Shown here piece by piece: positions 1-64,000 of a stretch of DNA of 64,000 nt; within the stretch, counting starts at the first letter, position 1; each line of letters starts with the position of its first letter. The DNA lies in the NCBI RefSeq assembly GCF_900115825.1, contig NZ_FOXW01000002.1:153795-217794 (forward strand). The letters are read 5' to 3'. Source of the DNA: Desemzia incerta. Lineage in GTDB: Bacteria; Bacillota; Bacilli; Lactobacillales; Carnobacteriaceae. The notes under the pieces are model-generated. The model was not told where the DNA came from and made no database searches. It saw only the letters and a program-made list of their open reading frames with translations. A program made the translations under genes and the position numbers.

Positions 1-659
1 TCTGTTAACTCTTCTGTTAACGTTATTCCATAATGAGATAGCCATTCTTCCCATGATGATCTGTCTATGTACTGACATAATAAAACACCTAAGTCCATAG
101 CAGGATCACACAACATGGCAGAATCCCAATCTACTAAATATAACCGATTTTCATCAGATAATAACCAGTTTTTACGATACACATCTCCATGGCAGACACG
201 CAACAATGACGAATCCGTGAAAGGAATCGTGTGCATCAAGTGGTTAAATACTTCAGCTAATAATGAATGATTTTTTAAATCCAATGGAAGATTCCTTTGA
301 TAATCTTGCATCAGATCAGTTGGCCTGATCTCTTGACCTCCAACTCGAGTCAACATTCTTCGTAAGTTTTCAGAATTGTGAATACGGCTTAGTAATTGAG
401 CTACAGCTAAAGAAGACATTTCTTCTTTCTCCAAGGTCCGACCATTCAGCCATTCTTGTGCTGTTAACACATCACCATTTCCAATACGTTTCGTCCAAAT
501 CAATCTTGGTGTGATGCCTTCAACAGAAAGCGCAGCTAAAAAAGGTGATGAATTACGCTTCAAAAAAAGCTTCTCCTCAGCCTTGGTTCCCATATAAGCT
601 TGTCCAGTGTCACCACCGATTGGATGCAATTTCCATCCAGAATTATATTCTAAGTCCAT
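1..659 (-). CDS. Phosphotransferase / choline kinase family protein (YtmP-like), 3' end cut off by window
   Basis: Aminoglycoside-phosphotransferase (APH/choline kinase) fold protein that probably phosphorylates a small hydroxyl-bearing substrate; the substrate cannot be read from sequence. I translated 219 residues from an ATG at 659 to the window edge. Visible kinase motifs are the catalytic loop HGDVYRKNW (residues 157-165, catalytic Asp159 and Asn164) and the metal-binding LVDWDSA (175-181, Asp177). An AAGGAA ribosome site lies about 9 nt upstream of the ATG. The family is usually about 260 residues, so roughly 40 C-terminal residues lie outside the window. In Firmicutes this gene commonly sits between the Ecs/Dat region and trmB, which fits the dat gene next door. 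Function beyond the fold is inferred. Confidence 0.85.
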   Translation of the reverse strand, partial: MDLEYNSGWKLHPIGGDTGQAYMGTKAEEKLFLKRNSSPFLAALSVEGITPRLIWTKRIGNGDVLTAQEWLNGRTLEKEEMSSLAVAQLLSRIHNSENLRRMLTRVGGQEIRPTDLMQDYQRNLPLDLKNHSLLAEVFNHLMHTIPFTDSSLLRVCHGDVYRKNWLLSDENRLYLVDWDSAMLCDPAMDLGVLLCQYIDRSSWEEWLSHYGITLTEELT

Positions 660-960
660 ACCAAAATCATTCCTTGCTATAATTTAAAAAGCAACTATCT
701 ACTCTTTGGACAAAAAAAGACAGATATCAGCTCAGACATCCATCCTACTCTTCGTTATCTATTTTAGATACAAAACTACATTCAGTCAAGCAACAAATTG
801 AAAATTACAGAACTTCTCTTCATGCAACGGTTTCCACTAGACGAATTTTCGTTTTATTTGTTAAATTGCGATTCAATTATTGGTCATTCTATAAAAAACG
901 TCCCTCACAAGAAGCCTTTTACTTTCTCAACTTCTATCGTAAGGGACTTATTTTAAAGGA
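660..960. other. Intergenic region between dat and the phosphotransferase gene
   Basis: AT-rich spacer of about 300 nt. The part nearest dat holds its terminator (893-947). The part nearest 659 should hold the promoter of the phosphotransferase gene, but I see no convincing -35/-10 pair. A small TATCT/AGATA inverted repeat lies near 757-771. No open reading frame with a ribosome site is visible. Confidence 0.5.
893..947 (-). terminator. Intrinsic terminator of dat
   Basis: On the minus strand GTCCCT pairs with AGGGAC, with an inner AGAAG/CTTCT stem, and the hairpin is followed by CG and six T. It lies just past the dat stop codon, so it most likely ends the dat transcript. Confidence 0.6.
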
Positions 961-1836
961 TTAGATTAAGGAATTCTCCATAATACTTCCACATTGTGCT
1001 TCAATTTCTTTTATATAAAACTGTTGCAGCATTTCTACGACAGGTCCTCTTTCACCTGTCCCTACCGCTGTGCCATCGATTTCAACGATTGGCATAGCTT
1101 CAATAGTTGTACTGGAAGAAAAAGCTTCATCTGCTTCTTTTAATTGCTCTAACGTAAATTCTTTTTCGATTACTGGAATACCTGCTTTAGCAGCGGCTCT
1201 CAGCAAAACGATTTTTGTAATTCCCGGAAGGATCAAGTTTCCGTCTGGATGCGTATAAATAGTTCCGTCTTTGACCATCCACATATTAGAAGACGAACAC
1301 TCTGTCACGATTCCGTCTCGATGTAAAATGGCTTCATCAAAACCTTTTTTATGAGCCGTGTGTTTTGCCATGATATTCCCTAATAAACTGATAGATTTAA
1401 TGTCACAATGTAACCAGCGAGTGTCTGGTACGACTGCTGCCGTAATCCCTTTAGACATCTTTTCTTCATTTCTAGGTACTACTGTTGTCGATGCTGTAAA
1501 TACTGGAGGAACAACAGTCGGCTCAGGAAAAACATGATCTCTAGGAGAAGCGATTCCTCTAGTGATTTGGAAATAAACATTCCCTGTATCTACTTTATTT
1601 ACATTCAGTAATTCTGCTAAACGTTCTTTCAATTCTGCTTTAGTAAAAGGGGCTTCTAAGTCGATTTTGCTCATACCAGAAAAGAAACGATCGATGTGTT
1701 CATCCAACGTAAAGAACTTGCCATTGTAAGCTCGAACCACGTCATAAATCCCATCTGCAAATTGGTAACCTCTATCTTCTAGATCGATTTTCACTTCAGT
1801 TCTATCGACAATTTGATCATTCCAAATGACTTTCAC
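961..1836 (-). CDS. dat: D-amino-acid aminotransferase (D-alanine transaminase)
   Basis: PLP-dependent fold-type IV transaminase that interconverts D-alanine/2-oxoglutarate and pyruvate/D-glutamate, supplying D-amino acids for peptidoglycan in the cytoplasm. The 291 residues match the usual length. The PLP lysine is Lys147 in CDIKSISLLGNI, and Glu179 in GIVTECSSSN matches the conserved glutamate that contacts the cofactor ring. The start is GTG (GTG AAA GTC), preceded by GGAGAAGG with about 8 nt spacing. The gene lies 80 nt downstream of ecsB and has its own terminator at 893-947, so it may be the last gene of an ecsA-ecsB-dat transcript. Branched-chain transaminase or ADC lyase are relatives, but the N-terminal motif and lysine context favour Dat. 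Confidence 0.93.
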   Translation of the reverse strand: MKVIWNDQIVDRTEVKIDLEDRGYQFADGIYDVVRAYNGKFFTLDEHIDRFFSGMSKIDLEAPFTKAELKERLAELLNVNKVDTGNVYFQITRGIASPRDHVFPEPTVVPPVFTASTTVVPRNEEKMSKGITAAVVPDTRWLHCDIKSISLLGNIMAKHTAHKKGFDEAILHRDGIVTECSSSNMWMVKDGTIYTHPDGNLILPGITKIVLLRAAAKAGIPVIEKEFTLEQLKEADEAFSSSTTIEAMPIVEIDGTAVGTGERGPVVEMLQQFYIKEIEAQCGSIMENSLI

Positions 1837-1916
1837 TTGATTTCCTTCTCCCTGAAAATTTATTTCCTTTTTATACTATCAAATTTTATTTACGAATGCA
1901 TTATTTTTTTAACGAG

Positions 1917-3155
1917 TCAGACTAGATTTCTTTCATTATTCAACAACTTTTTTATTCGAGCCGGGAAATAGACTTGACTAAATAAGATACTGAATAAACT
2001 ATTCAGTCCAAATACACTTAAACTAGTGAGAAATGGCATGGTCAGACTAGTAGCGATAAAAAATAAACCGCTTTGAGCAACTAACAGTGTGAACAAAATC
2101 TTCTGCATGGCTTTCAATTTCTGTTTCTTTTCAACGGGATACAATACAGAAAGTAAATGATCATCGTAATGGTAATACAACGGAATCAACTGAAACCCTG
2201 TCAGATAAAGAAACAATAAACTCATGACAATCACTAATATGGGATACGTTATTAAAGCCACTACTCCCAATCCGATCAAGCTTAGGCGAATGACTAAACC
2301 GCTGTATTCTGTCCCTCTCAATAAAGCTTTAGAGAATAAATAGAGATACGTGTTGTCTTGTTTTAATTCCATTCGACCCATGATGTTGTCCAAATAGGCT
2401 CTGCGTTTGACCGTCCCTCTCAATGCAGGGATATCTGTAAACAAATTGATGAACTGATAGATATTTTTTAAACGAGTCGATTCTTTTTGAACCAAAAACT
2501 CCCATTGGTATCTAGAAACTCTTAACCAGCGATTGATTCTTCCATGCCACAGCACACTGCTCATAAGAGCGCCTGCTAATCCAACGAATGGGTGGACATA
2601 CAGCCCTAAAAAACTGCTGACAATGGATAAGATTCCTACAATCAATGTCGTTAGATTCCGCTCTTTTTTTTCTACTTGTTTGATTTTGACTATTTGAGCA
2701 TCTAATTCGACTTCTTTTATAAGGACCATAGAAGCAAAAAATACGATCCAATCGGAGAAAGCAAACGAACTGGTCGCTACTAATAATGGCATGACCGCTG
2801 CTGAAATAAACCCGATAACAATCAACGGCAGAATCAAGCTGTAGCTTTTTGCTTTTTTAAAATACCCTTCCATTTCGGCCTCTTTTTGCAATAAAAACAC
2901 ACTGTCTGCCGGTTGAATAAGCGTGGCTAAGTTTCCGATAAAGATTAGGATCGAAAAAACGATCCATGCCAAAACTTTTCCATAAGCAAAATCGGTGGAG
3001 ACACTTTTCAGCATTTCAGAATAAGCATATCCAAGAGCTCCTAATAAGAATAAGCAAACAATCACAAAATGATCATTTAGCACGTATTTTAAATATTTCA
3101 TCATCTTTTTTTGGTGTTCTGTTACTCGGCGTTTCCATATATCGATGATACTCAT
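1917..3155 (-). CDS. ecsB: ABC transporter permease EcsB
   Basis: Membrane subunit of the Ecs ABC transporter, which in Bacillus and Staphylococcus is linked to protein secretion, regulated intramembrane proteolysis and export of linear peptides. The 412 residues contain several hydrophobic segments (about residues 30-70, 105-145, 170-200, 285-320 and 345-400), as expected for EcsB. The start ATG overlaps the ecsA stop by 4 nt (ATGA), showing translational coupling. The preceding EcsA ATPase makes the assignment firm although EcsB sequences are poorly conserved. The transported substrate is not known from sequence. Confidence 0.9.
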   Translation of the reverse strand: MSIIDIWKRRVTEHQKKMMKYLKYVLNDHFVIVCLFLLGALGYAYSEMLKSVSTDFAYGKVLAWIVFSILIFIGNLATLIQPADSVFLLQKEAEMEGYFKKAKSYSLILPLIVIGFISAAVMPLLVATSSFAFSDWIVFFASMVLIKEVELDAQIVKIKQVEKKERNLTTLIVGILSIVSSFLGLYVHPFVGLAGALMSSVLWHGRINRWLRVSRYQWEFLVQKESTRLKNIYQFINLFTDIPALRGTVKRRAYLDNIMGRMELKQDNTYLYLFSKALLRGTEYSGLVIRLSLIGLGVVALITYPILVIVMSLLFLYLTGFQLIPLYYHYDDHLLSVLYPVEKKQKLKAMQKILFTLLVAQSGLFFIATSLTMPFLTSLSVFGLNSLFSILFSQVYFPARIKKLLNNERNLV

Positions 3156-3892
3156 ACTAAACGACCTTCCTCTTTAGTCAATTCAATATAAATCTCGTCT
3201 AAGTTTGCTTCAGGCATTTCAAATGTTTGTCTCAAATCTTCTAATGATCCAGCCGCTCGTACTTTTCCTTCATGGAGAATAATGAATCCATCACAGTAAC
3301 GTTCAGCAGTCGCTAAGATATGGGTGGACATTAAGATAGATGCCCCGGCTTCTTTCTTTTCTTGCATCAATTCCAATAAGGCGTGGATCGCTAACGGATC
3401 AAGACCTAAAAAAGGCTCGTCAATAATATACAAACTAGGTTCTACCAAGAAAGCACAAACGATCATTACTTTCTGCTTCATTCCTTTAGAAAAGTTCGCA
3501 GGAAACCAGTCCAGTTTCTTTTCTAAACGAAACGTTTTTAATAAGTAGTCTGCTCGCTTCATCGCTTCTTCCATTGGAAGATCATAAGCCATAGCCGTCA
3601 CTTCAATATGTTCTTTTAAAGTCAATTCTTCATATAAGGCGGGTGTTTCTGGGACATAACCGAATTTTTTTCGATAATCAGAAGCACTTTCTTTAATGGT
3701 CAGCTGGTCTATCTTGATCTCTCCTTTGAAAGGATCCATTAAACCGATAATGTGTTTTAAAGTAGTACTTTTACCGGCCCCATTCAGTCCAATTAACCCA
3801 ATCAATTGACCGTTGCCAATTTCAAATGATACATCTTTTAATACCGGAAACTGGTTGTACCCTCCAGTTACGTTTGTGACTTCTAAACTCAT
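3152..3892 (-). CDS. ecsA: ABC transporter ATP-binding protein EcsA
   Basis: ATPase subunit of the Ecs transporter. Over 246 residues it shows Walker A GLNGAGKST (35-43), signature FSKGMKQK (134-141, a normal variant of LSGGQ in this family), Walker B LYIIDEP (154-160) and the switch His191. Start ATG follows AGGAGG with 7 nt spacing. It is the first gene of the ecsAB operon and is divergent from hit, a classic Firmicutes arrangement. The upstream region carries an extended -10 element on this strand (3925-3933). Confidence 0.95.
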   Translation of the reverse strand: MSLEVTNVTGGYNQFPVLKDVSFEIGNGQLIGLIGLNGAGKSTTLKHIIGLMDPFKGEIKIDQLTIKESASDYRKKFGYVPETPALYEELTLKEHIEVTAMAYDLPMEEAMKRADYLLKTFRLEKKLDWFPANFSKGMKQKVMIVCAFLVEPSLYIIDEPFLGLDPLAIHALLELMQEKKEAGASILMSTHILATAERYCDGFIILHEGKVRAAGSLEDLRQTFEMPEANLDEIYIELTKEEGRLV

Positions 3893-3924
3893 GCAGGTGC
3901 CTCCTGTGCTGTATTATTTTATTT

Positions 3925-3933
3925 ATTGTACCA
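3925..3933 (-). promoter_or_regulatory. Extended -10 promoter element for ecsA
   Basis: On the minus strand TGG-TACAAT lies about 30 nt upstream of the ecsA ATG. There is no good -35 hexamer; the TGn motif would compensate. Based on consensus match only. Confidence 0.5.
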
Positions 3934-4006
3934 TAAGACACTCCTCTTATTTCACATTAAATCGCTTTTATGATACATTTGACTTATACGAAATTGACAT
4001 TCCAGA

Positions 4007-4015
4007 TGTTATAAA
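4007..4015 (+). promoter_or_regulatory. Extended -10 promoter element for hit-ytxH
   Basis: TGT-TATAAA on the plus strand, about 27 nt upstream of the hit ATG. No strong -35 is positioned 17 nt upstream; TTGACT at 3979 and TTGACA at 3994 are nearby but misplaced. Confidence 0.5.
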
Positions 4016-4041
4016 TACTGATGTTGGAAAGAAGGATTTGA

Positions 4042-4470
4042 ATGGAAGATTGTATTTTTTGCAAGATTATCAAGAATGAAATACCTAGTAGAAAAGTATA
4101 TGAAGATGATGAAGTTGTCGCTTTCTTGGACCTCACTCAAGTGACTAAAGGGCATACTTTAGTCGTTCCCAAAAAACATGTAGCCGATATTTATGAATAC
4201 GATGAAGAATTAGCAGCACAGACATTCTCTCGCATTCCTAAAATTGCTAGAGGTCTTAGAGATTCAGATCCATCAATTAAAGGGATGAATATCCTGAACA
4301 ATAACGGTGAGTTAGCGTATCAATCTGTTTTTCACAGCCATATCCATTTAATCCCTCGATACACTGAAACAGATACTTTCAGTGTTGAGTTCGGAGACAA
4401 TTCTCAAAAACACTCTCCTGAGGAATTAGACACTATTAAAAATGCGATTCAAACCAGAATGGAGGAATAA
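4042..4470 (+). CDS. hit: HIT family nucleotide-binding hydrolase
   Basis: Histidine-triad protein, a cytoplasmic nucleoside phosphoramidase/nucleotide hydrolase of the HinT branch. The triad is H98-S-H100-I-H102 in FHSHIHLIP, and the N-terminal Cys4/Cys7 pair is typical of Firmicutes HIT proteins. Length of 142 residues is normal. An AAGGAT site precedes the ATG at 4042. It lies divergent from ecsAB and 2 nt upstream of the YtxH-type gene, as in Bacillus (ecsA-hit-yhaH). The physiological substrate is unknown. Confidence 0.93.
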   Translation: MEDCIFCKIIKNEIPSRKVYEDDEVVAFLDLTQVTKGHTLVVPKKHVADIYEYDEELAAQTFSRIPKIARGLRDSDPSIKGMNILNNNGELAYQSVFHSHIHLIPRYTETDTFSVEFGDNSQKHSPEELDTIKNAIQTRMEE

Positions 4471-4472
4471 AG

Positions 4473-4850
4473 ATGAAATTAGGATTAGGAAGCGGTATGT
4501 TATTTGGAGCATTAGTAGGCGGTGCTTACGGCTTAATGAAAACACCTCGTAAAGGAACAGAAAATAGAGAAGCAATGAAAAGCTACTTAGACGATACTAC
4601 TGTTCTTGTACAGGATGTCACAGATAAAGTAAAAGATTTAAAAAGTGCTATCTCAGAATTAACAAATGAAGGTAAATCTCTTGCAACGGATTTTTCTAAA
4701 GAAATGAATGAAACCGTACAAGAATTTTCTTACGAAGCAGAACCAAGATTACGTAGAATCCAAGAGCAAGCCAACAAGTTAAATGAAGACGTTCAAGACG
4801 TTACAGAACAGTTTTCTTCCTCAGCAGATCAAAAAAGCTCTGCCAGTTAA
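4473..4850 (+). CDS. YtxH/YhaH-type membrane-anchored protein
   Basis: Small protein of 125 residues with an N-terminal glycine-rich membrane segment (about residues 3-21) followed by a long, charged, predicted coiled-coil helix rich in Lys, Glu and Asp. This is the layout of the YtxH family (YhaH in Bacillus), whose role is not well defined but is often tied to envelope or general stress. The ribosome site GGAGGAA lies inside the end of hit, so the two genes are co-transcribed. A strong terminator follows at 4871-4908. Confidence 0.8.
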   Translation: MKLGLGSGMLFGALVGGAYGLMKTPRKGTENREAMKSYLDDTTVLVQDVTDKVKDLKSAISELTNEGKSLATDFSKEMNETVQEFSYEAEPRLRRIQEQANKLNEDVQDVTEQFSSSADQKSSAS

Positions 4851-4870
4851 ACAAGATAACTATAGATTGA

Positions 4871-4908
4871 AAGAATGAGATCTATTTTCTGGTCTCATTC
4901 TTTTTTTA
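4871..4908 (+). terminator. Intrinsic terminator after hit-ytxH
   Basis: A ten-base-pair stem (AAGAATGAGA / TCTCATTCTT) is followed by a run of T on the plus strand, 20 nt past the stop codon. Confidence 0.85.
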
Positions 4909-5029
4909 TGTACAAGTACCCAAAGTTTTTGAAAAAAGACTTTTTAATGAAAGAGTATGAGTTTTTTGTGATTTTTCATTGATTTTAAACGAAAACTTGT
5001 GAGTTGAGATTTTTTTATCAAATCGATTG

Positions 5030-5069
5030 TGTTATATTAGTAAGCGAGGTTGTTAATTTGATTAACGAC
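5030..5069 (+). promoter_or_regulatory. prsA promoter (extended -10) and leader inverted repeat
   Basis: TGT-TATATT (5030-5038) is an extended -10 element about 58 nt upstream of the prsA ATG. Just downstream, at 5049-5069, lies an inverted repeat, GTTGTTAAT-TTG-ATTAACGAC, with 8 of 9 arm positions complementary. Its place at or just after the transcription start suggests an operator or a 5' UTR hairpin. No binding protein can be named. Confidence 0.5.
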
Positions 5070-5095
5070 GAAAATAATGAAACGGATGTGTTTAA

Positions 5096-6046
5096 ATGAA
5101 AAAAATGTTATTGACAGCGACAGCTATTTTAACAGGTCTAGCATTAGCTGGTTGCGCTGATGATACAGTGGCTTCTTCTACAGCAGGAAAAATTTCAAAA
5201 GATGAACTATACGAAGAAATGAAAGAAACTCAAGGAGCAGCTACCCTTCAACAAATGATCATTAACGATGTATTAACAGAATCTTATGGAGAAACTGTTG
5301 ATGATAAAGCGGTAGATACTGCTTTTGAAGAAGAGGCTGAAGCATACGGCGGCGCCGAAACATTTGAATACGTATTGAGTTCTTCTGGTTACACAGCAGA
5401 TTCATACAAAGATTTGATCCGTTACAGCTTGTTAGTTGAAGAAGCTGTTAAAGACAATACTAAAATTGAGGATGAAGAATTAAAAACTGCATATGAAGCT
5501 TATGTTCCACCAGTTACTGCTTCTCATATCTTAGTAGCTGAAGAAGATCAAGCTAAATCATTGATTGAGCAATTAAACGATGGGGCTGATTTTGCTACTC
5601 TAGCTCAAGAAAATTCAATTGATCCAGGTTCAGCTGAAAATGGCGGTCAAATGACTTTCACTACTGGACAAATGGTTGCTGAATTCGAAGAAGCTGCTTT
5701 TGCTTTAGAAGAAGGCGAAATTACTCAAGAACCTGTTCAAACGGAAAATGGTTTCCACGTAATTAAAATGGATGAAAAACCTGAAAAAGGATCATTAGAA
5801 GAAGAAACTGATGTCCTAAAAGAAAATATCATCAATGAAAAATTAGCAAATGACGAATATGTATTCTCTATTCTTTCTACTATTCTTCAAGATGCAAATA
5901 TTCAAATCAATGATGAAGACTTAAAAGGAACAATGGATACTTTCTTATTGCCTGAAGATGCTCAAGGTGAATCTGGCGAATCTGGTGAATCAACTGAAGC
6001 ACCTGCTGAAGAATCTAGTGAACCTGCTGAGTCTAGCGAAGAATAA
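5096..6046 (+). CDS. prsA: Foldase lipoprotein PrsA (parvulin peptidyl-prolyl isomerase)
   Basis: Extracytoplasmic membrane-anchored chaperone/isomerase that helps secreted proteins fold after translocation. It has a lipoprotein signal peptide with lipobox LAGC (Cys20), an N-terminal SurA-like segment (about 25-135), a PpiC rotamase domain (about 142-226, TASHILV to FHVIKMDE) and a C-terminal acidic, Ser/Glu/Pro-rich tail with repeated GES units (from about 285). Length of 316 is usual for PrsA. It is a single-gene unit with its own promoter and is followed by a complex terminator region. Context with ecsAB and the downstream PBP fits envelope protein export. Confidence 0.95.
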   Translation: MKKMLLTATAILTGLALAGCADDTVASSTAGKISKDELYEEMKETQGAATLQQMIINDVLTESYGETVDDKAVDTAFEEEAEAYGGAETFEYVLSSSGYTADSYKDLIRYSLLVEEAVKDNTKIEDEELKTAYEAYVPPVTASHILVAEEDQAKSLIEQLNDGADFATLAQENSIDPGSAENGGQMTFTTGQMVAEFEEAAFALEEGEITQEPVQTENGFHVIKMDEKPEKGSLEEETDVLKENIINEKLANDEYVFSILSTILQDANIQINDEDLKGTMDTFLLPEDAQGESGESGESTEAPAEESSEPAESSEE

Positions 6047-6077
6047 TTTAATCTATCAAAAAGAGAGCATGAAAAAA

Positions 6078-6171
6078 GGCGTTTAGCCCCGAATCACCGG
6101 AGCGAATAAGCACAGGATGGTCGTAGACCATTCGAACATTATTCGTGAAGTGGATGTCGGGGCTGCCTTTT
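6078..6171 (+). ncRNA. Long nested hairpin element after prsA (structured terminator or repeat-type RNA)
   Basis: One irregular hairpin is built from four stacked stems: GGC/GCC (6078-6080 with 6165-6167), AGCCCCGA/TCGGGGCT (6085-6092 with 6157-6164), CGAATAA/TTATTCG (6103-6109 with 6139-6145) and GGATGGTC/GACCATTC (6115-6122 with 6126-6133, one G-U pair). The internal loops are asymmetric. The hairpin ends in TTTTTG on the plus strand, so it can terminate prsA transcription. It is much more elaborate than a normal terminator and resembles, from memory, the palindromic intergenic repeats that act as terminators in enterococci. Only one copy is seen here. Confidence 0.6.
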
Positions 6172-6179
6172 TGAGCGCG

Positions 6180-6202
6180 TTTACGAAAGCAATATTCGTA
6201 AA
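6180..6202. repeat. Short inverted repeat between prsA terminators
   Basis: TTTACGAA-agcaata-TTCGTAAA forms an eight-base-pair hairpin between the structured element at 6078-6171 and the terminator at 6210. No T run follows, so it is not a terminator by itself. Confidence 0.45.
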
Positions 6203-6209
6203 AGAAGAA

Positions 6210-6241
6210 GGAACTGGGAATTATTTCCCAGCTCCTTTTTT
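6210..6241 (+). terminator. Second terminator after prsA, possibly shared with yhaM
   Basis: GGAACTGGGAA pairs with TTCCCAGCTCC (one mismatch) and six T follow on the plus strand. On the minus strand the hairpin lies just past the yhaM stop, followed by a weaker TTCTTCTTTT tract, so it may work in both directions. Confidence 0.8.
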
Positions 6242-6245
6242 CGTT

Positions 6246-7214
6246 TTATTCATTTACGATGGGTTCTGTTTGAGAAGGGTTGTAAAACGACCGGTTGTCT
6301 AAGCCGAAAATGCGCTCCGTAAAGCTGCCCGGTTCCGTACGACTCAGTGCGTTATCCAGCATGTTGATTGTAGCGTCTAAATGATCCAAATGATAAAGGA
6401 TTTCAGCTTCTCTCAATTTTGGCTGAACCGGCGACCCGAATTCCATTTTCCCATGATGTGCTAGAACCATATGTTTCAACAACAACACGTCTTCGATACG
6501 CTCATCGATTTTCAACGTCGCACAAGCTTTAGAAATTTCTTCATCTACCAGCACAATATGTCCAATCAAGTTTCCTTCTAGGGTGTATTCTGTAGACACA
6601 GGGCCCGTCAATTCCAATACTTTTCCTAAGTCGTGGATAATGACTCCGGCATACAATAGAGATTTATTGATGTTCTCATATTGATTGGCTACTGTTTTTG
6701 CCAATCTCAGCATAGACAAAGTATGAAAAGCCAACCCCCCATGGAATGCATGATGAAATCTTTTAGCTGCTGGAGCTTCAAAGTATTCTTTTTGGTACTT
6801 CGTCAGCAAGTGACGCACGATTCGATTCCAATGAGCATTGGTGATCTCGAATAATGTTTGGTTCAATTCTTCTACCATGTCTTCTTTCTTGATAGGTGCT
6901 TTTTCAATAAACTGCTCTGCTTTGTCCGGCTCTCCAGATGAAGCTAAACGCAATTTAAAAATTCTGATTTGCGGATTTCCTTGATAAAGTTCTCTTTTTC
7001 CTGACACTTTAACAATAGCACCTGCGACATACTTCTCAATATCTTCTGAAGAAGCATCCCAAAATTTGCCGTCCATTTGTCCACTTTTATCTTGGAACGT
7101 AAAGGCAATAAACTTTTTCCCATTTTTCGCTACTCGTACTTCAGCTGATTTGACCAATAAAAATATCTCAAATGAATCATCAACATTGTATTCATATAAA
7201 TTTTTTTCTGACAT
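6246..7214 (-). CDS. yhaM: 3'-5' exoribonuclease YhaM
   Basis: Cytoplasmic 3'-5' exoribonuclease of the YhaM family, which degrades RNA and can act on single-stranded DNA. An N-terminal OB-fold nucleic-acid binding domain (about 10-95) is followed by an HD phosphohydrolase domain: H154/H155 and H158 in RFHHAFHGG and the HD pair at 194-195 in VIIHDLGKV supply the metal ligands. Length of 322 is normal. Start ATG follows GAGGAGGGG. It lies directly downstream of yhaN and yhaO, the conserved Firmicutes order yhaO-yhaN-yhaM, with a 79-nt gap that may contain its own promoter. Confidence 0.94.
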   Translation of the reverse strand: MSEKNLYEYNVDDSFEIFLLVKSAEVRVAKNGKKFIAFTFQDKSGQMDGKFWDASSEDIEKYVAGAIVKVSGKRELYQGNPQIRIFKLRLASSGEPDKAEQFIEKAPIKKEDMVEELNQTLFEITNAHWNRIVRHLLTKYQKEYFEAPAAKRFHHAFHGGLAFHTLSMLRLAKTVANQYENINKSLLYAGVIIHDLGKVLELTGPVSTEYTLEGNLIGHIVLVDEEISKACATLKIDERIEDVLLLKHMVLAHHGKMEFGSPVQPKLREAEILYHLDHLDATINMLDNALSRTEPGSFTERIFGLDNRSFYNPSQTEPIVNE

Positions 7215-7293
7215 CGTGCCCCTCCTCTAAATACTATTTCATTTTCAGCTCATTCTTCTCGTCTAATTTCCATTCATCGACTCAACACTTTCA

Positions 7294-10149
7294 TTATAGC
7301 ATTTCTATCGTTTCTTGTGGATAACTTTGATCTATAGTCTCATCAAAGGTAAAATATAAGATTTGAGTCGTTTGACTCATTTGATTCATCAGTTCGAACA
7401 TTTCATTTTTTCTCTGAGAATCAAAATTGACAAAGCCGTCATCAATCAACAAAGGAAGCTTGACCAAATCACTAGTGTTTTTCACAAAGGCGAAACGTAA
7501 GGCAACATATAATTGTTCAGCAGTCCCTTTAGACAACTCTGCTGCATCGAACAACGCCCCATCTTTACGTTGTACGAGAAGTCGTTCTTCTTCTACATAA
7601 ACATTTTGGTAATTTCCTCTGGTTAATAAGGCGAAAAATGCTGCAGTGTCTATAATGGTTTGAGGGAATCTATCTTTTTTAGCCAGATTCAATGTTCTCT
7701 CAATCATGGTAGACGCAACTTTATAACTTGACCATTCATCTACAATCATTTGCAGTTCATTTTCTAAAATACTCATCTCTTGAAGCAAGACAGAATACTC
7801 TCCACCTTCTTCAAGACGTTGCATAGACAATTCATAATTGATTTTTTCATTCAGCATCTCTTCTTCGGTTTGTTTCCTATTTTCAATCGCAAGAGAATGT
7901 TTCTGGATGCTTTCTGTCAATTCTGCTTGATCTTTGAATTGATTGTACAAATTCAAATCATCAATCAATTGAGTTTCAAGGACACTCAACCGGTCTTTTT
8001 TATCCGTCAAATTTTGGAATAGGATGTATTTTTTCCGGAATTCATCTTCATCTTTCACTTGGATGGAACGGAACAGTTCCATCCGCTGTGTCTCCAATTC
8101 TTTTTGTTGTTTATCCCAATGCTGCAACCGGTTGTGAACTTCCTTTTCTGACTGGAGCAACTGATTGCGCTGGATTCTCTCGTTGGCTACCTCTTCTTTA
8201 TAATTTACCAACCCATTTATGATGCTGGGTAACGAATTCCAGTCTAGGAAAACGACAGCCTCTAACAGACTCGCTTTTTCGCTCCAATATCCGATAAATT
8301 GTTCCAACTCCGCTATTCGTTTTTCTTTCGAGCGAATATCCGCATTCAACTCTCTTATAAACTGAAACGGATCTGCATCCATTCCGCTGCCAACAACAGA
8401 AAAAGAGGCAGGATACCCATATTCAGTTCTTAATCCGTTCTCTTCTTTCTGCAGCTCGTTCGATTCATGTTCTAATCGAACGATCAATTCTCTGATCTGA
8501 TTGAGATCATAAGTAACTTGATCATTTTCAGCTAATTTTTCTCGCCATTGTTTCTTGAGCTCCTTTTGTTGGATAAACTCTTCATAAGAACTAGCGGAAA
8601 ATTCGTCATCTGCTGTTTTAGATGGAGTTACCGATGATTCAACAGCTGTCGGTGATTTTCTTTTCAATCCCCATACTATCGATAAAATTCCTATGCCAAT
8701 CAGCCCGTATCCCATCATATTATGGATAAGCAACCCGATTGCTACAGCTAAAACTCCTAATATCAGGAAAACAGGACTTTTGCTCTTAGTGCTAAGAGCT
8801 TGGTTCGATGTCGCTCTGCTAGTAGTATATGCTGTTTCTTCGACATTTCTTTTTTTATATTCTTTTTCAGCATCTTGAAACTTTTCTTGGCTCCACAATC
8901 GTTGCTCAAGTGAATCCAACTGCTGAAATAAACTTTGGTTTTGGTAGTTTAAATATTGTTCTTTTTCTTTTGCCTCTGCTTGTTCTTGTTCAACTCTTTT
9001 CATCAACTCTTCCAATTCGTAGAATCGCTGTTTTACCTGATCCGACAAGGGTTCAGGAATCGAACTATCCGGAGCTAGACCTAAATCAAATTTTTTCTGG
9101 ATGAGTTGCTGCTCCAGTTGGTGAACTTCTACCTGCAGTTGTTCTTGTTCGATAGCCTGTTGTTGGATATCATTTAATTCTGCTAGTAATTCTTCTACTG
9201 TGGTCTCGTTGTTGAAATAGAACCGCAACTTTCTAGAAGGTTCTTGTTTCTTTTGAATCGTCAGCAATTCCTCGTGAATGTCAGTGATTTTCTCTTTGAT
9301 TTCTCCAATACGCTCTTGCAAATTATTGAGTTGGTACAACCCTTCTTCAGGCAACTCCGTCAATTTCTCTTTAGTCATCTGTTGCTGGATAGACTGCATT
9401 TCTGCATAATGATTCCAATTCGCATTTAGTCGTTGATAGTCTTGGATTTTTTCTTGCAGCTCATCCCGCTTATCTTTACTTTGTTGAATTTTTTCCTCTA
9501 ATTCAGATTTAAGCTGATAAAACTCCATATATTGCTGATTCTTTTCTTTAGCTGCTTGCACTTGCTTTCGTTTGGCTTCAACTTGTCGAATCTTTTGGTT
9601 AATTTTGGGTTTGCGTCCTGTCGGCTTATACAATTCGTTGGCTTTTTTTTCAAATTTATCGGCTACACGCAGCAACTGCTCATTACCTAAGGTACCGATA
9701 CTCAAAAAATAGCGGTTCAATTTCTTTTGATTCATTTTTTGCATGTGCTGCAACCCGTCCAAATCAAAAGAAAATAAGGTTTGATAGGTCTTTTTATCTA
9801 TCCCATATAAAATGGTTTCCAATAATTCATCTGAGCCTACGACCCCGCTGCTCAACGTAACGGTCACATCTCCATTGGCTTTTCCTTTTACTCGTTCTAT
9901 CACTGCATCTCCATAGGGGGTATCTGTTACGGTCAAACGTCCTCCATATCGTGTGCTCTCTTTTGGCTCATAGCGTAATTCAGAACTTTGTTTCGTCGGA
10001 AAACCAAATAAAACACTGTGGACAAATGACATCAACGTTGTTTTTCCTGCTTCGTTTTTCCCGTAGTAAATTTGCAGCGAACCGATATCGGTGAATGATT
10101 TGTCGACCCATTTTCCATAACCATATATTTCTATCTCTTTAATCTTCAT
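7294..10149 (-). CDS. yhaN: SbcC/Rad50-like ATPase YhaN with central membrane hairpin
   Basis: Large ATPase of 951 residues in the RecF/SMC/Rad50 superfamily, expected to work with the YhaO nuclease on DNA ends. Walker A is GKNEAGKTT (30-38). Long Gln/Glu-rich coiled coils fill about 170-440 and 510-800. The C-terminal half-site has the signature-like ELSKGTAEQLY and Walker B LPLLIDDGFVNFD. At about 456-495, where a zinc hook or hinge would sit, there are instead two hydrophobic segments (FLILGVLAVAIG and YGLIGIGILSIVW), a membrane hairpin typical of YhaN but not of classical SbcC. The start overlaps the end of yhaO by 11 nt, so they are translationally coupled. Confidence 0.9.
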   Translation of the reverse strand: MKIKEIEIYGYGKWVDKSFTDIGSLQIYYGKNEAGKTTLMSFVHSVLFGFPTKQSSELRYEPKESTRYGGRLTVTDTPYGDAVIERVKGKANGDVTVTLSSGVVGSDELLETILYGIDKKTYQTLFSFDLDGLQHMQKMNQKKLNRYFLSIGTLGNEQLLRVADKFEKKANELYKPTGRKPKINQKIRQVEAKRKQVQAAKEKNQQYMEFYQLKSELEEKIQQSKDKRDELQEKIQDYQRLNANWNHYAEMQSIQQQMTKEKLTELPEEGLYQLNNLQERIGEIKEKITDIHEELLTIQKKQEPSRKLRFYFNNETTVEELLAELNDIQQQAIEQEQLQVEVHQLEQQLIQKKFDLGLAPDSSIPEPLSDQVKQRFYELEELMKRVEQEQAEAKEKEQYLNYQNQSLFQQLDSLEQRLWSQEKFQDAEKEYKKRNVEETAYTTSRATSNQALSTKSKSPVFLILGVLAVAIGLLIHNMMGYGLIGIGILSIVWGLKRKSPTAVESSVTPSKTADDEFSASSYEEFIQQKELKKQWREKLAENDQVTYDLNQIRELIVRLEHESNELQKEENGLRTEYGYPASFSVVGSGMDADPFQFIRELNADIRSKEKRIAELEQFIGYWSEKASLLEAVVFLDWNSLPSIINGLVNYKEEVANERIQRNQLLQSEKEVHNRLQHWDKQQKELETQRMELFRSIQVKDEDEFRKKYILFQNLTDKKDRLSVLETQLIDDLNLYNQFKDQAELTESIQKHSLAIENRKQTEEEMLNEKINYELSMQRLEEGGEYSVLLQEMSILENELQMIVDEWSSYKVASTMIERTLNLAKKDRFPQTIIDTAAFFALLTRGNYQNVYVEEERLLVQRKDGALFDAAELSKGTAEQLYVALRFAFVKNTSDLVKLPLLIDDGFVNFDSQRKNEMFELMNQMSQTTQILYFTFDETIDQSYPQETIEML

Positions 10150-11386
10150 TTAAATCACTTCCTTCAGGACCACCCAATTGCTGACGTATCTCTTGTTCAG
10201 CTAATTGAACGATTTTCTTGCGGTAGGTTTCATTTCGTGGTCGCAGAACTCCCTCAACTCTTTGACTATCGAAAAAGCTCTGTGTCACTTCATTAAACAG
10301 TTCATCTTCTTGGAGCTCCATGATGGTTTGATGCCATTCTTCAGGAAACAGCTGAATCAAAGAAGGCAGATTCGCTTCTTTTTTTCGTTGAATCGATAGC
10401 TGATGGACAAAAACAAACGGTGTTGAATGAGTTATTTCTTGCAGTCCTTCCAGCAAGTCTCCTTGATGAAGTTTCCGTAAGACTCCTTCCATCAAACTTT
10501 CTGTATCCGTCAATTCAATCGTCAACAGAGTACTATGGGTAGATTGCTGGTACTGAGAAATGACTTCATTCAGCACGTGATAGACTTCTTGCAGTGTCTG
10601 TTTGCCTTTTAGCGTAACTTCAACCGTTTCCCATTCAATCGGCGCTAAAGAATGAAACTGTGTATCCTCAGTGCGGTTTTCCAGTGTAACTATATAACAC
10701 CCTTTAGGACCACTTTCTGTCCGGTTTCTTCCTTGCGTGTTTCCTGAGTAAACGATTAAAGGGCGCTCAGACAAGACCTGTCGTTTATGAATGTGTCCTA
10801 ATGCCCAATAATCGTATTGTTTACTCTTTAATTCACTCAAATGAAATGGCGCATAACGATCATGTTCAGAGGAATTTCCTTCTTGATAACCGTGCAACAG
10901 ACCGATGTGGTAATCTACATCAGGTCGTCTTGCTGGATAATCAGCGATTCTCTTTTCTGTTATCCATCGTTTGTTGTAACTGAATCCCGACAATGCAATT
11001 CGTTCTTGCTGATCCGTTTCGTGATACAGTGTTTCGACTGTTTCTTTAAAAATCATCACGTTACTTGGCATATCCAAGTGTAATCCTTGCTGCTCCATAT
11101 AATCGTGATTTCCGTGGATTAAGTAGACAGGTATATGCGCTTCTTTTAAACGTGTCATTTCTTTTTTTAAATAAGCTTGAGCTTTTACACTGCGATCTTC
11201 GCCATCATAGATATCTCCGGCTAAGCAAATAAAGTCTACTTGTTCTTTGATAGCCAAATCCACTAAACGAGTCAAAGCTTGAAAAGTTGATTGGTAGATC
11301 GCTTCCCAGATAAACGCAGGCAAGCTTTTGATTCCTTTAAAAGGACTGTCTAAATGCAAATCGGCTGCATGAATAAATCGCACCAT
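10139..11386 (-). CDS. yhaO: DNA repair exonuclease YhaO (SbcD/Mre11-like)
   Basis: Calcineurin-like metallophosphoesterase of the SbcD/Mre11 group, predicted Mn-dependent nuclease subunit partnering YhaN. Metal-binding motifs run in order: DLHLDSPF (9-16), GDIYDG (56-61), GNHDY, and GHIHKRQ. Length of 415 fits. The ATG is preceded by GAGGT with about 8 nt spacing. It is the first gene of the yhaO-yhaN(-yhaM) operon. A -10 box TATAAT (11420-11425) and an SOS-box-like site over the -35 region (11437-11450) suggest DNA-damage control. Confidence 0.92.
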   Translation of the reverse strand: MVRFIHAADLHLDSPFKGIKSLPAFIWEAIYQSTFQALTRLVDLAIKEQVDFICLAGDIYDGEDRSVKAQAYLKKEMTRLKEAHIPVYLIHGNHDYMEQQGLHLDMPSNVMIFKETVETLYHETDQQERIALSGFSYNKRWITEKRIADYPARRPDVDYHIGLLHGYQEGNSSEHDRYAPFHLSELKSKQYDYWALGHIHKRQVLSERPLIVYSGNTQGRNRTESGPKGCYIVTLENRTEDTQFHSLAPIEWETVEVTLKGKQTLQEVYHVLNEVISQYQQSTHSTLLTIELTDTESLMEGVLRKLHQGDLLEGLQEITHSTPFVFVHQLSIQRKKEANLPSLIQLFPEEWHQTIMELQEDELFNEVTQSFFDSQRVEGVLRPRNETYRKKIVQLAEQEIRQQLGGPEGSDLNED

Positions 11387-11419
11387 TTACTTTACCTCTT
11401 TCTTTTTTTATATACATCT

Positions 11420-11450
11420 ATTATACAGAAAAGATGCGCACATATGTTCT
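11420..11450 (-). promoter_or_regulatory. yhaO promoter with SOS-box-like operator
   Basis: On the minus strand a consensus TATAAT (11420-11425) lies about 35 nt upstream of yhaO. At 11437-11450 the minus strand reads AGAACATATGTGCG, differing from the Firmicutes LexA consensus CGAAC-N4-GTTCG at the first base and in the right half-site (GTGC for GTTC). It covers the place where a -35 box would be, so LexA binding would block the promoter. Inference from position and partial match. Confidence 0.45.
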
Positions 11451-11471
11451 TTTTAGTGAAAAATAATCTGC

Positions 11472-11505
11472 AAAAAAAGCTGTCTCATAAGAGACAGCTT
11501 TTTAC
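11472..11505 (-). terminator. Terminator after the YlbF/YheA gene
   Basis: AAAGCTGTCTC-ATAA-GAGACAGCTTT hairpin followed by T7 on the minus strand, about 30 nt past the stop of the gene at 11535. Nearly the same hairpin is found after msrB at 24957-24990. Confidence 0.9.
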
Positions 11506-11534
11506 TGAATGGACAGTTATAATCCAAATCGGTC

Positions 11535-11897
11535 TTATTCAGCTTGACCTTGGTATAGATCTTGGATTGGTTGCATAATGATGCGGTTCAGATCATCAAT
11601 CATAGAACTGATTTGTTGCTCAGCTTGCATCAAGTTTTGAACCTTTTCATTTTCGCCAGCTTTTTCAGAAATCGTTTGTGCTTCTTGGATATCTTCTTCA
11701 GTGATTTCTAGACCGCTTTGTTGTTTTTGTTGCAATTTCATTTGGATGCCTTGAACTTCTTGGAAAACGCTGCTTGCTTCAGCATCTGATTTAATTGCTG
11801 ATAATGCATTTTGCAATTGCACATAGTTTTCAGATTCTCTTAATTCTCTCTCTAATTGGTTGGCTGTATCATAAACATTTGTACTCATAATAGTCAA
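11535..11897 (-). CDS. YlbF/YmcA/YheA family protein
   Basis: Small all-alpha protein (about 120 residues) of the YlbF/YmcA (DUF964) family; the gene order (next to yhaO and a PBP gene) matches Bacillus yheA. Relatives YlbF and YmcA form the Y-complex that assists RNase Y; a YheA-type paralogue may have a similar scaffold role, but this is inference. Sequence is helical and Gln/Glu-rich (about 25-90). Start is uncertain: TTG at 11897 has AGGAG 5 nt upstream, while the first ATG (11888, MSTNVYD) is 14 nt from the same site. Confidence 0.8.
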   Translation of the reverse strand: MTIMSTNVYDTANQLERELRESENYVQLQNALSAIKSDAEASSVFQEVQGIQMKLQQKQQSGLEITEEDIQEAQTISEKAGENEKVQNLMQAEQQISSMIDDLNRIIMQPIQDLYQGQAE

Positions 11898-12013
11898 TCA
11901 CTCTCCTGATAAAATATTGTGAACCGTTACATCTCACTAACTATAACATTTCAACAGTCATTGCACTAGAAATAGAGGTTATTTCACATAAAAAGTTAAT
12001 ACTTCAAAAGAGT

Positions 12014-14125
12014 TTAATTCCCAAAGACACCATTCAACCAACCGGATGTTTTTTCTTTTAGAGTAGAAACCCCATCGTTGATTTTTTCTTTCAAGTTATC
12101 AACTGATTCTTTGATGTCTTCTTTCCAATCCTCTTGCGGATTTTCTTCTGCTACAAGTGTTTCAGCACTCTTCGTTTCAAACGCTGTTAGAGGTGTCTGA
12201 GGCAGCAGCTGTTCCATTTGCGCTTTGAACAACGGACCTACACCTAAAGCAGCACTGCTGGTCGTCATGTGGTGTTCTTCATCCGTATGATCAAAGCCCA
12301 TCCATGTCGTCAATACGATGTCCGGAGTATAACCTACTGTCCACTGATCTTTAGTTCCATTGTATTCATTCTCAAACGTCAACTGAGTACTTCCCGTTTT
12401 ACCAGCTATCGTATAGCCAGCTGGTTTATTGCGCTCTCCAGTACCGTTTGTAAATACGCCAATCAATAAACTGGTCATTTTTTCAGCCACTTCTGGAGAG
12501 GTTGCTCTATTTTGTTTTGGCTTCTCGTTGTCCACCACTACAGCTCCTGTAGAATCAACGATTTTTGTGATGAAATACCCTTTACTACGGATCCCACCAT
12601 TGGCTAATCCGGTATAGGCGCTGGCAATATCTAATGGCGAAACGCCCTTATCCATTCCGCCTAATGCAATAGCGGATAAATTTTTGTCTTCTTCATTAGT
12701 CACTTTGATTCCAAATTTAGATAAACTCTTGATTCCTGCGTTCAAACCAATCTCATTCAACAACCATACTGCTGGAACATTCAAACTATCGGCTACCGCT
12801 TTGTAAAGAGGAACTTCTCCTAAATACTGGTTGGTTGCATTTGAAACCGAATAATTGTCTTCTCCGAATTTCAGTCCTTCTTCATCTGGAAGAATAGAAT
12901 CCAAGTCGTAATTTTTCTCTAAAGCCGGTGTGTATATAGACAAGGGTTTTAAGACTGATCCAGGCTGCAATGTAGATTGAGTAGCACGATTATAACCTCT
13001 AAACGAATGCTCTCCTCTTCCGCCTATAACGGCCAAGACTCCGCCTGTTTTAGAATCCAGCATAATTGAAGCACTTTGCAATAACGTTCCGTCACTTGCA
13101 TCTTCGAAATACCCATCTTTTTCATAAACTTGATCCATTTCTTGTTGGTACGTTTGATCTAATGACGTATAAATTTTATATCCGCCACCTAATATTTCTT
13201 CTTCCGTAAATCCATGTTTTATTGCTTCACTGATCACAGCATCAAAATAATACGGGTATTTGTACCCATTTGATTCTTGGTAATTGTCGACCAAGGTTAA
13301 ATTTTCTTGCTGGACCGCAACTGCAGTATCTCGAGTGATCGTTTCATTATTTACCATCAAATCTAACACAATGTTTCTTCGGCCTATTGCTTTCTCCATG
13401 TCATCGATCGGGTTGTAATTCGAAGGTCCTTTCAGCATCCCTACCAATGTAGCCGATTCTGCCAAATTCAATTCAGCAGCAGACTTGCCGAAGTATTTAT
13501 GAGCCGCATCTTCAACGCCCCAAACCCCGTTTCCGAAATAAGATTTATTGAAATACATTTCTAAAATCTCATCTTTGGTGTATTCTTTTTCAATCTCAAT
13601 CGACAAAAATAATTCTTTCAACTTCCGGATCAAAGTTTGATCTAACGTCAAAAAACTATTTTTTGCCAATTGCTGCGTGATTGTACTTCCCCCACCGCTG
13701 ATTTGACCGCCTTTCAACACATACTGGACAGCCGCTCGACCGATCCCAATGATGTCAAATCCTTTGTGCTTATAAAAACGGGTATCTTCTGTTGCTATTA
13801 CAGCGTTGATCAATTCAGGAGACATCTCTTTGATAGAGACATAAGACCCTCTTTGAGAATACAAAGTCCCCGCTTCTTCTTCATTGCGATCATAAACGGT
13901 CGTAACTTGTTCAATCCCTGCTTTTAAATCTTCCACGTCTTCTACTTTTGCATAGATATATAACGAAATCGTTGCAAATAAAGAAATGATCAGTCCCAAT
14001 AAAATCAATATTTTCCCAATATGAAATTTTCTCCATATGCGAATAAAATGATTCTTAAGTTGAATCAAATAAGGGGATATCCATTTCCAAAATTTAGTTA
14101 AGTAAATTTTTAATTTTTCTTCCAT
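12014..14125 (-). CDS. Class A penicillin-binding protein (bifunctional transglycosylase/transpeptidase, PbpF/PBP2A type)
   Basis: Membrane-anchored enzyme that polymerises glycan strands and cross-links peptidoglycan outside the cell. Numbering from the chosen start: cytoplasmic N-terminus, membrane helix 37-59, GT51 glycosyltransferase domain with catalytic Glu113 in ATEDTRFYKHKG and GGGSTITQQLAKN (145-157), then the transpeptidase with SVLK (390-393), SLN (447-449) and KTGS (576-579). The C-terminus ends in a short charged, probably helical tail. I chose the ATG at 14125 because AAGGA lies 9 nt upstream; the in-frame ATG at 14134 abuts that site. The hydrophobic/length pattern fits PbpF or PBP2A; symbol left open. 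Confidence 0.92.
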   Translation of the reverse strand: MEEKLKIYLTKFWKWISPYLIQLKNHFIRIWRKFHIGKILILLGLIISLFATISLYIYAKVEDVEDLKAGIEQVTTVYDRNEEEAGTLYSQRGSYVSIKEMSPELINAVIATEDTRFYKHKGFDIIGIGRAAVQYVLKGGQISGGGSTITQQLAKNSFLTLDQTLIRKLKELFLSIEIEKEYTKDEILEMYFNKSYFGNGVWGVEDAAHKYFGKSAAELNLAESATLVGMLKGPSNYNPIDDMEKAIGRRNIVLDLMVNNETITRDTAVAVQQENLTLVDNYQESNGYKYPYYFDAVISEAIKHGFTEEEILGGGYKIYTSLDQTYQQEMDQVYEKDGYFEDASDGTLLQSASIMLDSKTGGVLAVIGGRGEHSFRGYNRATQSTLQPGSVLKPLSIYTPALEKNYDLDSILPDEEGLKFGEDNYSVSNATNQYLGEVPLYKAVADSLNVPAVWLLNEIGLNAGIKSLSKFGIKVTNEEDKNLSAIALGGMDKGVSPLDIASAYTGLANGGIRSKGYFITKIVDSTGAVVVDNEKPKQNRATSPEVAEKMTSLLIGVFTNGTGERNKPAGYTIAGKTGSTQLTFENEYNGTKDQWTVGYTPDIVLTTWMGFDHTDEEHHMTTSSAALGVGPLFKAQMEQLLPQTPLTAFETKSAETLVAEENPQEDWKEDIKESVDNLKEKINDGVSTLKEKTSGWLNGVFGN

Positions 14126-14456
14126 CTCATTCATTCCTTATTATTCATTTCCTATCCGCTTTTAGCCTGCTCGTTTCCCATGAGTCAAAAATAGTTTACC
14201 AAAAACAAATTTAAAAAACATCCTCCTCAAGTAGGAGGTGTGCATTAAGTAATGAGGTTTTATATTTAATAGAGCCTGCCCATGCAGTACTAGGAAGATA
14301 AACCTGCTGTTATGCCACCAATCTCAATCTCTTGACTAATTTATGACAAAAAAATTAAGAAAATCAAAACCTTTCTGTTACAAAGAAAAAAGAGGCAGAT
14401 GATCCCCTCTCCTCTTCTTTCTACCACAACTTGACTTGTTCCGTACCTATACTATT
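14126..14456. other. Intergenic region with candidate leader or small RNA upstream of the PBP gene
   Basis: About 330 nt between nrnA and the PBP gene. On the minus strand it holds a possible promoter (TTGATT at 14362-14367, 18-nt spacer, TAAATT at 14338-14343) followed by about 115 nt and the hairpin at 14218-14241 with a T run. This could be a short RNA or an attenuated PBP leader. It may also terminate nrnA transcripts. No convincing reading frame. Confidence 0.45.
14214..14241 (-). terminator. Terminator hairpin upstream of the PBP gene
   Basis: On the minus strand ACACCTCCT-acttg-AGGAGG-a-TGT forms a nine-pair stem with one bulge, then T6. It lies between the nrnA stop and the PBP start and can end the nrnA transcript or a short leader RNA. 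Confidence 0.7.
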
Positions 14457-15413
14457 TTATTTTTCCCAGTCTTTTGCTAAGTCCTCAAATTCTGAGAGGA
14501 TTTGATTTACTTCATTCAAATCTTTGGCATTCGCTCCACTGGCTAAAGGATGCCCTCCACCATTATGACGCTTAGCCACTTCATTGATAACCGGACCTTT
14601 TGAACGTAGTCGGCATCTAAAATAACCTTCTGATTGTTCTACAAAAATCCCCCAAACTAACACTTCATCTATCGTACCCGGCAAAGAAACTATCTGAGCC
14701 GTTTCTGTATCGGTCACACCAAATTCATTCATTAAGTCCGTTGTTAAAACGACTTTACCTACCCCGGTAGAACTGATTTCCAAGTTTTGCAATACATATC
14801 CGGACAAGTGGGCTACTTTTCTTGGCATCGTGTTCAACTGGTTGCTGATTTCATTTGGTACAAAGTCATATTCCATTAAAGCAGCTGCTATACGCATGGT
14901 TTTTGGTGTCGTTGAAGGGTATAAAAATCGCCCAGTATCTCCGATGATACCTGCATAAAGCAATCGTGCAGCCTCGTTTGATAGGGTCAACTGACTTTCA
15001 TGGCTCAGGTAAAAATCTGCAATGATTTCACTGCAGCTGCTTGCTTCGGTATTGACACATACAATATCCCCGTACGAATCATCATTAGGATGATGATCTA
15101 TCTTGATCAGGGCATCTCCCAATGAGTATCTTTTGTCGCTGATACGCGGAGTATTAGCCGTATCTGTTACGATCACTAATGCCCCAGAATAATCTGCATC
15201 CTCTACTTTATCCATTTCAGCCAAAAACCCAAGATCTCCAACAGTTTCTCCTGCTGTCAGGATTTTCTTTTCTGGAAAAGAAGCTTTCAGCAATTCTGCT
15301 AATCCTGCTTGAGAACCGATCGCATCCGGATCTGGTCTCATGTGTCTGTGTATGATAATCGTTTGGTATTGTTTGATCATTTCAAAAATCTGAGCATAAA
15401 TTGATTTAGACAT
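14457..15413 (-). CDS. nrnA: Bifunctional oligoribonuclease / pAp phosphatase NrnA (DHH family)
   Basis: Degrades very short RNA oligonucleotides (nanoRNA) and dephosphorylates 3'-phosphoadenosine 5'-phosphate in the cytoplasm. The DHH domain shows HMRPDPDAIGS (24-34), VTDTAN, the DHH variant IDHHPND (about 127-133) and the C-terminal DHHA1 domain has RHNGGGHPLASGA, which binds substrate. Length of 318 is typical. AGGAG precedes the ATG by 6 nt. It lies 49 nt downstream of ytoI and probably forms one operon with ytoI and ytkL. Confidence 0.93.
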   Translation of the reverse strand: MSKSIYAQIFEMIKQYQTIIIHRHMRPDPDAIGSQAGLAELLKASFPEKKILTAGETVGDLGFLAEMDKVEDADYSGALVIVTDTANTPRISDKRYSLGDALIKIDHHPNDDSYGDIVCVNTEASSCSEIIADFYLSHESQLTLSNEAARLLYAGIIGDTGRFLYPSTTPKTMRIAAALMEYDFVPNEISNQLNTMPRKVAHLSGYVLQNLEISSTGVGKVVLTTDLMNEFGVTDTETAQIVSLPGTIDEVLVWGIFVEQSEGYFRCRLRSKGPVINEVAKRHNGGGHPLASGANAKDLNEVNQILSEFEDLAKDWEK

Positions 15414-15462
15414 TTTTTCTCTCCTTTGTCTGCTGAACAGTCACCAGACAGTATTTTCTCTT

Positions 15463-16803
15463 TTAAGTGCGTTGCATAATCTGGCATACGACAACAGCTT
15501 TAGCCACAAGAATATTCTCGTGATAAACTTCTACATCTAATTTTGATGATCGTCGACCGACTTCGAACAGCTTCGGTTTAATGATCAATTCGCTGCCCAT
15601 TTGAATCATTTTGATGGAAAACAAATTAAATTGTTCAATTACGGCATTTCTTTTTTTAATGCTTTCTAAGCTTAACGTAGCTACATAAGAAATCGTTTCG
15701 CTCAATACTCCGATAGACAAATTCCCTACTGGATCTGTCATTTGAGGAGTGACTCTGAAACTGTATTTAGACAGCTCGTTTTCTTGCGAATCGTCTGTAG
15801 ATTCTAATTCTGCAACTTTCTCGACTTGTTCAACAATTTGATCCGAAATCGTCGCGCCCATCTGCGGTTGACGTTGAGTAGTTTGCATAGCTTTCATTAC
15901 ATCTTGCCTTGAAATGATCCCGATCAACGTCAAATCATCTTGCACCACAGGCATCACTTCTAATTCGTCCCAGATCATTAAATGGGCTACACTGGCTACA
16001 CTCATATGGGTTTTGACTGAGGCCGGATTTTTGGTCATTACACGCTCAACTTTAACGGTGTCGGATTTACCGATCACATCTTTAGCCGTAACGATTCCAA
16101 TAACCCGCATATTTTTATTCACAACAGGAAAACGTGAATGCTGGCTTTGTTTGTTTAAATCTCGGTATTCTTTGATCGTGTCTTCCATTGTTAAGTAGAT
16201 GGTTTCAGACAATGGGATGAAGATGTCTTCGATCAACATAACTTCTTTTTTGATGAGTTGGTCCGCCATAGCACGATTGATCATAGTAGCTACTGTAAAA
16301 GAATCATAACTCGTTCCAATAACGGGCAGATTCATTCTGTTAGCCAATCTGATGACTTCCGGAGAGGCATCAAAACCTCCCGTTATCAACACGGCCGCTC
16401 CATGCTTCAACGCCAATTGCTGCGCGTTCTCCCGGTTCCCTACAATCATTAATGAACCTGGAGTAATGTATCGAATCATAGCCTCTTCTTCCATGGCTCC
16501 AATAATAAATTTTCTTAATGGATTATCTAATCCTGCTTCTCCGCCTAGTACGGAACCTTCAATGATATTGACCGTTTCTCCATACGTTAAGATTTCAATA
16601 CTGTCCGTTGTTTTCCGTTCGATACGAATAGTTCCTACACGTTGGATAGTAGAAACCATCCCTTCATTTTCTGCATCTTTAATTGCTCTATATGCCGTTC
16701 CTTCACTGACGCCTAAGTGCTTAGCTATAGAACGCACCGATATTTTTGCCCCTACAGGCAGATTTTCAATATGATTTAATATTTGATTGTGCTTCGTCGC
16801 CAT
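15463..16803 (-). CDS. ytoI: DRTGG and CBS domain regulator YtoI
   Basis: Multi-domain cytoplasmic protein of 446 residues of the YtoI type. Order: N-terminal winged-helix DNA-binding region (about 5-60, SVRSIAKHLGVSEGTAYRAI), DRTGG domain (about 75-185), two CBS domains (about 190-250 and 255-310, probable adenine-nucleotide binding), and a hotdog/MaoC-like C-terminal domain (about 340-446). This combination suggests a ligand-sensing regulator, but no target is established. The ATG follows AGGGG by 7 nt. Gene order ytkL-ytoI-nrnA is conserved in Firmicutes. Confidence 0.9.
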   Translation of the reverse strand: MATKHNQILNHIENLPVGAKISVRSIAKHLGVSEGTAYRAIKDAENEGMVSTIQRVGTIRIERKTTDSIEILTYGETVNIIEGSVLGGEAGLDNPLRKFIIGAMEEEAMIRYITPGSLMIVGNRENAQQLALKHGAAVLITGGFDASPEVIRLANRMNLPVIGTSYDSFTVATMINRAMADQLIKKEVMLIEDIFIPLSETIYLTMEDTIKEYRDLNKQSQHSRFPVVNKNMRVIGIVTAKDVIGKSDTVKVERVMTKNPASVKTHMSVASVAHLMIWDELEVMPVVQDDLTLIGIISRQDVMKAMQTTQRQPQMGATISDQIVEQVEKVAELESTDDSQENELSKYSFRVTPQMTDPVGNLSIGVLSETISYVATLSLESIKKRNAVIEQFNLFSIKMIQMGSELIIKPKLFEVGRRSSKLDVEVYHENILVAKAVVVCQIMQRT

Positions 16804-16833
16804 TTGATAACCCCTATTTATGTCTAATCTGAT

Positions 16834-17517
16834 TTATGTGAGTTCGAATTCTTGTCCCACTTCCAAATACAACCCTTGTTCCTCTGGAAGACTGTCGCAA
16901 AACCCTTTTCCGTCTTGTTCAATTAATGGGAAAGTATTGTAGTGGATCGGAACAACTTTTTCTGCCTGTACAAATTGTGCCGCTATTGCAGCATCTTCAG
17001 GCCCCATTGTAAAATTGTCTCCGATTGGTAAAAATGCTACATTAATTTTTTTATATGCACCGATCAATTTCATGTCGCTAAACAATGCTGTGTCGCCTGC
17101 ATGGTAAATGGTCTGTCCATCTGCCGTAAACAACACTCCAGCTGCTAAACCTAAGGTAAACGGTTTTCCATCGATCTCATAAGAAGAACCATGAATGGCT
17201 TGGGTGAGCTTGACTTCACCAAACTCAAACAAATGCTTGCCGCCCATTTGCATCCCGTGCGTCTTCAATCCCTTTGCCTCAAAAAAAGCGGCGATTTCTA
17301 CGGTTGATACGATCAATGCACCTGTTCTTTGAGCAATCGGTTCCGTATCTCCAATGTGATCTTCGTGTGCATGAGTCAGAATGATAACGTCTGCTTCGAC
17401 TGTATTTGGATCTAAGTCGCTCATATTATTTCCAGTTATAAAAGGGTCAATAAGAATGTAGTGCCCTGAGTCAGTTACTATCTTTATACAAGATTGCCCA
17501 TGCCAAGATAACTTCAT
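16834..17517 (-). CDS. ytkL: Metal-dependent hydrolase YtkL (UPF0173, metallo-beta-lactamase fold)
   Basis: Cytoplasmic metallo-beta-lactamase-fold hydrolase of the UPF0173 family; substrate unknown. The metal motif is THAHEDHIGD (48-57: His49, His51, Asp53, His54), with later ligands in HAGDTALF and VPIHYNT. I chose the ATG at 17517 (MKLSWHG, 227 residues, the usual family length and N-terminus) because AAGGAGAGGG lies just upstream; a longer in-frame reading to 17583 adds 22 unconserved residues across the ribosome site. It is first in a ytkL-ytoI-nrnA unit. Confidence 0.9.
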   Translation of the reverse strand: MKLSWHGQSCIKIVTDSGHYILIDPFITGNNMSDLDPNTVEADVIILTHAHEDHIGDTEPIAQRTGALIVSTVEIAAFFEAKGLKTHGMQMGGKHLFEFGEVKLTQAIHGSSYEIDGKPFTLGLAAGVLFTADGQTIYHAGDTALFSDMKLIGAYKKINVAFLPIGDNFTMGPEDAAIAAQFVQAEKVVPIHYNTFPLIEQDGKGFCDSLPEEQGLYLEVGQEFELT

Positions 17518-17622
17518 CAATTCCCTCTCCTTAGTAGTACAGATTTCAACTAACTGTATCATTTTTTTTATTATACCATTCAATGGTAGTAAAAACTAGA
17601 AAGGTCTTTAGAAGAATACAAA

Positions 17623-17698
17623 CAAAAAAAACCTTGATAAGGGATCACAGTCAAGAAGAAAAAGTTCATTCTTCTTTTGTCATCCTTTGTCTCAAGGT
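17623..17698 (-). terminator. Composite terminator overlapping the dinB stop codon
   Basis: The outer stem ACCTTGA / TCAAGGT begins inside the last codons and TGA stop of dinB; an inner GGAT..AGAAGAA / TTCTTCT..ATCC stem extends it, and eight T follow on the minus strand. The stop codon is therefore part of the hairpin. Confidence 0.8.
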
Positions 17699-18834
17699 CT
17701 TTTAGAATCATTCTCTTGTTCCCATAATGGCAATACAATATTTTCGAAAGTAATAGGGTCTAGATTGGTGATGGTCACTCCCAGCAAACGTACTTCATTT
17801 TCAATTTTCCCAATCTCATACCACATACTTTCGGCGTAAAAGAATATATCTTTTTCGTTCATTAGATAATTCGGCAATGTCATTCGTTTCGTAATCGTTT
17901 CAAAATCTGCATAACGTATTTTTAATACGACTGTTTTGCCGTGCTTTTGATGACTGACGAGAGATTCATAGACTTTCGTAGACAGTCTTCTCAATTCAGC
18001 AATGACTTCCTCGTCTGTTCGCAGCACTTGATTGTACGTATACTCTCTGCCAATTGATTTTCTTTCTCGACTAACTCGTACAGGAGCATCATCGATACCG
18101 CGAACTTTTCGATACAACGAATACCCCATTCTTCCAAAATAATGGATCAACGCCATCTGGTCTAACTGATACAAATCTTCTCCAGTAAAAATCTTTAATT
18201 CATGCATTCGTTCAACGGTTTTTTTCCCTACTCCATAAAACTTCTCTATTGGAAGATTTTTTAAAAAATCTAATGCCTCATCCGGCGGAATAACCGTAGT
18301 ACCAGAAGGTTTTTGGTAATCTGAAGCTAATTTGGCAATGAATTTATTGTATGAAACACCAGCTGAACAAGTTAAATGAACTTCATTCCAAACTTCGTAC
18401 TGGATTCTTTTGGCTAATAAAGTAGCGCTTTTCATATCTATTTTGTTTTGTGTCACATCCAAATAAGCTTCATCAAGAGACAAAGGTTCAATCATATCCG
18501 TATACCGCTTAAATATTTCTCGCACTTGAGCAGATATTTCTCGATAGAGATCGAAATTCCCAGGTATGAATATTCCATTGGGACAAAGCTCATAAGCCTT
18601 TTGGGAACTCATTGCAGAATGCACACCATATTTACGAGCTTCATAATTGGCAGTAGCCACTACCCCTTTACCGCCAGTTTCTTTTGGATGTCGTGCAATG
18701 ATAACTGGTTGCCCTTTCAATCTGGGATTTTCTCGTTCTTCCACAGAAGCATAGAAGGCGTCCATATCTATGTGAATGATTTTTCTTGATGTATCGCGCT
18801 GAGGTTCATCAAAATGCAAGATCCCTATGTCCAT
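17692..18834 (-). CDS. dinB: DNA polymerase IV (Y-family translesion polymerase)
   Basis: Error-prone DNA polymerase that bypasses lesions. Catalytic acidic residues are Asp23 and Asp25 in HIDMDAFYASVE and Asp121/Glu122 in PLSLDEAYLDV; a helix-hairpin-helix (about 185-220) and little-finger domain follow. Length of 380 is normal. AAGGAG lies about 9 nt upstream of the ATG. It lies 89 nt downstream of comN, with a terminator between, and I see no SOS-box match upstream. Confidence 0.96.
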   Translation of the reverse strand: MDIGILHFDEPQRDTSRKIIHIDMDAFYASVEERENPRLKGQPVIIARHPKETGGKGVVATANYEARKYGVHSAMSSQKAYELCPNGIFIPGNFDLYREISAQVREIFKRYTDMIEPLSLDEAYLDVTQNKIDMKSATLLAKRIQYEVWNEVHLTCSAGVSYNKFIAKLASDYQKPSGTTVIPPDEALDFLKNLPIEKFYGVGKKTVERMHELKIFTGEDLYQLDQMALIHYFGRMGYSLYRKVRGIDDAPVRVSRERKSIGREYTYNQVLRTDEEVIAELRRLSTKVYESLVSHQKHGKTVVLKIRYADFETITKRMTLPNYLMNEKDIFFYAESMWYEIGKIENEVRLLGVTITNLDPITFENIVLPLWEQENDSKRP

Positions 18835-18884
18835 CCTTCAATACTCCTTCCTACGTAATTCGTTCCATTGAAGCAATTAGATAA

Positions 18885-18911
18885 CAAAAAATCCGACCAT
18901 TTTTGATCGGA
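18885..18911 (-). terminator. Terminator after comN
   Basis: TCCGA/TCGGA stem with a ten-nt loop, then six T on the minus strand, 13 nt after the comN stop. Confidence 0.7.
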
Positions 18912-18923
18912 CCTGGTTATGTT

Positions 18924-19205
18924 TTAAAAGAAAGCATTTAAATCCATTTCTTCTAAAGAAGACACTTTTACTTGTGCTTCCAGAGATGCAAAATCTAAAT
19001 AATGATTGGGCTGGATAGCCATGATCTGCTGTACACAAGCATGATAATGCTCTGGCTGCTTTCTTTTCCAGCAAAATTTTACTAAGTAGTTCCATAAATC
19101 TTCAACCTTGATTTCTGGGTAACCTAAGTAGTCCAATTCTTTTGCTTTTAATTTTAACCACGGTTCATACTGAGAAAACTGACTTTCAGTATCCATCATT
19201 ATCAT
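18924..19205 (-). CDS. comN: Post-transcriptional regulator ComN
   Basis: Small cytoplasmic protein (93 residues from the chosen start) of the ComN/YrzD family, which in Bacillus subtilis controls comE mRNA accumulation post-transcriptionally and localises with DivIVA. The recognisable core is WLKLKAKELDYLGY...DLWNYLVKFCWK. I chose the ATG at 19205 because GAGGTG lies 4 nt upstream; an in-frame ATG at 19217 would contain the ribosome site. Two further ATG codons follow within three codons. Neighbours yajC and tgt match the Bacillus arrangement. Confidence 0.85.
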   Translation of the reverse strand: MIMMDTESQFSQYEPWLKLKAKELDYLGYPEIKVEDLWNYLVKFCWKRKQPEHYHACVQQIMAIQPNHYLDFASLEAQVKVSSLEEMDLNAFF

Positions 19206-19320
19206 TCTACACCTCATTTCTACACTTCTAAGGACTATTTTTTTGTGATTCTTCTATAATTTATTTTACTTTTTTTTGCCATAAAATCAATCTATATCAA
19301 AAAATGAGACGTAGATACGA

Positions 19321-19350
19321 AAAAGAAAAGGAAAGGCATTATACCTTTCC
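19321..19350 (-). terminator. Terminator after yajC
   Basis: GGAAAGG-tataatg-CCTTTCC hairpin followed by TTTTCTTTTT on the minus strand, about 50 nt past the yajC stop. Confidence 0.85.
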
Positions 19351-19396
19351 TGATCTTGATATATCGTGTATCAAATTAGTCTGTAATAAATCAGTA

Positions 19397-19726
19397 TTAC
19401 ATTTCGTTTGAATCTGTATTTGTAGGAGTGTTGTCTCCTAAAACATCTACGGCATCTGTCGTTGCAGAAGTCACTACACGAGCGATAGCGCGTCTTTCAA
19501 AAGTCAAGAAAATGCCTTCACAGTCAATAACAACTGTTTTTTCAGCTTCTCTTACTTCATCGATGAGTCCATGCAAACCGCCGATAGTCACAACTGCGTC
19601 TCCTTTTTTCAAAGAACTCAGCATGCTTTGTGTTTTTTCTTGTGCCTTTTTTTGTGGGCGGATCATCATGAAGTACATCAATAACATGATTAACGCAAAA
19701 GGAAGCAAACTAAAAATAAATTCCAT
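19397..19726 (-). CDS. yajC: Preprotein translocase subunit YajC
   Basis: Single-pass membrane protein of 109 residues that associates with the SecDF part of the translocase. It has one N-terminal membrane helix (about 3-22), the family motif MIRPQKK right after it, and a small beta-rich cytoplasmic domain (KKGDAVVTIGGLHG). I chose the ATG at 19726 because AGGAG is 8 nt upstream; an in-frame GTG three codons earlier overlaps that site. It lies 90 nt downstream of tgt, the usual queA-tgt-yajC order. No secDF gene lies in the window. Confidence 0.95.
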   Translation of the reverse strand: MEFIFSLLPFALIMLLMYFMMIRPQKKAQEKTQSMLSSLKKGDAVVTIGGLHGLIDEVREAEKTVVIDCEGIFLTFERRAIARVVTSATTDAVDVLGDNTPTNTDSNEM

Positions 19727-19816
19727 TCGTTTCACTCCTAAACATTGATAAAATAGATTTCACCTTATTTTTCACTACTAACTGTACCATAAAATCAGCG
19801 AGTAATACTACACCTT

Positions 19817-20983
<1,167 letters not shown>

Positions 20984-20998
20984 TCATATCTACCTTTA

Positions 20999-21604
20999 TT
21001 ACGAAAGCATTTTTAGCATCATTTCAATAATATCGTCTAAACCTACATTGCTTTCGTTGGTGTGTTCCATATATTCTTTTCTGACATTATCCATCAATAA
21101 AGTTAAGGTCGCTGCATTGAAAATGTACACAATGGTCTCGTATTCCTGTTCACTGATATTGTGTTCTGAAGAAAAAGATTTTAATTTCTTGCATAATGAG
21201 TTTTTGACATAATCTTCTTTATAATTAGAAATAGATTTCATATTTTCATTACCGACTTCTTTGACTGTTCCGATAACGATCGTACGATGACGATTGTACA
21301 TTTCGACAATAAAGCGTCCTGCTTTTCTCATTAAATCTTCTGTGTTGTCAAAATCGAGACTGAAAAACTCATCTACTTCATTTGTAATTTGAGCGGTATG
21401 TTGTTTATACGCTGTATCGATCAATAGTTGCTTTGAGGTGAAGTTTTTGAAAATCGTCGTTTCATTTACTCCAGCCTGATCTGCAATTTTTTTGGTGGTC
21501 GTGCTTTTATAGCCAACATGCGATATTAAATCCAATGCTGCATCAACGATTTTTTGTTGAGTTTTAGTTAATTTATTAATATCGATGGGATGTAGTTCTT
21601 TCAC
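20999..21604 (-). CDS. TetR/AcrR family transcriptional regulator
   Basis: DNA-binding repressor-type protein with a TetR helix-turn-helix at about 13-58 (ALDLISHVGYKSTTTKKI and VNETTIFKNFTSKQLL). The C-terminal ligand domain is helical and not assignable. I chose a GTG start at 21604 (then KELHPIDIN, 201 residues) because GGAGG lies exactly 8 nt upstream; the ATG at 21619 has no clear site and overlaps it. It is inserted between queA and tgt, which are normally adjacent, and is 36 nt from tgt, so co-transcription with tgt is likely. Its targets are unknown. Confidence 0.85.
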   Translation of the reverse strand: MKELHPIDINKLTKTQQKIVDAALDLISHVGYKSTTTKKIADQAGVNETTIFKNFTSKQLLIDTAYKQHTAQITNEVDEFFSLDFDNTEDLMRKAGRFIVEMYNRHRTIVIGTVKEVGNENMKSISNYKEDYVKNSLCKKLKSFSSEHNISEQEYETIVYIFNAATLTLLMDNVRKEYMEHTNESNVGLDDIIEMMLKMLS

Positions 21605-21764
21605 TTCAAAAGCCTCCATATCTTATCAGCTTATCTTCATGTAAAATGCTGACTCAATGCTATATATTATCATACTTTGATTTTTAACTAAAGTACATTT
21701 GGTATTTTTCATTTTTTACTGTCTAAAAAAATGTCAAAATTTGTTAATAAGCGAGATATTTAAC

Positions 21765-21793
21765 TAGCAAACGCTTTCAAGTTGTGTTATTCT
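21765..21793 (+). promoter_or_regulatory. Promoter of the candidate small RNA
   Basis: Extended -10 TGT-TATTCT (TATTCT at 21788-21793) with a weak -35 TAGCAA (21765-21770) and a 17-nt spacer. The predicted start is near 21800, right before the 5' arm of the end-to-end stem. Confidence 0.5.
21766..21780 (-). promoter_or_regulatory. Catabolite-responsive element (cre, CcpA site)
   Basis: The minus strand reads TTGAAAGCGTTTGCT, matching every fixed position of the cre consensus WTGNAANCGNWNNCW. It overlaps the -35 hexamer and the spacer of the plus-strand promoter at 21765-21793, the classical place for repression. It is about 160 nt upstream of tetR on the other side. Confidence 0.65.
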
Positions 21794-21799
21794 ATAAGT

Positions 21800-22107
21800 G
21801 GGAAGAGGAATGCAACATGGAAGATAGAGTTAGATGTTTAGTTTAACAGCTTTTGGAACATTCTTTTTGAACAACTGATTTTCAGATTCAAGAAAAGATC
21901 GATTCGAATACCAGTTTTGGAACACAGATTATGAAGGTGTTTAAAAAAATTTCTACAATGAGCAAAGTGCATGAACCGAAAAACTTTTAGATTAACCGAA
22001 CCAATGTTTAACATGAGTATTTAAAACTTGATTCAACACCCTCTATCTTCCTAATTCCTCTGTAAACCAATAGAAGTTGGCCGCATCATCAGCCAACTTC
22101 TATTTTT
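21800..22107 (+). ncRNA. Candidate catabolite-controlled structured small RNA
   Basis: A 490-nt gene-free gap holds what looks like a complete plus-strand RNA gene. It has a promoter with an overlapping cre site, and its two ends are complementary over long range: AGAGGAAT (21804-21811) pairs with ATTCCTCT (22054-22061), and GGAAGATAGAG (21819-21829) pairs with CTCTATCTTCC (22041-22051). An intrinsic terminator follows (22070-22107). The interior has small hairpins and direct repeats (TTTTGGAACA twice, AACCGAA twice). The long closing stem recalls 6S RNA, but length (about 260 nt before the terminator) and lack of recognisable 6S core leave the family open. A 19-codon frame lies inside (21932-21991). 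Confidence 0.6.
22070..22107 (+). terminator. Terminator of the candidate small RNA, facing queA
   Basis: ATAGAAGTTGGC (22070-22081) pairs perfectly with GCCAACTTCTAT (22092-22103) and is followed by TTTTT on the plus strand. On the minus strand there is no T run, so it primarily serves the plus-strand RNA, though it may also stop queA transcripts. Confidence 0.85.
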
Positions 22108-22110
22108 GTT

Positions 22111-23142
22111 TTATTTCACGAACATAGCATCTCCAAAGCTGAAGAAACGGTATTTTTCATTAACCGCATGCTCATAGGCAGAAAGGACATGATCTCTTCC
22201 AGCAAAAGCACTAACTAACATCACTAATGTTGATTTAGGCAAATGGAAGTTGGTAGAGAAAGCTTCTACTACTTTAAATTGATAACCCGGGGCAATAAAA
22301 ATATCAGTCCAACCACTGTCTGCTTTGATTTCTCCATCAAATTTCGTACCGATCGTTTCGAGTGTTCGAATAGAAGTAGTCCCAACAGCTACGATTCTGC
22401 CTCCATTAGCTCGTACTTGATTTAATTTGTCTGCTGCTTCTTGGGTTAAACGATAAAACTCTGCATGCATTTTATGTTCTTCAATATTGTCTACGCTGAC
22501 TGGTCTAAAAGTGCCTAGTCCAACGTGCAATGTCAAGAAGACCAATTCTACACCTTTAGCTTTGATTTGTTCCAACAACTCAGGAGTGAAATGCAATCCT
22601 GCGGTTGGTGCAGCTGCAGAACCATTTTCTTTTGCATAAACCGTTTGATAGCGTTCTTTATCTTCCAGTTTTTCTTTAATGTACGGCGGTAAAGGCATTT
22701 CACCCAAAGATTCCAACACTTCCAAGAAAATCCCTTCGTAAGAAAATTCTACGATTCGACCTCCATGTTCTAATTCTTCTTTTACTTCTGCTTTCAGTCG
22801 GCCGTCTCCGAAATGGATGATTGTCCCTTTTTTAGCTTTTTTAGCAGATTTGATCAATGTTTCCCATTGATCTCCTTCGATATTTTTCAATAATAACACT
22901 TCTAAATGTCCGCCAGTATCCGGTTTGACTCCGTATAAACGTGCAGGAAGCACTCTTGTATCATTCATGACAAGAGCGTCCCCTGGGTTCAACTCATCTA
23001 TGATAGAAGTAAAATGAGTATCTTTCATCTTTCCGGTTTCTTTGTCCAGCACCAATAATTTCGAGCTTGAACGATCAGCTAACGGCGTTTGTGCAATCAA
23101 TTCTTCCGGTAAATCAAAATCAAAATCTTCTGTTGTTAACAT
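22111..23142 (-). CDS. queA: S-adenosylmethionine:tRNA ribosyltransferase-isomerase
   Basis: Transfers and isomerises the ribosyl moiety of SAM onto preQ1-tRNA to form epoxyqueuosine. Conserved segments include [15 protein letters not shown] near the N-terminus, [16 protein letters not shown] and TTSIRTLE. Length of 343 is normal. AGGAG is 8 nt from the ATG at 23142 and only 2 nt from the in-frame ATG at 23148, so I favour the former. It lies about 16 nt after ruvB in a ruvA-ruvB-queA operon. Confidence 0.96.
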
Positions 23143-23158
23143 CTTCATTTCTCCTAAT

Positions 23159-24175
23159 CTAGTTTTCTGTGGCAGGTAAAGGATAGCCTAAGTGCTCGTA
23201 TCCTACAGCAGTGACTATTCTACCGCGCGGAGTTCTCTGAATCAACCCATTTTGCAATAAGAACGGCTCGACCATATCTTCGATTGTTTCAATCTCTTCG
23301 CTGATATTTGCAGCAATCGTTGACAATCCTACAGGGCCTCCGTTGTAACTCTCGATCATCATTCTTAATAATTTTTGGTCGACGATGTCTAAACCTTTAT
23401 CATCGACTTGCAGCATGCTGAGAGCAGAATGTGCAGTTTCTTTTGTGACGACGCCATCTGCTTGGACTTGAGCATAGTCACGAACGCGTTTCAACAAACG
23501 GTTAGCTACACGGGGGGTCCCTCTGGAACGTCGGGCAATTTCTACAGCGCCGCTTTCCTCAATGCGCGTTTCAAAAATGTCCGCCGAACGTAGAACGATA
23601 TCAGTTAAATCTTTCACCGAATAGTATTCCATATGCGAGACGATTCCGAATCGATCGCGTAAGGGTGCTGATAATTGTCCTGCTCGTGTCGTAGCTCCTA
23701 CCAAAGTAAATGGCGGTAATGGAAAATGAACAGGATGAGCAGTTGGCCCTTCTCCTACAATAATATCGATAAAGTAATCTTCCATTGCAGAATACAAGAC
23801 TTCTTCTACTACTTTTGGCAACCGGTGGATTTCATCGATAAACAACACATCTCCTGCTTCTAAGTCATTCAACAGTGCTACCAGATCTCCTGATTTTTCG
23901 ATTGCAGGTCCGCTGGTCGTTCGAATGTTGACGCCCAGTTCATTGGCTATGACCATCGCCATTGTTGTTTTACCAAGTCCTGGTGGTCCATACAACAATA
24001 CATGGTCTAATGCTTCTTCTCTCAATTTAGCCGCTTCAATATAGATAGACAACTCTTTTTTGACAAGATGCTGTCCAATATATTGTCTTAAGTATTGGGG
24101 ACGTAGTGATTTCTCAACCATTTCTTCTTGGACACCTTCAATATCACCAGAAATAATCCGTTCCTCATAAGTCAT
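23159..24175 (-). CDS. ruvB: Holliday junction branch migration ATPase RuvB
   Basis: AAA+ motor that drives branch migration at Holliday junctions with RuvA. From the chosen start: Walker [10 protein letters not shown] (63-71), Walker [11 protein letters not shown], sensor GATTRAG, and a C-terminal winged helix ending in [11 protein letters not shown] that contacts DNA. 338 residues. I chose the ATG at 24175 because GAGGTG is 7 nt upstream; an in-frame GTG at 24181 is too close to it. It lies 24 nt downstream of ruvA and shares its promoter, which carries an SOS-box-like site. Confidence 0.97.
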
Positions 24176-24199
24176 ATGCACTCACCTCTTTCTATAGAC

Positions 24200-24805
24200 T
24201 TATTTTTTCATCATTAACTTTAAGGCTTCACGCAAGTAAGCATCTGTTGTATCATGCTGGATTTTTTCTAATTCTCCTGATACTTTTTTGATCTCTCGAG
24301 CAGAATACCCTAAAACTTTTAACGCTTCTAATGCTTCCGTGATATGGACATTTCCTTCTACGCTATCAAACGTCAAAGCCGTTCCTTGAGCCCATTCGAC
24401 ATCCAGATCACCTAATTTCCCTTTCAAATCCAATACGATTTGAGAAGCCGTTTTTTTGCCTACTCCCGGGAATTTAGTTAAATAGTTGGCATCATTGTGT
24501 TCAATAGCTTGAACCAATCCCGAATGGTCTTCGTTCGCTAAGATAGCCAATGCACTCTTTGGACCAATACCAGATACATTCAATAATTTTAGGTACAGCT
24601 TTTTTTCATTTAGATCTTTAAAGCCGTACAACGTGATATCATCCTCACGAACAGCTTGATACACGTATATCAGCACTTCTTCATTCATTTTAGTGGAAAA
24701 GCGATACGGATTTGCTGAATGGATTTGATAACCCATCCCTTGATTTTCTACTACTACATAGGCTGGACTAACATATGTCAGTATGCCTTTTATGTATTCA
24801 TACAT
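24200..24805 (-). CDS. ruvA: Holliday junction DNA helicase subunit RuvA
   Basis: Tetrameric protein that binds the four-way junction and loads RuvB. It has the N-terminal OB fold (1-65), tandem helix-hairpin-helix motifs (LLNVSGIGPKSALAIL and LTKFPGVGKKTASQIVLDL) and the C-terminal RuvB-binding domain (about 145-201). Length of 201 is normal. AGGAG lies about 10 nt upstream. First gene of ruvAB-queA. Confidence 0.97.
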   Translation of the reverse strand: MYEYIKGILTYVSPAYVVVENQGMGYQIHSANPYRFSTKMNEEVLIYVYQAVREDDITLYGFKDLNEKKLYLKLLNVSGIGPKSALAILANEDHSGLVQAIEHNDANYLTKFPGVGKKTASQIVLDLKGKLGDLDVEWAQGTALTFDSVEGNVHITEALEALKVLGYSAREIKKVSGELEKIQHDTTDAYLREALKLMMKK

Positions 24806-24841
24806 AAGTTAATTTCTCCTATCCATTCTTTCGATAAAAAC

Positions 24842-24889
24842 AGCACACTTGTTCCCTTTATTCTAGCACAATCTGATTTAAATCACCAA
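24842..24889 (-). promoter_or_regulatory. ruvAB promoter with SOS-box-like site
   Basis: On the minus strand TTGGTG (24884-24889), an 18-nt spacer and TAGAAT (24860-24865) form a promoter. Immediately downstream at 24842-24855 the minus strand reads GGAACAAGTGTGCT, a LexA-box-like GAAC-N4-GTGC with one mismatch to GAAC-N4-GTTC. ruvAB belongs to the SOS regulon in Bacillus, which supports the call. Confidence 0.5.
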
Positions 24890-24956
24890 TACACCTTTAA
24901 TAAGATAAACCAAAACTTGTCAGTAATATCCGTATCAGCATAATTTACGATAGAAC

Positions 24957-24990
24957 AAAAAAAGCTGTCTCATAAGAGAGACAGCTTTTT
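24957..24990 (-). terminator. Terminator after msrB
   Basis: AAAGCTGTCTC pairs with GAGACAGCTTT and T7 follows on the minus strand, 16 nt past the msrB stop. The stem is identical to the terminator at 11472-11505; only the loop differs. Confidence 0.9.
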
Positions 24991-25005
24991 CTACTTTTGA
25001 CGAGG

Positions 25006-25443
25006 TTAAGCAAATAGCTTACGGTATTCTGCATAGCCTTCTTCTTCTAGTTTTTCAACCGGTACGAAACGCATAGCTGCTGAATTGATGCAGTAACGTA
25101 ATCCTCCAGCTTCTGTTGGTCCATCTGGAAATACATGTCCTAAATGAGAATCCGCTTCTTTGCTGCGCACTTCGATTCTGCGCATGCCGTAACGTGTATC
25201 CATTTTTTCAATGACATCTTTCGTTTCAATTGGTTTAGTAAATGAAGGCCATCCACAACCCGCATCGTATTTATCATTAGATGAGAATAGTGGTTCGCCA
25301 CTTACTACATCTACATAAATTCCATCTTCATAAAAATCATCGTATTCGCCTGTAAAAGGTCTTTCTGTTCCTTCATTTTGAGTGACTTCAAATTGTTCTG
25401 GAGTCAAGCGTTGTTTCAATTCTTCTTCTGAATATTTTGCCAT
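25006..25443 (-). CDS. msrB: Peptide-methionine (R)-S-oxide reductase
   Basis: Repairs oxidised methionine (R-sulfoxide) in proteins. The catalytic cysteine is in [18 protein letters not shown] and the [12 protein letters not shown] motif are standard. The only cysteines are those in GCGWPSF and RYCINS, so the structural zinc site (two CxxC) found in many MsrB is absent, as in many lactic acid bacteria. Length of 145 is normal. GGAGTG precedes the ATG. It is a single-gene unit with its own terminator. Confidence 0.96.
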
Positions 25444-25544
25444 TCTATTTCACTCCATCCTTGCTTTCTTGTAACAATGCACTTTTCACTTACTATTAGT
25501 ATATAGCATGCATCGAATTTTTTCAATGAATTGGATTAGTCTTA

Positions 25545-26066
25545 TTATCCAATAGAAGTAAAGACAACATACAGTATCAGTCCTACTAGAATAGAACCCG
25601 CACCCGACAACATTAAAATCATCGGCATAAGACTTTTTGGTTTGCGATGAACATAGTTTTCTTTTGGATTCAACTCATTGTAATAAACCTCTAAGGAAGA
25701 ACCAATAGGGAAAAGAGATTCTAAGGGATTTCGAGACATCACGCTGTTTCGTTTTACGTGCAGCGTTTGGTCAAATTTATCTCCCGTTACTTCAGTTTCC
25801 CCATAAAGATTACTCGACTTTACCGCGATTGCTCGATAAATCAAACGCGCTTTATAGGGGGTGCCTTTGTGTTCAAAACGTACAATAGGGAAATATAATC
25901 CATTGCCTCTAGCGTCGAATCCCGTTACTTCGCCTTCTGTTTTTCGAGTGCAACGATCCAGTTTGTTTTCAGTTCTTTTTTTGATTGCGTAACCTATAAT
26001 AATCATTGCCAATCCTGAAACACTTAATATTCCTAACATCAATAATCCTACTGCTGCATCATCCAT
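25545..26066 (-). CDS. DUF3592-like membrane protein
   Basis: Protein of 173 residues with one hydrophobic segment near each end (about 6-30 and 148-172) flanking a beta-rich soluble part (EGEVTGFDARGNGLYFPIVRF) typical of DUF3592 proteins; function unknown. The ATG at 26066 is chosen because AGGAG lies about 7 nt upstream; the open frame extends 24 codons further across that site. It lies 32 nt downstream of the zinc-ribbon gene and may be co-transcribed with it. Confidence 0.7.
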   Translation of the reverse strand: MDDAAVGLLMLGILSVSGLAMIIIGYAIKKRTENKLDRCTRKTEGEVTGFDARGNGLYFPIVRFEHKGTPYKARLIYRAIAVKSSNLYGETEVTGDKFDQTLHVKRNSVMSRNPLESLFPIGSSLEVYYNELNPKENYVHRKPKSLMPMILMLSGAGSILVGLILYVVFTSIG

Positions 26067-26098
26067 CAACTTTCTCCTGCCTTTTTGTAGTATCGGTT

Positions 26099-26494
26099 TT
26101 ATGTTTTCTTCACGAATTGTGTACGACATGAAGGGCACGTGATTCTGATTTTGTTTTTGCCTCTAGGAACACGTACTTTTTGTTTACACGAAGGGCAGCG
26201 ATAAAAACGGTACTGTTTTTTTTGCTTTACGTCGTTCGGTAATTTTTTAATTCGAGTTAAAACTTTTCTTTTGTGTTGCAAATAAAGCTGATTTTCTCTC
26301 CATCGTTTAGCTGGTTTGTTAGACAGCACTCGTATATAAGCATAGATCAACGTGCCCAAGCCCAAAAACGTAAAAACTGAAAATGAAGTGATGTTGGCCA
26401 ATAAAACCAATATCAAACTTGTTGCAACTAAAAACTTAGAATAATTGTCTATTCCATATCTGCCTTGCATGAAGCGATTGATTTTTTCTTTCAT
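26099..26494 (-). CDS. Membrane protein with C-terminal zinc ribbon
   Basis: Protein of 131 residues with two hydrophobic segments (about 20-36 and 40-60), a basic linker, and a C-terminal zinc ribbon of two CPSC knuckles (YRCPSCKQKVR and ITCPSCRTQF). The ribbon suggests nucleic-acid or protein binding at the inner membrane face; no function is known to me. The ribosome site is not clear: AGGTG is about 20 nt from the ATG and part of a GGTGC/GCACC hairpin. Lies between mutL and the DUF3592-like gene. Confidence 0.7.
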   Translation of the reverse strand: MKEKINRFMQGRYGIDNYSKFLVATSLILVLLANITSFSVFTFLGLGTLIYAYIRVLSNKPAKRWRENQLYLQHKRKVLTRIKKLPNDVKQKKQYRFYRCPSCKQKVRVPRGKNKIRITCPSCRTQFVKKT

Positions 26495-26546
26495 CTGTTA
26501 GTCGGTGCTAACTGCACCTGAAATCCCCTTTCGTCCTTCATCTTTT

Positions 26547-28520
26547 TTAATGAGGATCTTGTATACGTTTGAACATTTTCTCCATATCTTTATTGCCAAA
26601 GTGAATGATCACTGGTCTTCCGTGCGGACAATTATATGGATTCTCCGTATAGCCTAAATCTCTTAGTAGTTGCCGAGCTTCTTGATCATTCAAATAATGA
26701 TTGGCTTTGATCGATTGCTTGCAGCTCATCATGATAGCTGTAGCTTCTCTAAACTTCGCTACTGAAACTGACCCGCTTTCTAAAAGAAGGTCGATCATCT
26801 CTCGTACGATTTTTTCTTCCTCTCCAGAAGTGAACCAAATTGGGTGTCTTCGAAGCAAAAAGCTGTTTTGTCCAAAAGGCTCTAAATAGATGCCTACTTT
26901 TTCTAAAGCCTCTTTATTTTCCTGAATTTTTAAGGCATCACTATTTGGATAATCCAACATAATCGGCACTAGCAATTCCTGCAGATCCGAGCTGACTTCG
27001 CCAATTTTTTTACGGAAATATTCATACTTGATGCGCTCTTGTGCTGCATGTTGATCTAGAATATACAAACCATTCTCGTTTTGAGCGAATAAATAAGTCC
27101 CATGCATTTGACCAATATACTCTAATGACGGCAACTGCTTTACTTCCTCTTCTTCTGCCAGCATTTTTTCGGCTGCTTTGATATGCGACTCTTGATGCAG
27201 CTCGATCAATTCACTGGAAACATCCTGTTCAAAAACCGACGTAGAATCCATCTCAGCAACTTCTCTGGAAAGTGAAGCCTTATTCAATTCCGTATCTTCG
27301 CTTACGTAAAAATTCGTTTTTCCAGCCTTTTCTATTCCTTCTTCAGTAAGATGAACAGAACCGGATGTTTCCTCATCAAGTCGACTTTCTTTTTCTGATC
27401 TAACCCAAGAGGAAGATTCTTTTATTTCATCTGTCCAATCTTCAGTCATATCTAATCGGATCTGCTCGGCCTTATCAGTCGATTTATTGAATTTGTTTTT
27501 AAAGCCTAAATTCTCTAAGGCATCCGGAATCAGTTGTACTTTACTTAAAGACTGTCGAATGGCTTCTGTCAATAGATCCATCAGCTCTTTTTCATTGCTG
27601 ATCCGAACTTCTTGTTTTGTCGGGTGGACATTCACATCTACTAACAAAGGGTCCATATCGATCGTAATGGCCGCAATCGGAAAACGTCCTACCATCAATT
27701 TTGAACCGTAACCCTCAATAATAGCTTTGTTCAATAGGTAATTTTTAATGTACCGACCGTTTACCATAATGGACAAGTAGTTTCGGCTGGCCCTGGTTAC
27801 TTCCGGTAAAGATATATAGCCGCCTATTTTGAAATCTAAATTTTCATTTGCGATCGGGCGCATTTTTTTAGCGGTTTGTACGCCGTATATTCCAGCTAGT
27901 GTCTGACGCAAGTCTCCATTGCCGACTGTCCTCAGCATTTGATTGTCATCGTGAACTAATCGAAAAGCAATATCAGGATGACTCATAGCTAGACGGTTGA
28001 TCATATCTCCTATATTAGCCAACTCTGTTTGTAGGGACTTGACATACTTTAACCGAGCAGGTGTATTGAAAAATAAATTCTCAACGGTGATTTTTGATCC
28101 CTTACGAGCATCACTTGATCGTTGTTCGATTATTTTCCCGCCTTTTAAATGCAAGTAAGTACCCTTTTCCTTGCCTGTAGAAGTTTCTAGAGTCACTTCT
28201 GAGACAGAAGCAATACTAGGCAAAGCTTCTCCTCTAAACCCCAATGTCCGAATACGGAATAAATCATCTCTTGAATGGATTTTACTTGTGGCATGCCGCT
28301 TAAATGCTTTTTCCGCTTCTGAAGAAGGGATTCCATCCCCGTTATCGATCACTTGGATTTTTCTTAATCCTGCTTCTTCAATACGGATATCGATTTGGGT
28401 GCTATGAGCATCGATGGCATTTTCCACCAGTTCTTTCACAACTGACGCCGGTCTTTCAATAACTTCGCCCGCTGCGATCTGGTTGGCAAGCATTTCTGAA
28501 AGTTCTTCAATTTTAGCCAC
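26547..28520 (-). CDS. mutL: DNA mismatch repair protein MutL
   Basis: GHKL ATPase that couples MutS mismatch recognition to strand incision. N-terminal ATPase motifs: [17 protein letters not shown] and [15 protein letters not shown]. The C-terminal domain carries the endonuclease metal motif [12 protein letters not shown] together with SCKQSIK and CPHGRP, so this MutL should be nicking-competent, as expected in bacteria without MutH. The linker (about 335-460) is acidic. Start is GTG after GGAG with 9 nt. It follows mutS by 17 nt as an operon. Confidence 0.97.
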
Positions 28521-28537
28521 TTATCCCATCTCCTTTA

Positions 28538-31180
28538 TTATGATTCTTTATTCTGTAACTTCTGTTGCAGACGGTTCAATTCATTAATTGCTTCTAATGG
28601 CGTAAGAGTCAATAAATTGATATTTTTCAACAACTGAATAACTTCTTTCTCTTGAGGATCTTCTAAACTGAACAGCGATATCTGCTGCTCTGCAGTACTT
28701 TCTACCGGGGCTTTTTTTGTTTTAAGCGCAGTCGACTGAATTTTTGGTGTGTTTTCTGCAACTGACTCGGCCATTTCCTGCACTACTGGTTTTTGTTGTT
28801 CCAATTTTTTCAAAATCGTTGCTGCTTTTTCCAGCAATTCTTCCGGCAACCCTGCTAGTTTTGCTACTTGGATTCCATAACTTTTATCCGATGGGCCAGG
28901 AAGCATTTTATGCAGAAAGACCAATTCGCCTTCTTCTTCGATAGCTCCTACATGACAATTCTTCAACTGTTCCAACTCTTGTTCTAGAGCAGTCAGTTCA
29001 TGATAATGAGTCGAAAACAATGTCTTAGCATGAACATGCTGATGAATGTATTCAATAATCGCTTCTGCTAAAGCCATTCCATCATACGTTGCCGTTCCGC
29101 GCCCGATTTCATCAAATAAAATCAAGCTGTCCTTTGTGGCATAGGTCAAAGCTTGGTTAGCTTCCATCATTTCCACCATAAAGGTACTTTGACCAGAAAT
29201 TAAATCATCTGCAGCACCAATACGTGTAAAAATTTTATCAAATACAGGCAGTTTGGCTTTATTAGCCGGTACGAAACAGCCTATCTGTGCCATGATCACT
29301 GTTAATGCTAACTGACGCATGTAGGTACTCTTACCGGACATATTGGGTCCTGTGATCAACATGATTTGCGTATCTTTATCCATTTCAACGTCATTTGGTA
29401 CATAGATTTGCTGCCCCAGAACCTTTTCCACTACCGGATGTCTGCCATCAATCAATTCAATTTCTTGACTGCCTTTTTCCATCAATGGACGAACATAATG
29501 GTATTTCTCACTCACTGTAGCAAAACTTTGCAATACATCCACAGTAGCCACAGCTTTAGCCAAGTTTTGCAACCGTTCAATGGAATTTTTGACCGTTTCT
29601 CTGATTTCAGCAAACAATTCATATTCTAAAGCCGTAGATTTGTCTTCTGCCTCTAAAATGATCGCTTCTTTTTCTTTCAGTTCAGGAGTGATGAACCGCT
29701 CTGCATTAGAAAGGGTTTGTTTCCTCTCATATCTTCCTTCAGGCAAAAGAACCAAGTTTGCTCGAGTAATTTCTATATAATAACCGAATACTTTATTGTA
29801 TCCAATTTTCAAGGTCTTGATTCCAGTTTTCACTCTTTCTTCTGCTTCCATACTAGCAATCCACTGCTTGCTGTTTTTCATGGCGTCCCGGTACTCATCC
29901 AACTTAGCATTGTATCCGTCTTTAATGATACCACCATCTTTGATGGCAATAGGCGGCTCATCATGAATGGCTGTTTCAATCAAGTCGCTGACTTCTGCTA
30001 CAGGATCTAATTGCTTCAACAAGCTGGTCCATTCTTCGTTCTCGTTCATCCCTTGGATTAAATTGTTTAAAAGGGGGATTTGATTTAATGAAGTTTTTAG
30101 TTGGATCAAGTCGCGTCCATTCACGTTTCCAAAAGCGATTCTTCCAGCAAGTCTTTCTAAATCATAAACTTTCGTTAACACTTCGTTTAAATCACTGCGT
30201 TCGAAAAAGTGGTTCAGCAGGTTCTCTACTATACGCTGTCTAGCTTCGATTTTCTCTTTATGAACTAAAGGACGGTTGATCCATTGCTTTAACAGACGTC
30301 CTCCCATTGCTGTCTTCGTTTCATCCAACAGCCACAACAACGTTCCTTTTTTTTGTCCATCTCGAATAGAACTAGTCAGCTCCAAATTTTGTTTAGAATA
30401 ATGATCCATCTTCAAATAATGAGAAGGCGTATATTCTTCAGCTGTCTGCAGATGATCCAAACTTCTTTTTTGTGTCTCTGACAAATAAGATAACAATAAA
30501 TTCAGCACAAAACGCTTATTCTTTGACTCTACGCTTCCCAACAAATGAATCAATGGTTCGGCTGACTCAACCGTTTTTTGAGTCGAGATCAATATTCCCA
30601 ACTTAGTATTCAATTCTGCTTGTTCTTCAATCGATTCGCCTTCCATGAAGACAGTTTCTTTCGTTTTAAGACTGATCAATTCACTGATTAATTCTTCTTT
30701 CGTGTCTATTTGAGTAACCTTCAACTCTCCTGTACTCAAATCCACATAAGCTAAGTGATAATGATTGGTTTCATCAATAAACAAAGCGGTCAAATAGTTA
30801 TTGCTTTTTCCATCTTGGCTCTTCAGATCCATAGCTGTCCCTGGAGTCACTACTTGAACTACTTCACGTTTAACCATCCCTTTAGTTGTCTTAGGATCTT
30901 CTACTTGTTCACAAATAGCTACTTTATATCCTTTTTCGATCAACGTATCGATATACCCTTGCGCTGCATGATAAGGCACTCCACACATCGGTATAGGGTC
31001 TTCAGCATTTTTATTTCGACTTGTCAAAGTTACTTCCAATACTTGTGAAGCTTTTACAGCATCTTCATTGAACATTTCATAAAAATCGCCTAAACGATAA
31101 AAAAGAAACGCATCTGGATATTGTGCTTTGATGTTCAAATATTGCTCCATCATTGGGGTATGTTTTGTTTTTTGCGGCAT
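28538..31180 (-). CDS. mutS: DNA mismatch repair protein MutS
   Basis: Recognises base mismatches and small loops. The mismatch-binding Phe-x-Glu motif is in GDFYEMF near residue 36; the ATPase has Walker [10 protein letters not shown] (about 608-616), Walker [13 protein letters not shown] and the following THYHEL. The C-terminal tail (about 800-880) matches the processivity clamp and dimerisation region. Length of 880 is normal. Start ATG follows a GGGGGA site. It is 43 nt downstream of ymdB. Confidence 0.98.
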
Positions 31181-31223
31181 GTGTACTGATTCCCCCTATT
31201 TTCTTTTCATTCTATCTTAAAAT

Positions 31224-32030
31224 TTAACGATCCAACCCAAAAGGACGATCTTCATTGATCATAATGGGTTCGATTTTTTTTGCTTTTCCTGTTTGATCAT
31301 CTATTTCAATATAACACGCTGATAACATTTGTCGTCCCTCTTTAGGTACTTCGAATCGTGTCGGCATTTGCGTTAAAAATTTGCGCAATACTTGTTCTTT
31401 CTTCATTCCTAAAACTGCATCATATGGACCAGTCATCCCTGCATCTGTCAGATATGCCGTTCCTTCTGGCAATATACGAGCGTCATTTGTTTGTACATGC
31501 GTGTGTGTTCCAACCATAGCAGATACTCGTCCATCTAGATACCATCCCATAGCTTGTTTTTCGCTAGTTGTTTCCGCATGGAAATCTACAAAAATATGAT
31601 CTGTCCGCTCTTTAGCTATTTCAATCAGCTCATCAACTTTTCTAAAGGGATCGTCTACATCATTCATAAAAACTCTCCCATGAAGGTTGATGACCGCCAA
31701 TTCTTGAGTATTCACTTTTACAAAGGTCATTCCCTCTCCCGGGACCATACCTTCGGGGTAATTAGCTGGACGAATCATTTTTTTGGCATCGTCGATAAAT
31801 TCAAATATCTCTCGATTATCCCACGTATGGTTCCCCATGGTAACCACATCTACGCCATCTTGTAAAAATCCTTTGTATATTTTTTCTGTGATACCGCGAC
31901 CAGACGCTGCATTTTCGCCATTTAAAATGGTTACTTGCGGTTTATAGATTTTTTTTATTTTTGGCAGATACTCATGAACCATATCTCTTCCAAGTGAACC
32001 TACAACATCTCCAACAAAAATCAACCTCAT
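31224..32030 (-). CDS. ymdB: Metallophosphoesterase YmdB (2',3'-cyclic nucleotide phosphodiesterase)
   Basis: Calcineurin-like phosphodiesterase that in Bacillus hydrolyses cyclic nucleotides and affects biofilm/motility decisions and RNase Y-linked RNA turnover. Metal-binding motifs: GDVVG (6-10), NGENAASGRG, GNHTWDN and GTHTHVQTND. Length of 268 is normal. GAGGAT precedes the ATG. It lies downstream of rny, after an intrinsic terminator, and upstream of mutSL; the rny-ymdB pairing is conserved. Confidence 0.95.
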   Translation of the reverse strand: MRLIFVGDVVGSLGRDMVHEYLPKIKKIYKPQVTILNGENAASGRGITEKIYKGFLQDGVDVVTMGNHTWDNREIFEFIDDAKKMIRPANYPEGMVPGEGMTFVKVNTQELAVINLHGRVFMNDVDDPFRKVDELIEIAKERTDHIFVDFHAETTSEKQAMGWYLDGRVSAMVGTHTHVQTNDARILPEGTAYLTDAGMTGPYDAVLGMKKEQVLRKFLTQMPTRFEVPKEGRQMLSACYIEIDDQTGKAKKIEPIMINEDRPFGLDR

Positions 32031-32156
32031 TAAAAATCCTCTTCTCTCGTATCTTATGTATTATAAGATTACTCATATACTAGTTTGTATTTTATTTTCT
32101 ATCCCTCTAATTTTAACAAGAATTACCTCGAAAAGAAAGGCTCTCTAAGAGCAATA

Positions 32157-32187
32157 GAAAAAAGGAGCAGGAATGCATCCCGCTCCT
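32157..32187 (-). terminator. Terminator after rny
   Basis: AGGAGCGGG / CCTGCTCCT stem with a seven-nt loop and T6 on the minus strand, just past the rny stop. It separates rny from ymdB. Confidence 0.88.
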
Positions 32188-32197
32188 TTCATGACTT

Positions 32198-33757
32198 TTA
32201 TTTTGCGTACTCGACAGCTCTCGTTTCACGGATAACCGTTATTTTGATGTGTCCAGGGTAATCTAATTCTTCTTCGATTTGTTTACGCACTTCGCGCGCT
32301 AGAGTTACAGCCGTCAAATCATCCACAACTTCTGGTTTAACCATGATTCTGACTTCACGTCCCGCTTGAATAGCATAACTTTGTTCCACACCGTCAAAAT
32401 CTTTCGCAATAGATTCTAACTTCTCAAGTCTGTGGATGTAGTGCTCCAATGATTCGCTCCTTGCACCTGGTCTAGCGGCAGATAGGGCATCTGCTGCAGC
32501 TACCAATACAGAAATTACGGATGTTGCTTCGATATCTCCGTGATGAGAAGCTATAGCATTGATCACTGTATCATTTTCTTTGTACTTACGGGCAATCTCT
32601 GCACCGATCTCTACATGAGAACCTTCTACTTCATGATCTAAGGCTTTACCTATATCATGAAGTAATCCAGCTCGTTTAGCCAATGTGATATCTTCTCCTA
32701 ATTCGGCAGCCATGACACCAGCTAATTTAGCTACTTCTAAAGAATGCGATAACGCATTTTGACCATAACTTGTTCTGAACTGCAAACGACCGACGATCTT
32801 GATCAAATCAGGATGTAACGAATGAACCCCTACATCAAATGTAGCTTTTTCACCAATTTCACGGATATGGTCATCCATTTCTTTACGAGATTTTTCAACC
32901 ATTTCCTCAATACGTGCTGGGTGAATTCTACCATCTTGAATCAATTTTTCTAAAGTCATTTTTGCAATTTCTCTACGAATTGGGTCAAATCCGCTAAGTA
33001 CAACAGCATTAGGCGTATCATCGATAATCAAATCCATACCTGTTAATGATTCAATAGTACGAATGTTTCGACCTTCGCGTCCAATAATGCGGCCTTTCAT
33101 ATCATCGTTCGGCAACGTCACAACAGAAACTGTTGTTTCAGACACTTGATCAGCAGCACTACGTTGAATAGCGGTAGCGATTAAATTCTTCGCTCTGCGA
33201 TCTGCTTCTTTCTTAGCTTCATCTTCAAGATTCTTGATCATTACAGCTGTTTCATTAGACAATTCTTCTCGAGTCTCAGCCATAATAATTTCTTTGGCTT
33301 CTTCTCTGGTAAGAGCTGCAATACGCTCTAGTGTTTCTTGTTGATCCGTAATCAGATCTTTTGCCTTTTGCTCTAAATCGTTAATTTGTTGTTGTCTCGA
33401 ACTTAGTCGATTCTCGTTCGCTTCAATATCGCGTTCACGTTTCTCCAACCCGCTACTTTTTCGATCGAGTTTATCTTCTCGTTGAACTAATCGATTCTCT
33501 TGTCTAGAGATTTCTGCTCTTCGCTCTTTCAGTTCAGCTTCAATTTCAGTTCTATATCTGTGGCTCTCATCCTTCGCTTCTAACAACGCTTCCTTTTTCA
33601 TGGTTTCTGCTTCTTTATTTGCATTCTCCAAAATACCAGTTGCAGTGTTTCTAGCATCATCCAATTCTTTTTCGTAAGTTGTTTTGCGGATGATGTATCC
33701 AACAAATAGACCGACAACTAAAGTAACGATAGCGAAGGCTATACTTAAAAAGTCCAA
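32198..33757 (-). CDS. rny: Ribonuclease Y
   Basis: Membrane-tethered endoribonuclease that starts bulk mRNA decay. Order: N-terminal membrane helix (about 4-22), long Glu/Arg-rich coiled coil (25-200), KH domain ([15 protein letters not shown], about 216-230), HD domain ([12 protein letters not shown] near 367), and a C-terminal region. Length of 519 is normal. Start is TTG with GGAGGTG 4 nt before it. The promoter lies at 33873-33901 with a palindrome at its -35. A terminator follows the gene. Confidence 0.98.
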
Positions 33758-33872
33758 TTTAACACCTCCGTATCCATTATTTAATTTGTCTTCATCATTT
33801 TCATTTCACCAGCAAATCCCTATTTTTTGCTGAATTTATATCTATTTAAACTATCTTTTAATAGATAACCTA

Positions 33873-33903
33873 ATTTTAATTGTAGAAAGTTGACATGTCA
33901 ACT
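33873..33903 (-). promoter_or_regulatory. rny promoter with palindromic -35 region
   Basis: On the minus strand TTGACA (33896-33901), exactly 17 nt, then TAAAAT (33873-33878): a near-consensus sigma-A promoter. The -35 is the centre of a perfect palindrome AGTTGACATGTCAACT (33888-33903), so a second TTGACA faces the other way and a dimeric regulator could bind there. Confidence 0.7.
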
Positions 33904-34047
33904 CAAATCAAGAAATGCGGGGTAATTCTTATTCACATATCTAGTTAAATAGTCAATTTTTATCCATTTGTTTCGTTTTACAAAAATTTACTGTGATTCT
34001 AAAAGAGTTATTCCTTTACAAACAACCTATTCTATTGTCCTCTGAAT

Positions 34048-34096
34048 GCAAAGAAACATCCATAGGAACGAATACATGATTCGATCCTATGGATGT
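34048..34096 (-). terminator. Terminator after recA
   Basis: A long hairpin: ACATCCATAGGA/TCCTATGGATGT (12 pairs), one A-A mismatch, then CGAAT/ATTCG; followed on the minus strand by TTTCTTT. Located about 35 nt past the recA stop. Confidence 0.85.
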
Positions 34097-34131
34097 TAGA
34101 TAACATTTTTAATGTATAAAGATTCACTGAA

Positions 34132-35199
34132 TTAATCTTCTAATAACTCAATTTCTTCGCTTTCTGTTACGTCGTCATTAGATGCTGTGTTTTTCTCAGC
34201 GGGTACATATTCACCAAAGCCGTATGCAGCACGAACTTGTTGTTCAACTTCTGCTCTTAATTCTGGATGATCAAGGAAGTATTGTTTCGCATTTTCACGA
34301 CCTTGTCCAATTCTTTGGTCCCCATAAGAATACCAAGCTCCTGCTTTATCAATAATTTCTTTTTCGGCTGCCAAGTCTACCAACTCGCCTACTTGAGAAA
34401 CTCCTTTTCCATACATAATGTCTACTTCTGCAACTTTGAATGGAGGTGCAACTTTGTTTTTTACAACTTTAATACGAGTACGGTTACCCAAAATGTCTTG
34501 GCCTTGTTTGATTTGCTCAGCTCTTCTAACATCCAAACGAATAGTACTGTAGAACTTCAACGCTCTACCACCTGGAGTTGTTTCAGGGTTTCCAAACATG
34601 ATCCCAATTTTTTCACGGATTTGGTTGATAAAAATAACTGTCGTTTTAGTTTTGTTGATTGAACCAGATAATTTACGCAATGCTTGAGACATCAAACGAG
34701 CTTGCAATCCCATGTGAGAATCTCCCATCTCACCTTCAATTTCCGCTCTCGGTACTAAAGCTGCTACAGAGTCGACGATCACAATATCAACAGCTCCACT
34801 AGAAACTAGTGCATCTGCGATTTCTAATCCTTGTTCACCTGTATCTGGTTGAGATAGTAATAATTCGTCGATGTTTACACCTAAAGCTGCTGCATACTGA
34901 GGATCCAATGCGTTTTCTGCATCGATAAACGCTGCTGTCCCACCCGCTTTTTGTGCTTCAGCAACAGCGTGCAAGGCTACAGTTGTTTTACCTGAACTCT
35001 CTGGTCCATAGATCTCAATAATTCTACCTTTAGGATAGCCGCCTACACCTAGAGCAACGTCTAAAGACAATGATCCGGAAGAAACAGTAGAAATTTGTGT
35101 ATCTACTTTATCTCCCATTTTCATTACTGAACCTTTTCCATAATTTTTCTCGATTTTTTTCAACGCTGCGTCTAATGCTTTTTTACGATCTTCTGACAT
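34132..35199 (-). CDS. recA: Recombinase RecA
   Basis: Strand-exchange recombinase and LexA co-protease. Walker [10 protein letters not shown] (65-73), Walker [13 protein letters not shown], and DNA-binding loops (GVMFGN-type [13 protein letters not shown]) are intact; the C-terminal tail is acidic as usual. Length of 355 is normal. AAGGAGG precedes the ATG by 7 nt. Its promoter has a TATAAT and an SOS-box-like site just upstream of the -35, supporting LexA control. Single-gene unit with strong terminator. Confidence 0.99.
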
Positions 35200-35277
35200 G
35201 TAATGTCCTCCTTGATATCTTTTTATCTTTAGAATTTAATTTTTTTAAGGGGTTATCAGTTATTTGCTACTCCATTA

Positions 35278-35328
35278 ATTATACCTTTTTAAAGAAAAAT
35301 AAGCAAGGAAAAAGCGAACAAACATTCG
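35278..35328 (-). promoter_or_regulatory. recA promoter and SOS-box-like operator
   Basis: On the minus strand TTGCTT (35301-35306), 17 nt, TATAAT (35278-35283). At 35315-35328 the sequence CGAACAAACATTCG matches CGAAC-N4-GTTCG with one mismatch. Its place just upstream of the -35 suits LexA repression. Confidence 0.65.
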
Positions 35329-35337
35329 GTTAATTTG

Positions 35338-36597
35338 TTATTTTTTCTGACTAGGCAACTCTAATAATAAACGCCGAACAAGGTCAAAACCAGTCAGAAC
35401 GGATCGCTTTCTATTGCCATTGCGGTCTTTTCCAAAATGATAATAATAAGTTTGAGTTTCTCTGCCGGTAACAGCCAGCCCGATCCATACGATTCCTGCT
35501 TTATCTCCGTCAACTTCTTTAGGACCTGCATATCCAGTAAATGAAATTCCGATATCCGCATCAAACATTTCTTTTACTTTGTCTGCCATCTCTTCAGCGC
35601 ACTCAGAACTAACCACTCCATATTGCTCAATGGTTTCCTCTGATACCCCTAAAACACTTTCTTTGATTCCTTCACTATAAGACACCAGTCCGCCTATAAA
35701 GTTTAAACTCAATCCAGGGATATTTACCAATGAACTTTGGAACAGTCCACCTGTTAAGCTTTCTGCAGCAGTTAATCGATAATCTTTATTCACTAGCAAA
35801 TCGCGTACGACTTGAGCTAACGAAGTTTCACTGCCAACCCCGTAAATATAATCCCCCACAATATCACGCACTTGTTTTTCCATTTGATCAATCAATTGGT
35901 TGCACTGATCTTGGTCTTGTCCTTTAGCAGTGATACGAATGGATACTTCGTTTTCTTCTGCATACGTGGCAATGGTAGGATTGGTTTGAGTGTCGATGAT
36001 AGTTTCTAGTTGTGCGGCTAACTGGGACTCGCCGATTCCAAATAAGCGCAACACTCGAGACACTAGTTGGTCACTATCTTCTGTCAACTTAGCCAGAATA
36101 GGTCGCACTTCATTGTCAAACATTGGTTGAAGTTCATTAGGGGGACCAGGTAAGAGAATGTATTTTTTCCCCTCATGTTCTACGTACATTCCTGCCGCTA
36201 ACCCAGTCTCATTTTTCAAGACTGTAGCTCCTTCAATAACCACCGCTTGCAAACGGTTGTTTTCAGACATTTCTCTTTCCATGTCTGCATGGTATTGAAC
36301 AACTTTTTGCTCCGTAGCTTTATCCACAGCTAACGGCAATCCTAAATGATCTGCCAATACTTGTTTTGTCATGTCGTCTTGAGTAGGTCCTAATCCTCCA
36401 GAAAAAATCAAGATATCTGCTCTTTCTTCAGCTATTTTTACAGCTTCTCGCATTCGCTTATCGTTATCACCCACTACAGTGTGGTTGAAAACATCGATTC
36501 CTAATAAAGCCAATTCTTTAGATAAGTAACTCGCATTGCTGTTTACGATTTGTCCTAATAGTAATTCAGTTCCGACTGCAATAATTTCAGCGTTCAT
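35338..36597 (-). CDS. cinA: Competence/damage-inducible protein CinA
   Basis: Two-domain protein: an N-terminal MoaB/COG1058 domain with nucleotide (ADP-ribose/FAD pyrophosphatase) activity and a C-terminal CinA domain with nicotinamide-nucleotide amidase activity (YRLTAAESLTGGLFQ, ISFTGYAGP). In naturally competent relatives it is expressed with recA. From the ATG at 36597 (MNAEIIAVGTELLLG) it is 419 residues, the usual size; GGAG lies about 11 nt upstream and the longer frame to 36714 adds 39 residues that cross the pgsA terminator side and are not conserved. Confidence 0.95.
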   Translation of the reverse strand: MNAEIIAVGTELLLGQIVNSNASYLSKELALLGIDVFNHTVVGDNDKRMREAVKIAEERADILIFSGGLGPTQDDMTKQVLADHLGLPLAVDKATEQKVVQYHADMEREMSENNRLQAVVIEGATVLKNETGLAAGMYVEHEGKKYILLPGPPNELQPMFDNEVRPILAKLTEDSDQLVSRVLRLFGIGESQLAAQLETIIDTQTNPTIATYAEENEVSIRITAKGQDQDQCNQLIDQMEKQVRDIVGDYIYGVGSETSLAQVVRDLLVNKDYRLTAAESLTGGLFQSSLVNIPGLSLNFIGGLVSYSEGIKESVLGVSEETIEQYGVVSSECAEEMADKVKEMFDADIGISFTGYAGPKEVDGDKAGIVWIGLAVTGRETQTYYYHFGKDRNGNRKRSVLTGFDLVRRLLLELPSQKK

Positions 36598-36681
36598 ATA
36601 CCGTTTTCTCCTCTCTAAACTTACTGTACGCATTGGAGCTTTTACATTGTTAATTTTATCATACTTCTTCAAATAACATAT

Positions 36682-36727
36682 AAAAGAAGCTGCAGTGAAA
36701 CACGATGGTTTCACTGCAGCTTCTTTT
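36682..36727. terminator. Bidirectional terminator between pgsA and cinA
   Basis: A perfect 20-pair stem (AAAAGAAGCTGCAGTGAAAC and its complement) with a six-nt loop, flanked by A and T runs on both sides. It lies 11 nt past the pgsA stop, so pgsA transcripts on the minus strand end here. Confidence 0.9.
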
Positions 36728-36737
36728 ATCTATTTGT

Positions 36738-37319
36738 TTACATCGAACCTTTAAATACCTGACTATTTTTGATGAAGTAATCTGCTCCAGAATAAATCGT
36801 AAAGAATAAACAGATATACAGCATTACAGTACCTATAGAGAATGGTAAAAATCCGAACGGAAAGTCATTCAACAATAAAAAGATGATCGCAAACATTTGC
36901 GTATTGGTTTTTATTTTGCCAGGCCAAGCAGCAGCTAATACGGTTCCGCCTTGCTCGACAAGAAGCAGACGTAAGCCTGTTACAGCTAATTCTCGCATAA
37001 TAATAACGGCTACTACCCAAGATGGTGCCAAGTTCTGTCCTACTAAAACGATCATAGCGGTAGCAACTAGTAATTTGTCCGCTAAAGGATCAGCAAACTT
37101 CCCAAAATTGGTGACTAAATTTCTTTTGCGCGCTATTTGACCATCCAACCAATCTGTCAAACTGGCTACAACAAAAATAATCGTTCCTACCAATTGTGTT
37201 ATTTCAATAGTTGAACCTAAAACTGTTAATTCTCCCCAATTCAAGGGAGCTAAAACCACCAGCATAAAAACTGGAATCAAAATAATCCGAATGACGGTTA
37301 ATTTATTTGGTAAATTCAA
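36738..37319 (-). CDS. pgsA: CDP-diacylglycerol-glycerol-3-phosphate 3-phosphatidyltransferase
   Basis: Integral membrane enzyme that makes phosphatidylglycerol phosphate, the first committed step of phosphatidylglycerol and cardiolipin synthesis. The CDP-alcohol phosphotransferase motif is seen as DWLDGQIAR..GKFADPLADK (about 57-80), with the required Asp residues. Several hydrophobic segments; 193 residues, normal. Start is TTG (TTG AAT TTA) after GGAGGG with 6-7 nt spacing. It lies 78 nt downstream of rodZ with a hairpin between. Confidence 0.96.
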   Translation of the reverse strand: MNLPNKLTVIRIILIPVFMLVVLAPLNWGELTVLGSTIEITQLVGTIIFVVASLTDWLDGQIARKRNLVTNFGKFADPLADKLLVATAMIVLVGQNLAPSWVVAVIIMRELAVTGLRLLLVEQGGTVLAAAWPGKIKTNTQMFAIIFLLLNDFPFGFLPFSIGTVMLYICLFFTIYSGADYFIKNSQVFKGSM

Positions 37320-37335
37320 GAAAGACCCTCCTTAA

Positions 37336-37381
37336 AACAGCAAGAAAGTCCCGGGCACAATACCACAGGACTCTTACTGTT
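37336..37381 (-). terminator. Hairpin between rodZ and pgsA, possible partial terminator
   Basis: On the minus strand AACAGTAAGAGTCC pairs with GGACTTTCTTGCTGTT (two-nt bulge, G-U pair) and is followed by TTTTAAGG. The T run is short, so read-through into pgsA is likely. Confidence 0.5.
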
Positions 37382-37397
37382 GGTTTACTGTTTATCT

Positions 37398-38303
37398 TTA
37401 TTCTTCAGAACTTGTGTCAGATTCTGAAGTTGCTGCTTCAAATTGCAATTCGATCTCTTGACGCACACTTTCAGAAGCTTCTGGTGCATATGGTATTTCA
37501 TTGCCATTTAATTGGATGACGGTGTTCGGTGCACTTCCGATAACCATTTCGACAGAAGAAGTTCCAGTTGGAATTTCAGCTTCCAATGTCTCACCATCAC
37601 TTACCAATCCTTGTTCAAGTGTGGTTCCATCTGCTGCAATACTTACCCATGTGTCTCCACCATCAGCTACTAAAGCTACTGTATTCGTCTCAGCTTGACT
37701 GGAAACTGTATAAACAGATGATGCCCCTGTTGAAGAGACGATCTCAACACTGTCTTCAGCCTCTGATTCTTCTGATTCGCTTTCACTGCTTTCTTCTGAT
37801 GCAGACTCTTCCGATTCCTCAGCCGAACTTTCGTTTTCACTTGAAACGACTGTACTTGAGGAATCTACCGAGATCATATCTTCATCAGCATTATTTCCAG
37901 CAGAATTAGCAACAGCTACATAAATAGCTACCACGATTGCCAAAACCAGTAAAACAATCAAGATTGTTGGTAGATTATCTTGAATTTTTTCAAGAAAAGA
38001 ATTTTGTTTTTTACTGCCTGATCTTGTTTGACTGGAAGATACTTTTTCTACAAACTCTTCATCATGAGTGTGCGGAACAGTATCATCATATTCTTCTAAT
38101 AGTTGATCTCCATTTAATCCTACAGTGTCAGCATATTGTTTGATAAAGGCGCGTGCATAAAATTTACCTGGCATCACATTGTAATTGCCTTCTTCGATAG
38201 CAATGAGATAACGTTTTTGGATCTTAGTGATTTGTTGCAGATCATCCAACGTATACCCTTTAGCCTTGCGCGCTTCTTGTAATTTTTCTCCTACTTCTGC
38301 CAC
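37398..38303 (-). CDS. rodZ: RodZ-type helix-turn-helix membrane protein (YmfM)
   Basis: Cell-shape/division scaffold of the RodZ family. An N-terminal HTH (about 4-70, LQEARKAKGYTLDDLQQITK), a single membrane helix (about 112-134), a Ser/Glu-rich low-complexity stretch (about 143-195) and a C-terminal DUF4115 beta domain (about 205-280). From the GTG at 38303 it has 301 residues; AGGAGAG lies 7 nt upstream, and the upstream in-frame extension is unlikely. Extended -10 TGT-TATACT lies at 38364-38372. It precedes pgsA, as in Bacillus (ymfF-ymfH-ymfI-ymfM-pgsA-cinA). Confidence 0.93.
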   Translation of the reverse strand: MAEVGEKLQEARKAKGYTLDDLQQITKIQKRYLIAIEEGNYNVMPGKFYARAFIKQYADTVGLNGDQLLEEYDDTVPHTHDEEFVEKVSSSQTRSGSKKQNSFLEKIQDNLPTILIVLLVLAIVVAIYVAVANSAGNNADEDMISVDSSSTVVSSENESSAEESEESASEESSESESEESEAEDSVEIVSSTGASSVYTVSSQAETNTVALVADGGDTWVSIAADGTTLEQGLVSDGETLEAEIPTGTSSVEMVIGSAPNTVIQLNGNEIPYAPEASESVRQEIELQFEAATSESDTSSEE

Positions 38304-38363
38304 AGAGTTTCTCTCCTTCCTATTCTGCGAAATTAGTGAGCATACAAATCTCATTCATTTAAG

Positions 38364-38372
38364 AGTATAACA
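38364..38372 (-). promoter_or_regulatory. Extended -10 element upstream of rodZ
   Basis: TGT-TATACT on the minus strand, about 60 nt upstream of the rodZ GTG, in the 150-nt gap after ymfI. A weak -35 only. Confidence 0.45.
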
Positions 38373-38455
38373 TAACGCTATATAGAGAAGCATCTTTTTC
38401 GACGATTTTTTAGAAATTCCTTCCCATTTTGATAAGGCGTTATCTTTAAGATTTG

Positions 38456-39181
38456 CTATTTTAACCAGCCGCCACTTACAGTGATCGTTTGACCGGTTAT
38501 ATACCCACTTCTTTGGTCTAACAATTGCTTCACCCAAAAACTGATGTCTTGAGGTGTACCTAATCGGCCTGCTGGAATCTCTTCCAGCAAGCTTTCTAAT
38601 TCTTCTTGTGAAAAATCTGAAATCATTTTCGTATCCACTGCACCAGGAGCTACTACATTTACTGTGATGCCAAGACTAGCTACTTCTTTACTATAAGCTT
38701 TGACAAAGGCTGATTGTGCGCCTTTAGCAGTACTATAAATGACTTCCATTGGACTACCTGCTTCACCATAGACGGAACCTACGAACACGATTCTCCCTAA
38801 GGCTGATCGGGTTAATTTATCTTGGAGCAATTGAATCAATTGTATTGGCGTTGTAACATGTACAGCAAATAAGTCGTGCATTTCAGTTGCGCTGACTTCA
38901 GTGAGTAAATGATATGTCGTAAATCCGCTGGAAAAAACGACTGCATCTACTTGAAACAAACTTTCTGCTAATTCACTGATGTTTTTTTCTTGCGTCATAT
39001 CCAGTTGCAAGCTGAAGAAATCTTGTTTAGGGTACTGCTGCTGTAGCAAGACCAATTGCTCCTCGACACTTTGTTTTCCTTTATTATAGTGCAAATAAAG
39101 AGACCAGCCATCCTCCGCCAATTCATCGGCAATGGCTTTTCCGATATCTCCACTAGCTCCCATAACTAATGCAAATTTCAC
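38456..39181 (-). CDS. ymfI: Short-chain dehydrogenase/reductase YmfI
   Basis: SDR-family NAD(P)-dependent oxidoreductase. Cofactor motif GASGDIGKA (8-16), catalytic YSTAK (Tyr-x-x-x-Lys, about 149-153) with the preceding Ser in VFVGSVYG, and a C-terminal SGGW typical of FabG-like enzymes. 241 residues. Substrate unknown. Start is GTG after AGGGGAA. It sits between ymfH and rodZ in the conserved order, about 4 nt after ymfH. Confidence 0.92.
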   Translation of the reverse strand: MKFALVMGASGDIGKAIADELAEDGWSLYLHYNKGKQSVEEQLVLLQQQYPKQDFFSLQLDMTQEKNISELAESLFQVDAVVFSSGFTTYHLLTEVSATEMHDLFAVHVTTPIQLIQLLQDKLTRSALGRIVFVGSVYGEAGSPMEVIYSTAKGAQSAFVKAYSKEVASLGITVNVVAPGAVDTKMISDFSQEELESLLEEIPAGRLGTPQDISFWVKQLLDQRSGYITGQTITVSGGWLK

Positions 39182-39185
39182 TGCT

Positions 39186-40478
39186 CTATTCCCCTTTTGG
39201 CCAGATCGTAAAAGTGCTCATATGTTCTTCAACCATGAACTCAGCTGCCAAATCTCTCAATTCTTCCAATTGTATATTCTCAATGATTGGAACCATATCG
39301 AATAAAGCAGCCTCTCCAAATAATTGCTGACTATACTGGTTAGCAATATATTCTAATGAATTCAACGATTGCAAATGTTGTCCGATCATTCTTTTTTTGA
39401 TCAGCAGTAAATGTTCTTCTGTCAACTCTTTGCTGTCTTTAGCTGTCAATAACAACTCTCTTATTTTTCGATCGAATGTTTCAGGATCTTTTGTATCACT
39501 TCCCACCTCTAAGAAATGGAATGAGCGATCTATATTATACTCATAAGAAAAACTGTCATCAATCAACCCATTGTCATACAACTCTAAATAATTTTGAGAA
39601 GTCGATCCGAACAATAATCGCAACAAAACATTCATTTTCGTCTTCAATACTAAACCTTCTCGTCCAAAAGGAACTTCGCTTATCCCTTTTACGCCCAAAA
39701 TACTTTTTGGTCGATTGACAGGCATTGAAATAGAGCTTTCTTTTACAATATCAGCTACTGTTTCTTCTGGAAAATGTCGAGTGATTTTCTCAGGTTTTTC
39801 GAACGTTTTTGCTTCTTGGTTTTCTTTTATGAGCTGCATCATCTCTTCAGGATCTAAATTCCCTACCACAAAAAGATTCATGTTACTTGGGTGATAAAAA
39901 GTGTTGTAGCATTGGTACAAGTATTCAGGCGTAATATCCATGATGCTGTCTACAGTACCAGCAATGTCGATGTGCAACGGGTGCTTAGGATACAAGTTGG
40001 ATAAAATCCCAAAGAACAAACGCCAATCAGGCTCATCTTCATACATTTGAATCTCTTGTGCAATAATGCCTTTTTCTTTATTAACAGTTTCTTCCGTAAA
40101 ATAAGGATCTTGGACAAAATCAATCAGTGTCAACAAGCTTTCTTTCACATTTTCTGTACTAGAAAATAGATAACTGGTTTGAGTAAAACTGGTAAAGGCA
40201 TTTGCAGAAGCGCCTAGTTTGCCAAATTTCTGGAACACGTCGCCATCTTCTTTTTCAAATAGTTTATGTTCTAAGAAATGAGCAATTCCGTCGGGTACCG
40301 TTATCAGATCTTCACCACCCAAAGGAACAAAAGTGTTATCGATCGAACCGTAATCAGTAGTAAATAAAGCGTACGTTTTATAAAAATCATTTTTTGGCAA
40401 TAAGGTCACCGTTAATCCGTTTGCGAGGGTTTCGGTATACACTGTTTCTTGCAATTGATCGTAGTCGATTCGTTTCAT
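39186..40478 (-). CDS. ymfH: M16-family zinc peptidase YmfH (catalytic partner)
   Basis: Inverzincin peptidase with the active-site motif H67-F-L-E-H71, downstream glutamate region expected near 147, and the two-domain M16 fold (430 residues). It likely forms a heterodimer with YmfF and degrades peptides; the substrate is unknown. AGGAGGTG lies 7 nt before the ATG, and the start overlaps the ymfF stop by 4 nt, so the partners are translated together. Confidence 0.93.
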   Translation of the reverse strand: MKRIDYDQLQETVYTETLANGLTVTLLPKNDFYKTYALFTTDYGSIDNTFVPLGGEDLITVPDGIAHFLEHKLFEKEDGDVFQKFGKLGASANAFTSFTQTSYLFSSTENVKESLLTLIDFVQDPYFTEETVNKEKGIIAQEIQMYEDEPDWRLFFGILSNLYPKHPLHIDIAGTVDSIMDITPEYLYQCYNTFYHPSNMNLFVVGNLDPEEMMQLIKENQEAKTFEKPEKITRHFPEETVADIVKESSISMPVNRPKSILGVKGISEVPFGREGLVLKTKMNVLLRLLFGSTSQNYLELYDNGLIDDSFSYEYNIDRSFHFLEVGSDTKDPETFDRKIRELLLTAKDSKELTEEHLLLIKKRMIGQHLQSLNSLEYIANQYSQQLFGEAALFDMVPIIENIQLEELRDLAAEFMVEEHMSTFTIWPKGE

Positions 40479-41740
40479 TCCGTTGCACCTCCTGTCAAAA
40501 AGAATGTTGCTTTCAACTGCACTTGTTCAGCAACGGCTATGACCTCTTCTTTGGTTACTCGATCAATATTTGATATCCAGTCTTGGATATCGATCACTTC
40601 ACCTAAAGCTAAGTGATTTGCATACACTCGCTCAATAATAGAGCCGGGATTGTCTTCAGATTGAATAACATTATTTTTCAACATACTTTTTGTTTGTTCA
40701 AAATCTTCTTGAGAAAAGTTACCCTTTTGCAGATCTTTTAGCTGTTGAGCTACAATGGTTTTTACTTTCTCTACTTCTTTACTGTCTATACCCGTTTGGA
40801 CGATCATTGTGCCATCAAATGTATTTAAAGAACTTGATGCGTAATAAGCCAAACTTTCTTTTTCACGGACATTCATAAATAATTTAGAGTGTGGATAGCC
40901 TCCAAATAAACCGTTGAACACTTGACCAGCATAATATTGTTTTCCATGGTAAAAAATCGGCGTCGTATAACCGAGATTGTATTTAGCTTGGGTGATTTCT
41001 TGACGCTCAGCCTTTTCAGTGGCTGGGGAAACAGCAGCCTCATGGTAAAACACTGGGACCTTTCCCACGTCCCGATCTGTAAAGTTTAACGTTTTAAACA
41101 CTTCCACTACTTTTTCTTTTGCCACATCTCCTAATACGTAGATGTCTATTTCATCGTTTTTTATCATCTCTTGATAATCGTTTAGAAGTGTTTCATTGGT
41201 GATAGACATCAATTCTTCTTTTGTACCAATGCTAGGAAGCTGCTGATTTTTATCTTCGAACATTAAGCGTTGCAAAGCTAATTTTGCATAAGTTTGTTTG
41301 TCATCAAATAAACTGTCGTAATCATCAGCAAGCTTATCCTTTTCTCGGTCAAAAGTTGCTTTGTCAAATCCTATATCATTTGCATGAGGATGAAATAGAA
41401 TATCGTTTAGAAAATCAACCGCTTCTTTCAGCAAATTGGATTCCATGTTGACGAACTTATCGTTCACTATCGTCATGCCTACAGATAAAATATGGTAGTT
41501 CCCCTTTTTGGAAACATTCGTACCAAATCCAGCGCCATATAATTCTGACAATTTGGTTCTGAATGCTGTTTGAGTAGGATAATGTTTACTGTTGATTTCT
41601 AATAAATTAGCTGCCATCGTTCTTTTGGTAGCTGTTCCATCTTTTAAAGGTGTTTTGAATTTTATACTTAATTGAATCGTTTTATATTTCTTGGTTGGTA
41701 ATACATGTAAATGCACACCTTTGGCTAGATTGATCGCCAT
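40475..41740 (-). CDS. ymfF: M16-family peptidase-like protein YmfF (non-catalytic partner)
   Basis: M16-fold protein of 421 residues without an HxxEH motif: the aligned position reads LLEINSK, so it should be the inactive subunit that completes the peptide chamber with YmfH. I chose the ATG at 41740 (MAINLAKGV) because GGAGG is 6-8 nt upstream; the frame extends 18 codons further. First gene of the ymfF-ymfH-ymfI run. Confidence 0.92.
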   Translation of the reverse strand: MAINLAKGVHLHVLPTKKYKTIQLSIKFKTPLKDGTATKRTMAANLLEINSKHYPTQTAFRTKLSELYGAGFGTNVSKKGNYHILSVGMTIVNDKFVNMESNLLKEAVDFLNDILFHPHANDIGFDKATFDREKDKLADDYDSLFDDKQTYAKLALQRLMFEDKNQQLPSIGTKEELMSITNETLLNDYQEMIKNDEIDIYVLGDVAKEKVVEVFKTLNFTDRDVGKVPVFYHEAAVSPATEKAERQEITQAKYNLGYTTPIFYHGKQYYAGQVFNGLFGGYPHSKLFMNVREKESLAYYASSSLNTFDGTMIVQTGIDSKEVEKVKTIVAQQLKDLQKGNFSQEDFEQTKSMLKNNVIQSEDNPGSIIERVYANHLALGEVIDIQDWISNIDRVTKEEVIAVAEQVQLKATFFLTGGATE

Positions 41741-41897
41741 GTGTTGTCCTCCTCTACCAAATAAACTGCACCTCTTCATCTTAGTAGAAAACACCTTAAA
41801 AATAAAGGGAAAGTTCCTTTATTGTTTTTTTCTTTCCTGCTCGAGTTAGCTGCTTGTTCTTTGAGCAATTCTACTAACTATTTTTTTGAACCACATC

Positions 41898-41934
41898 AAA
41901 AAAGTCCTGCCGATTTTAACAAATGGCAGGACTT
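41898..41934 (-). terminator. Terminator after nupQ
   Basis: AAGTCCTGCC / GGCAGGACTT perfect ten-pair stem, loop of 13 nt, then T-rich tail on the minus strand, 41 nt past the nupQ stop. Confidence 0.88.
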
Positions 41935-41974
41935 AGTGATAAGATTTATTCGTTTAATAGCTATAACCGCACGC

Positions 41975-42943
41975 TTATTTCGACTTGATGTATGTGACAC
42001 CATTTGCAGCAGGGCCTTCAGATTTACCGATGACTCCTACTAACACTACAATTGTGATCACATAAGGGGCAATGTCTAAGAATACGCTAGGCACTGTATT
42101 GATAACAGGAATGTATGCGCCTGTAACAGCTAAACTTTGAGCCAGACCAAAGAATATTGCCGCACCCATAGCTCCTAGTGGATTCCATTTACCGAAGATC
42201 ATTGCTGCCATAGCCATGAATCCTTGTCCAGCAATTGTCGTAGCAGCGAATTGAGAAGAAATCAATTGAGCTTGGATAGCTCCACCCATTCCACCTAATA
42301 AACCAGACATCAATACACCTGCATATTTGATACCATAAACACTGATACCTAAAGTGTCTGCTGCTTGTGGATGCTCTCCTACAGCACGCAATCTCAACCC
42401 AAAACGAGTCTTGAACAAAATAAACCAGCTAAGAACGGCTACGAAGATTCCAAAAAATGCAGGTAAATAAGTATTGTCGAAGAATATATCTCCAATAACA
42501 GGAATATCTACTAGTAATGGAACATCAGCGATACCAAAGTTTTCAGCGATAAAGTCTGTTTGTCCTCTTCCTTCATACATAACACGAGTTAAAAAGATGG
42601 CCAAAGCTGGAGCCAACAAGTTGATTACTGTACCTGAGATGATATGGTCAGCTCTTAAGTTAACAGTAGCTACAGCATGAATGATTGAAAAGATTAATCC
42701 AAACAGTCCACCAACAACCATACCGATCCAAGGCGTCCAGTCACCAAATTGTCCAGCAAAAGAAAGGTTGAAAACGACAGAAGAAAAAGCACCGATAACC
42801 ATGATACCTTCCAACCCAACGTTTACGATCCCACTTCTTTCAGAGAAAGTTCCGCCTAATGCTGTTAAAATTAGAGGAGCAGAATACATTAAAGCTGAGG
42901 AAACTACTAATTGTAATAATGAGATAATATCCATTTTACTCAA
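41975..42943 (-). CDS. nupQ: Nucleoside ABC transporter permease NupQ
   Basis: Membrane subunit of the BmpA-type nucleoside importer (322 residues, eight or more hydrophobic segments, family signature NVGLEGIMVIGAF and LRAVGEHPQAADTLGIS). It would form the channel with NupP in the cytoplasmic membrane. It overlaps nupP by 8 nt and is last in bmpA-nupO-nupP-nupQ, followed by a strong terminator. Confidence 0.93.
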   Translation of the reverse strand: MSKMDIISLLQLVVSSALMYSAPLILTALGGTFSERSGIVNVGLEGIMVIGAFSSVVFNLSFAGQFGDWTPWIGMVVGGLFGLIFSIIHAVATVNLRADHIISGTVINLLAPALAIFLTRVMYEGRGQTDFIAENFGIADVPLLVDIPVIGDIFFDNTYLPAFFGIFVAVLSWFILFKTRFGLRLRAVGEHPQAADTLGISVYGIKYAGVLMSGLLGGMGGAIQAQLISSQFAATTIAGQGFMAMAAMIFGKWNPLGAMGAAIFFGLAQSLAVTGAYIPVINTVPSVFLDIAPYVITIVVLVGVIGKSEGPAANGVTYIKSK

Positions 42944-44012
42944 CTCCTCCTTTTACATCTTTTCCACGCGAGAATTTTTTCATAAAGAAACGAATCAAGT
43001 AGTTTGCTCCAACAAAGAAGATGATAGATGCAATAACGATATCTACTACTTCAGTCGGTACACCAGATCCAAGAGGCATACTTGCTCCACCTATTTTCAA
43101 CATAGCAAACAATAGTCCGGAAAACACGATTCCGATAGGGTGGCTTAATCCTAGTAAGGCAACAGCTAAACCATCAAAACCGATATTCGGGATTCCAGCT
43201 TGTACAAAGATGTTGCTAAACGTTCCTAGTCCTTCTAAAACTCCACCTAGACCAGCTAAACCTCCACTGATAAGCATAGATAGAATGATATTTCTTTTAG
43301 CGTTCATACCTGCATATTGAGCAGCAAAAGAGTTTAGCCCAACCGCTCTGATTTCATATCCCATTGTTGTTTTAGTCATAAATACCCAAACTAAAATCGT
43401 AACTGCGATAGCGATAAATACTCCAGCATTAATTCGTGATCCTCCAGCCAATTGAGAAAGCCAGTCCATTCGTAGACTTGCTTGTTCTGGAATACGAGAA
43501 GTTGCATCTGAAGAATCTGTCAATACGTTACGAATCAAATAGTTTGTTAAATGTAAAGCCGTGTAGTTCAACATGATTGTGATGATTACTTCACTTGTTC
43601 CAAAGTAAGCTCTTAGAACACCGGCAATACCAGCCCATACTGCTCCAGCTAGAATACCAGCCAAAACACTTAGAGGAAGCACTACGAAAGCAGACGCATC
43701 AGGTAGACTGATAGCTACCCATACAGATATCAGCCAACCCATCAAAGCTTGTCCAGAAAGCCCGATATTAAAGAATCCGGCTGAATTGGCCACTGAGAAG
43801 CCTAAACCGATAATAATCAAAGGACTAGCATAGCGTAACGTTTCTCCAATATAAAACGGACTGCCTAACGCACCTTTTAACATAGATTGGTATCCTGCGA
43901 TAGGATCATAACCAAATCCCAACATAATAACAGCACCTAAAATCAATCCTAATACAACCGATAATAAAGGGACCATTAAATTCGTTAATGTTTTTTTATT
44001 CTCACTTAACAT
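42936..44012 (-). CDS. nupP: Nucleoside ABC transporter permease NupP
   Basis: Second channel subunit (358 residues, about ten hydrophobic segments, NIGLSGQALMG and EIRAVGLNSFAAQYAGM). I chose the ATG at 44012 because AGGAG is 7 nt upstream; the in-frame ATG at 44030 would contain that ribosome site. It overlaps nupO by 11 nt, showing tight coupling. Confidence 0.93.
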   Translation of the reverse strand: MLSENKKTLTNLMVPLLSVVLGLILGAVIMLGFGYDPIAGYQSMLKGALGSPFYIGETLRYASPLIIIGLGFSVANSAGFFNIGLSGQALMGWLISVWVAISLPDASAFVVLPLSVLAGILAGAVWAGIAGVLRAYFGTSEVIITIMLNYTALHLTNYLIRNVLTDSSDATSRIPEQASLRMDWLSQLAGGSRINAGVFIAIAVTILVWVFMTKTTMGYEIRAVGLNSFAAQYAGMNAKRNIILSMLISGGLAGLGGVLEGLGTFSNIFVQAGIPNIGFDGLAVALLGLSHPIGIVFSGLLFAMLKIGGASMPLGSGVPTEVVDIVIASIIFFVGANYLIRFFMKKFSRGKDVKGGVE

Positions 44013-45567
44013 GCGCTGACTCCTTTCCATCTTGACTTCCCAAAGCTTTTTCCAAGGAAGAACCAGCCATTAAAAGTCCTAATTCTTGTTCAGTAACTTT
44101 AGCAGGATCAACGATTCCTACGACTTTACCTTCATACATAACTGCGATACGATCAGAAACATTCATGACTTCATCCAATTCAAAACTCATTAACAGTACA
44201 GCTTTTCCATTATCTCTCTGTTCTACTAAACGTTTATGGATGTACTCGATTGCTCCAACGTCTAACCCGCGGGTAGGCTGAGCTGCAATCAAGAATTTTG
44301 GTCCTCGAGAGATTTCACGAGCAATGATAGCCTTTTGCTGATTTCCACCAGATAAAGATTCTGCTGTGTTGTTTTCATCTTGAGTTCTTACATCATATTC
44401 TTCAATTAAATGACGAGCACTTTCTTTCATAGCCTCTTTGTTCAGGAAACCATTTTTACTGAAAGGTTGTTTATAATAAGTTTGTAACGCCATATTTTCA
44501 TAAAGAGTCATCGGCAAAATAAGTCCGTGTTTATGTCTATCTTCAGGTATATGTCCTAAACCAGTTTCAGTGATATCTCTTGGAGGCAGATTTTGAATTT
44601 CTTTTCCTTCCAATGTGATCGTTCCAGATTCTACTTTGGTCAAGCCAGTAATCGCATGGATCAATTCGCTTTGTCCATTTCCATCGATTCCTGCAATCCC
44701 TAAAATTTCGCCTGCTCGAATCTCTAAACTTAAATCTTTTACAGCTTCAAGACCGCGGTGTTCTTTAACAACAAGATTTTTGATCGTTAAAACCGGTTCT
44801 TTTGGTTGAGCTGGTTTTTTGTCTACTTTAAAAGATACTGAACGTCCGACCATCAAGTCAGCTAATTCTTGCTGTGATGTCTGTTTCACGTCTACTGTAT
44901 CAATACTTTTCCCACGACGAATAACAGTACAACGGTCTGCTACTTGTTTGATTTCTTCAATTTTGTGAGTAATGATAATAATCGATTTACCTTCATCTGT
45001 TAATGATTTCAAAATATTCATTAGTTCAGTGATTTCTTGAGGAGTTAACACAGCAGTCGGTTCATCCAAGATCAAAATATCATTTCCACGGTACAAAGTT
45101 TTTAAGATTTCTGCACGTTGCTGCATACCTACTGAAACAGAGCCTACCCTAGCTGAAGGATCTACAAATAGTCCATAACGCTCAGAAAGTTCTTTGATTT
45201 CTTTTTGCGCAGCTCTTCTTTCTAAAAAGCCTAATTTAGTCTTTTCAGTTCCTAATATGATGTTTTCAGTAATTGTAAATTTATCGACCAACATGAAATG
45301 CTGATGAACCATTCCAATCCCTAATCTAGAAGCTGCACTTGGAGAAGTGATGTTTACTTTCTTTCCATTAACGATGATTTCACCTGAAGTCGGCTCTAAT
45401 AAACCAGACAAGATGTTCATCAAAGTAGATTTCCCTGCCCCATTTTCTCCTAATAAGGCATGAACTTCTCCTTTTCTGATCGTTAAATTGATATTATCAT
45501 TCGCTTTAAAACTGCCGAACTGTTTTGTAATGCCATGCATCTCAATAACATTTGCTGTGTCGGGCAT
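44002..45567 (-). CDS. nupO: Nucleoside ABC transporter ATP-binding protein NupO
   Basis: Tandem ATPase of 521 residues that powers the importer. First domain: Walker A GENGAGKST (39-47), signature SVSVGMQQR, Walker B ILILDEPT. Second domain: degenerate Walker A GIDGNGQSE (lysine lost), signature LSGGNQQK and AAQPTRGLD, the usual asymmetric arrangement of sugar/nucleoside importers. AGGAG is about 9 nt before the ATG. A 365-nt gap with a large hairpin separates it from bmpA. Confidence 0.95.
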   Translation of the reverse strand: MPDTANVIEMHGITKQFGSFKANDNINLTIRKGEVHALLGENGAGKSTLMNILSGLLEPTSGEIIVNGKKVNITSPSAASRLGIGMVHQHFMLVDKFTITENIILGTEKTKLGFLERRAAQKEIKELSERYGLFVDPSARVGSVSVGMQQRAEILKTLYRGNDILILDEPTAVLTPQEITELMNILKSLTDEGKSIIIITHKIEEIKQVADRCTVIRRGKSIDTVDVKQTSQQELADLMVGRSVSFKVDKKPAQPKEPVLTIKNLVVKEHRGLEAVKDLSLEIRAGEILGIAGIDGNGQSELIHAITGLTKVESGTITLEGKEIQNLPPRDITETGLGHIPEDRHKHGLILPMTLYENMALQTYYKQPFSKNGFLNKEAMKESARHLIEEYDVRTQDENNTAESLSGGNQQKAIIAREISRGPKFLIAAQPTRGLDVGAIEYIHKRLVEQRDNGKAVLLMSFELDEVMNVSDRIAVMYEGKVVGIVDPAKVTEQELGLLMAGSSLEKALGSQDGKESAHVK

Positions 45568-45932
45568 GTTGATTGCACTCCTTTATTATTTATGTACTGA
45601 TTAAGCTAGCGAACAGAAAATTGCTGCTGAGCACTTTATCATCAAAATGCTGAACTTAATACTCGCACTGTTTCGACTTAGTGACTAATGTCTTGTTCTT
45701 TGCATTATTAAAGGGGGTATCCTCTGTTTCTCTCGGGCCCCCCATAAAGTTTGTTTATTTATATTTTTTACGGGTATAAAAGTAAAAACAAAGCTCTTTT
45801 AAAATAAGTGAAAACCCGAACCTTCTTCTAGCTGCACTGAATATTGTAACGAGAATACTCATATACAATATGGCAGCTATAGAGTTTACGGGTTTTACAC
45901 TTGTTTAATGCAAGATATTTTTAGGAAAGAAG
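45568..45932. other. Long spacer between bmpA and nupO with large hairpin
   Basis: 365 nt. The half nearest bmpA holds a three-tier hairpin (45811-45896). The other half holds a strikingly GC-rich patch (about 45712-45745, with runs of five G and six C) in otherwise AT-rich DNA, where GGGGGG and CCCCC on the minus strand can pair. No open frame. Likely role: partial termination or mRNA stabilisation, so that BmpA outnumbers the transporter subunits. Confidence 0.55.
45811..45896 (-). terminator. Three-tier hairpin after bmpA (partial terminator or processing element)
   Basis: AAAACCCG pairs with CGGGTTTT (45811-45818 with 45889-45896), TAGCTGC with GCAGCTA (45829-45835 with 45873-45879), and ATATTGTA with TACAATAT (45841-45848 with 45864-45871). 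On the minus strand it ends in CGGGTTTTCACTTATTTT. It begins 37 nt after the bmpA stop. Confidence 0.65.
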
Positions 45933-47009
45933 TTATTCAGCTTTAACATCAGCTGGGTTTTCAGGAACTTCGATTTCTCCATCGATAATTTGTTGTCTGT
46001 AATCTTCAACAACAGTCCAAACATCTTCAGAAAGATTTCCTTCAGTTAAGTCGACCCCTTCTTCAGCTAAACCAAAGTTGCTTACTTCGCCGCCTTTGAA
46101 GTTTCCTTCCATAGATTCGTTAGAAATATCTTGAACAACTTGGCCTACACCTTTAAGAGTAGATGTAAGTGTTAAGTTTCCACCATCGTAATTACCTTCG
46201 TCAGTTTGGTCACGGTCAACACCGATTACCCAAATTTGATCATCAGGGTTTGCGTTCATACGGTCTTTAGCTTCTGTAAATACTCCGTTACCAGTATCTC
46301 CTGAAGCATGATAGATAATGTCTGCGCCATTTGAGTACATAGCTGCAGCTAATTGTTTCCCTTTAGCAGCATCACCAAATGATCCAGCATATTCTACATC
46401 AACTGTGATATCAGGGTTCACAGCATAAACACCTGCTAAGAAACCAGCTTCAAAGCGATCAATAACTGCACTTTCTTGTCCTCCGACAAACCCTACACGA
46501 TCTGTTTGAGTAGTTGAAGCAGCAGCAACACCTGCTAAGAATGCAGCTTCATGGTCTTTAAATAAAACTGAGGCAACGTTATCAGCTTCAATAACATCGT
46601 CAATGATTACAAAATGTTGATCTGGATTTGAACTTGCTACGTCTTCCATAGCTGGTTTTAATTTATAGCCGATTCCGTAAATTAAGTCAAAGTCTGCGTT
46701 AAGCGCTTGGTTCAAGTTAGGTACAAATTCTGAATCTTCATTAGATTGGATGTATGCAAATCCATTATTTTCTTCCTTGCTATGTTCTTCTCCCCAAGCT
46801 TGCATCCCTTCCCAAGCTGACTGGTTGAATGATCCGTCGTCTACCCCACCGATATCAGTTACCATAACGATTGAGAAATCATCTGTAGATGTAGATTCTT
46901 CCGATCCTGCACTTGATTCTTCAGTGTCTCCACCGTTTCCGCAAGCTGCTAATATCAATCCTGTTGTTAACCCTAAACCTAATAATTTCTTAAGATTACG
47001 ATTTTCCAC
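45933..47009 (-). CDS. bmpA: BMP-family nucleoside-binding lipoprotein
   Basis: Extracellular substrate-binding lipoprotein of the importer (Bmp/PnrA/NupN family). Signal peptide with lipobox LAAC (ILAACGNGG, Cys at about residue 22), an acidic Ser-rich linker, then the periplasmic-binding fold with FVGGQESAVIDRFEAGFLAG and IIYHASGDTGNGVF. I chose GTG at 47009 (358 residues) with a GGGGG-type site upstream; the frame extends far upstream but includes no signal-like sequence in the right place. First gene of the importer operon, separated from nupO by a hairpin spacer. Confidence 0.94.
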   Translation of the reverse strand: MENRNLKKLLGLGLTTGLILAACGNGGDTEESSAGSEESTSTDDFSIVMVTDIGGVDDGSFNQSAWEGMQAWGEEHSKEENNGFAYIQSNEDSEFVPNLNQALNADFDLIYGIGYKLKPAMEDVASSNPDQHFVIIDDVIEADNVASVLFKDHEAAFLAGVAAASTTQTDRVGFVGGQESAVIDRFEAGFLAGVYAVNPDITVDVEYAGSFGDAAKGKQLAAAMYSNGADIIYHASGDTGNGVFTEAKDRMNANPDDQIWVIGVDRDQTDEGNYDGGNLTLTSTLKGVGQVVQDISNESMEGNFKGGEVSNFGLAEEGVDLTEGNLSEDVWTVVEDYRQQIIDGEIEVPENPADVKAE

Positions 47010-47070
47010 TATATTTACCCCCGTAAAGTTTTTGTAGTTTGAATTAATATTCCAATTCATCCTCGAATTC

Positions 47071-47128
47071 ATATTACCATCAATATCCCAAAAAATAAAT
47101 ATCAAAACGATAATTGAAACCGTTTTTA
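47071..47128 (-). promoter_or_regulatory. Possible bmpA promoter with cre-like site
   Basis: Extended -10 TGG-TAATAT (TAATAT at 47071-47076) lies about 65 nt upstream of the bmpA GTG. At 47115-47128 TGAAACCGTTTTTA matches the core cre pattern TGNAANCGNTNNCA with one mismatch. It lies upstream of the promoter core, so it could activate or do nothing. Confidence 0.35.
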
Positions 47129-47160
47129 CCACGAATTGTTCATTTTTTTATCGTTTTCTA

Positions 47161-47193
47161 ATCTTTAAGGACATTTGTCCTGTCCTTAAAGAT
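47161..47193. repeat. Perfect 13-bp inverted repeat between ftsK and bmpA
   Basis: ATCTTTAAGGACA-tttgtcc-TGTCCTTAAAGAT. Neither side is followed by a T run, so it is not a standard intrinsic terminator. It lies 37 nt after the ftsK stop and upstream of the bmpA promoter; could be an operator or a noncanonical terminator. Confidence 0.6.
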
Positions 47194-47229
47194 CAAACGG
47201 TCATTTTAATGCACTATTATTTTGACTAT

Positions 47230-49635
47230 TTATTCATTTTGAAATGAATTTTCATCTACATTTTCAGTTTCTTTTACTAAATTAACTTTTCTGGGTTTAC
47301 TTCCTTCTGATGGTCCGACAATGCCTCTCATTTCCATTTCGTCCATTAACCTTGCAGCTCTATTGTAGCCTATACGAAAACGTCTCTGAAGCATTGATAT
47401 ACTGGCGGTTTCCATGTCTACCACTAAATCTACAGCTTCTTCAAAAAGCTCGTCTTCTGCTTCAATATCACCGCTGTTTTCAGGCTCATCTGAAGGCATC
47501 ATTTCCTCTACATAGTTTGCTTCTTGCTGGTCGGTAACAAACGAAACGATTTTTTCTACTTCAAAATCCGATAAGAATGCTCCTTGAACTCGAGTAGGTT
47601 TGTTTTGACCCATTGGTAAGTACAACATATCTCCTCTTCCGAGCAGTTTTTCTGCACCATTGCTGTCGATAATTGTTCGGGAATCGGTTCCGCTGGAAAC
47701 AGCAAATGCAATTCTTGAAGGGACATTCGCTTTAATAATTCCTGTAATAACATCAACACTAGGTCGTTGAGTAGCTAAAATCATATGGATTCCTGCTGCT
47801 CGTGCCATTTGAGCTAATCTAGTGATCGCATCTTCCACTGCATTACTAGCTACCATCATTAAATCAGCCAGCTCATCTACTATTACAACAATAAAAGGTA
47901 GTGTCGGCTGGTTTTCTCCATTTTCTGCGTTTTTCTCATGAACGTATTCGTTGTATCCTGTAATATTTCTCATGCCTGTTGTAGCAAATAGTTCATAACG
48001 TCGTTCCATTTCTTCTACAGCTTTTTGCAAAGCCTGAGCAGCTTTTTTAGGATTCGTTACGACAGGTGTCAATAGATGTGGAATCCCATTGTACACATTT
48101 AATTCGACTTTCTTAGGATCAATCATCATCAACTTGACTTCATTCGGTTTAGCTTTCATCAATAGACTGGTAATGATTCCATTAATACAAACGGATTTTC
48201 CACTACCTGTTGATCCGGCAATCAATAAATGAGGCATTTTTGTTAAGTCTGCAACTGCAACGTTTCCTGAGATATCTCTCCCCAGTGGTACTTCCAGCAT
48301 CTTATCTTTATTCTCTACATAGCTTTCCATCACGTCTCTAAACGATACAACATTTACTTCACTGTTCGGAACTTCGATTCCGATAAACGGTTTTCCAGGT
48401 ATAGGTGCTTCCATTCGGATATCCTTAGCAGCTAAAGATAAAGCAATATCATCGCTCAAATTGACGATTTTACTCACTTTCACTCCTACTGCTGGTTTCA
48501 CTTCATATTTTGTAACAGCAGGACCGAGTCTAGCTTTGACGACTTTGGCATCTACTCCAAAACTAGTGAACGTTTCTTCAAGTTTCTTTACATTTTTCTC
48601 GACAATTTTGTATTCTCCAGATTGGTCTTGAGGTTTGATTTCATTCAATAACGTAAATGGCGGCAATTGGTAGTCCTCATTTTCCACCTCTGCAGCGATA
48701 TCAAAATCAAGAGGTGTAGCTTCATTTTTCTCTTCTTCACCAGCATTTTTTTCAGCAACTTTAGCAAGACTAGGTTTCTCTGTTTCTCTTTCCACAATAG
48801 TCTTAGCTTGCAGATTTTGTTGGTAACTATCTATCTCAAGGGCTGCTGGCTCCATCACTTGACTTGTTTTCTTTTCCGGCACGTTGTTCGCTGTTTCGAC
48901 CGGAGAAATTGGAGTTGTTTTTGTCGGCTTAGGAGTAGTTGATCTCCCTTTTTTCTCCATCGGGCGTTTCTCTTTTTCTTTCCGCTGTTTTTTCTGCTCG
49001 GCAGTCTTGGTTTTTACGTGTTTAACCATGTAACCAATCCATTCTCGGCTCTTATTTAATGCGAATTTCAAGCCAGAACGAATAAGTTCCAATGCTTTAC
49101 TGAAGGAAAGTTGAAATAGGAAAAATATCCCTACTATACAAAGCGCGACTGCTGATAAATAACTGCCCCATTGTGCGCCTAAAAAGTAACTAGCTGAATA
49201 AAGCAATGAACCTATCATTCCCCCTCCTAATGGTTGAGTCAACTCGCTATTACTCACATCTACTCTAAAAAAGCGGTAAGTAGCATTGATCACATTCGTT
49301 TCAGGTTTCATGATGTCTGAAAATAGAAGAGCATGCAGCCATAATAAAATTCCTAAATACAGGATAAACAATCCAATCAATCGCTGATTTTTAAAAGGAG
49401 GTTCTTTTCCTTTCAGCAGCAAATACAATCCATATAATCCCAACAGTACAGAAGCTCCGATATACGTATCACCGACAAAAAAACGAAATGCATTTGCACT
49501 TAATACTCCAATGAAGCCAACACTTGAAAGGGAAAATAAACTTAAAATAATAAAAATAAATCCGATAATTTCAATAGAAACACTTTGTTTCTTCTGAACA
49601 GCTCTTTTAGTTGTCTTTTTTCTTTTTGTAGCCAA
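47230..49635 (-). CDS. ftsK: DNA translocase FtsK/SpoIIIE
   Basis: Septal DNA pump that clears chromosome DNA during division. N-terminal four or five membrane helices (about 22-190), a charged linker (about 200-320), then the motor: Walker A GSTGSGKS (about 475), Walker [13 protein letters not shown], and a C-terminal gamma winged helix (about 735-790) that reads orienting sequences. 801 residues. Start is TTG with AAAGGAG 7 nt upstream. A TATAAT box lies at 49667-49672. Divergent from acyP. Confidence 0.97.
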
Positions 49636-49834
49636 GGGTATGCTCCTTTCACTGTCTCTGTACTATATTATACACAAAATGAAGAGACTAAGGAATGCAA
49701 GAAAAGTATTTGTTAGCGAGTTCCTCAGCGGTAATCAGTTGACCAATCTTCCATATCTTTTATAAAATGTAAGTAGACTAAAAAGAGACTTTTCTTCAGC
49801 TCATTTTGTATTTTTACAAACAGGAGGTTTTAAG

Positions 49835-50224
49835 ATGAACAATTTTTTCTCTCAAATAAAAAGCCTATTCAATGGAGATTCCCAGAAAGAGGTTGCACCG
49901 GTATCTTCTTCCACTACTACGCCGATGAACGAGCCTACCAATTTGAACGTAAAAAAAGTCCGCTTAATTGTCGAAGGACGTGTACAAGGTGTGGGTTTCC
50001 GGTACACCACTAAACAAGTAGCAGATCGTATCGGAGTATACGGCATTGTTCGAAATGAAAACGATGGATCTGTTTATATTGAAGTGAACGGTGATCCAAA
50101 AAAAGTAGACGACTTTATTGAAGAAATCAGACACTCTCCATCCCCTAGCGGAAAAGTAGATCATGTCACGTTAGAGGAAGATGCAAGTATTGAAGAACGT
50201 GTTAAATTTTCTATAACTAATTGA
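49835..50224 (+). CDS. acyP: Acylphosphatase with N-terminal extension
   Basis: Small hydrolase of carboxyl-phosphate bonds. The core (about 40-128) has the catalytic arginine in VEGRVQGVGFRYTT and asparagine in VRNENDGSVYIE. Unusually it carries a 38-residue N-terminal extension rich in Ser and Thr that is absent from typical 90-residue acylphosphatases. The ATG is firm: AGGAGG lies 6-7 nt upstream. It precedes the yidC gene by about 70 nt, a frequent neighbour in lactic acid bacteria. Confidence 0.93.
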   Translation: MNNFFSQIKSLFNGDSQKEVAPVSSSTTTPMNEPTNLNVKKVRLIVEGRVQGVGFRYTTKQVADRIGVYGIVRNENDGSVYIEVNGDPKKVDDFIEEIRHSPSPSGKVDHVTLEEDASIEERVKFSITN

Positions 50225-50293
50225 AAACCTGTATGGATTCCTGTATAGTTAGCCATAGTATTAATTTTTAAACTATACGAAGGATTGTGAAAA

Positions 50294-51223
50294 ATGATAA
50301 AAAACAAAAAATTGCAATTAACAGGAACACTTATGGGACTTATGCTTTTCCTTTCAGGATGTATGAGTTACGATACTAACGGAAATCCAACCGGCGTCAT
50401 TTACGAATATTTAGTTGTTCCTTTACAACAATTGATCATTCGATTAGCTGATTTATTTGGCGGAAACTACGGTCTGGCGATCATTGCTATTACGATCATT
50501 GTCCGAATCATCATTTTGCCTATGAACTTAAGCCAATCTAAAAAAGCTATGGTTCAACAAGAAAAAATGGCTTTAGTCAAACCGGAAATGGATGAAATAC
50601 AAGCAGCATTGAAAAATGCTGAAACGAATGAAGAAAAAGCCGCTATCCAACAAGAGATGATGGAATTCTACAAAGCTAATGACATCAACATGCTCGGCGG
50701 AATCGGTTGTTTACCACTCTTGATCCAATTGCCAGTCTTCACTGCAATGTATCAAGCAATCAATTTATCAAATGAAATTGCCAGCAGTACTTTCTTAGGT
50801 ATCAATCTAGGAGAACCATATATTTTATTTGCTATCGTGGCCGGTGTGATTTATTTAGGACAAGCTTATGTATCTATGTTGGGTATGAGTCCTGAACAAA
50901 AGAAACAATCTCGTACAATGATGTTCATGAGCCCTATTATGATTACGATGATTTCATTCACTTCTCCAGCTGGGTTGGCTTTATACTGGATCGCAGGCGG
51001 GATCTTTGCTGTCATCCAATCTTTAGTCACTAACATGATCTTCAAACCAAGATTAAAAGCTCAGTTAGAAGAAGAATTTAAAAACAAACCAAAAGTAGAA
51101 GTCACTAAGAGACGTCCGACAACTAAAGAACCTATCAACAACCAAAGTACTACCCAACTTTCTTACGGAAACCGTAACGGTCAAGGAAGAAACGCTGGAA
51201 AACAACAACGAAACGAACGTTAA
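50294..51223 (+). CDS. yidC: Membrane protein insertase YidC (YidC2/MisCB type)
   Basis: Inserts membrane proteins alone or with SecYEG. It is a lipoprotein: signal with lipobox LSGC (Cys23). Five-helix core, with the conserved membrane arginine in TIIVRIIILPMNLSQSKK (near residue 72) and a basic, Asn/Gln/Arg-rich C-terminal tail (about 270-309), a feature of YidC2 paralogues that substitute for SRP. 309 residues. AAGGAT precedes the ATG. Followed by a terminator. Confidence 0.94.
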   Translation: MIKNKKLQLTGTLMGLMLFLSGCMSYDTNGNPTGVIYEYLVVPLQQLIIRLADLFGGNYGLAIIAITIIVRIIILPMNLSQSKKAMVQQEKMALVKPEMDEIQAALKNAETNEEKAAIQQEMMEFYKANDINMLGGIGCLPLLIQLPVFTAMYQAINLSNEIASSTFLGINLGEPYILFAIVAGVIYLGQAYVSMLGMSPEQKKQSRTMMFMSPIMITMISFTSPAGLALYWIAGGIFAVIQSLVTNMIFKPRLKAQLEEEFKNKPKVEVTKRRPTTKEPINNQSTTQLSYGNRNGQGRNAGKQQRNER

Positions 51224-51235
51224 TCATGTAAAAAA

Positions 51236-51268
51236 CCGTCAGTTGAGTTTCAACTGGCGGCTTTTTTT
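51236..51268 (+). terminator. Terminator after yidC
   Basis: CCGTCAGTTGA / TCAACTGGCGG stem (one G-U pair), then C and T7 on the plus strand, 12 nt past the stop. Confidence 0.9.
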
Positions 51269-51282
51269 GTCTTCATAAATAG

Positions 51283-51325
51283 AAAAAGCGAATGAGATAA
51301 AATATATTTTATCTCATTCGCTTTT
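51283..51325. terminator. Terminator after the sensor kinase gene (bidirectional)
   Basis: A near-perfect 20-pair AT-rich palindrome (AAAAGCGAATGAGATAAAAT and its complement), flanked by A and T runs; on the minus strand it lies 15 nt past the kinase stop. Confidence 0.85.
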
Positions 51326-51340
51326 GTAATTAGTTTGTTT

Positions 51341-52879
51341 TTAAAGCTCAGAATCAGTTTCTTTGTAGATAGGAAGTGTGATCCTAAAAATAGATCCATG
51401 GTTCAATACACTATCTACCGAAATGTTTCCTTTATATCCAAGCAACAACTCTTTAGCAATAGACAATCCTAATCCATTTCCGCCTTTATGTCGGCTTCTT
51501 GCCTTATCTACTCTATAGAATCGATTAAAGATTTTATCCGCATCTTCCGGTGTCATTCCTTCACCAAAATCTTGAATAGCAACATGAACAAATTTATCAT
51601 CAGAAGCAATTGAAATATGCACTTCATTTCTGTCTGTCGAATATTTAACCGCATTATCCAACAAGATAATCAAAATTTGTTCCAAATGATGGCGATAAAT
51701 GCTGACATAAATTTCTTCATTTAAATCATCATCTAAGTTAAACACAAAATTAGGATACAGCATTTTGAAGTTATTGTAATTTTGATGCACCACTTGCTTG
51801 ATAGGTGTTTTTTCATTTTTGTAATGAATTTCTACCTGCTCAGCTCGGGATAGATCTAACATCTCTTGCACAAGTGTCTTCATGCGCTCAACTTCCTGCA
51901 AAGATGCTGATAAAGACTCATCTAATATCTCTGGATCTTCTTTTCCCCAGCGGTTCAACAATTTCAAATGACCTTCCATAACTGCTACAGGAGTTCTTAA
52001 TTCATGAGAAACATCCTCCACGAATTGCTTTTGCTGTTCAATGTACAGCTGCATCTTATCCAACATATCATTGAATACGGTAGACAAATGAGCTAACTCA
52101 TCATTCGTATTTCCCAATGGAATCCGCGATTGAGATTGAGTGTCTTTTCGAATATCATTCATAGTCGTAGTCATAGTTTTTAATGGCTGTAAAAACTTGC
52201 TGGCCAATAAAAATCCTGTTATGCCACTGAATAAAAGAGCAAACACACCAATCGTAAACACCGCTGAAATGATTTGACTCGACATTTGATGGTAGTCGTC
52301 TAATGCATTCGTCACATGTATATACCCGATTAGAATACCGTTTTGACTCGAATAAACCGGCGCTATCCCAGATATTCCTTCTTTACCGTTGATATCGATC
52401 AGCTGTACAGTCAATTTAGCCTCTGGATTAAACGAAACATCACTAGGTCTCGATTCAAACAATAAACGAGAAGTTGGGCTATATACTCTTACCATTATCC
52501 CCTCTTCACTCATTTCAGCATACAACGTGTCTTGATAATTGCCATCTTGACCGATAATCAAATTACGCTGGTCAAAGTTTTCTTCAATTTCAAGAGCTGA
52601 AGGTGTGTAAGTAGGACTTAAGGACTGATAAACGGTTGCCTTTGTCAAAACTGCTGATTCTACATTAAGTCGATTGTTTACCCCAGTAATGATTTCTTTC
52701 ACATTTTCATCTTCTTGACTGAACATGATTTGTCTAAAACTGTAAAAAATAGTCACAGAAAAAATCATATAAGTAAGAAAAATGGCGATTGCAACAATCA
52801 GTGACCATTTCCACTTTAACGACGAAACCCGCTTTGGCTTATTTTCTTCTTCATTCCTAGTTTTTAGGAAATTTTTCAC
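51341..52879 (-). CDS. Two-component sensor histidine kinase (ArlS/CovS-like)
   Basis: Membrane kinase of 512 residues: TM1 (about 27-50), an extracellular sensor region (about 52-180), TM2 (about 195-220), HAMP (about 220-275), HisKA with phospho-acceptor His in [12 protein letters not shown] (near 290), and HATPase_c with N box [10 protein letters not shown]1 DFGEGM and G2 [11 protein letters not shown] start, overlapping the regulator stop by 4 nt. Closest in layout to ArlS/CovS/CsrS; the signal is not known. Confidence 0.93.
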
Positions 52880-53568
52880 GAACGCATCACATAACCTGTT
52901 CCGCGGACTGTTTGGATGTAACTCTCATTTCCTGGAACATCAAGTTTGTTACGCAAATAACGGATATAAACATCCACCACATTCGTTTCTACTTCTGTTT
53001 CGTAGCCCCATACTTTATTCAATAAAACATCTCTGGATAAAACGATATTTACATTTTCCATCAATTCTAACAACAACTCATATTCACGTTTCGTCAATTC
53101 AATAACTTCTTCGCCTCTACGAACAATACGGTTTTCTTTTTCAACCACTAGATCACGGTAATGTACCGTAGTTTGTTTTGTCATGTTTTGTTCGCCTTCA
53201 ATATCGATACGACGTAACAAAGCGCGTAAACGAGCCAATAGTTCTTCAATTGCAAAAGGTTTTACAATGTAATCGTCTGCTCCATGATCTAATCCGGAAA
53301 CTCTATCTATCACTGAATCACGTGCAGTCATCATAATGATAGGCACATTGCTGACTTGTCGAATACGACGACAAACATCGATTCCATTTAATTCCGGCAA
53401 CATGACATCTAGTAAAATCACATCCCATGATTCTTTTTCATCTAATGCAGCTTCTAAACCATTTCGTCCATCATAACGGACGTCGGTTTCATACCCTTCA
53501 TGTTTTAATTCTAGTTCTACAAATCTTGCCAAGTTTTTTTCATCTTCAATAATCAGTACTCTACTCAT
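52876..53568 (-). CDS. Two-component response regulator (ArlR/CovR-like, OmpR family)
   Basis: DNA-binding response regulator of 230 residues. Receiver: phospho-acceptor Asp54 in [10 protein letters not shown], with Glu8/Asp9 and Lys103 conserved; C-terminal OmpR winged helix (about 130-228) ends in [25 protein letters not shown] and [26 protein letters not shown] closely match the CovR/ArlR group. Preceded by an extended -10 at 53672-53680. It is first in the operon with the kinase. Paralogues of this type control virulence, capsule or envelope genes elsewhere; the target here is open. Confidence 0.94.
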
Positions 53569-53671
53569 AGAGATAATCTCGCTCCTTTTTTATCCGCACG
53601 TATAACACGCCTTTGTTACAATAGCACTATTTATTAAACTTCTCAATGGGATTTTTCATTTCTCTTTTATT

Positions 53672-53680
53672 ATTTTACCA
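53672..53680 (-). promoter_or_regulatory. Extended -10 promoter of the two-component operon
   Basis: TGG-TAAAAT on the minus strand, about 105 nt upstream of the regulator ATG. No clear -35 at 17 nt. Confidence 0.5.
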
Positions 53681-53796
53681 TAAATTAGAATAAAATGAGA
53701 ATAACAATTCTTTATTTCGTTGCTTTTCTTCCAAACATGGCGAAATTTTAAACACAGGAATGAATTAAGCGGAATCATCGCCTTTTGTAAACATTC

Positions 53797-53838
53797 GTAA
53801 AGACAGGATTAGAACTTTTGTCCTAATCCTGTCTTTAC
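53797..53838 (-). terminator. Hairpin after gnd, likely terminator
   Basis: AAAGACAGGATTAG pairs perfectly with CTAATCCTGTCTTT; the T tail on the minus strand is short (TTTACG). Located about 35 nt past the gnd stop. Confidence 0.7.
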
Positions 53839-53873
53839 TATAAAACTTTTCTAATTTAACCTTGTCGTACTGA

Positions 53874-55310
53874 TTATAGTTCTTCTTGTCCTTTATCTCC
53901 ATACCAGTCAAAATGGAATGTGCCTTCTTTGTCTTTACGTTCGTAAGTGTGGGCACCGAAATAATCACGTTGAGCTTGGATGATGTTAGCCGGCAGATCT
54001 GCACTACGGTAAGAATCATAATAAGCAATTGCTGAAGAGAATGTTGGAATTGGAACACCAGATTTAACAGCGATTCCGATAATATCACGAACAGAATCTT
54101 GATAGTTTTTAGTAATGTCCATGAAGTATTCATCTAAAACCAAGTTTTTCAATTCAGGATTACGGTCATATGCATTAGTGATTTCTTGTAAGAAACGAGC
54201 ACGGATAATACAACCAGCGCGGAAAATTTTCGCGATCTCGCCATATTGCAAGTTCCAATCGTATTCTTCACTAGCTGTACGCATTTGGGCAAATCCTTGA
54301 GCATAGCTCATGATTTTACTGAAGTACAATGCTTGACGAATTTTTTCAACCATTTCTTTTTTGTCACCGTCGAATGAGTATGCAGCCGGTTTTGGCAATA
54401 CTTTGCTGGCTTCTACACGTTCACTCTTCAAAGCAGAAATGTAACGGGCAAATACAGATTCAGTAATCAATGGAAGTGGAACACCTAGGTCTAATGCACT
54501 TTGAGAAGTCCATTTTCCAGTTCCTTTGTTTCCAGCACGGTCCAAAATGATTTCCACCATTGGTTTACTTGTTTCAGGATCTTTTTTAGTTAATGCATCA
54601 GCAGTGATCTCGATCAAGAAACTATCTAATTCACCTTGATTCCATTCTCTGAAGACTTCTGCAATTTCTTCCACAGATAATCCAACCACTTCACGCAATA
54701 AATGATAAGACTCAGCAATCAATTGCATATCCCCATATTCGATACCGTTATGGACCATTTTCACGTAATGTCCTGCACCGTTTGGTCCAATATAAGCCAC
54801 ACATGGTTCGCCGTCACTTGGTGCTTTAGCAGCAATTTGTTCTAAGATAGGTGCTACTAGATCGTAAGCCTCTTTTTGTCCACCTGGCATGATAGCAGGT
54901 CCTTTTAATGCTCCTTCTTCACCGCCGGAAACTCCAGTTCCGATGAAGTTGATACCTGATTCAGCCAATTCTTCGCTGCGGCGAATTGTATCTTTGAAGA
55001 ACGTATTTCCTCCATCGATCAGTACATCGCCTTTATCTAAATGAGGTAATAGAGATTGGATCACTAAGTCTGTCCCTTTTCCAGCTTGAACCATCAAAAC
55101 AATACGTCTTGGTGTTTCCAATGAATCTACAAATTCTTCGATCGTTTCAGTTAAAACTAAGTTTTTTCCTGGGTTTTCTTCAATGACAGCTGCTGATTTT
55201 GCAGTCGTACGATTGTATATAGAAACAGAGTAACCTCTGCTTTCAATATTCAATGCTAAGTTTTTCCCCATTACAGCCATACCTACAACACCAATTTGTT
55301 GTTTACTCAT
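53874..55310 (-). CDS. gnd: 6-phosphogluconate dehydrogenase (decarboxylating)
   Basis: Oxidises 6-phosphogluconate to ribulose 5-phosphate, CO2 and NADPH in the pentose phosphate pathway. N-terminal NADP motif [14 protein letters not shown], substrate motif [10 protein letters not shown], catalytic Lys in [14 protein letters not shown], and [14 protein letters not shown]. From the ATG at 55310 ([12 protein letters not shown]) it is 478 residues, slightly above the family's usual 470; a 54-nt upstream extension of the frame is not conserved. Divergent from corA. Confidence 0.97.
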
Positions 55311-55530
55311 GTAATTATATTCTCCCTTCAAAGCCATTAGTATCTTATTTATGAAGCTAAGCATTCCTTCTTAATTTTAGCAGACAATCGCTAAATATTA
55401 AAGCTACATTGTTTTTTTTATTTATCGGCTGTTGAATAAAAAATTTAATAAGCAAGGCGGACGCTAGTTTGTGGTTTATAAGGTACAATAGCTATAAGAC
55501 ATTCAATATAAAATATGGCGGTGTATAAAT

Positions 55531-56493
55531 ATGATTCATTACTTAAATCGAGATGAAAAAGGCGATTTCTTGCCGAATAACAATCCGGAAACAACTTCTT
55601 CTGACTGGATCCACATCAGTCAAGCAAATGAAGAAGATATCCTTCATTTAGCACATACGTATCACTTTCCAGTCGATTACCTAACGGGAGCATTTGATGC
55701 AGACGAAATTTCACGTTACGAAAAACTAGGTAAACAATATGATAATACCCCGGGTTTAATCGTTCTTTTATACCCTTTAAAAAAGAAAAGTCGATTAAAC
55801 CTGACTGAATATGTTACTCGTCCTTTATCTATTATAATGGCAGAAGATACACTGATTACTGCTACTCATGATACCCCTGAATTCTTAAAGAGCTTTATGC
55901 AAGTTGACGATGATAAACTCAATAATTTTGAAACAGCTGACCAGTTTGTCTTGAAAGCATCCATGCATATTGCTTCTTTGTTCATTACTTATTTGAAAGA
56001 AATTAATAAATCTACTGATGACTTAGAGGTTCAATTGCAATCTTCCTCTAAATCACAATATTTATTTGATCTGATGGAACTGCAAAAAAGTCTGGTGTTT
56101 ATAGACACTGCTTTGAAAAGCAATCATCCTGTCATTGATCGTTTGAAAGAACTGGAAGATTTTACTGCAAATCCAATAGATGATGAGCTGCTTCGAGATG
56201 TGATGGTAGAAAATCGCCAAGCAGAAGTGATGGCTTCTCAAACTTATCGTTTATTGAATCAATTGAGTAGTACTTTTTCATCTGTTATTTCCAATAATTT
56301 GAATACGGTCGTCAAGTTTTTAACTTCCATCACTTTTATTTTTACCATTCCTACACTGATTGGTTCTCTGTGGGGAATGAATGTGCCTGTTCCTTTTGAA
56401 AACTCTCCATTCGGATTTTGGATCCTTCTTTTTGGAACAGTAATTTTACTAGCTGTGACAGCTTATTGGATGAAAAAGAATGAGTTTTTCTAA
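55531..56493 (+). CDS. corA: CorA-family magnesium/divalent cation transporter
   Basis: Membrane Mg2+ (or Co2+/Ni2+) channel: a long cytoplasmic N-terminal domain (1-255) and two C-terminal helices (about 258-280 and 292-313) separated by the signature GMN (282-284) in SLWGMNVP. 320 residues. The ribosome site GGCGGTG is weak. Monocistronic apart from the small gene downstream. Confidence 0.94.
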   Translation: MIHYLNRDEKGDFLPNNNPETTSSDWIHISQANEEDILHLAHTYHFPVDYLTGAFDADEISRYEKLGKQYDNTPGLIVLLYPLKKKSRLNLTEYVTRPLSIIMAEDTLITATHDTPEFLKSFMQVDDDKLNNFETADQFVLKASMHIASLFITYLKEINKSTDDLEVQLQSSSKSQYLFDLMELQKSLVFIDTALKSNHPVIDRLKELEDFTANPIDDELLRDVMVENRQAEVMASQTYRLLNQLSSTFSSVISNNLNTVVKFLTSITFIFTIPTLIGSLWGMNVPVPFENSPFGFWILLFGTVILLAVTAYWMKKNEFF

Positions 56494-56575
56494 AGTTTCT
56501 TTAAAGTATCTTGTAAAAGGATAAGCAGTTATTGTAAACTTATCAAAAGCACGTATGGAAGTGAGGGGAATCTGC

Positions 56576-56701
56576 TTGAACAATCAAAAAAAATCAAAGA
56601 AAACAAATAAAGGCTTAAGATTTTTCATCCTAATCATTATATTTGCCATGTTAGGTTCTGGCCTTTTATCAGTCCTTTACACATTAATGAACTTCGTTTA
56701 G
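56576..56701 (+). CDS. DUF4044-type single-pass membrane microprotein
   Basis: A 41-residue protein not found by a usual length cut-off. It starts with TTG (56576) after GAGGGGAA with 5-nt spacing. A short basic N-terminus (KKSKKTNK) is followed by one membrane helix (about 16-37) and ends at TAG. This layout matches small Lactobacillales proteins annotated as DUF4044. An in-frame ATG at 56555 exists but has no ribosome site and would include the one used. Followed by a terminator at 56726. Confidence 0.7.
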   Translation: MNNQKKSKKTNKGLRFFILIIIFAMLGSGLLSVLYTLMNFV

Positions 56702-56725
56702 TCCATAAGTTACTCGATAAGTAAA

Positions 56726-56769
56726 AAAAAGTCGTACAACAAACCTTCTCGGTTTCCGTACGACTTTTT
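56726..56769. terminator. Bidirectional terminator between the DUF4044 gene and recN
   Basis: AAAAAGTCGTAC pairs with GTACGACTTTTT (12 pairs); inner AAACC/GGTTT. T runs exist on both strands. It ends the 41-residue gene on the plus strand and recN on the minus strand. Confidence 0.88.
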
Positions 56770-56776
56770 ATTTACA

Positions 56777-58489
56777 CTAGGCTTGGTTTACGTTGCCTTG
56801 TTTTTCCTTGTAGGCTAAGTCTTTTAACTCCTTAGCATGTTCGATGGATAATTTAGTGATTTCTGTTCCGGCCAACATGCGAGCCAGTTCATTGATTTGT
56901 TCAGCGTCTTTTAATTTGTTCACACTGGTTTCCGTACGATTTTCTACAATAGCTTTAGAAATATACAAATGGTTGTCTGCCATTGCTGCAACTTGTGGAA
57001 GATGCGTAATACAAAGCACTTGTGAGTGGACAGCAACTTTGTAAATTTTATTGGCTATAGCTTGAGCAACTCGTCCGCTTACTCCCGTATCCACCTCATC
57101 AAAAATAATGCTCGTGATCCCTTGAGTTTTCGAAAAAACTGTTTTCAAAGCCAGCATGACACGAGACAACTCTCCTCCAGAAGCAACTCTTGCTAATGGT
57201 TTTAAGGGCTCTCCTAAATTGGTAGCAATATAAAATTCAACGTGATCTAATCCAGACTCATAAATAGACGTTTCGCTTTCTTTGGCTGAAAGAAAACGTG
57301 CTTCAAATTGTACTTTGTCCATGTACAGTTCTTTTAATTGTTCTTGTATAGCTGTTTGTAATTGATTGGCTGTTTCTTTTCTTTTACGTGTCAATTGTTT
57401 CCCTTGCTTGACCAAGTCTTTTTTGATCGCTTCAAGTTCTTCTGTTAAACGTGATAAATGAGTTTCGCGATTTAAGATATTATCCAGTTCAATCGAGATT
57501 TCTTCATAATAGACAAGGATATCTTTTATGGATTCTCCGTATTTGCGCTTTAATTGTTGGATAATTTCCAATCTCTTTTCAATTTCATTCAATCGATTTT
57601 CATCATACGCTAATTGATCTTGTTCTTTTAAAATATCACTTGCTGCTTCTTGCAGTTGAAAGTAGCTATTAGAAATAATCTCTGAGATTCGTTTATATGA
57701 TGAATCAATATCTTCAATAGTTTCAAGCGCTGACATAGCATTGCCAACGAGATCCACGCCTCCGTACTCTTCTCCTTGCAACGCTCCATACGCCACATTC
57801 AAAGACTCTACAATTTTTTGATAATTGGAAAGCAGATTTTTTTCTTCTTCTAAAGTGACGTCTTCTCCAACTGTGAGTTCAGCCATTTCGATCTCGTTTG
57901 TCTGGAAACGCAGCATGTCTACTCGTTGAGCAAGTTCCTGCTCGCTCGATTGACTATTCAATACGGTTTTTTCGATTTCTTTGTATTCTTGGTAAGCCTT
58001 ACTGTAAGTTCTCTTTAATGCAATCAATTCTTCATCACCAAATTGATCAAGCATGTTCAAATGTCTTTCTGAATGCATCAATTCTTGGTGTTCACTTTGC
58101 CCGTGAATATCGATCAAGCTTTCGCCAATCTCGCGTAAAGTAGCTATATTCACTAAACGCCCATTGACTCGGCAAACGTTTCGTCCGCTTCGATGGATAT
58201 CTCTTTGAATAATGAGTGTCTCTTCTTCGATATCGATTTGATATTTATCCAGTAAAGCATGAGTAGCCGGGTTTCCTTCCACTGCGAACTGTCCTTCTAA
58301 GGTGCACTTTTCTGCACCATGACGAATAAACTCACTAGATCCTCTGCCTCCAGCAATTAGCCCCACAGCGTCAATAATGATAGACTTTCCGGCTCCTGTC
58401 TCACCTGTAAGTACAGTCATTCCTTTTTCAAAACTCAAAGCTAAGTCGTGAATAATAGCAAAATTCTTAATAGCTAATTCTTGTAGCAC
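56777..58489 (-). CDS. recN: DNA repair protein RecN
   Basis: SMC-like ATPase recruited early to double-strand breaks. Walker A GETGAGKS (29-36), a coiled-coil middle (about 160-370), signature ASGGELSRVMLAL and Walker B SIIFDEVDTGVSG. From GTG at 58489 (then LQELAIKNF) it is 570 residues; GGAGG lies 8 nt upstream, and the in-frame ATG at 58504 overlaps that site. It lies 31 nt after argR, the widely conserved argR-recN pair. Confidence 0.97.
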   Translation of the reverse strand: MLQELAIKNFAIIHDLALSFEKGMTVLTGETGAGKSIIIDAVGLIAGGRGSSEFIRHGAEKCTLEGQFAVEGNPATHALLDKYQIDIEEETLIIQRDIHRSGRNVCRVNGRLVNIATLREIGESLIDIHGQSEHQELMHSERHLNMLDQFGDEELIALKRTYSKAYQEYKEIEKTVLNSQSSEQELAQRVDMLRFQTNEIEMAELTVGEDVTLEEEKNLLSNYQKIVESLNVAYGALQGEEYGGVDLVGNAMSALETIEDIDSSYKRISEIISNSYFQLQEAASDILKEQDQLAYDENRLNEIEKRLEIIQQLKRKYGESIKDILVYYEEISIELDNILNRETHLSRLTEELEAIKKDLVKQGKQLTRKRKETANQLQTAIQEQLKELYMDKVQFEARFLSAKESETSIYESGLDHVEFYIATNLGEPLKPLARVASGGELSRVMLALKTVFSKTQGITSIIFDEVDTGVSGRVAQAIANKIYKVAVHSQVLCITHLPQVAAMADNHLYISKAIVENRTETSVNKLKDAEQINELARMLAGTEITKLSIEHAKELKDLAYKEKQGNVNQA

Positions 58490-58520
58490 ACTAACTACCT
58501 CCATTAAACTTCTCTAGCAG

Positions 58521-58970
58521 CTAAATCAATTGAATAATTTGTTCTTTTAAGTTTAAAGCATCTGCTGAAGAACGACAAATCACCAACAACGTATCATCTC
58601 CGGCAATCGTTCCAAATACTCCCTCAAAATTAGAGGCATCCACCAATGCGCCTAAAGCGAATGCGTTTCCAGGTATAGTATGAATAATTATAAAATAATC
58701 TTGGTAGTCTATTGAAATAAAAGCATCATGTAACAAACGTTCTAATTTCTTTGAGGTATCATAATTCATATCTGGAGGCATACTGTAGCGATACCCTCCA
58801 ACTGGTGCAGGTATTTTTATAAGGTGCAGCTCTTTGATATCACGTGATATCGTAGCTTGTGTTACTTCGATTCCTTTTTCATGTAATATACGCACAAAAT
58901 CCTCTTGTTTTTCGATGACATACTCTTCAATAATTTCTTTTAACAACCGATGACGATCCTTTTTCTTCAT
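58521..58970 (-). CDS. argR: Arginine repressor ArgR
   Basis: Hexameric L-arginine-responsive regulator. N-terminal winged helix (about 1-70, QATISRDIKELHLIK), C-terminal oligomerisation and arginine-binding domain (FGTIAGDDTLLVICRS with the Asp-Asp pair, 149 residues total). ATG at 58970 is chosen because GAGGTGGGGGAG precedes it; the frame can extend 8 codons upstream over this site. It probably binds near its own promoter, but I could not identify a clean ARG box. Confidence 0.95.
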   Translation of the reverse strand: MKKKDRHRLLKEIIEEYVIEKQEDFVRILHEKGIEVTQATISRDIKELHLIKIPAPVGGYRYSMPPDMNYDTSKKLERLLHDAFISIDYQDYFIIIHTIPGNAFALGALVDASNFEGVFGTIAGDDTLLVICRSSADALNLKEQIIQLI

Positions 58971-59154
58971 ACTCCCCCACCTCATCTTATGCAAGCTATG
59001 TATTGATTTTTTCCTTTATTCTATCCTACTTGTCAAAAATTAGAAAGATAAATTTAAAAAGAATCTTGATTTTGCGGTAAATGTGAGTATAATTCGGCGT
59101 TTTAGTGAACGCTTGTTTTTTTTGCATACAATTTAGTATTTAGAAAAAATAATA

Positions 59155-59185
59155 AAGAATTTTGCATATAAAAAGCAAAATCCTT
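59155..59185 (-). terminator. Terminator after tlyA
   Basis: AAGGATTTTGC / GCAAAATTCTT hairpin (11 pairs, one G-U), followed on the minus strand by TATTATTTTTT. About 20 nt past the tlyA stop. Confidence 0.75.
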
Positions 59186-59204
59186 TATTCTGTCATTCTA
59201 ATTG

Positions 59205-60029
59205 TTAGCGATGATTGAAAAAACGCTGATGTGCTCTATTAATGACTTCAGCAGTGTCTATTGATTCACTGATTTCGCCAATATCATTTTTGGCAGACCT
59301 CAAATGTGCTAAAAATTCAATGTTGCCTTCTCCACCTGTGATTGGTGAGAAATCGAGTCCTAATACGTCATATCCTTCTTGAACGGCAAAAGCTAAGATA
59401 CTGTCCAAAACATTTTTATGAATGTTTCTATCTTGGACAATTCCCTTAGGTCCGATCTCATCTCTGTCTGCTTCGAATTGAGGTTTGATTAATGCCAGAA
59501 CATCCCCATTATCTTCTAGGATCTGTTTTAAAACCGGCAAGATCAGCTTTAGTGAAATAAAAGACACATCAATAGAAGCAATAGACGGTCTTCCTTGAGC
59601 GAAATCCTCAGGTTTGCTGTAGCGAAAATTGGTTTGTTCCATCACCACTACACGTGGATCTTGACGTAATTTCCAAGCCAACTGATTGGTTCCAACGTCC
59701 AAGGCATAACTTAAAGCAGCCCCGTTTTGTAAAGCTGCATCTGTAAAACCACCCGTAGACGAACCAATATCCAGCAATCGTTTATCCTTTAACTCTACGT
59801 CAAATAGTTGGATGGCTTTTTCCAGCTTATAACCGCCACGGCTAACATAAGCTGACGATTTCCCTTTGATTCTGAACATCGTTTCCATGGGAAACAGTTC
59901 TCCAGCATGATCTACGCGCTCATTTTTATCGGTAATAACTTTCCCCGTCATAATGATTCGTTGGGCTTTATCTATCGACTCGGCAAACCCCTGCTGTACC
60001 AACAACTTGTCTGCACGTTCTTTTTTCAT
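59205..60029 (-). CDS. tlyA: TlyA-family rRNA (cytidine-2'-O)-methyltransferase
   Basis: S4 RNA-binding domain (about 3-63) fused to an FtsJ-like SAM-dependent methyltransferase (SAM motif LLDIGSSTGGFTD, 85-97; catalytic-region ASIDVSFISL). In mycobacteria TlyA modifies 16S and 23S rRNA cytidines; some relatives are called haemolysins in error. 274 residues. The ATG overlaps the ispA stop by 4 nt. Last gene of folD-xseA-xseB-ispA-tlyA. Confidence 0.92.
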   Translation of the reverse strand: MKKERADKLLVQQGFAESIDKAQRIIMTGKVITDKNERVDHAGELFPMETMFRIKGKSSAYVSRGGYKLEKAIQLFDVELKDKRLLDIGSSTGGFTDAALQNGAALSYALDVGTNQLAWKLRQDPRVVVMEQTNFRYSKPEDFAQGRPSIASIDVSFISLKLILPVLKQILEDNGDVLALIKPQFEADRDEIGPKGIVQDRNIHKNVLDSILAFAVQEGYDVLGLDFSPITGGEGNIEFLAHLRSAKNDIGEISESIDTAEVINRAHQRFFNHR

Positions 60030-60943
60030 TGGTTCACCTGTTCGTCTTTGATTCTTAATAAAGCCACCATATCCTTCAACAAATTCATATCGATGATCTT
60101 ATTTTCTGGTCGATATTCTGTTTCAATTTGACTGATAATCGCTAAAGCCTCATCCAACTCTTTTTCTAGCGCTGCTTTAGCGCCTTCTAATGTCAACAGG
60201 TGAGGGTAGGTACTCTTGCTGTGTTGTTCATCTTGCCCGATGTTTTTCCCTAGTTCTTTCGCATCTCCGATAACATCTAAAATATCATCTCTGATTTGGA
60301 AAGCCAGACCATAACACTCAGCAAATCGATTCAGCTGTTGTTGGACTATTTCTGGAGCATCAGCTAAAACACTTCCCGCATAAACAGCAAATTTGATCAA
60401 CTCACCGGTTTTTTTATCGTGGACTTGTTTCAAAGCTTCTAAAGATAAAGATTGACTTTCCCCTTCAATATCTTCGATTTGACCTTCAACCATCCCGTTC
60501 GCACCTGCAGATTTTGCTAAAGCTACAGTCAATGCTACTTTCTGTTCGAGTGAAATTTCACTTCTTGTGATAACTTCAAAGGCTTGGGTTAACAAGGCAT
60601 CTCCTGCCAATATTGCTACTGCCTCTCCATAAACGATATGACTGGTGGGCTTTCCACGTCTTAATTCGTCATTGTCCATAGCCGGCAAATCATCATGAAT
60701 CAATGAGTAAGTATGCACATACTCTAAAGCTGCTGCGGTATCATAGCCTTTTTCTACTTCTCCGCCTAATGATTTGATTACTGCCAAGACAAGTAAAGGT
60801 CGAATTCTTTTACCTCCAGCTGCTAATGAATACTTCATTGCTTGGTATAAAGTGCCTTTTGTGTCTTGTGTCTTATCTAGCCACTCAATCATCCGTTGTT
60901 CTACTTTAAGAAGTTCTTCTTTTCTAAACACACTAAATTCCAT
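60026..60943 (-). CDS. ispA: Farnesyl diphosphate synthase (polyprenyl synthetase)
   Basis: Condenses IPP with DMAPP/GPP to farnesyl diphosphate, precursor of undecaprenyl phosphate and quinone side chains. First Asp-rich motif DDLPAMD (84-90), second FQIRDDILD (about 223-231). 305 residues. AGGAG precedes the ATG by 6-8 nt. It lies 17 nt after xseB. Confidence 0.95.
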   Translation of the reverse strand: MEFSVFRKEELLKVEQRMIEWLDKTQDTKGTLYQAMKYSLAAGGKRIRPLLVLAVIKSLGGEVEKGYDTAAALEYVHTYSLIHDDLPAMDNDELRRGKPTSHIVYGEAVAILAGDALLTQAFEVITRSEISLEQKVALTVALAKSAGANGMVEGQIEDIEGESQSLSLEALKQVHDKKTGELIKFAVYAGSVLADAPEIVQQQLNRFAECYGLAFQIRDDILDVIGDAKELGKNIGQDEQHSKSTYPHLLTLEGAKAALEKELDEALAIISQIETEYRPENKIIDMNLLKDMVALLRIKDEQVNQ

Positions 60944-60960
60944 AAGAGTTTCTCCTTTTC

Positions 60961-61215
60961 TTAATTCGCATCTAACTCTTGATCGAATATAGTTTCTTCA
61001 CCGTTCTCATTAACAATTTTCGTCAAAGTCGTTTCTGCATTTTCTAATTTATCTTTACATAGTTTACTCAACGCTACCCCTTTTTGAAACTGATCTAAAG
61101 CTTCTTCTAAAGGGACATCCCCTTGTTCTAATTGTGCTACGATTTGTTCTAATTGCTGCATTGCTTCTTCAAACTTCAAATTTTCAATTTCAGTTGCTGC
61201 ATCTTTTTTAGCCAT
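60961..61215 (-). CDS. xseB: Exodeoxyribonuclease VII small subunit
   Basis: 84-residue helical subunit of exonuclease VII (LKFEEAMQQLEQIVAQLEQG motif). It overlaps xseA by 8 nt, with its ribosome site GGAGG inside xseA, so both are made in step. Confidence 0.96.
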   Translation of the reverse strand: MAKKDAATEIENLKFEEAMQQLEQIVAQLEQGDVPLEEALDQFQKGVALSKLCKDKLENAETTLTKIVNENGEETIFDQELDAN

Positions 61216-62548
61216 GTGTATCCTCCATTTTTTCTGTAACTTTTGCTGTTAACTTTCCATCTGAGAGATGAATATCAATTGTCTCTCCTATATTTACATC
61301 ATTCGTTGATTTAATGATTGTGTCGTCTTTTAAGGCATAGCTGTATCCACGGTGCATGATCTTCAAAGGGCTTAAATAATCTAAAGATTGGATCCCGTAG
61401 TCTAAGCGCTGCTGTTGAGCTTCCATATACCGATTGATTTGTACTTTCAATTGAGCTGTCACTTGCTGCAAGTTGTCCTCTTTCTGTCTTACTAAGTTTA
61501 AAGGATTATGGCTCTGCAATTGCATGTTGTAGACTCTTAAATCTTGTTGGTAAGACGTGATTTTCTCTGACATCTCACGCTCTAACCTCTCTGTCAGCAA
61601 ATCCAAGTTTTGCGTATACCCTTCGTATAAACGTTGAGGTTGTCTGAAGACATAAGAGTTCAAACTGTGTTTCAATCGTTCCTCAGCACGCTCAACTTTT
61701 CGTTGGTAGCTTTTTAATAATCGTAAGTGAACTTGGTCGATTTTCAAAATCTCTTCGGTCAATTGCGGAACTGCCAATTCAGCTGCAGCCGTAGGAGTGG
61801 CTGCTCGAACATCAGCTACCAAATCAGCAATCGTCGTATCTGTTTCGTGCCCTACAGATGAGATGACAGGCGTTTGAGCTGCGAAAATGGCTCGTGCTAC
61901 TTTCTCTTCGTTAAAGGGCCAGAGATCTTCTATCGATCCTCCACCTCTAGCGATGATCAGAGTATCAAAATCGCCTTTTTCTTCTACTTGGCGAATGCTT
62001 TCAACTATAGTGTCCGCAGCTTGTTTTCCTTGTACCTTAGTAGGAAACAAGACCAACTCAGCAATCGGAAATCTCCTTTTGACGGTCGTCATGATGTCTC
62101 TGATGACTGCTCCGCTGGGACTTGTAACGACAGCTATTCTTTTAGGAAATGTCGGCAATAATTTCTTTGGCGCATCAAACAATCCTTCATTCTTCAATTT
62201 TTTCTTCATTTCTTCTAAAGCTTGATATAAAGCTCCGACACCATCCGGCTCCATATGTTCAATATAGATTTGATATTTCCCTTGGTCTGAGTATACCGAA
62301 ACTCGCCCGATCACCAAGACTTTCATTCCTTCTTCTGGAGTGAACTTTAAGCGTTGATAGGCAGATTTAAACATCGTTGCAGAAATAACTGCATTGTTAT
62401 CCTTCAAGCTGAAATATTGGTGTCCTGGACGGTTGCGAAAATTAGATATCTCTCCCGTCAAATACACTCTTTCGAGATATGGATCAACATCAAATTTTCT
62501 TTTGATGTATTTGGTTAGTGTGGAGACCGTTAAATACTCATTTGACAT
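61208..62548 (-). CDS. xseA: Exodeoxyribonuclease VII large subunit
   Basis: Catalytic subunit that degrades single-stranded DNA to oligonucleotides in both directions. N-terminal OB fold (about 1-95), catalytic core (PKRIAVVTSPSGAVIRDI, IIARGGGSIEDLWPFNEE, SSVGHETDTTIADLVADVRAATPT), C-terminal coiled coil that stacks with XseB. 446 residues. AGGAG precedes the ATG. It lies 16 nt after folD. Confidence 0.97.
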   Translation of the reverse strand: MSNEYLTVSTLTKYIKRKFDVDPYLERVYLTGEISNFRNRPGHQYFSLKDNNAVISATMFKSAYQRLKFTPEEGMKVLVIGRVSVYSDQGKYQIYIEHMEPDGVGALYQALEEMKKKLKNEGLFDAPKKLLPTFPKRIAVVTSPSGAVIRDIMTTVKRRFPIAELVLFPTKVQGKQAADTIVESIRQVEEKGDFDTLIIARGGGSIEDLWPFNEEKVARAIFAAQTPVISSVGHETDTTIADLVADVRAATPTAAAELAVPQLTEEILKIDQVHLRLLKSYQRKVERAEERLKHSLNSYVFRQPQRLYEGYTQNLDLLTERLEREMSEKITSYQQDLRVYNMQLQSHNPLNLVRQKEDNLQQVTAQLKVQINRYMEAQQQRLDYGIQSLDYLSPLKIMHRGYSYALKDDTIIKSTNDVNIGETIDIHLSDGKLTAKVTEKMEDTHG

Positions 62549-62564
62549 GCATACACTCCTATAC

Positions 62565-63416
62565 CTAATTTAACAATTCTTTAGCGCTCTCTATCGTTTG
62601 ATACATCAACATAGTAATCGTCATTGGGCCTACACCTTTTGGTACAGGTGTAAGGTGTCCGGCAACTTCTTGGACCTCATCGCTTTTTACGTCACCGATC
62701 AATTTGCCGTTCTCATCTCTGTTCATTCCCACATCTATGACTACTGCTCCGGGCTTCACAAAATCTTTTGTGATCATATGTCCTCGTCCAATAGCGACGA
62801 TCAGTATATCAGCCTCTTTGGCTACAGCTGCCAGATTTTTTGTTTTCGAATGAGCAATGGTAACTGTCGCATTTTTCATCAACAACAATTGTGCCATTGG
62901 CTTTCCAACAATATTGCTTCGACCAATCACAACTGCATTCTTTCCTTCAATATCGATCTCGTAACGTTGAAGTAATTTCATGATTCCGTATGGAGTACAA
63001 GGAATTCGCTCAGGCTGGCCGATGACTAATTTCCCCATATTAATAGGGTGAAAACCATCGACGTCTTTTTCTGGACGAATAGCATTCAATATTTTAGTGG
63101 AATCAATGTGTTTCGGCAAAGGCAATTGAACCAGTATCCCATGAAAATGATCATCTTTGTTTAAACGATCAATTACTCGCAATAATTCCATTTCCGTCAT
63201 TTTCTCTGGATATTTTTCTACTACGGAATGAATCCCTAATGTGTTGGCTCTTTTTTCTTTGTTTCTGACATAAGTTTGACTAGCAGAGTCTTCTCCTACT
63301 AAAACCACCACTAATCCAGGAGTGACATTTTTTTCTTTTAGCTTGATGACTTCGAGTTTCATTTCTTCATTTAGTTCATCTGACAATAACTTCCCGCTCA
63401 TAATCGTTGCTACCAT
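62565..63416 (-). CDS. folD: Bifunctional methylenetetrahydrofolate dehydrogenase / cyclohydrolase
   Basis: Interconverts methylene-, methenyl- and formyl-tetrahydrofolate in one-carbon metabolism. Substrate-site motif [11 protein letters not shown] with catalytic Lys, QLPLPKHID, and the cofactor motif [14 protein letters not shown]. From the ATG at 63416 (MVATIMSGK) it is 283 residues; GAGGTG lies 6-7 nt upstream, and the in-frame GTG upstream is inside that site. First gene of the operon down to tlyA. Confidence 0.97.
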
Positions 63417-63449
63417 TTCTATCACCTCTTGTTCAAATTATCTATTTAC

Positions 63450-63458
63450 AGTCTACCA
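63450..63458 (-). promoter_or_regulatory. Extended -10 element upstream of folD
   Basis: TGG-TAGACT on the minus strand, about 35 nt upstream of the folD start; another TATAAT-like element lies further upstream near 63515. No strong -35 is seen. Confidence 0.4.
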
Positions 63459-63565
63459 TAGTCTGCTTAGAATTTTTCTGATAACCATCGTTTATTTAAG
63501 GTTTACCCAAGTAAATTATACAATTCGAAGGAAGGATCACAGACTTTACCAGCCCTCGAAAGAAA

Positions 63566-63602
63566 GGGTAACAATTGTTTTACGCCTTTCTTGATATTAC
63601 CC
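63566..63602 (-). terminator. Terminator after the FAD/NAD(P)-binding protein gene
   Basis: GGGTAA / TTACCC stem with a long loop, followed by TTTCTTTC on the minus strand, 30 nt past the stop at 63633. Confidence 0.6.
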
Positions 63603-63632
63603 TATTTTTACGGCTAGACAGAACTAAACCGT

Positions 63633-64000
63633 CTACACATTCCTTTGTGTCCACTCTTTTGCAGACTCGTTGACTACTTGATAGGCCCTCAACATGATAG
63701 CACGAGCGCTATTGACATACTGAGTCCCTTTTATGAGTTGACCATGTGCATACAATCCTTTCAACTGACCGTATTTAGGACTGATGACCTCTGCATTGGG
63801 CCATGTGACTTGGATTCCGCCAAACTCTGAGCTTTGGACTAATTGTTGATCAATCAGTTGATTGATCAACTCTGTTTGATACAAGCTTGGTTCCATAGAG
63901 AAGTCATGTCCTGTAGCGTTAATGAGATACTCTACATGCATCCCTTTTTCATGGGCTAAAATCATGTCAAACCCAGAATCTGTAACTTCAACATTCTGTA
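63633..64000 (-). CDS. FAD/NAD(P)-binding protein (C-terminal part only)
   Basis: The frame is open to the window edge, so only about 122 C-terminal residues are seen. The segment YLINATGHDFSM and the closing KGTQYVNSARAIMLRAYQVV match the C-terminal part of FAD-NAD(P)-binding proteins (COG4529 type) in lactic acid bacteria; ATGH is the usual ATG motif of the two-dinucleotide-binding flavoprotein fold. The N-terminal cofactor motif lies beyond the window and substrate cannot be assigned. It has its own terminator before folD. Confidence 0.75.
   Translation of the reverse strand, partial: QNVEVTDSGFDMILAHEKGMHVEYLINATGHDFSMEPSLYQTELINQLIDQQLVQSSEFGGIQVTWPNAEVISPKYGQLKGLYAHGQLIKGTQYVNSARAIMLRAYQVVNESAKEWTQRNV

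Follow-up and report, generated by a model that had tools for sequence, protein, structure and literature searches.

A conserved small RNA gene beside queA in Desemzia incerta, a probable CcpA-controlled counterpart of the enterococcal RNAs Ern0160 and Ref19C

Results

The stretch of DNA analysed here, referred to as the window, comprises 64,000 nucleotides of contig NZ_FOXW01000002.1 of Desemzia incerta. It contains a gap of 491 bases between two minus-strand genes, one coding for a TetR-family regulator (PF00440; 20999-21619) and the other being queA (PF02547; 22111-23148). A small RNA gene lies in this gap at positions 21798-22107 of the plus strand, with tetR as a divergent neighbour outside the RNA gene and queA as a convergent neighbour, which served as synteny anchor. 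The RNA measures about 310 nt with its terminator and about 270 nt without it; a preliminary description had given about 260 nt. The start at 21798 was set by analogy with the relative in E. faecalis, where the Rfam family RF02639 begins at position 1538 of locus L011, 5 nt past a TATTCT hexamer (1528-1533).

When folded, the segment 21800-22107 reached -73.4 kcal/mol (z -3.85), and none of 100 shuffled sequences folded as well. Its ends are closed by a helix in two parts, whose complementary arms are exactly those noted when the sequence was first read. The outer helix of 8 pairs (21804-21811 with 22054-22061; model pair probabilities 0.96-1.00) is backed by the fold, the pair probabilities and the fit across copies, and the inner helix of 11 pairs (21819-21829 with 22041-22051; 0.87-1.00) is the strongly covarying part. 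Between them, a bulge of 7 nt on the 5' side (21812-21818) stands opposite 2 nt (22052-22053). The RNA ends in an intrinsic terminator (22069-22107), which faces queA and sits just beyond the end of this convergent gene; it consists of a perfect stem (22069-22081 with 22092-22104), a loop of 10 nt and a T run. The stem had rightly been called perfect, and its length is 13 pairs rather than the 12 reported. A simple consensus scan reported neither this terminator nor the promoter of the gene, since the -35 hexamer TAGCAA is poor and the terminator loop of 10 exceeds the limit of 8 used; the scan returned a single promoter-like site, on the minus strand, and shuffled sequences gave more.

Two other identities were rejected. 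An mRNA leader is excluded because queA is convergent, as had been recognised at the outset. As for a small-protein gene, no open reading frame preceded by a Shine-Dalgarno-like sequence and at least 12 codons long is present in either of the two Desemzia copies, and such a frame was found in only 3 of 28 copies (G005, E. faecalis and E. sp. MJM12), with unrelated sequences, while frames lacking a Shine-Dalgarno sequence occur in all copies. Positions 21798-22107 are a real, free-standing and unannotated sRNA gene with paired ends and a promoter and terminator of its own, as the preliminary description had held.

The promoter (21765-21793, plus strand) is of the extended -10 type and is conserved in relatives. 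It is made up of the -35 hexamer TAGCAA (21765-21770), a spacer of 17 nt and the -10 hexamer TATTCT (21788-21793), with TG at 21785-21786. Over the -35 hexamer and the spacer lies a cre, the operator of CcpA (21766-21780), which in the minus-strand reading has one mismatch to the consensus WTGWAARCGYWWWCW as printed in PMC8262876 and PMC3198936. All 29 copies scored carry at their promoter a cre with no more than 2 mismatches, compared with 0.8% of 5762 random windows, a count that is partly circular because 10 of the copies had been found by patterns including the cre, another 16 having been gathered by their position beside queA and 3 otherwise. The Desemzia genome contains ccpA (556 bits; cut-off 442.35). 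A cre placed over the -35 region is expected to repress. Judging from its promoter sequence, the Desemzia sRNA gene is probably under the control of CcpA and switched off by sugar.

Relatives were looked for at several distances. A DNA search of 59 genomes gave matches in 10, namely the genome itself, one of the same genus over the full length (77%), six of one genus with matches confined to the vicinity of the terminator, and two of another with matches confined to the promoter region. Within the GTDB family, copies were collected by their position after queA and assessed both by pattern matching and by eye. Of the 18 genomes, 17 gave a QueA match, and in 16 of these the sequence that follows queA combines a promoter of this type with an RNA whose ends are complementary and with a terminator. 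In G006 the RNA lies about 2.4 kb from queA, and in G015 it is intact although there is no QueA match. All 18 genomes of the family therefore carry an equivalent RNA, and 16 have it immediately next to queA. The G015 locus (L053) gave no QueA match at E <= 1e-50, and its queA region appears degenerate by eye.

Outside the family, a scan of named genomes was made in which 80 of 183 queA loci were kept. An equivalent was present at 8 of the 10 Enterococcus-named loci (L060, L061, L062, L064, L065, L067, L069 and L070) and was not seen at the other two (L063 and L068). In E. sp. MJM12 the RNA is located 1.3 kb from queA. An equivalent also occurs in Lactobacillus selangorensis (L109). The Desemzia RNA is thus a conserved sRNA gene, and the term orphan, under which it was first described, no longer applies to it. 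About 600 bases beside queA were inspected at each of seven further loci, those of Tetragenococcus (L066), an Enterococcaceae MAG (L071), Atopococcus (L072), Ligilactobacillus (L074), Alkalibacterium (L077), Trichococcus (L078) and Granulicatella (L115), and no such RNA was seen there, a statement that concerns the vicinity of queA and not the whole genome. In Loigolactobacillus jiayinensis (L100) an equivalent is doubtful: next to queA, the reverse strand near 3729 has paired ends and a cre-like promoter, and no bulged two-part helix. This element is possibly a distant relative of the RNA. In place of the usual lone terminator hairpin, the segment directly past the 3' arm of the RNA at the loci of E. 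sp. RIT-PI-f (L067) and E. gallinarum (L069) is longer and encloses a second hairpin ahead of queA.

An automatic finder applied to the 80 loci returned 29 rows, of which 9 were accepted, the doubtful L100 among them, and it missed L062, L065 and L067. Some of the rejected rows pair equally well by their arms alone, so that arm pairing is unspecific when place and promoter are disregarded. The promoter pattern with at most 3 mismatches matched 118 of 395 genomes of the order, most of these matches being doubtless unrelated. In family f2, a hand count of 46 match rows gave 7 within 1.1 kb of queA and 7 at 4.5-7.9 kb, all facing queA, where by an arithmetic estimate random scatter would put less than 1 near queA; the 7 distant matches are not independent, 6 of them coming from one genus, and G382 (E. 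durans) alone was inspected individually. Two further matches in f2 lie 9.2 kb from queA.

At gathering score no Rfam family matches the RNA. Searching 21500-22300 with Rfam, RF02639 included, at E <= 10 returned only weak rows, none of them RF02639, which were taken as chance (best E 0.32; FsrA with E 5 over the terminator). The Rfam search proposed in the preliminary description has thus given no significant match at the locus. Applied to 19 loci of relatives (12, and 7 more at E <= 0.1), RF02639 matched L011 alone, with 585 bits, and the model therefore misses the other Enterococcus copies. A mobile origin was rejected: there was no match among 72,556 plasmid records and a single one among 50,697 phage records, L011, which is apparently a host contig. 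This record (OR846620.1, 1861-4914) is labelled 'Enterococcus phage Efs 1-1-1' and is unverified and unannotated. The stretch looks like host chromosome, since the terminal part of queA lies in it together with a complete RF02639 sRNA.

The E. faecalis-type copy in L011 is the known sRNA Ref19C, or EF0869_EF0871, represented in Rfam as RF02639 ('EF0869_EF0870'). Ref19C and the Desemzia RNA both adjoin queA in convergent orientation, have a cre and an extended -10 promoter, and share the outer helix with its 5' bulge, the covarying inner helix and the terminator. They differ in length (474 nt in Rfam versus about 310 nt in Desemzia), the RF02639 model is blind to the Desemzia RNA, and there is no similarity between the bodies; in the E. 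faecalis record, the next gene on the same strand codes for a Cro/CI-type regulator. The second studied relative is Ern0160 (sRNA_0160) of E. faecium, reported to lie between queA and mgtA, to contain no ORF and to have 24% identity to Ref19C over a limited region (PMC12870237). We compared it by way of the gene order in E. durans rather than through an E. faecium sequence. In E. durans the order is queA - RNA - P-type ATPase, as reported for Ern0160, and there is no tetR. Like the Desemzia RNA, Ern0160 is a single RNA of a few hundred nucleotides beside queA without an ORF; unlike it, it measures 362-370 nt, its body sequence is different and it has LysM targets, for which a pairing test in Desemzia showed no signal with any of the 4 LysM ORFs found there (z -1.6 to +1.0 versus shuffled RNAs).

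Both enterococcal RNAs have been followed during growth. In PMC3166299, the values given for the E. faecalis RNA with and without O2 are 196 and 374 for exponential phase and 7780 and 119683 for early stationary phase; those for urine and serum are 5974 and 30293. A Northern blot is also reported to have shown it in cells starved for 24 h. The E. faecium RNA, sRNA_0160, accumulates in later growth and drops 11-fold with daptomycin (PMC5593968). Ern0160 directly pairs with and represses two LysM mRNAs, and its overexpression lowered genes of carbohydrate use and transport most significantly (both PMC12870237). Its deletion changed only 13 genes, none of them in common with overexpression. The overexpression plasmid had the native promoter and hence brought in extra copies of the cre. 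Titration of CcpA by these copies should raise the expression of sugar genes; as these genes fell, an effect of the RNA itself would fit better. CcpA is unmentioned in the main texts of PMC12870237, PMC8631354, PMC5593968, PMC7724050 and PMC10117718, and among the matches listed in a search of the open-licence literature we found no report of CcpA control of Ern0160 or Ref19C.

The conservation and the compensatory stem changes that the preliminary description had proposed to look for were both found. In the copies, the closing helix has the same two parts, an outer box and an inner helix separated by a 5' bulge, which is 6-11 nt long in 27 of 28 copies. The outer box reads AGAGAG/CTCTCT in most of the family, AGGAAT/ATTCCT in Desemzia and GGAAGG/CCTTCC in most Enterococcus, and the sequence of the inner helix varies by genus and yet pairs. 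Between the two Desemzia copies, 2 inner pairs are changed on both sides and 1 is broken. An RNAalifold run on a MAFFT alignment of 19 sequences gave a single hairpin, in the region of the terminator, the 3' arms being misaligned, so we fitted the helix to each sequence separately. Of the native copies, 25 of 28 formed at least 16 of 17 pairs, versus 15% of 626 refitted swaps in which the 3' arm came from another genus, the latter figure being a yardstick and not a probability, as the sequences are related. The copies below 16 of 17 pairs were two of the E. gallinarum group and that of L. selangorensis. Best fits to shuffled arms reached 16 of 17 pairs at most, with a mean of 13.3 (n=230). In swaps with fixed register, 50% of positions were paired versus 240 of 253 in native copies; such swaps flatter the native fit, and the refitted ones are preferred. 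Duplex energies computed without fitting overlap, with means of -26.8 kcal/mol for native and -18.4 kcal/mol for swapped arms, and in 12 of 29 copies at least one swapped duplex is as strong as the native one. L100, whose ends are unclear, was left out of the helix counts and kept in the cre count. Across 28 copies the closing helix covaries, which goes beyond what a single fold can show.

The body of the RNA was compared by profile searches from which promoter and terminator had been removed. These profiles link three genera of the family, with E values of 2e-18 to 4e-10 in one direction and 2e-16 to 2e-5 in the other. Body profiles built without Desemzia gave no match in Desemzia, nor was there one in G005, G006 or L. 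selangorensis, and the Enterococcus profile reached E 0.43 (G017), 2.2 (G009) and 8.3 (G013) in the family, where the best shuffled decoy had E 0.27, so that no trustworthy body similarity links the family with Enterococcus. A 14-nt motif of the Enterococcus copies recurs in the same three genera, 84-98 nt from the start as compared with 71-81 nt in Enterococcus; for 11 of 14 copies no more than 9 of 400 shuffled sequences were as good, and for the other 3 copies 34-42 were. In Desemzia, the site resembling this Enterococcus/Carnobacteriaceae motif (RTACAAGWTTCACC-like; 21879-21892, plus strand) is degenerate and not significant, 249 and 209 of 400 shuffles being as good in the two copies; the motif is not significant in G005, G006 and L. 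selangorensis either. A block of 30 nt in the interior (21843-21872, plus strand) has the same letters in both Desemzia copies, an identity far above that of the remaining interior, and is a candidate functional interior that may bind targets.

Discussion

The gene anatomy, the conservation, the covarying helix and the cre on the promoter described here were all read from DNA sequence, and taken together with the work on enterococci they suggest that the Desemzia RNA is a CcpA-repressed, base-pairing sRNA of sugar starvation and a diverged counterpart of Ern0160 and Ref19C. We give this reading a probability of about 0.68. Among the options named in the preliminary description, which included a base-pairing sRNA, this is the one best supported. 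The RNA would be a strongly diverged counterpart, invisible to Rfam, and the suggestion of a new family holds in so far as no Rfam model detects the RNA, and gives way in so far as a counterpart has already been studied in Enterococcus. Since the body sequences are unlike, common descent with Ern0160 and Ref19C is argued from place, orientation, promoter, operator and helix. The Desemzia RNA was not classed as a member of RF02639, as neither the Rfam model nor the comparison of bodies places it there.

We infer the following course of events. In the presence of a preferred sugar, CcpA together with P-Ser-HPr would sit on the cre over the -35 region and keep RNA polymerase off the promoter. Once the sugar is exhausted, repression would be lifted and the RNA would accumulate, which would agree with the late-growth expression shown by others in Enterococcus. 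The closing helix joins the two ends of the RNA, and in doing so it probably guards the 5' end against nucleases that act there and keeps the interior as a separate part. This interior would pair with mRNAs, mostly repressing them, as has been shown by others in Enterococcus for the LysM mRNAs, and in this way sugar uptake and some wall functions may be lowered as growth stops; all targets in Desemzia are putative. RsaI of Staphylococcus aureus and SR1 of Bacillus subtilis are CcpA-controlled sRNAs of other Gram-positive bacteria. The Desemzia RNA would act like them, as an RNA arm of carbon catabolite control, while its neighbourhood and layout differ from theirs.

The same gene under the same CcpA control might act mainly by binding a protein, as a sponge or scaffold, which we consider unlikely. 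A helix kept by compensatory change while interiors differ would suit an RNA that is read by its shape, and part of Ern0160 sediments in heavier fractions in E. faecium (PMC12870237). Against this stand the direct, sequence-specific pairing of Ern0160 with LysM mRNAs and the finding that the RNA-binding proteins examined are unlike Ern0160 in sedimentation (both PMC12870237). Moreover, motifs are retained in the interiors within genera, which suggests that parts of the interior are read by sequence.

Somewhat less probable still is that the Desemzia RNA is independent of the enterococcal ones, having arisen or been rebuilt at the same place, in which case only the promoter region, the position of the terminator and the general layout with paired ends would be common to them and the function need not be. 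The absence of body similarity, the failure of RF02639 and the non-significant motif are what such an origin would lead one to expect. Against it stand the same strand and place beside queA, the cre with the extended -10 promoter, the succession of outer helix, 5' bulge and inner helix, and the chain of intermediate genera in the family that carry the RNA too.

A purely local element, which would serve queA as an antisense RNA or terminator or else regulate tetR, is very improbable. The terminator does face queA and the start is divergent from tetR, yet the RNA is intact in G015, where QueA has no match, it is found 2.4 kb (G006) and 1.3 kb (E. sp. MJM12) away from queA, and in E. durans a P-type ATPase gene takes the place of tetR. 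Finally, an identity with 6S RNA (RF00013), as first suggested, is hardly credible, for in spite of the large interior and the ends joined by a long stem there is no 6S match at 21798-22107, and the 6S RNA of this genome was found at another locus (G000:C8:28368-28559, L143; 78.9 bits, gathering score 46.4).

Beyond the diverged, CcpA-repressed counterpart proposed for Desemzia, there is about an even chance that all these genes are one old carbon-catabolite sRNA beside queA under CcpA, spread over Enterococcaceae, Carnobacteriaceae and at least one Lactobacillaceae locus, with a helix kept by compensatory change and an interior rewritten in each genus. If this is true, a fixed switch and a fixed chassis would carry exchangeable target regions, and the enterococcal virulence sRNA Ern0160 would be a regulator of sugar starvation first. 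Work on Ern0160 and Ref19C has so far treated them as RNAs of stress and virulence in two enterococcal species; both are known regulators of late growth, and one of them moderates virulence. The papers examined name no regulator of their promoters and describe the match between the two as partial. The cre promoter and the covarying helix, which they have in common with Carnobacteriaceae, would provide them with one gene, one history and one testable signal, the sugar supply. Control by CcpA and sugar would explain the late-growth expression and would join the control of enterococcal colonisation and virulence to carbon catabolite repression. Among the copies scanned, Rfam recognises only the E. 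faecalis version, and the copies collected here supply sequences for a family model.

Upstream of the neighbouring tetR gene, an inverted repeat (ACTTT...AAAGT, 21674-21694) was noticed, which is also present in Desemzia sp. RIT 804 and is possibly an operator for the TetR regulator.
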